From positions 1 to 21,663 of the IMG/VR virus record IMGVR_UViG_3300046011_008292: a stretch of DNA of 21,663 bases; one strand, given 5' to 3'. Positions within the stretch are counted from its first letter, which is position 1, and every line of letters starts with the position of its first letter. The translations under genes and the position numbers were made by a program. Source of the stretch: a virus. This document shows positions 1-21,663 of this stretch, one piece after another. Below the pieces are notes generated by a model that ran no database searches, was not told where the DNA came from, and saw nothing but the letters and a program-made list of their open reading frames with translations.

Positions 1-1
1 C

Positions 2-394
2 AACTTTGAAACCCTTGATTGGTATCCGGGTGGTAAAGAACTATTGAAATACATTATCTCACTTGATATTCCTGTAGAGATACTTTCTTCTTCTGGTGGT
101 CGTATGCATCATGAAGAAGTGAAGCGGCAGAAAAAGGTTTGGTTGAAAAGGCACCACATTGACTTTACAGCCAATATCGTACCTGGTCGTCATTTGAAAG
201 CAAACTATGCCAAATCTGATATTATACTCATTGATGATACCCAAGATGTCATTGATGATTTTAATATGGCAGGCGGCATTGGTATACTTCACAAAGACAC
301 GGCTAAAACGATAAAAACTGTGCAGTCTGTACTTGACGACACATATATAAAAGTATATAATGAATCATGTGGACAAGATGCACATACAATTTAA
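2..394 (+). CDS. HAD-family 5'(3')-nucleotidase-like protein, 3' part only
   Basis: The reading frame is already open at base 2, so the start lies outside the window and about 130 C-terminal residues are visible. It begins NFETLDWYPGGKELLKYI, a helix like those before HAD motif II. Motif II is a serine-rich strand end (ILSSSGG). Motif III is probably the Lys of YAKSD, and motif IV is the acidic pair in ILIDD, followed by DDFNMAGGIGILH, the 'AGGxGIxH' end typical of phage and bacterial deoxyribonucleotidase-like HAD proteins. The motif I nucleophile (DxD) must lie upstream and cannot be checked. The likely role is removal of phosphate from a nucleotide or other small phosphoester in the cytoplasm; the substrate is inferred. 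It lies 25 bases before gene 32 on the same strand and was probably co-transcribed with it. Confidence 0.6.
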   Translation, partial: NFETLDWYPGGKELLKYIISLDIPVEILSSSGGRMHHEEVKRQKKVWLKRHHIDFTANIVPGRHLKANYAKSDIILIDDTQDVIDDFNMAGGIGILHKDTAKTIKTVQSVLDDTYIKVYNESCGQDAHTI

Positions 395-419
395 CATACT
401 AACTTATACGAGGTAATAA

Positions 420-1286
420 ATGTCAGATTTTTCTTCTCTTAAACGCAACCGCAATTCGTTTGATAAACTAACCAAAGCGGTTGAATCAATCAATACCCCC
501 ACAGAAGGCTCCAAAGGTTCTAAAGGTGATGAACGTTTTTGGCAGCCAGAAGTAGATAAAGCAGGTAATGGTATGGCAGTCATTCGTTTTCTGCCAGGAC
601 CATCAGCCGATGGTGATGAAGCATTACCATGGGTTCGTTTGTTTGATCATGGCTTTCAAGGTCCAGGTGGCTGGTACATTGAAAACTCTTTGACCACTTT
701 GAATCAGAAAGATCCAGTTTCAGAATACAACTCTGTTCTGTGGAATTCTGGTATTGAAGCAAACAAAGAAATTGCACGTAAACAGAAACGCCGTTTGTTT
801 TATATTGCAAACATTTATGTTGTTTCTGATCCTAAAAATCCAGAAAACGAAGGTCAAGTCAGACTGTACAAGTTTGGTAAGAAAATCTTTGATAAGATTA
901 CAGAGGCAATGAATCCTCAGTTTGAGGATGAGAAGCCAATTAATCCGTTTGATTTCTGGGAAGGCGCAAACTTCAAACTGAAGATTCGTCAAGTTGAAGG
1001 CTATCGCAACTACGATAAGTCTGAATTTGAAAGTTCGTCACCTTTGCTTGATGGTGATGATGCTAAACTTGAAACATTGTGGAAAAAAGAATATTCACTG
1101 AAAGAGTTTCTTGATCCTAAAAACTTCAAGTCATATGATGAACTGAAGTCTAAACTGGACAAAGTTTTGGGTCTAAGTGGTACTGCACCAGTATCAAAGA
1201 CTAAGGCTGAAGACTTTACACCACGTTCTTCACCTGATATTGAAGATGAAGAACTTGATTACTTCAAGTCTCTAGCAGAAGATTAA
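420..1286 (+). CDS. 32: gp32-like single-stranded DNA-binding protein
   Basis: T4 gp32 family, 288 residues against about 300 in T4. It coats single-stranded DNA cooperatively during phage replication, recombination and repair. The N terminus is a short basic segment (LKRNRNSFDKL, residues 8-17) like the T4 arm that drives cooperativity. The OB-fold core follows, with the hallmark strand GMAVIRFLPG (51-60) and then FDHGF and GWYIEN. The C terminus is acidic (DIEDEELDYFKSLAED), as in T4 where this tail contacts replication partners. His77 matches a T4 zinc ligand, but the Cys positions are replaced (N89/S90 and DPVS at 98-101) and the whole protein contains no cysteine. A good ribosome binding site, GAGG at 410-413, sits 6 bases before the ATG. 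The upstream gap is only 25 bases, leaving little room for the autoregulatory leader pseudoknot known in T4. Confidence 0.93.
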   Translation: MSDFSSLKRNRNSFDKLTKAVESINTPTEGSKGSKGDERFWQPEVDKAGNGMAVIRFLPGPSADGDEALPWVRLFDHGFQGPGGWYIENSLTTLNQKDPVSEYNSVLWNSGIEANKEIARKQKRRLFYIANIYVVSDPKNPENEGQVRLYKFGKKIFDKITEAMNPQFEDEKPINPFDFWEGANFKLKIRQVEGYRNYDKSEFESSSPLLDGDDAKLETLWKKEYSLKEFLDPKNFKSYDELKSKLDKVLGLSGTAPVSKTKAEDFTPRSSPDIEDEELDYFKSLAED

Positions 1287-1308
1287 TCCTCCACTTAATC
1301 AACTGCGG

Positions 1309-1332
1309 CGCCACCTTCGGGTGGCGTTTTTT
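1309..1332 (+). terminator. Rho-independent terminator with UUCG tetraloop after gene 32
   Basis: A perfect 7-bp stem, CGCCACC (1309-1315) with GGTGGCG (1320-1326), encloses the very stable C(TTCG)G tetraloop. Six T residues (1327-1332) follow. The hairpin lies 23 bases after the gp32 stop and directly before the stop of the convergent minus-strand gene at 1334. The minus strand has no T run after the hairpin, so the signal works only for the plus-strand transcript. Confidence 0.93.
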
Positions 1333-1333
1333 A

Positions 1334-3544
1334 TTATATGATGTGATAACTTGAAGTTACTCTGCCTACTAAGAGATTAGTAGCATCTTGATTATATGCT
1401 GATGCAATTGGTCCTGACTGTGATTGTGTGCTATTATTGACAGTCTGTGAGTTATCAACAAAGGTCGGATTGTTCATGAATTCTTTTGTTATGTCTCTTA
1501 ACATATCAGAATATTTTATCGAACCATCACGTAATTGTCCACCCATCATTCTATCTAAAGCCTCAACTTGATCATACAGCAGTGTAGCAATTGAGTCTGA
1601 CATTGATGAACTCTGTGCCGTTGTACCTGCTGCTGATGCTGCTTTTGTTGGATTGTAAGTTGGTGGTGTTGCCTGATTAGATGCTACTTGATTTTCTGGT
1701 GCTTGTGGTGTTGGAGTTCCTGTGGCGCCAGCAACTTTCATTAATGAACGTTCATAGTTTCCATATGCACCAGATGCCATTTCTGACTGTGAAGGATTTA
1801 CCCATTTTTTAATTGCCATTTGTAAATCCATATTACCATATTTTCTTGACCACAAATCTCTTTGTGCTTCCCAACCGGCTTGCCAATTAGGAAATCTAAC
1901 AAATGTTCTAGTGTTACCTTCATACGTAATGGTTTCACCAGGAACTCCACCAAATTTTGCTTGCTCTGGAAAAACTTCAGTACGACTTTTAGCAATAATA
2001 TTACCAGGATTATTGTGTCTGAAACCAACAGTTCCTTTTTTAGTTGAACCTTCTCTATTGGCTTGTTCGACCATCAATTGGTTTTGCTGTTCTCTGGATA
2101 AACTATTGAATGTTACTTTTTTATCGTAACTAAACGAACTTGCACCACCAACAGGTGTGGGTTGTCCCTGTGCTTGTCTTTCAGCCAATCTTTGTTGAAA
2201 TTCTAAACTAATGTCTGCGGTATTCATACGATTTAATACTGCTTGTGTATTACTTGTTCTTGCTTCTTTTTCCCTGATGAATGCTTCGTTTTCACGTATC
2301 TTATCTTGTATGTTACTTGCTCTTTGTCCTGCGGTTTCATAGCCAGTAACATTTCCCGATGCATCATATGTTGCAACTTGTCTGCCATCCTTCATCGTTT
2401 TTTCTAGTTCACGTTTTAAGCCTTCATTTTCTGAACGAACTTCTTCAACCGATCTTTCACTTGATAATGCACCGTATGCAGCCATTGCCGCTGAAATTGC
2501 GGCCATTACAGCAGCACCTTTTAGTCCACCAACTCCAGCAAATGCGGCTAAAGCACCAATGGTAACCATACCAAGAACTTTACCTTGATTTTCTTTGAAG
2601 ATATTGTATATGAATCCATACATATCTTTTATTACGGCAGTACCCAAGTCTTTAAATAAATTTATTGCGGTTTGCATACCAGCAGCAATTTTATCAACAG
2701 TTTGCTTAAACATTTTTTGAGTGTCGTCGATAAAGGTGCCTAACTTACCACCAGTCATACCATCAAGTTCTTTGTATAGTCCTGATAGTGCTTCTTTGAT
2801 TGAACTGAGTGAATCGCCTATTCCCCCACCAAGTTTAGAAAAATCAAGTGCTTTATATAATGAATAAAGAGCAAAACCCACCACTCCAGCAAGAACTACA
2901 CCCATAAATCCCATATTACCTAATGCGCCACTCAAAACACCAAATATTCCACGAAATGCACCACCCACCAAACTACCAATACCTCCGAATATTGAACCCA
3001 CTATGCTTGCAGCACCGCCAAGTAAACTGCCAGCAACACTTCCGATACCACTTAGCGCACCGCCTAACATACCGAGAATATTAAATCCTCCGCCACCAGC
3101 AGTTTTTCCTAAACCTGGTCCTGCTTTTCTTCCTCCACCAAACTTTGATTCGTATTTCTCTTCTCTTTGTTTCGCACCTTCAAAATATTTTGCCGGTGTG
3201 CCACCCCAAATGCGAACCATCTGTGCCATGTTTTTTGCAATGGATGGTAACATCATAGAGTTTCTTGCACTAATTTTAGAATCACGTGCAATTGAACTGA
3301 GTGCAGATGGAGAACCAGAAATTTCTGGTGTCATCATTGAAGAAGGAGATTTTCCAGATACAGCACTTGCCTGATAACCTTTTAATGAAGGAAATAATGC
3401 AGTCATTAGTCCTTTTTGTGTAAACAAGGCATTTCTTGGATCATATCTTTCTTTGAGTTGTTGATTGTACGCACCACTCAAAGAAGTGACTGCACTTTTA
3501 CCTGATTGTCTTTGGGCACGAACTAAGTCTGTAAAGGATGCCAT
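1334..3544 (-). CDS. Tape-measure-like tail protein with a C-terminal peptidoglycan hydrolase-like domain
   Basis: A 736-residue protein. Residues 1-60 are a conserved N-terminal block (SFTDLVRAQRQSGK, then DPRNALFTQKGLMTALFPSL). Residues 152-232 and 320-362 are very hydrophobic, Gly/Ala-rich helices, typical of tape measure proteins. Residues 363-460 are charged and probably coiled coil. Residues about 495-610 resemble the 'RNNPGNI' phage muramidase or lytic-transglycosylase-like domain: RHNNPGNI (509-516), FPNWQAGWEA (551-560), WVNP (581-584) and YGNYERSLMKVAG (594-606). The tail is Thr/Pro/Ala/Gln-rich. It lies directly after gp26 and the gp51-like frame, where tape measure genes follow their chaperones. 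From this I infer that it sets tail length, is the functional counterpart of T4 gp29, and helps pierce the cell wall. No catalytic residue is assigned. A weak ribosome binding site (AAGAG) precedes the ATG. It could instead be a hub-associated virion hydrolase. Confidence 0.72.
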   Translation of the reverse strand: MASFTDLVRAQRQSGKSAVTSLSGAYNQQLKERYDPRNALFTQKGLMTALFPSLKGYQASAVSGKSPSSMMTPEISGSPSALSSIARDSKISARNSMMLPSIAKNMAQMVRIWGGTPAKYFEGAKQREEKYESKFGGGRKAGPGLGKTAGGGGFNILGMLGGALSGIGSVAGSLLGGAASIVGSIFGGIGSLVGGAFRGIFGVLSGALGNMGFMGVVLAGVVGFALYSLYKALDFSKLGGGIGDSLSSIKEALSGLYKELDGMTGGKLGTFIDDTQKMFKQTVDKIAAGMQTAINLFKDLGTAVIKDMYGFIYNIFKENQGKVLGMVTIGALAAFAGVGGLKGAAVMAAISAAMAAYGALSSERSVEEVRSENEGLKRELEKTMKDGRQVATYDASGNVTGYETAGQRASNIQDKIRENEAFIREKEARTSNTQAVLNRMNTADISLEFQQRLAERQAQGQPTPVGGASSFSYDKKVTFNSLSREQQNQLMVEQANREGSTKKGTVGFRHNNPGNIIAKSRTEVFPEQAKFGGVPGETITYEGNTRTFVRFPNWQAGWEAQRDLWSRKYGNMDLQMAIKKWVNPSQSEMASGAYGNYERSLMKVAGATGTPTPQAPENQVASNQATPPTYNPTKAASAAGTTAQSSSMSDSIATLLYDQVEALDRMMGGQLRDGSIKYSDMLRDITKEFMNNPTFVDNSQTVNNSTQSQSGPIASAYNQDATNLLVGRVTSSYHII

Positions 3545-3546
3545 TT

Positions 3547-3750
3547 TTATCTCTTGCTTCTGTTAGAAATTTTTTCTTGTTGTAACTTCTCGTTTTCTTC
3601 TTTAATAAAGTTGACCAACATGGTTACATAAACACTCTTTTCCCATGGTACCATGTTTTCAATATCACTTAAATTATATTTGTGATGCTGCATTAATGCA
3701 AAATTAGTTTCAAAGTAATTCTTTAAATTATCATAACAAACGGTTATACG
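3547..3750 (-). CDS. 51: gp51-like baseplate hub assembly protein, probably made by -1 frameshift from gp26
   Basis: The frame encodes RITVCYDNLKNYFETNF, then ALMQHHKYNLSDIENMVPW, then EKSVYVTMLVNFIKEENEK, and stops at 3547-3549. I assign it to the small gp51-like/tail-assembly-chaperone type from this helical pattern and its place after gp26; the name is moderately certain. In this frame the first ATG is at 3693, at residue 20 of the open stretch, giving a 48-residue protein if used. No ribosome binding site precedes that ATG (AATTTTGCATTA), and the upstream part already looks like real protein. The frame is -1 relative to gp26 and joins it exactly at a T TTT TTC heptamer. The coordinates given begin at the first codon after the slip, producing 67 residues added to gp26 residues 1-243. 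It ends 2 bases before the tape-measure-like gene. Confidence 0.72.
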   Translation of the reverse strand, partial: RITVCYDNLKNYFETNFALMQHHKYNLSDIENMVPWEKSVYVTMLVNFIKEENEKLQQEKISNRSKR

Positions 3751-4478
3751 AAAAAACTTTGGAGTCCTTCAATTGTAATTGTTTCGTGATAACCACATTT
3801 AGCACAATTAAATTCAACATCTTTTTTAATCTTTGGCATAGTTTCAAAGAACTCTTGTACTTTAGAAAACTGCTCTCTAGTCAGTCCTTCGATGAATTCA
3901 AGAAGTTCTTTTTTCGGTACATCTTTTGAATAGAAAATGTTTTCTTCGGTATAAACGCCATCGATGCAAGCAATCAAAACGTTCATTAGTTTGTCAACTT
4001 CTGAACCCTCTTGCTTCTGTGCTTCTTCTACCATTTTGAAAGATGGGTATTTAATTAGAATGCCCATATCCTTACTTAATTCAATTTTGTCGATTTTCTT
4101 TTCGTGAACTTCTGGTTGAATTTCGAGTAAGTTCATTTCAAGTTTAACGATATTGCCACACTCCTTTTCTTCACCATCTACTTCGATTTTATTGTTGCAG
4201 CGATAAGGTAGTTCAACCACTTCATTAACCGATCTTGCACGTAGATTCAAAAACAAATATTCAATATCAGTAATTGGTAAATCATCTACATCTAAATCAT
4301 CTAAACAGCAATTTGTTAAAATCTGTTTTATGGCTAAAAGAACAGAATCGGCTTCATTTGATTCCATTGCCATTAAAAGAATTTTTTCTTCTCTGACCAA
4401 AAATGGTCTAAAATGAATTAACCTGTTTGTTAATGGTAAAGTCAATTCATAAATGGGTACATCTATTTTAGGTAACAT
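3744..4478 (-). CDS. 26: gp26-like baseplate hub assembly protein / tail assembly chaperone
   Basis: A 244-residue protein of the T4 gp26 (T4_baseplate) family. Family features seen are the N-terminal IDVPIYELTLPLTNR, then FRPFLVREEKILLMAMES (23-40), a block ending in YLFLNLRARSVNEVVEL (74-90), YPSFKMVEE in the middle, and near the C terminus EQFSKVQEFFETMPKIKKD (202-220) followed by CAKCG. Cys94, Cys107, Cys225 and Cys228 could form one zinc site or two half sites. In T4, gp26 is needed for baseplate hub assembly. Its place between a tube-fold gene and a tape-measure-like gene, and the slippery site at codons 241-243, suggest it is the short form of a chaperone pair like lambda gpG/gpGT. GAGG lies 7 bases before the ATG, downstream of the previous stop. 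Confidence 0.85.
   Translation of the reverse strand: MLPKIDVPIYELTLPLTNRLIHFRPFLVREEKILLMAMESNEADSVLLAIKQILTNCCLDDLDVDDLPITDIEYLFLNLRARSVNEVVELPYRCNNKIEVDGEEKECGNIVKLEMNLLEIQPEVHEKKIDKIELSKDMGILIKYPSFKMVEEAQKQEGSEVDKLMNVLIACIDGVYTEENIFYSKDVPKKELLEFIEGLTREQFSKVQEFFETMPKIKKDVEFNCAKCGYHETITIEGLQSFFV
3750..3756 (-). promoter_or_regulatory. Candidate -1 ribosomal frameshift site (T TTT TTC) at the end of gp26
   Basis: Read on the minus strand, the end of gp26 is CAA AGT TTT TTC GTA TAA. The heptamer T TTT TTC fits the X XXY YYZ rule in the gp26 frame, and both tRNAs can re-pair with TTT after a -1 slip. Upstream, GAAGGA (3765-3770) ends 8 bases before the heptamer, similar in placing to the Shine-Dalgarno-like stimulator of E. 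coli dnaX. Downstream, ATAAC (3743-3747) can pair with GTTAT (3733-3737) around a 5-base loop, starting two bases after the heptamer; this hairpin is short and AU-rich, so its effect is doubtful. Confidence 0.65.
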
Positions 4479-4495
4479 AATAACCTCACATTAAA

Positions 4496-5224
4496 TTAAA
4501 ATGATAGTAATCTTGAAGCACCGGCACCAAGTAAAGATGCCGCTGTTGCACCAAGATTGTATTTTCCTTCGTAAATTGTTTGAAATTTTTGATACGCAAA
4601 CTGAACAGTAACTCTATGAAAACCTTCTTCTGACCAACTTAAAGGTTGTGCTGCTATGCCAATTGGAAAAGCATCAATAAGATTCACAGCATAAATTTGC
4701 TTTACTAAATCATCAAACTGTGTTATTGTAATTTGCGTTAAGTATCTGGAATTTTGTCCTTTTGGAAAACGCAAGTTGTTTGTATCTGTTGGCATGATTG
4801 CTTCTAACCATCTATCGAACAACTTACGTTCATAGAATTCATTTGTACACAAAAATGTTAAAGATGTTTCGGAATATTGTGTTTGATATGGCACTTTAAA
4901 AATAGGACCATAAATTTTAACATCTTCGGTTTGCACAGTTTTACCTGGCAGTTCCGCTGTTTCACACTGCAAAGCAAGATAACGAGTCATTCCAGGATTT
5001 GCGCTTTTCTGAGCATCATTTTTTTGTCCTAATGCATTTCCTATTGCTTGGGAAATTTCAGAAAAGGCAGAGTTGGGTAAATTTAGAATTTTTTCAATAA
5101 CCGAATTGCTTATGTAATTCCCAATATACTCTGGTATTGGAAGTATAACTTCATAACGACATGGTCGAGCAAGACCGTCTTTGCCCTTAATATTCGACAG
5201 AAATAGATTAGGTGAAAACGACAT
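4496..5224 (-). CDS. 54: Tail-tube-fold protein, gp54-like baseplate tube initiator (or gp19-like)
   Basis: A 242-residue protein with the layout of the T4 gp19/gp54/gp48 tube fold: an N-terminal segment (LARPCRYEVILPIPEYIGN), an insert at about 35-75, then LALQCETAELPGKTVQ, VPYQTQYSETSLTFLCTN, FYERKLFDRWLEAIM, and a C-terminal strand GFHRVTVQFAYQKFQTIY. Proteins of this fold form the rings of the tail tube or the tube-starting layer on the baseplate. I favour the gp54 role because its neighbours are hub genes (26, 51, tape measure), which lie close to gene 54 in T4. The main alternative is the tail tube protein gp19; no sheath gene is present in the window to support that. The start overlaps the stop of the previous gene (TAATG), with AGAGGA about 10 bases upstream. 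Confidence 0.62.
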   Translation of the reverse strand: MSFSPNLFLSNIKGKDGLARPCRYEVILPIPEYIGNYISNSVIEKILNLPNSAFSEISQAIGNALGQKNDAQKSANPGMTRYLALQCETAELPGKTVQTEDVKIYGPIFKVPYQTQYSETSLTFLCTNEFYERKLFDRWLEAIMPTDTNNLRFPKGQNSRYLTQITITQFDDLVKQIYAVNLIDAFPIGIAAQPLSWSEEGFHRVTVQFAYQKFQTIYEGKYNLGATAASLLGAGASRLLSF

Positions 5225-5805
5225 TAAAATTTATCCTCTGATTCCGACCAGACTTTGCTGGCGCTTGCTTTTGCAAATGATTCTACTGGTAACATCACGG
5301 CGATGTCCCACTCATCTGCGGTTATTTCCAGAAAACGAGACTGCACATGACTAGATAAGTATCGCTTGATACATGGTGTGGCTTCATAAATTTTAGATGC
5401 TCGTCTTAAAAAATCATAACTAATTCTAAACCTTGTACCCTCATCATATCGATGATCCGTTAAGATTGTGCTTAACTTGTCGAGAAGAATGATTCGTCGC
5501 TTTGGGTGAATGTAATGTAGATTCAACCCTAAAAAGCCGTCTGGATATCGTTCTATTGGAATTACCAATGGGAACCTGTCGTAATATGGCAACGAATCTT
5601 TCGTCTTTGGATCATAATAATAAAAGTACATACGACCTATGATAGACTGATTTTTAAATCGTTCACGGTCACTCATCAATTGACCTTTGGTGGGTCTGAG
5701 TGCAGGAACTTTGGACCTTAGCCACGCACGTGCTTCACGTGAACGTGGAGCATATCCCGATTTAGCAAGGGATTCCTTAATTCTATCAATGAGTCGTTTC
5801 GCCAT
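5224..5805 (-). CDS. Conserved T4-like phage protein of unknown function
   Basis: A 193-residue soluble protein with no signal peptide or membrane segment. The N-terminal 50 residues are basic and helical (MAKRLIDRIKESLAKSGYAP, then REARAWLRSKV). The centre has a distinctive aromatic block, IGRMYFYYYDPKTKDSLPYY followed by DRFPLVIPIERY and FLGLNLHYIHPKRR, and the C-terminal part contains SYDFLRRASKI, CIKRYLSSHVQSRF and ADEWDIAVMLPVESFAKASA. I recognise this pattern from cyanophage-type T4-like genomes but cannot assign a function. Its place between the gp4 head-completion gene and the tube-fold gene, with 7 bases to gp4 and a 1-base overlap downstream, suggests a role in head completion or in joining heads and tails, possibly binding DNA through its basic N terminus. 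A DNA-end-protector role (T4 gp2-like) is possible but not shown. Confidence 0.6.
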   Translation of the reverse strand: MAKRLIDRIKESLAKSGYAPRSREARAWLRSKVPALRPTKGQLMSDRERFKNQSIIGRMYFYYYDPKTKDSLPYYDRFPLVIPIERYPDGFLGLNLHYIHPKRRIILLDKLSTILTDHRYDEGTRFRISYDFLRRASKIYEATPCIKRYLSSHVQSRFLEITADEWDIAVMLPVESFAKASASKVWSESEDKF

Positions 5806-5812
5806 CTTATAT

Positions 5813-6247
5813 TTATCTTATACCAAGGTGCTTTTCAGTCAAAATTAGAAATTGCCAACCGTGGTCTTTACAGAACTCTTCGGCCGCAAACCACTTGGCT
5901 TTGTTGATTTCGTAAGTAATTGCTTCTTGTAGAAACGTTTTGGTCTTGCGTTTCTGTGTGGGTGGTTGAGTTTGTTTCTCTGGTTTGACCTCTATGATAT
6001 AAGTCATAACCGTACCGTCTGCTTTACGCATCTTGGCAATGAAGTCTGGAAAGTAACGATGCTTCTTTTTGTCAACCGGACTGTAGTAGGGTATAGGAAG
6101 TTCTTCCGAACCCCACCAAATGACGTTCGGATTATCATCTAAATATCTCATCACCTTTATCTCCCACGTTGACCTGTAGATGATGTTATTTGCATCACCC
6201 TTGTATTTCTGCGGGTTTTTCGGTTTAAACCTTCCTTTGTTTGACAT
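5813..6247 (-). CDS. 4: gp4-like head completion protein (PD-(D/E)XK nuclease)
   Basis: A 144-residue protein close to T4 gp4 (also called gp50), about 150 residues. The signature GRFKPKNPQKYKGD at the N terminus, NPNVIWWGSEELPIPY (39-54) and SPVDKKKHRYFPDF (56-69) are shared with the T4 protein. The nuclease core is complete by eye: Glu29 in TWE, Asp68 in FPDF, and Glu86-x-Lys88 in IIEVKPEKQ. In T4-like phages gp4 is needed for the packaged head to join the tail, and work on a related phage reported nuclease activity. It is the first gene of the minus-strand cluster and diverges from the gp48 gene across 34 bases. No clear ribosome binding site precedes its ATG. Confidence 0.88.
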   Translation of the reverse strand: MSNKGRFKPKNPQKYKGDANNIIYRSTWEIKVMRYLDDNPNVIWWGSEELPIPYYSPVDKKKHRYFPDFIAKMRKADGTVMTYIIEVKPEKQTQPPTQKRKTKTFLQEAITYEINKAKWFAAEEFCKDHGWQFLILTEKHLGIR

Positions 6248-6252
6248 AAATA
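6245..6252 (+). promoter_or_regulatory. Candidate T4-type late promoter box CATAAATA for the baseplate operon
   Basis: CATAAATA differs from the T4 late consensus TATAAATA at the first base only. It lies 29 bases before the ATG of the gp48-like gene, and the expected transcription start, a few bases downstream, falls before its ribosome binding site (AAGGA, 6272-6276). The box overlaps the gp4 start codon on the other strand. In T4 such boxes are read by the phage late sigma factor. No matching box was found on the minus strand in this gap. Confidence 0.45.
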
Positions 6253-6281
6253 CTATCTAGTTAAACAAAACAAGGATTCCC

Positions 6282-7601
6282 ATGGCATTTTTCGGTCTAT
6301 CAGATGTTAGATTTGAGTATGAAGACACACGTGAATTTGGACCTCTGTCTGCGTTAGAGGCGGTTGGTGGTAACTTCAAACAGAATTCTCTAAAGTACCC
6401 ATTAGATGTGGGTAGCGCAGACAAAGGCCACTACATGATTTTCTTTGTGCGTGAACAAAAAGAAACTCAATTCTCAGCGTCTTATCGTGGTGGTCAAGTT
6501 TTTGATTCTAACTCCGAAAAAGCAATTCAAGAACAATTGTCGAGAGGTATTTCTGTTTCAAATAGAATTTCCAAGAGTCAAGTCAAAAATTCTTTTGCTG
6601 ATAAAATCAATAGAAGTTTGGAAAACGGTATTGCAAAAGTAAACACCGCCATATATGAAAAATTTGGCTCGACTGGTAAGAAAGTTTCTGGTGGTATCTC
6701 CAGTTTTTTTCAACAAAGGTCCGTTTCAATTGGTGAGCAAAAAATAAACGATAACATTACAAGTTCAATAAAAAGAATTACTGATAAGACACCTTTTGGA
6801 TTCATCAACAAAACGCAATTAACATCAGAAGCAATCGCTCTGTATATGCCAGACACGATTCAGTTTGACAGCAGACAATCGTATGATGGTTTATCACCAG
6901 GTAAAGAATTATTGGGTCAAGCATTAGTTGCCTTGCCAGGTTTAGTCGATACTTATAGAAACGCACCTTCTGGTGCGGGTGGTCGAGCAGCCTTAGAAGC
7001 AATCAAAAAAACTGGTGCGCTTCAGGCACTTGGTGAAAGAGTAATTGGTGGTGCCACTGGTGCTAACGATACAACTCGTTTAGGTGTATTTGGTGTGACC
7101 GGTCGAGTTGTTAACCCTATGTTGGAACTAATTTACAATTCACCAGATTTTCGTCAATTTCAATTTGAATTCTTCTTTTGGCCACGTGATGAAGCAGAGG
7201 CATTAGAAGTACAAAAAATTATTGATCGTTTTAGATTTCACCAGGCACCTGAGTTAGAGAAAATTTCTGGTAAACAATCAGGTCTTTTGATACCTCCATC
7301 AGAATTCGACATTCAGTTTTATTATGCAGGTCGTCAAAATCCAAACATACCGCCAATAGCGTCTTGTGTTTTAGAAAGCCTACAAGTCAATTATACACCA
7401 AGAGGTTGGTCTGCTTATGAAGTGCCGGGAGAAAATAATCCTGATTTGGGTCGTACAGGTATGCCAGTTGGTATTCAATTAACACTTCAGTTTAGAGAAA
7501 CCACATATATCACTAAAGAAGATTTTGCTTCTGCGAAAGATTATTCATCAACTAAAGTTAATGTTGAGAATATGAAACAAGGTATATTTGGTAAAAAATA
7601 A
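6282..7601 (+). CDS. 48: gp48-like baseplate tail tube cap
   Basis: A 439-residue protein, longer than T4 gp48 (about 364). It resembles the gp48 form of cyanophage-type phages: an N-terminal part with LKYPLDVGSADKGHYMIFFV (37-56), a variable helical middle (about 85-230), then a tube-fold half that includes PDFRQFQFEFFFWPRDEAEA, IIDRFRFHQAPEL and GRTGMPVGIQLTLQFRETTY. These strands match the gp19/gp54 tube fold, as known for gp48. In T4, gp48 sits on the baseplate hub and nucleates the tube together with gp54. AAGGA lies 5 bases before the ATG. It heads the plus-strand operon, and gp53 follows after 2 bases. The gp48 name rests on pattern and context, since overall identity to T4 is low. Confidence 0.72.
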   Translation: MAFFGLSDVRFEYEDTREFGPLSALEAVGGNFKQNSLKYPLDVGSADKGHYMIFFVREQKETQFSASYRGGQVFDSNSEKAIQEQLSRGISVSNRISKSQVKNSFADKINRSLENGIAKVNTAIYEKFGSTGKKVSGGISSFFQQRSVSIGEQKINDNITSSIKRITDKTPFGFINKTQLTSEAIALYMPDTIQFDSRQSYDGLSPGKELLGQALVALPGLVDTYRNAPSGAGGRAALEAIKKTGALQALGERVIGGATGANDTTRLGVFGVTGRVVNPMLELIYNSPDFRQFQFEFFFWPRDEAEALEVQKIIDRFRFHQAPELEKISGKQSGLLIPPSEFDIQFYYAGRQNPNIPPIASCVLESLQVNYTPRGWSAYEVPGENNPDLGRTGMPVGIQLTLQFRETTYITKEDFASAKDYSSTKVNVENMKQGIFGKK

Positions 7602-7603
7602 AA

Positions 7604-8266
7604 ATGGCAAATTATTTCAATCTTTTTCCTTCAACTTTTTATAGTGTTGATGCTAATAATAAGGTAGCATTAGATGTTGTTACCAACATCATATCTCGTT
7701 TTGCATTTGAACCAACTATAAAGCAAAACTTAAATGTTTTCTATCCTTATGAAATAAAAGATTCGGACACACCAGAATCAATAGCCTACAAACTTTATGG
7801 TAGTTCTGAAAGACATTGGATCGTTTTGATGTTCAACGACATTATCGATCCACAGTATGATTGGCCTTTAAGTTACCCTAATTTTGTAAAGTATGTGAGT
7901 GAAAAATATGCTGCTAATGGCGCCGCTAATACGACAGTGCAGACTGGATTACAGTGGGCAAAAAGTGAGAATAATATTCATTCATACTATCAAGTAAATA
8001 CAAGAATTTTAACCGCACAAACGGCAGACAGTAAAACGGTTAAAGAAAAAATACAGGTAACTGCAAATGCATATGCTAATGTGATAGTTGGTACGATGTC
8101 ATATACATTGCAAAATGGAAAAGTTGTCAATGAAACTGTATCGAAAGAGAAATTAACATACTATGACTATGAGATGCAAGTGAATGAAGATAAGAGAAAA
8201 ATAAGGTTATTGAAACCCGATTTTGCTGCCGATGTTTTCGAAGAGTTTAAACAAATTATTAAATAA
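7604..8266 (+). CDS. 53: gp53-like baseplate wedge protein
   Basis: A 220-residue protein of the T4 gp53 family. The N terminus (YFNLFPSTFYSVD) is followed by a region where an extended segment runs into a LysM-like fold: NLNVFYPYEIKDSDTPESIA, then YKLYGSSERHWIVLMFNDII and DPQYDWPLSYPNFVKYVSEKY. The 'YG ... HWIVLM.ND..DP..DWPLS' motif matches T4 gp53 ('YG ... YWVLLMCNDNYDP'). The C terminus (KRKIRLLKPDF) resembles the conserved end of the family. In T4, gp53 joins neighbouring wedges around the hub, so it acts late in baseplate assembly. Its stop overlaps the next start by one base (TAATG). Confidence 0.88.
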   Translation: MANYFNLFPSTFYSVDANNKVALDVVTNIISRFAFEPTIKQNLNVFYPYEIKDSDTPESIAYKLYGSSERHWIVLMFNDIIDPQYDWPLSYPNFVKYVSEKYAANGAANTTVQTGLQWAKSENNIHSYYQVNTRILTAQTADSKTVKEKIQVTANAYANVIVGTMSYTLQNGKVVNETVSKEKLTYYDYEMQVNEDKRKIRLLKPDFAADVFEEFKQIIK

Positions 8267-9594
8267 TGACCACGACTTTACAAGATTCACTACAGTTTAA
8301 GATAAAGCAAATTTCCATCATGTCGAAGGGTGGAGGTGTTGATGTTTCGCCCATGTATGATGAAATTAATGTTTATGATTCGTTGTTTATGCCAATGATG
8401 TCAGGTAATATTTTAATTACTGACACTGTTGGACTGTCGAGTACACTTAGATTTGATGGCTCTGAAGTCATACTGATCGATATAGAAAAAAGTCCTGGTT
8501 TTATACCTTTTACAAAGTCGTTCAGAATATACAAACAAACTGATCGAAAAAATGTGAATCAATCAACAGAAAAATATGTTTTGCATTTTATTTCTGATGA
8601 ATTTGTTTTTTCAACTCAACAGAAAGTAAATCAGAGTTATCAAACCACATATTCGGATGTTGCTAAAAAAATACTAGCAAATTATTTAAAACTGGAAAAT
8701 AACCATAAAGGTATAATTGAAGAGTCTTTGGGTATAAGAAAAGTGGTCATACCTAATTTACCACCATTAGAAGCAATAGAATGGTGTGCAAAACGTTCTG
8801 TTGATAATAATAATGCGCCAAGTTTTGTTTTCTTTTCGAATATTTTTGGTTATAATTATGTCTCTTTATCAACCCTCATTAAAAATGAATCAATACTCAA
8901 AATAAACTTCGATCCTAAAAATTTGACAAACAATGATGCATTGTCTGAGATGAGTAGTGCCCGAAGTTATGAAATACTAGTTCAAAATGATTCAATCGAT
9001 AGAATTAGAAGCGGTGTGAATTCCGGTAGATTCATAGGATTTGACCCGATAACTAGAAGTCTTGGTGAAAAAGTTATAACCTTTGATGATCATTACGGCT
9101 CGGTTGATCACCTGAATAACACGCCAAATAGACCTGAAATTTTCAATAAAGATAATACGACAAATTTATCTTCTGTGGATTCAAGAAAAGTGTTAAGCAT
9201 TTTTGGTACAAATAGAAAGAACAGTTCTTACATTAAGAAATACGATTCAGATTCAATTTCAAAAACAGAACCGTATGAAAACTTTTTATTTCAAAGAAAG
9301 GCTATTTTTAAAAACTTAATAGCCAGAAGAATGAAGGTTGTGATGCCAGGTAATTTTCAATTAACTTCTGGATTTAATGTTGAAGTTTTGACATCCGGTT
9401 TTAAAAGCAAAAGCAAAAATTCTGAGAATGAAGAAGTTACTTTAAATGGTAAATATTTAATTGTGGCTGCAAGGCACACGATAACTCACAATAAACATGA
9501 GACACTAATTGAGATAGCAACAGATTCAACAAATGATACACAAGTTTACACAAGTAATCCACAGCAAAATGAATTATTGAAGAGGTCACAATGA
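8266..9594 (+). CDS. 27: gp27-like baseplate hub protein
   Basis: A 442-residue protein, a little longer than T4 gp27 (391). It shows the hub pattern: strands DSLFMPMMSGNILITDTVGL, then FRIYKQTDR, YVLHFISDEFVFSTQQKVNQ, and a block VVIPNLPPLEAIEWCAKRSV (about 162-181), which is the 'P...AI.W...RA' element shared by T4 gp27, P2 gpD and Mu gp44-type hubs. The C terminus has NGKYLIVAARHTITHNKHET, the last barrel strands of that fold. gp27 forms a trimeric ring linking the tube to the gp5 needle. The gp5 gene follows directly with an ATGA overlap of 4 bases, which suits the gp27-gp5 complex. Identity to T4 is low, so the name rests on fold pattern and neighbours. Confidence 0.8.
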   Translation: MTTTLQDSLQFKIKQISIMSKGGGVDVSPMYDEINVYDSLFMPMMSGNILITDTVGLSSTLRFDGSEVILIDIEKSPGFIPFTKSFRIYKQTDRKNVNQSTEKYVLHFISDEFVFSTQQKVNQSYQTTYSDVAKKILANYLKLENNHKGIIEESLGIRKVVIPNLPPLEAIEWCAKRSVDNNNAPSFVFFSNIFGYNYVSLSTLIKNESILKINFDPKNLTNNDALSEMSSARSYEILVQNDSIDRIRSGVNSGRFIGFDPITRSLGEKVITFDDHYGSVDHLNNTPNRPEIFNKDNTTNLSSVDSRKVLSIFGTNRKNSSYIKKYDSDSISKTEPYENFLFQRKAIFKNLIARRMKVVMPGNFQLTSGFNVEVLTSGFKSKSKNSENEEVTLNGKYLIVAARHTITHNKHETLIEIATDSTNDTQVYTSNPQQNELLKRSQ

Positions 9595-10691
9595 ACGAAA
9601 ATGTATATGATTTTGCTGGTAGAGCAAATTTTATCTGGTGGATTGGTGTTGTTGAAGATAGAAATGACCCTTTAAAATTGGGTCGTTGTCGGGTTCGTTG
9701 TGTTGGTTGGCATTCAGAAAACAAAATGCAATTGCCGACAAACATGTTACCGTGGGCAACTCCAATTATTCCAGTAAACTCTTCAACTGTATATGCGCCA
9801 AAAGAAGGTGACATGATTTTTGGTTTTTTTGTTGATGGTGAGAATGCTCAGGAGCCTGTTATGATTGGTGGTCTTCCTGGTATACCCCTAAAAGCACCAA
9901 ATCGACAAGAGCCTTTTACTGACCCAAGAACCGATTCACAACTGTCATCTGCGCCTAGACCACCAAAATCTAAATCATATAGAACAAATGGCTCAGGTAT
10001 ACAGATTACGGAAGAGAGTAGAGCATCTCTTTATCCAAAAATTTTAGACGAGCCAACAACATCACGATTAGCACGTAATGATGAAAACATGTCAAAGACG
10101 TTTATACAAGAACGTAAAGATAACTTAGTCAAATCAATTCCCGTTGCTGAAACCAGTGCTTGGACTGAACCAACAACACAATACGATGCAAAGTATCCAT
10201 ATAACAACGTTGTTGAAACTGAGTCTGGACACATTATGGAGTTCGATGATACTGTTGGTAAAGAGCGTATTCATCTTGCACACCGTAATGGTTCATTTCA
10301 AGAATGGTTTCCTGCTGGCGATAAAGTAGAAAAAATTACTAAAGATAATTATGAAATCGTAATGGGCAATGACCGTGTTTATATTATGGGTAAGTGCTTT
10401 GTTACGGTGCAAGGGGATGCTGAAGTTTATGTAAAAGAAAACGCTTACGTCAAAGTGGACAAAAATGTTAAAATGACTGTTGGTAAAAATGTTGATGCCA
10501 CAGTCAAGGGTGATGTTACTGCTACAGTCGATGGTAATCTGAATGGAACAATTAAAAAGAATGCTACACTGGCTGTAACTCAGAGATTAAGGGCGACATG
10601 TCAGACGTTAGATATTCAAGCAAGTGGTTCTGCAACAATTAAATCTGGTGGTACAATGACTATACAAGGATCAATAATTAGGCTGAACTAA
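9591..10691 (+). CDS. 5: gp5-like baseplate central spike without lysozyme domain
   Basis: A 366-residue protein, against 575 in T4 gp5. Residues 14-97 are the OB-fold: FIWWIGVVEDRNDPLKLGRC closely matches T4 (WFVGVVEDRMDPLKLGR), and LPWATPI follows. Residues 100-200 are a Pro/Ser/Lys-rich linker. Residues 203-366 form the needle: PYNNVVETESGHIMEFDD and ERIHLAHRNGSF correspond to the T4 segment after the lysozyme, then repeats of the xVxGxx type (FVTVQGDAEVYVKENAYVKV and on to TMTIQGSII) build a triple-stranded beta-helix. In T4 a lysozyme domain lies between the OB-fold and the needle; here it is absent and only the linker remains. The trimer should pierce the outer membrane, capped by the PAAR protein encoded at 11854. 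Confidence 0.92.
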   Translation: MNENVYDFAGRANFIWWIGVVEDRNDPLKLGRCRVRCVGWHSENKMQLPTNMLPWATPIIPVNSSTVYAPKEGDMIFGFFVDGENAQEPVMIGGLPGIPLKAPNRQEPFTDPRTDSQLSSAPRPPKSKSYRTNGSGIQITEESRASLYPKILDEPTTSRLARNDENMSKTFIQERKDNLVKSIPVAETSAWTEPTTQYDAKYPYNNVVETESGHIMEFDDTVGKERIHLAHRNGSFQEWFPAGDKVEKITKDNYEIVMGNDRVYIMGKCFVTVQGDAEVYVKENAYVKVDKNVKMTVGKNVDATVKGDVTATVDGNLNGTIKKNATLAVTQRLRATCQTLDIQASGSATIKSGGTMTIQGSIIRLN

Positions 10692-10693
10692 AC

Positions 10694-10891
10694 ATGAAAC
10701 ATGAATTTGTTATTTTAATGAACGGTGAGTTGAAAACCTACGAACGTTGGGAAGACATACCAAAAAAGTTTGATGCTGTGATTAAATTTAATCCATATAT
10801 GCCACCGCCACCGCATACTAAAGAAGATCATGAGGAAATAGAATCTTGGATGCCAAGATTTCAAGAGTTAATGAAAAGAGGAACTTTTTAG
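10694..10891 (+). CDS. Small conserved phage protein of unknown function after gp5
   Basis: A 65-residue protein: an N-terminal strand pair (HEFVILMNGELKTYERWEDI), then PKKFDAVIKFNPYMPPPPHT and a charged helix KEDHEEIESWMPRFQELMKR. Small proteins with the same outline, including the 'IPxxFDxxIKFxPxxPPxPHT' centre, occur after gp5 in cyanophage-type T4-like genomes as far as I recall; none has a known function to my knowledge. It has no cysteine, membrane segment or signal peptide. It starts 2 bases after the gp5 stop and the next gene starts 2 bases after its own stop, so it is very likely translated with gp5. Its place between spike and structural genes suggests an assembly factor or a minor part of the spike, which is an inference. 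Confidence 0.75.
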   Translation: MKHEFVILMNGELKTYERWEDIPKKFDAVIKFNPYMPPPPHTKEDHEEIESWMPRFQELMKRGTF

Positions 10892-10893
10892 AA

Positions 10894-11841
10894 ATGGCTT
10901 TATCAACATATGGTACACAGTTTAGAGTGATACCTGACGGAGAAACTGTAGAGTTTTCTCATGCTAAAACTTTGGTTGATATGGGACAACCAGTAAATGT
11001 TTCGTTTGTTAATGCCATAGTAGATAAAGGATTATCGACACAGGGTGTGATAACTGGTGTTACAATGACGAATACCAGTTGTATTCTTGTCGGCACTCTG
11101 GCGCAGTTTTACATAACAACTTATACTTTGTCTGGAAAATACGGAGATGATTTAGCCACAAGAGATATTTACCAGGTAGTGAATACAAATAATTATGACC
11201 CAAATGCCTCTAGTTTTTATGGTTCAGATGCAAAACCAACTGGCGATTTTCCAGTAACTACGTATAATTCTTATTCGGCATTACTTGCAACAAAAGCACC
11301 GACAAGATCAACGACGACTGGTTGGAATCACATTGTAAAATTTTATCCAGATGATTCTCTTGAGAAAACTGTTACTTTTACTTTTTTAGCACAAGGACAA
11401 ACTGAAGAAGAGACTCAACAAGTACACTTAATACCCACTAGATATTTTACACGTTTGAACACTTTAATGAACAACATATATGCTGAAGAAAATCCAAGTA
11501 GTCCAACAAGAACGATAATTGAATATCAGTTTGTTTTAGATACATTTACAGGAAACGGAGTGCTAACAACTTTTGGACCAATGTCTAGAACACCTAGTTA
11601 TAAAACTGGAACAACAGAGTACAACATTGCAGTTTATTTTGCAGGTAGTGAATTGGTTGTAACACCGTCAATGTACACAGTAAATGGAAATTATATAACT
11701 TTTACTTCTGCTCCTCCCGCAGGCACAATAAAAGTTTATCATACAGATGATGCGGGAAATTGGTTGTCGGTTGGAGATGGTTCGTCTTCAACTCCAACAT
11801 ATATCTCAGACCCAGCGGGTTGGGTAGAACCTGCCGAATAA
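10894..11841 (+). CDS. Virion structural protein of unknown role between gp5 and PAAR genes
   Basis: A 315-residue protein starting MALSTYGTQFRVIPDGETVE. The upstream ATG at 10846 is in frame but would overlap the preceding gene by 46 bases; the ATG at 10894 has AGAGGA about 12 bases upstream and fits the tight spacing of the operon. Residues 1-215 match no family I know, although the composition (Thr/Ser/Asn-rich, beta-prone) is that of a virion protein. Residues about 215-290 form a short beta module: FTGNGVLTTFGPM, IAVYFAGSELVVTPSMYTVN, then YITFTSAPPAGTIKVYH. This is the 'GNGxxTxF ... V.xNG ... Y.xxGxxIxFxxAPPAGxxI.V' unit that is appended to many phage tail proteins, and a second copy occurs in the gp7-like protein. 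The place next to spike genes suggests a baseplate component. Confidence 0.75.
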   Translation: MALSTYGTQFRVIPDGETVEFSHAKTLVDMGQPVNVSFVNAIVDKGLSTQGVITGVTMTNTSCILVGTLAQFYITTYTLSGKYGDDLATRDIYQVVNTNNYDPNASSFYGSDAKPTGDFPVTTYNSYSALLATKAPTRSTTTGWNHIVKFYPDDSLEKTVTFTFLAQGQTEEETQQVHLIPTRYFTRLNTLMNNIYAEENPSSPTRTIIEYQFVLDTFTGNGVLTTFGPMSRTPSYKTGTTEYNIAVYFAGSELVVTPSMYTVNGNYITFTSAPPAGTIKVYHTDDAGNWLSVGDGSSSTPTYISDPAGWVEPAE

Positions 11842-11853
11842 AAGGAGAAAATT

Positions 11854-12144
11854 ATGCCAGCAGCATGTAGAATTGGAGATATGGATATTACGCATTGTTC
11901 GACTCCAGCAAGAGCCCAAGGCTCAACAAATGTTTTGGTAAATGGTATACCTTGGAGTTGCCAAGGTCATATTAACACACCACATTTAATTCCCGGAGAT
12001 AACCCGTGTTTTGTTCATACAGCAGCAATTTCGTCTGGTTCCAGCACTGTAAGAGTCAACGGTAGAGGTGCTGGCCGTGTTGGTGACGGTATTGGAGGAT
12101 GCACTGCCGTAGCATCTGGATCACCAAATGTGTTTGTAGGTTGA
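11854..12144 (+). CDS. 5.4: PAAR-domain spike tip protein (T4 gp5.4-like)
   Basis: A 96-residue single-domain PAAR protein, like T4 gp5.4 (97 residues). It starts MPAACRIGDMDITHC and has the two halves of the fold: STNVLVNGIPWSCQGH (24-39) and SSTVRVNGRGAGRVGDGIGG (63-82), ending GSPNVFVG. Candidate metal ligands are His14, His39, His44 and Cys83, a usual arrangement for the iron- or zinc-binding cone. There are further Cys at 5, 15, 36 and 52 and His55, more than usual. PAAR proteins cap the beta-helix needle of gp5 and sharpen it for membrane piercing. AGGAG precedes the ATG by 7 bases. Confidence 0.95.
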   Translation: MPAACRIGDMDITHCSTPARAQGSTNVLVNGIPWSCQGHINTPHLIPGDNPCFVHTAAISSGSSTVRVNGRGAGRVGDGIGGCTAVASGSPNVFVG

Positions 12145-12155
12145 ATAAATAAAAG

Positions 12156-12578
12156 ATGGCTACCACAATAACATCTAGAAGTCCTTCGATATCCTCTGAA
12201 AGATCATTTCGTGACCTGGATTTGAACTTTAACGTTCATCCGGTAAAAAAGGATGTAACCAAGCATATCAATGAGTTTGCAATAATTAACTCGGTGAAAA
12301 ACTTGATTTCGACTAATTTTTTCGAAAAACCTTTTAGACCAGAAATAGGCTCTTCAGTCAGAGGTCTTTTATTTGAAAACGTCGATCCTTTGGTGGCTTC
12401 TCAACTAGAGAGAGCAATAGCAGAAACAATTTTAAATTATGAGCCTAGAGTTTCAATAACAAACATAAGGGCGCAGGCATCTCCTGATGAAAACCTTTAT
12501 GCTGTATCTTTAACTTTTACAATAGTGAATTTACCTAACCCAATTACCATCGACTTCTTCTTGGAAAGAATTAGATAA
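12156..12578 (+). CDS. 25: gp25-like baseplate wedge protein
   Basis: A 140-residue protein of the gp25 family, which T4-like tails share with type VI secretion (TssE) and other contractile systems. The N terminus SFRDLDLNFNVHPVKKDVTK, the middle FFEKPFRPEIGSSVRGLLFE (55-74) and the family hallmark EPR in NYEPRVSI (Glu96-Pro97-Arg98) are all present; the C terminus is ITIDFFLERIR. In T4, gp25 with the gp6 dimer and gp7 forms the core bundle of the wedge and triggers sheath contraction. The gp6 gene follows after 2 bases. An AATAAATA sequence lies just before the ATG but overlaps the PAAR stop and is too close to act as a late promoter for this gene. Confidence 0.95.
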   Translation: MATTITSRSPSISSERSFRDLDLNFNVHPVKKDVTKHINEFAIINSVKNLISTNFFEKPFRPEIGSSVRGLLFENVDPLVASQLERAIAETILNYEPRVSITNIRAQASPDENLYAVSLTFTIVNLPNPITIDFFLERIR

Positions 12579-12580
12579 AA

Positions 12581-14641
12581 ATGGCAGATAGACTAAGAGT
12601 AACAGAACTTGATTTTGATACAATCAAGGAAAATTTAAAAACGTTTTTAAATCAGCAATCAGAGTTCACAGACTACGATTTTGAAGGATCGGGACTATCT
12701 GTTTTACTTGATATCTTGGCTTATAACACGCATTATCAGGCATACTATTTGAATATGGTTGCTAATGAAGCCTTCATGGACACCGCATTACTGCGTGACT
12801 CCGTTGTATCACACGCAAAGGTTTTAGGATATGTTCCATATTCAAGAAAAGCGCCACGTGCCATTATTAATTTTACTGCGAATACAGGTTCAGATATAGA
12901 ATCAACATTGACCATTCCAAAAGGATTTAGATTTTTATCTAACGACATAGATGGAGTAAGTTATCCTTTTGTTACACTTAATGAAACTACCATAACCAAA
13001 TCGAATACATCATTCACGTTTTTAAATCTACCAATATATCAAGGACAGTTGGTATCATATGCGTATAATCATAACGATGCTACTAACCCAAAACAAATTT
13101 TTAGGCTTCCTGATACAGAGATAGACACAACAACCATTTCTGTATCTGTTCAACCATCTACAACAAATACTGAGATTTTTGTTTATAGTTTTGCTGCTGA
13201 TGCCAGTAACACTTCCACACAATCTGAAGTTTTTTATTTACAAGAAGGCAAAAATCAACAGTATGAAATTTATTTTGGTGACGATGTAATTGGTAAGAAA
13301 ATACCTGACGGTTCAATTGTTAGCATTTCTTACCTTATTACTAGTGGAACCGCTGCCAATAAAGCAAACAATTTCGTAGACAATGGACAAATAATAAAAG
13401 ATTCGTTAGACAATCCAATAAGTGACTTTAGTGTTGACCCTGTTAGTGAAGCGTCTGGTGGTTCCGAAAGGGAGTCGGTAGACAATATTAAATTTGCGGC
13501 TCCTTTACAATATACGACACAAAATCGTCTAGTAACTTTTTCAGATTATGAATCATATATTCAGAAGAATTATCCAGCGGTTGAATCTGTATCTGTTTGG
13601 GGTGGAGAAGACGAATCACCTCCAAAATTTGGTATAGTTTATATTTCTTTAAAAACTGAAGAAAACTATTTTATATCTGAAACTGAAAAGCAACGTATTA
13701 TTGATGAAATTATCAAACCAAAAGCAATCGTTGCTATTCAAACTGTCTTCAGAGACCCCGAGTTTCTGTATTTACTTGTTTCATCCAATGTTACTTATAA
13801 CCCAACAAAAACGGTATTAACTGATAGTCAATTAAAAACAGCAATAAAAAATGCTATTTTGAATTATAAAGTAACCAATTTAGATAAGTTTGGTTCACAA
13901 TTTATTTTATCAAAAGTTCAAGATGCTATCGATTCTGTAGACACGAATTCTATTCTAGGTTCAAGTTTATCCATTCGTTTACAGAAAAGATTTATTCCGG
14001 TTTTAAACGCATCAACACCATATACTATCAGTTTTAATGTTCCTTTACGTAGAGGAACAATCGGCAACAAATTGTCATCAACCATTTTTACTGTTGCTGA
14101 TGCAAACGGTATTGACCGTGAAGTACAATTCGATGAAATTCCTCAATCGTTTTCTGGCGTTTCATCAATTCAAGTCACGAATCCTGGTGCAGGATTTATT
14201 TCTCAACCCACAATTACAATTGATGGTGATGGAACGGGAGCAAATGCTTCAGCGGTTATTGTAAATGGTAAAATTCAAAGCATAGAAATGGTAAATCGTG
14301 GTATTGATTATACACGTGCAACCGTTACTATTACTGGTGGTGGAGGATATGGTGCCACTGCTTCAGCGGTGATTGATGGAAGAACTGGTACGATTCGCAC
14401 AGTCTATTATGATTCATTCGCTCAGAGACAGGTTGTCGATGAAAATGCGGGTGAAATTGACTATGACACGGGTGTGATTAAAATTTCAAACATCAATATA
14501 AAAGGAACACAATCTGTTGATGGTGATATTAGAGTATCAATTGAATCGGAAAAAGGCATTATAAGTACCGAAAAAAGTACAATCATTACTATAGACCAAG
14601 ATGATCCAACATCAATTAGTACAACGTTAGAAACTGTATAA
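12581..14641 (+). CDS. 6: gp6-like baseplate wedge protein (baseplate J family)
   Basis: A 686-residue protein (T4 gp6: 660). The N-terminal 100 residues are clearly gp6: DRLRVTELDFDTIKENLKTF, YDFEGSGLSVLLDILAYNTH, NEAFMDTALLRDSVVSHAKV and LGYVPYSRKAPRA. The core at about 285-400 matches baseplate J proteins: SEASGGSERESVDNIKFAAP, then LVTFSDYESYIQKNYPAVES. In T4, gp6 dimers form the inner ring of the baseplate and drive its change of shape. Residues about 528-610 carry two beta modules (VTNPGAGFISQPTITIDGDG and a second unit at VNRGIDYTRATVTITGGGGY), which T4 gp6 lacks in my memory and which recur in the gp7-like and gp8 genes. The stop overlaps the next start (TAATG). Confidence 0.92.
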   Translation: MADRLRVTELDFDTIKENLKTFLNQQSEFTDYDFEGSGLSVLLDILAYNTHYQAYYLNMVANEAFMDTALLRDSVVSHAKVLGYVPYSRKAPRAIINFTANTGSDIESTLTIPKGFRFLSNDIDGVSYPFVTLNETTITKSNTSFTFLNLPIYQGQLVSYAYNHNDATNPKQIFRLPDTEIDTTTISVSVQPSTTNTEIFVYSFAADASNTSTQSEVFYLQEGKNQQYEIYFGDDVIGKKIPDGSIVSISYLITSGTAANKANNFVDNGQIIKDSLDNPISDFSVDPVSEASGGSERESVDNIKFAAPLQYTTQNRLVTFSDYESYIQKNYPAVESVSVWGGEDESPPKFGIVYISLKTEENYFISETEKQRIIDEIIKPKAIVAIQTVFRDPEFLYLLVSSNVTYNPTKTVLTDSQLKTAIKNAILNYKVTNLDKFGSQFILSKVQDAIDSVDTNSILGSSLSIRLQKRFIPVLNASTPYTISFNVPLRRGTIGNKLSSTIFTVADANGIDREVQFDEIPQSFSGVSSIQVTNPGAGFISQPTITIDGDGTGANASAVIVNGKIQSIEMVNRGIDYTRATVTITGGGGYGATASAVIDGRTGTIRTVYYDSFAQRQVVDENAGEIDYDTGVIKISNINIKGTQSVDGDIRVSIESEKGIISTEKSTIITIDQDDPTSISTTLETV

Positions 14642-17600
14642 TGTCAGTAGAATTAAAAACATCAATACTTGTTAATCAGCAAGTACCCGAGTTTATTCGT
14701 AATGAATATCCTAAATTCATTACGTTTTTGGAGGCGTATTATGAGTTTCTTGAAACTCAGTCTAATACTGCCCTCACCTCAAATAATCTAGTCACAACTG
14801 CAAAGACTTTAAGAAACATTAGTGATATTGATGATTCTTTGGAAAGATTTGAGAGGAATTTTTATAACACTTATGCTTCATTGGTTCCTCTTGACGTACA
14901 AGCAAATAAGGCGCTTTTATTTAAACATCTTTTACCTCTTTATCGCTCAAAGGGTTCAGAAGTTTCATTTAAACTTTTGTTTCAACTTGTTTTTGGTGAA
15001 GATATTGATGTTATTTTACCAAAAAACAACGTTCTTCGTGCATCGGCCAGTAATTGGCAAATAGACAATAAACTTAGAATTAATCCCGATATTTCAAGTC
15101 GTTATACTGGTAATGGAACAAACAAAACTTTTTATTTGGCACAAAAATCGGGATTAGGTGATGTTGACGTTTACATCAATAATGTTTTAAAAACTCCAAA
15201 AGTTGACTACTTTATCAATAAAGAATATCGTCAACTAAATTTCATTACTGCTCCGGCCAATAATGCCGAAATAACAGTCGCATATGATAATTTCGACATA
15301 AATTTATTAAATAATCGAAAAGTTACAGGCATTACTTCACGTGCTTCGGCTATTATTGAAACCGCAAGTAGAAGAATTATTTCTGATACTTTAAATCTTG
15401 GTTTACCTATTGAACTTTTAGTTAATGTAAAGTCGCTTAGAGGTAGTTTTTTAAATGGTGAAATAGTTACGATACCAATCAATGATGAAACAAATAACAT
15501 TTCGATTGATATTCGTGCTTCAACATTTTCAATCGTTAGACAGTTCAATCTAATTAATGCTGGAAATAACTATAGTGTTGGCGATTCAGTTTTTGTATTT
15601 GGTGGCAATGCATCAGTTAATGCCTTTGGTACAGTTGAAAGAGTCATTACTGGAGAAATTGATACCATAAGTGTCGTTCACGGCGGCGCTGTATTTACAA
15701 ATGCATCGCCTATTTCTGTATATGGTAACAGTTCTTTCACAACAATGACCGTTGTTGTTGATAACATCGACACATCTGGCTCTAATGCAGCCAATTCATT
15801 TAAGGTGTCTCCAGACGTAATATCAAATTTAAGTTTAAACGTCGGTGGTACCGTTTACGTAAACAGTTCGAATTTTGGTGCAGTGTTTGCAAAATCAAAC
15901 ATAAGTGCCGCTAATTCAATTGCTAACGCTTTTAACTATGTTACACTCACTGTAGGTCCGATAAGTAACGTTAAAATTCTTTCTTCTACTGTACCACTTA
16001 CAGAAAAAAATTCAACGTTTTTAGATGCTGCTGGCGCACAGTATGCAGCAAATGCTCCGTTTCGTTATTCAAAAAGTCTGAAGTCAATTGGTCGTTACAA
16101 AATTAACGATGGTGGATTGAATTATCAAATTGGAGATGAAGTTATTTTTAATGCCAATCCACCAGGCACATATGGTCAAATGGCGGCGGCTGTTGTTGGT
16201 AAAATTTCAGTGGGTGGAGCAATTCAGAGAATTGATTCTGCTAATAGTAGAATTCGTGGTGTGGGTGCAGTTACGGCAGCATGTAATGAAATTACCGGCA
16301 CAGGAACTTTCTTTACACAAGATTTAAAAGGTGGCGATCTTGTAGATATTAACAATGAGTCTAGAATTGTTTCTTCTATCACAAGCGACACTATTGCTAC
16401 AGTTTCATCAGTATTTACGTACTCAGCATCAAACAAAAAAATTGGTGTGTATGATCGTTGGCCACTTGGTGGTTATGGTTACACACAAGGTAAGTTTCCT
16501 ACGATTTCAGTTAGTTCTAATACAGGTTCGGGTGCGAATATTCAAATTGATTCGCTAATAGGTGATGGTGAAACATTAACACCAACAGGATTTACTGCCA
16601 ATGGACAAATTATTTCAATTAAAGTTATTAATCCTGGTTCTGGTTATGAATATAACCCGACCGTAAGTATTGTAGGTGGAGATGGTTCAGCAACAGCAAC
16701 AGCAGAAATTGAACGCTCGTATTCTTCTGCGCCCGGTCGTTGGACAACATCCGATTCTATATTGTCTTCTTTCGAAAGAAAACTTCAGGGGCAAGATTAC
16801 TATGTTGATTACTCATATGTAATTTCTTCGAAAACAGAATTCAGCAAGTATAAAACAATGCTGAAACAACTGTTACACCCCGTTGGTATGGTCAACTACG
16901 CTTTATATAATAAAGAAAATCTTGTTGAACTTACTGACGTTGCGGTTCAGAGTTTTACAGCAAACACAATTTCTGGCACAGTCAATGTTGGAAATGGTAG
17001 AGTTGTTGTTACAGGAAATAGCACAAAATATAACGTTGCTAACACAAGAGGTATTTTGTCATTAGGTTCATTGATTGCAGTAAATGGTGAAATTAGAAAA
17101 ATTAACACGATTGTCAGCAACACATCTTTAATTACGACATCAAACATTTCTAATTTAAGAATTGCAAATGCTGGTTCCGGATACTCAAATGGTTATCTAG
17201 TATTTTCAAATGGTGGCGGCCAAATTACAAGTCTCACAATCACTGCTGGTGGTTCTGGATATGAAAATGGTGTAATGACATTCTCTGGTACAGATGAAGC
17301 AATACCAGCAATCGCAAACGTAGAAGTATTTAATTCAAATGGTACAATTCGAACATTAACATTTGTATCTGGTGGTTTGTATGCTAATAAACCAATCGCT
17401 ATACCAGATAGTAATCCACATCGTGTTGTATATGCAAATGGTATTAGTATACCAATTCGTGGTCAAGGTTATGCAAATGGTTGGCTGGTATTCTCAGGCG
17501 GTTCGCCATTGAGAGATGCAAACGTAAGATTAATTGTACACCCAAATACCGTAGTAAATACTGTTGAAGTAATTGATTCTGGACTGTATCAATCTACACC

Positions 17601-18954
17601 AACTGCCAGACCAAATACAAACGCAAATGCTGTAATTTCTTCGGTTACTGTAAACAGTACAGGTAACGGACATTCAAATGGTGTTCTTGTAATTTCTGGA
17701 GGCGATCCAAGTCGTCAAGCACTAATTCGTGTTGAAACATTCCCACCATTATCTGCACAAGTAAACTCAATTTCTGTAAACGCCTTTGCATATGGTGTAA
17801 ATGGATACGTTCAATTTAGTGGAGCAGGAAGTGACAACGTTGGTGCAAATGCTATAATTGTTGTTAATTCCCAAGGCCTTGTATACAACGTGCATTTGGT
17901 AAGTGGTGGTTTATACAAAGGTACACCATTAGCAACAGCAAATGTTGGTAATGCTTCGTTCACATTAGAAATGAAACCTTTGGATGGACAAATTCGTAAG
18001 ATTACGATTGTTGATCCTGGTTTGTATGCTAATGGTTCTACACCCACTGCTATTTTAAATACAGCACCAAACTCTGTAATATCGGTTGTATCAAACACTG
18101 CTGGAAATCTTTTCACAGGAAATAGTCTTGCGAATGGATATCTGGTGTTTAGCGGCGGTCTTCCTGTTAGAGATGCGAATGCAACTTATACTGTTCATTC
18201 AAACGGTGCGATTAATATGGAATCAATAGTAGTTACTGATGCTGGTTTATACCGAATTCCACCAACAACCGTGACACCAAATGTGACAACCGTTTCGGTG
18301 ACAGAAGTTCGCCCAATTGTTGGTGGTTCGGGATACGTAAATGGTAACGTGGTGTTTTCGACAACACAAGCAACTGCAAACATTCGTGCAAACTGTACGG
18401 TTGAGGTTAACGGTGCTTTTGGTGCGATTGTAAGAACCACTGTGAATCATGTTGGCTTATATGCAAATGGTGCAGATATTATTGTTGTGGGAATTCTTGA
18501 CCCGGCCACTGATACATTGCAGTCACCATCAACTGTAGCATCTTTTATCATAGGATATAGTGCTAATGCAAAAGCAGCAGCAAACTTAGTAGTTAATACT
18601 TCGGCAAACGTTGGTCAGACTGCTTCTGTGACACTTACAGCAAACAGTAACTCGTATACAAACGCCGTATTTACAATTACGCCCGTTGCGAACGATCAAA
18701 CAAATGCTGTAATTACAGTTGGATTTACTGGCAGAAACACAGCAGCAAATGCCGCTATTGAAGTTTATCCGAGCAATGGTGCCATCCGTAAAGTTACACT
18801 AAATAGTAATAGTGTGCTTCAAGGAGTTGGAGAGTATTACTATACACCGGATGTGACTCCAAATAGTGCTGGTTCGGGTGCTAAAATTACCTTTAATCCA
18901 GTGTCGTGGTATCAGACATCAAATGCACAGACAGCAATCATATTTAAGCAATAA
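14641..18954 (+). CDS. 7: gp7-like baseplate wedge protein with long C-terminal repeat region
   Basis: A very large protein of 1437 residues (T4 gp7: 1032). The N-terminal 130 residues are helical and conserved in T4-like phages: VPEFIRNEYPKFITFLEAYY, then DIDDSLERFERNFYNTYASL and LPLYRSKGSEVSFKLLFQLV. This resembles the region of tail proteins of the P2 gpI/gp7 type that pack on gp6 and gp25. Residues about 155-218 hold a beta module (YTGNGTNKTFYL, LNFITAPANNAEITVAY). A conserved block near 715-750 (QGQDYYVDYSYVISS, LLHPVGMVNY) normally ends such proteins. Here about 670 more residues follow, made largely of the repeat listed separately. The gp7 name rests on its position between 6 and 8 and on the N-terminal pattern; sequence similarity to T4 gp7 is not evident. 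The repeats may lie on the outer edge of the baseplate and act in glycan or surface contact. Confidence 0.7.
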   Translation: MSVELKTSILVNQQVPEFIRNEYPKFITFLEAYYEFLETQSNTALTSNNLVTTAKTLRNISDIDDSLERFERNFYNTYASLVPLDVQANKALLFKHLLPLYRSKGSEVSFKLLFQLVFGEDIDVILPKNNVLRASASNWQIDNKLRINPDISSRYTGNGTNKTFYLAQKSGLGDVDVYINNVLKTPKVDYFINKEYRQLNFITAPANNAEITVAYDNFDINLLNNRKVTGITSRASAIIETASRRIISDTLNLGLPIELLVNVKSLRGSFLNGEIVTIPINDETNNISIDIRASTFSIVRQFNLINAGNNYSVGDSVFVFGGNASVNAFGTVERVITGEIDTISVVHGGAVFTNASPISVYGNSSFTTMTVVVDNIDTSGSNAANSFKVSPDVISNLSLNVGGTVYVNSSNFGAVFAKSNISAANSIANAFNYVTLTVGPISNVKILSSTVPLTEKNSTFLDAAGAQYAANAPFRYSKSLKSIGRYKINDGGLNYQIGDEVIFNANPPGTYGQMAAAVVGKISVGGAIQRIDSANSRIRGVGAVTAACNEITGTGTFFTQDLKGGDLVDINNESRIVSSITSDTIATVSSVFTYSASNKKIGVYDRWPLGGYGYTQGKFPTISVSSNTGSGANIQIDSLIGDGETLTPTGFTANGQIISIKVINPGSGYEYNPTVSIVGGDGSATATAEIERSYSSAPGRWTTSDSILSSFERKLQGQDYYVDYSYVISSKTEFSKYKTMLKQLLHPVGMVNYALYNKENLVELTDVAVQSFTANTISGTVNVGNGRVVVTGNSTKYNVANTRGILSLGSLIAVNGEIRKINTIVSNTSLITTSNISNLRIANAGSGYSNGYLVFSNGGGQITSLTITAGGSGYENGVMTFSGTDEAIPAIANVEVFNSNGTIRTLTFVSGGLYANKPIAIPDSNPHRVVYANGISIPIRGQGYANGWLVFSGGSPLRDANVRLIVHPNTVVNTVEVIDSGLYQSTPTARPNTNANAVISSVTVNSTGNGHSNGVLVISGGDPSRQALIRVETFPPLSAQVNSISVNAFAYGVNGYVQFSGAGSDNVGANAIIVVNSQGLVYNVHLVSGGLYKGTPLATANVGNASFTLEMKPLDGQIRKITIVDPGLYANGSTPTAILNTAPNSVISVVSNTAGNLFTGNSLANGYLVFSGGLPVRDANATYTVHSNGAINMESIVVTDAGLYRIPPTTVTPNVTTVSVTEVRPIVGGSGYVNGNVVFSTTQATANIRANCTVEVNGAFGAIVRTTVNHVGLYANGADIIVVGILDPATDTLQSPSTVASFIIGYSANAKAAANLVVNTSANVGQTASVTLTANSNSYTNAVFTITPVANDQTNAVITVGFTGRNTAANAAIEVYPSNGAIRKVTLNSNSVLQGVGEYYYTPDVTPNSAGSGAKITFNPVSWYQTSNAQTAIIFKQ
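17158..18480 (+). repeat. Protein-coding repeats of two alternating beta motifs in the gp7-like gene
   Basis: Two motifs alternate. Motif A, consensus GxGYxNGxLxFSGG, occurs seven times; clear copies start near 17173, 17251, 17461, 17662, 18118 and 18322, with a looser one near 17788 (YGVNGYVQFSG). Motif B, consensus xxGLYxxxP, occurs six times (for example SGGLYANKP, DSGLYQSTP, SGGLYKGTP, DPGLYANGS, DAGLYRIPP, HVGLYANGA). Most A copies are about 200-210 bases apart, so a full unit is near 68 residues. After the fourth A copy a B motif is missing, and before the sixth A copy there is an extra one, pointing to past unequal recombination. Copies are divergent in DNA, so the repeat is old. Confidence 0.8.
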
Positions 18955-18963
18955 ATATAATTT

Positions 18964-20535
18964 ATGACTTCAGTTACAACTAAAAAAATACCATATATCT
19001 CTGCGGTTCAGTTCAAAGAATCTTTCTATGAGCCTGCGCCAGAAATTGGCTACGTTTTTATTGGCAATCATTTACCTTATTTTGACGAAAACGTTCCGAA
19101 TTCAATCGTAGATTCTGTGAATGATGAGAAACTTGCATGGGAAAACATGATTGCTGCCAAGAAGATTACTGGCAATGACGTTGAACTTGTCATACCTAAA
19201 TTTTCTTGGACTTCAAATACAAAATACAAACAGTATGATGACTTGATTGATTTGGATGAGTTGCTAACTGGAAACAATTCACTAAACGTCAAACCGATGT
19301 ATGTTTTCACATCTGAGCGAAATGTTTACAAGTGTCTGTCTAACAATGTATCCGCAAATTCAACCGTAGAACCTACTGGCGACTATACATCTTCTAATGG
19401 TAACATCGCAACCTCTGATGGTTACATTTGGAAGTATATGTTTAATGTCAAACCTTCAAACAAATTTTTGGCAGATGATTGGGTTCCAGCACCATCAAGT
19501 ACAAATCAATTAGACTATAACATAAACCCAATTGGTGTTGTTGATGGCGAACTTACAACAATCGTTGTTGAAAATCCTGGTTCTGGTTTTTATGAGAATA
19601 ATGTAGCAGTCATTCCTGTTTTTTCTTCCGGTTGCACAAGATTGAATTTAGCCAACACGACAAACGTTGCGGCTAATATGACAGTTTCGGGTACAGGAAT
19701 AGCACCCGGCACATTCATTTCCAGAATAGATGTGCCTAATAATAACATATTTTTATCCACTGCGACAACTTCTGCTGGCGGTGGAAATACAACCGCAAAT
19801 CAAATCGCACTAACAACACGAATCTTTATCGATGGTGATGGAACTGGTGCCGTGGCTGCCGCATCAATTAATGCTAATGGATTTTTAACTAAAGTAACTG
19901 TAACTACGATTGGAATTAATTATTCAAGAGCAAATGCTTTTGTTTATGGTACAGGTTCAAATGCGTCTATTCGTGTAATTCGTGATATGAAATATGGACA
20001 TGCTTATAATCCAGCAAGAGAGTTGGGTGCAAATAGTGTAATGGTAGTTTCACGAATTGGTGAAATTGATTCTACCGAAAATGGTAAAATACCTGCAAAC
20101 ACCACTTTTAGACAGTATGGTATCTTTGTAAACCCTCATAAATACGGTGAATCTACAGTTGTATCACCTGCTAATGCTAGTCCGGTTGTCTCTCAAGCAA
20201 CTGTCTTAACGATGACCGCTGGTTCGAGTTATTCGATTGATGAATTTGCTTATCAAGGTTTACCTAATGATACTTCGGCAGCCAACACGATTGCTCATGG
20301 TTCAGTTTTAGATCAAACATTTGATCAAGTTAGATTGACGAATGTGAGAGGTACATTTAGAACTGGTGTTGTTTTAAGGGGAGCCAGTTCTGGTGTTTCT
20401 GATCGTCTGGTTGTAACTGTACAGAATCCAGAATTTGAACCATATTCAGGTGATATTTTATATACGCAAAATGCGACTAAGACCACAAGAGCAGAAGGTC
20501 AGGCTGAAAATATCAAACTTATTGTTAGATTTTAA
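18964..20535 (+). CDS. 8: gp8-like baseplate wedge protein with inserted beta modules
   Basis: A 523-residue protein (T4 gp8: 334). Family features are AVQFKESFYEPAPEIGYVFI near the N terminus, then WENMIAAKKITGNDVELVIP, a segment MYVFTSERNVYKCLSN, the hallmark TSDGYIWKYMFNVKPSNKFL (150-169; T4 has DGYVWEYLFEIPP), and at the end AENIKLIVRF (T4 ends EEINILFTF). In T4, gp8 dimerises in the wedge and links gp7 and gp10. The extra length falls at about 195-345, where VENPGSGFYENN, then IDGDGTGAVAAASINANGF and TVTTIGINYSRANAFVYGTG mark the same beta modules as in gp6 and the gp7-like protein. AATAAATA (18950-18957) overlaps the previous stop and is a weak late-promoter candidate. Confidence 0.87.
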   Translation: MTSVTTKKIPYISAVQFKESFYEPAPEIGYVFIGNHLPYFDENVPNSIVDSVNDEKLAWENMIAAKKITGNDVELVIPKFSWTSNTKYKQYDDLIDLDELLTGNNSLNVKPMYVFTSERNVYKCLSNNVSANSTVEPTGDYTSSNGNIATSDGYIWKYMFNVKPSNKFLADDWVPAPSSTNQLDYNINPIGVVDGELTTIVVENPGSGFYENNVAVIPVFSSGCTRLNLANTTNVAANMTVSGTGIAPGTFISRIDVPNNNIFLSTATTSAGGGNTTANQIALTTRIFIDGDGTGAVAAASINANGFLTKVTVTTIGINYSRANAFVYGTGSNASIRVIRDMKYGHAYNPARELGANSVMVVSRIGEIDSTENGKIPANTTFRQYGIFVNPHKYGESTVVSPANASPVVSQATVLTMTAGSSYSIDEFAYQGLPNDTSAANTIAHGSVLDQTFDQVRLTNVRGTFRTGVVLRGASSGVSDRLVVTVQNPEFEPYSGDILYTQNATKTTRAEGQAENIKLIVRF

Positions 20536-20545
20536 AGGTTAATAA

Positions 20546-21663
20546 ATGGCACTTACTACAAATTTTAATCAAGATCCTTACTACGACGATTTTGACGATG
20601 ATAAAAATTATTATAGGGTTTTGTTTAAACCGGGAAACGCTGTTCAATCCCGTGAATTGACACAACTTCAAAGTACCTTACAAGATCAGATTAAAAAGTT
20701 TGGCGACCATGTGTTCAAAACTGGTTCCGTAGTTACAGGTGGGCAAATCACAATTCAAAATGTAGCATATATTAACATTGCTTCAAGTTATTCCGGCCAA
20801 GACGTTTCATATTTAAATTTTGATAAACAAGTAATCATTAATTCCGCCAATACAAAACGTGCATATGTTTTAAAATCGTATGGTGCTGTTAGTGCAAATA
20901 ATGAGCCAATCACATTTATTGTCAATCAATTATATGGCGATCCATTTACAGTTAATGAAACTATCTACACTTCAAATACTGACCCACAAGCAATAACTTA
21001 TTATGCGAATACTGCTTCCGCAAACGCCACAGGAAACTGTCAGTCATTTTCTGTAAATGAGGGTGTATTTTATTACGATGGAATTTTTGTAAAAGTACAA
21101 CCACAAAGTGTGGCGGTTGACAAATACAGTCGTGAAGGCAGTGCAATTGTTGGTTTCTCTGTAAGTGAAGATTTGGTTGATTACACCGAAGATACAACGC
21201 TTCTTGATCCGGCACAAGGTTCTTCAAATTTTCAAGCACCAGGTGCAGACCGCTATAAAGTTTTGATGACACTGGAGACAAGACCGATTGGTAGCACAGA
21301 TTTGAAACAATTTGTGGAGTTAAGCATCATGGATGGTGGTGTTCCACAAAAAACTGTTAATACTCCAATCTATGCTTCTTTAGGTGATGAATTTGCCCGC
21401 AGAACAGAAGATGAGTCTGGTGATTATGTTATTAAAAATTTCCCATTAGAACTCACCGACAGCGTTTCGAATTCGGCTTTTGCTAATGTTACTTTAGGTT
21501 CAGGTAAAGCATATATTAAAGGTTATGAATTTAGAACTGATGCACCAACAACAATAACTGTACCAAAACCAAGAACTACGGAGACTGTAGAAAATCGTAG
21601 AGTTGAGGTTGATTACGGTTATTATATTTTTGCCAATGGCATGTATGGTAATTTTGCAACAAA
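20546..21663 (+). CDS. DUF4815-type virion structural protein, gp10-like position, 5' part only
   Basis: The frame starts at ATG 20546 (AAAGG about 8 bases upstream) and stays open to the end of the window, so only the first 372 residues are seen. It starts MALTTNFNQDPYYDDFDDDK, followed by NYYRVLFKPGNAVQSRELTQ, LQSTLQDQIKKFGDHVFKTG and later EGVFYYDGIFVKVQPQSVAV. This 'NFN.DPYYDDFD..KNYYRVLFKPG.AVQSRELTQLQ' opening is that of the DUF4815 family found next to gp8 in cyanophage-type T4-like phages. Such proteins are virion components, often long and with fibre-like C termini. The position after gp8 matches gene 9/10 in T4, so a role as the short-fibre or baseplate-outer protein is likely but inferred. 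No T4 gp10 motif was recognised. Confidence 0.82.
   Translation, partial: MALTTNFNQDPYYDDFDDDKNYYRVLFKPGNAVQSRELTQLQSTLQDQIKKFGDHVFKTGSVVTGGQITIQNVAYINIASSYSGQDVSYLNFDKQVIINSANTKRAYVLKSYGAVSANNEPITFIVNQLYGDPFTVNETIYTSNTDPQAITYYANTASANATGNCQSFSVNEGVFYYDGIFVKVQPQSVAVDKYSREGSAIVGFSVSEDLVDYTEDTTLLDPAQGSSNFQAPGADRYKVLMTLETRPIGSTDLKQFVELSIMDGGVPQKTVNTPIYASLGDEFARRTEDESGDYVIKNFPLELTDSVSNSAFANVTLGSGKAYIKGYEFRTDAPTTITVPKPRTTETVENRRVEVDYGYYIFANGMYGNFAT

Follow-up and report, generated by a model that had tools for sequence, protein, structure and literature searches.

A predicted −1 frameshift joins gp26- and gp51-like reading frames in an uncultured T4-like phage and its relatives

The gp26-like gene of an uncultured virus (IMG/VR record IMGVR_UViG_3300046011_008292) ends in a conserved heptamer, T_TTT_TTC, from which the −1 frame continues into a gp51-like domain. 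We consider it very probable, from the sequence evidence, that this locus encodes a frameshifted short/long pair of tail assembly chaperones. The slip site, the two registers, their conservation and the homology of the fused reading to T4 gp51 are all directly observed. Hereafter, the window denotes the whole stretch of DNA analyzed, 21,663 nucleotides long; the features discussed are collected in the table.

Features of the chaperone locus and its neighbor in the window
Feature	Position	Strand	Basis
gp26-like ORF, 244 aa, short chaperone form (TAC-N)	3744..4478	minus	PF12322, phrog_150, AlphaFold
SD-like GAAGGA, possible stimulator (weak support)	3765..3770	minus	8 nt 5′ of heptamer
Slip site T_TTT_TTC	3750..3756	minus	in-phase T6 heptamer in 252/252 tandem loci; synonymous constraint
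Zero-frame TAA, end of short form	3744..3746	minus	sequence
−1 frame after slip, gp51-like C-terminal domain, stop included	3547..3756	minus	phrog_634; third-position substitutions
Predicted frameshift product, 310 aa, long form (TAC-NC)	3547..4478	minus	hhalign vs T4 gp51
736-aa ORF, tape measure candidate	1334..3544	minus	position and hydrophobic core

Reading frames at the gp26/gp51 junction

The gp26-like ORF, encoded on the minus strand, ends with GGA CTC CAA AGT TTT TTC GTA TAA. The initial annotation had recognized a canonical X XXY YYZ slip site here and proposed a programmed −1 frameshift fusing gp26 to a gp51-like domain. The heptamer is indeed in phase with the gp26 frame, and the −1 frame that follows reads FF-RITVCYDNLKNYFETNFALMQHHKYNLSDIENMVPWEKSVYVTMLVNFIKEENEKLQQEKISNRSKR up to a TAA at 3549–3547, the next ATG (3544) being the start of the 736-aa ORF. 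In the upstream direction, this frame extends to 22 nt 5′ of the gp26 stop and is closed by a stop just before position −22. Both readings belong to known families. The zero frame matches PF12322 (E=7e-59) and phrog_150 (E=3e-64), while the −1 frame, which had been described as protein-like from its first residues, matches phrog_634 (the gp51 family) from the very first one (E=1e-26). Moreover, the −1 frame also matches positions 232–276 of phrog_150, immediately beyond the stretch that the zero frame covers. The ATG at 3693 proved to be the only early one in this frame, as initially noted, and no start codon was found before it in the −1 frame of the window. The proposed product sizes of 244 and 310 residues were likewise right. 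Rfam and tRNA scans of the window returned no matches.

These features suggest that one tail assembly chaperone gene is read in two ways. The majority of ribosomes would end at the gp26 stop, yielding the short form. A minority would slip back by one base on T_TTT_TTC, with both tRNAs re-pairing on TTT TTT, and would go on in the −1 frame to yield the long form with its C-terminal gp51-like domain. If lambda gpG/gpGT serve as a guide, the short form would coat the tape measure protein, and the extension at the C-terminus of the long form would recruit tail tube subunits. The slippage, its rate and the chaperone function are predictions made from sequence.

Conservation of the slip site and alternative explanations

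To assess conservation, we compiled 268 sequences, including the window, from IMG/VR scans with five queries and from named phage records. In 252 of these, gp51 lies in tandem with a complete gp26. Since this number includes the window itself and a few near-identical copies, the numbers to be used are those obtained by clustering the tandem loci by gp26 amino acid identity: 130 clusters at 90% and 64 at 70%. An in-phase T_TTT_TT(C/T/G) is present in all 252 tandem loci, a set defined by the T6 run, and lies 7, 10 or 31 nt 5′ of the gp26 stop, with the gp51 frame always at −1. We found no tandem locus lacking the T6 heptamer; the exceptions are 12 T4-type loci and three loci cut by a contig end. 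The comparison of the junction across T4-like relatives, suggested by the initial annotation, therefore revealed a universal heptamer among tandem loci and a retained −1 register. The tandem loci span cyano-, pelagi-, methylo-, vibrio-, rhizobial and other T4-like phages. Named carriers include Prochlorococcus phage P-SSM2, Pelagibacter phage Mosig, Methylophilales phage Melnitz, Vibrio phage XZ1, Sinorhizobium phage phiM9 (TTTTTTG), Desulfovibrio phage 7757, Aeromonas phage G2 and Pseudomonas phage Milchi. In addition, several loci (L004, L013, L016, L019, L022 and others) show another in-phase heptamer, AAATTTT, located 3 nt 5′ of the slip site and overlapping it (CAAAATTTTTTC).

The conservation is also evident at synonymous positions. 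At the slip site, every cluster at 70% identity (64/64) uses TTT for the first Phe, and none the synonymous TTC. As a control, we used the Phe-Phe pair of the conserved FFxTMP motif in the same proteins, where the first codon is TTT in 22/46 and TTC in 24/46 cases; the difference from the slip site (Fisher p=7e-12) is indicative only, because clusters share descent and loci were chosen by the T6 run. The codon before the slip site always ends in T, whatever the residue (AGT, GAT, AAT, TCT, GCT), although C-ending codons make up 26% of AGY, GAY and AAY elsewhere. Substitutions between relatives are distributed over codon positions 1/2/3 as 30/15/55% in the zero frame before the slip, and as 28/12/61% in the −1 frame after it. 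Conservation of the slip site is thus far beyond chance, and the predicted frameshift finds support in the heptamer, in the Phe codon constraint and in the coding constraint on the −1 frame alike.

Could gp51 instead be made separately from an internal start, by reinitiation or coupling after gp26 termination? In about a third of representatives an ATG or GTG does lie no more than 18 nt from the slip, in some cases overlapping the gp26 stop (TAATG, ATGA), and databases contain short gp51 genes annotated from internal starts. However, in 80 of the 130 representatives, including the window, the stretch of the −1 frame between 60 nt before and 18 nt after the slip contains neither ATG nor GTG. 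Where internal starts exist, they lack SD pairing (median −0.4 kcal/mol compared to −6.4 kcal/mol for gp26), and no independent gp51 start preceded by a good ribosome binding site was found among homologs. Such a start was rejected because most loci have start-free junctions and internal starts lack SD pairing. Moreover, conserved coding begins at the slip itself, 5′ of the annotated gp51 starts, and reinitiation leaves the invariant heptamer with its synonymous constraint unexplained. We therefore regard this route as very improbable, though reinitiation may add some product at loci where the ATG overlaps the stop.

The nature of the signal, a T run, also brings to mind RNA polymerase slippage, which would generate mRNAs with an extra base, and some relatives (the Melnitz group) do have eight T's (TTTTTTTT). 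Yet only six T's are kept in most lineages, a run that is shorter than usual for transcriptional slippage and thus an unlikely substrate. The run is mostly not extended either, even though the second Phe codon could equally be TTT. Transcriptional slippage appears to us very improbable as well. The notion that gp26 and gp51 are truly one ORF, split by a sequencing error or gene decay, might draw on the colinearity of the fusion with single-ORF T4 gp51. It is nonetheless excluded for practical purposes because the junction is conserved: the same −1 register recurs in 252 loci, which come from numerous assemblies and isolates independent of one another, and there is coding constraint on both frames, before and after the slip. 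The +1 frame was discarded as well, as it closes 10–34 nt past the gp26 stop in most named loci. Ribosomal −1 frameshifting at T_TTT_TTC remains our preferred reading.

We also considered elements that might stimulate this predicted frameshift. The initial annotation pointed to GAAGGA 8 bases before the heptamer, as well as to a weak hairpin after it. The position of GAAGGA (3770–3765) is correct, with the 8-nt spacer CTCCAAAG separating it from the heptamer (3756–3750). Its duplex energy in the window is barely better than that of synonymous shuffles (z=−0.6), and across the 64 representatives upstream SD-like pairing is slightly stronger than in shuffles (mean z=−1.1), which hints at stimulation rather weakly. 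The hairpin did not hold up, as folding 3′ of the slip in the window is no better than that of shuffled sequence (z=+0.1). Downstream folding varies among relatives (mean z=−1.2), and the stimulator may differ between lineages. A downstream hairpin finds no support as a general stimulator, the window being at chance level, though folding is strong in some relatives such as P-SSM2. In that phage, a strong hairpin without a counterpart in the window is predicted 3′ of the slip (−18.8 kcal/mol, z=−3.9).

Relationship to T4 gp26 and gp51

We next compared the locus with its T4 counterparts. The virtual 310-aa fusion aligns with T4 gp51 (hhalign, columns 11–289 vs 6–245, 236 columns aligned, probability 99.2, E=1.2e-19), and the alignment is colinear across the slip point. 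In T4, genes 26 (208 aa) and 51 (249 aa) are separate and divergently transcribed. Both proteins match PF12322 over its full length, and of the two only gp51 matches phrog_634, in its C-terminal part. Thus, T4 gp26 corresponds to the short form and gp51 is a homolog of the complete predicted frameshift product, but T4 uses two separate genes without a slip site where the window has one gene and a −1 frame. The T4-type loci follow this pattern throughout: none of the 12 has the slip site, and in all of them gp51 stands apart as a full-length paralog of gp26 that carries the same C-terminal domain. The 3′ end of T4 gp26, GAG TTC TTT GAG, retains Phe-Phe without the heptamer. It has been reported that T4 gp51 is needed for assembly but is absent from the particle (PMC3004832).

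The T4 genes are, we infer, most simply explained by a duplication after which the slip site was lost. One copy would have kept the fused reading as a single ORF; the other would have lost the slip site, in T4 by a synonymous change (TTC TTT). On balance, we lean toward the T6 slip site being the ancestral and near-universal route to the long chaperone, with T4 genes 26 and 51 having arisen by duplication in one Straboviridae branch.

Structure prediction was performed for gp26 of the window and for a natural full-length T4-type gp51. The AlphaFold model of gp26 is confident (pLDDT 92). It has no significant fold match in PDB, the HK97 chaperone 2ob9 being detected only with E=6 and probability 0.14–0.18, and no sequence relatives were found in PDB either. 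Among predicted viral structures, the model was linked to gp26 proteins of many myoviruses. The proposed chaperone function thus rests on homology to T4 gp26/gp51, on gene position and on the published argument rather than on the fold. Taken together with the colinearity of the fusion and full-length T4 gp51, these considerations favor the chaperone pair interpretation put forward initially.

As for gene position, the 736-aa ORF directly downstream is a putative tape measure protein, judging from its location and hydrophobic core. The core is Gly/Ala-rich, with segments within residues 173–224, and the protein also has a region with RHNNPGN. Among tape measure families, only phrog_4200 was matched, weakly (E=0.013); there was no Pfam match, and tblastn against 50,697 phage records gave no match. 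The counterpart in Melnitz matches the tape measure family phrog_1535 (E=4e-8).

Two other genes of the window deserve mention. A gp4-like head closure protein (5816–6247, minus strand) matches phrog_218 (head closure) and also the TnsA-like endonuclease N-terminal domain (PF08722, E=3e-23). A 1437-aa ORF (14641–18954, plus strand) has many repeated Gly/Asn-rich modules (GSGYxNGxLVFSGG-like) and is possibly a baseplate or fiber protein.

Known frameshifted chaperones and the short gp51 genes

Vladimirov, Gautam and Davidson, writing in Virology in 2022, reportedly described frameshifting as conserved in several T4-like groups and assigned the two chaperone roles in T4 to genes 26 and 51. Frameshifting in T4-like chaperone genes having already been proposed, our finding is a correct re-discovery; the phenomenon itself is not new, and the window is a well-supported new uncultured example of it. 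The phages of that study carry a gene pair of this kind, encoding a short and a long form, whereas the window represents a new uncultured lineage. Lambda gpG/gpGT likewise come in short and long forms. Their slip sequence differs from T_TTT_TTC, and the second reading in the window, unlike that of lambda gpGT, carries a gp51-family domain.

Two further papers cite the 2022 study, one for the poly-T −1 signals in T4-like TAC-N genes (PMC12846349) and the other, the PRFect paper, for the finding that the short and the long form are encoded separately in some T4-like phages (PMC10885494). The former, on Adele, also describes chaperone loci of Vandenendeviridae and Andersonviridae with a conserved poly-T −1 signal at the TAC-N end. 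These loci resemble the window in having this signal followed by an open −1 frame, but belong to other phage families and use the motif GTTTTT. Earlier, Atkins 2016 (PMC5009743) described G-T frameshifting as widely conserved, with T4 as an exception.

With many more genomes, the lambda-type chaperone scheme is confirmed to hold for T4-like phages. Internal gp51 starts are found in public records at 2513 in P-SSM2 (L084), 2561 in L085, 2540 in L262, 2561 in L263 and 2522 in L265. As the record starts fall after the beginning of conserved −1 coding, many annotated short gp51 genes are mis-started, truncated pieces of the predicted fusion, and the predicted frameshift explains the odd "short gp51" of cyanophages. 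Sullivan 2010 (PMC3037559) describes cyanophage and vibriophage gp51 as being without the first ~200 residues. If the T6 slip site is indeed ancestral and T4 genes 26 and 51 arose by duplication, that would account for this apparent absence.
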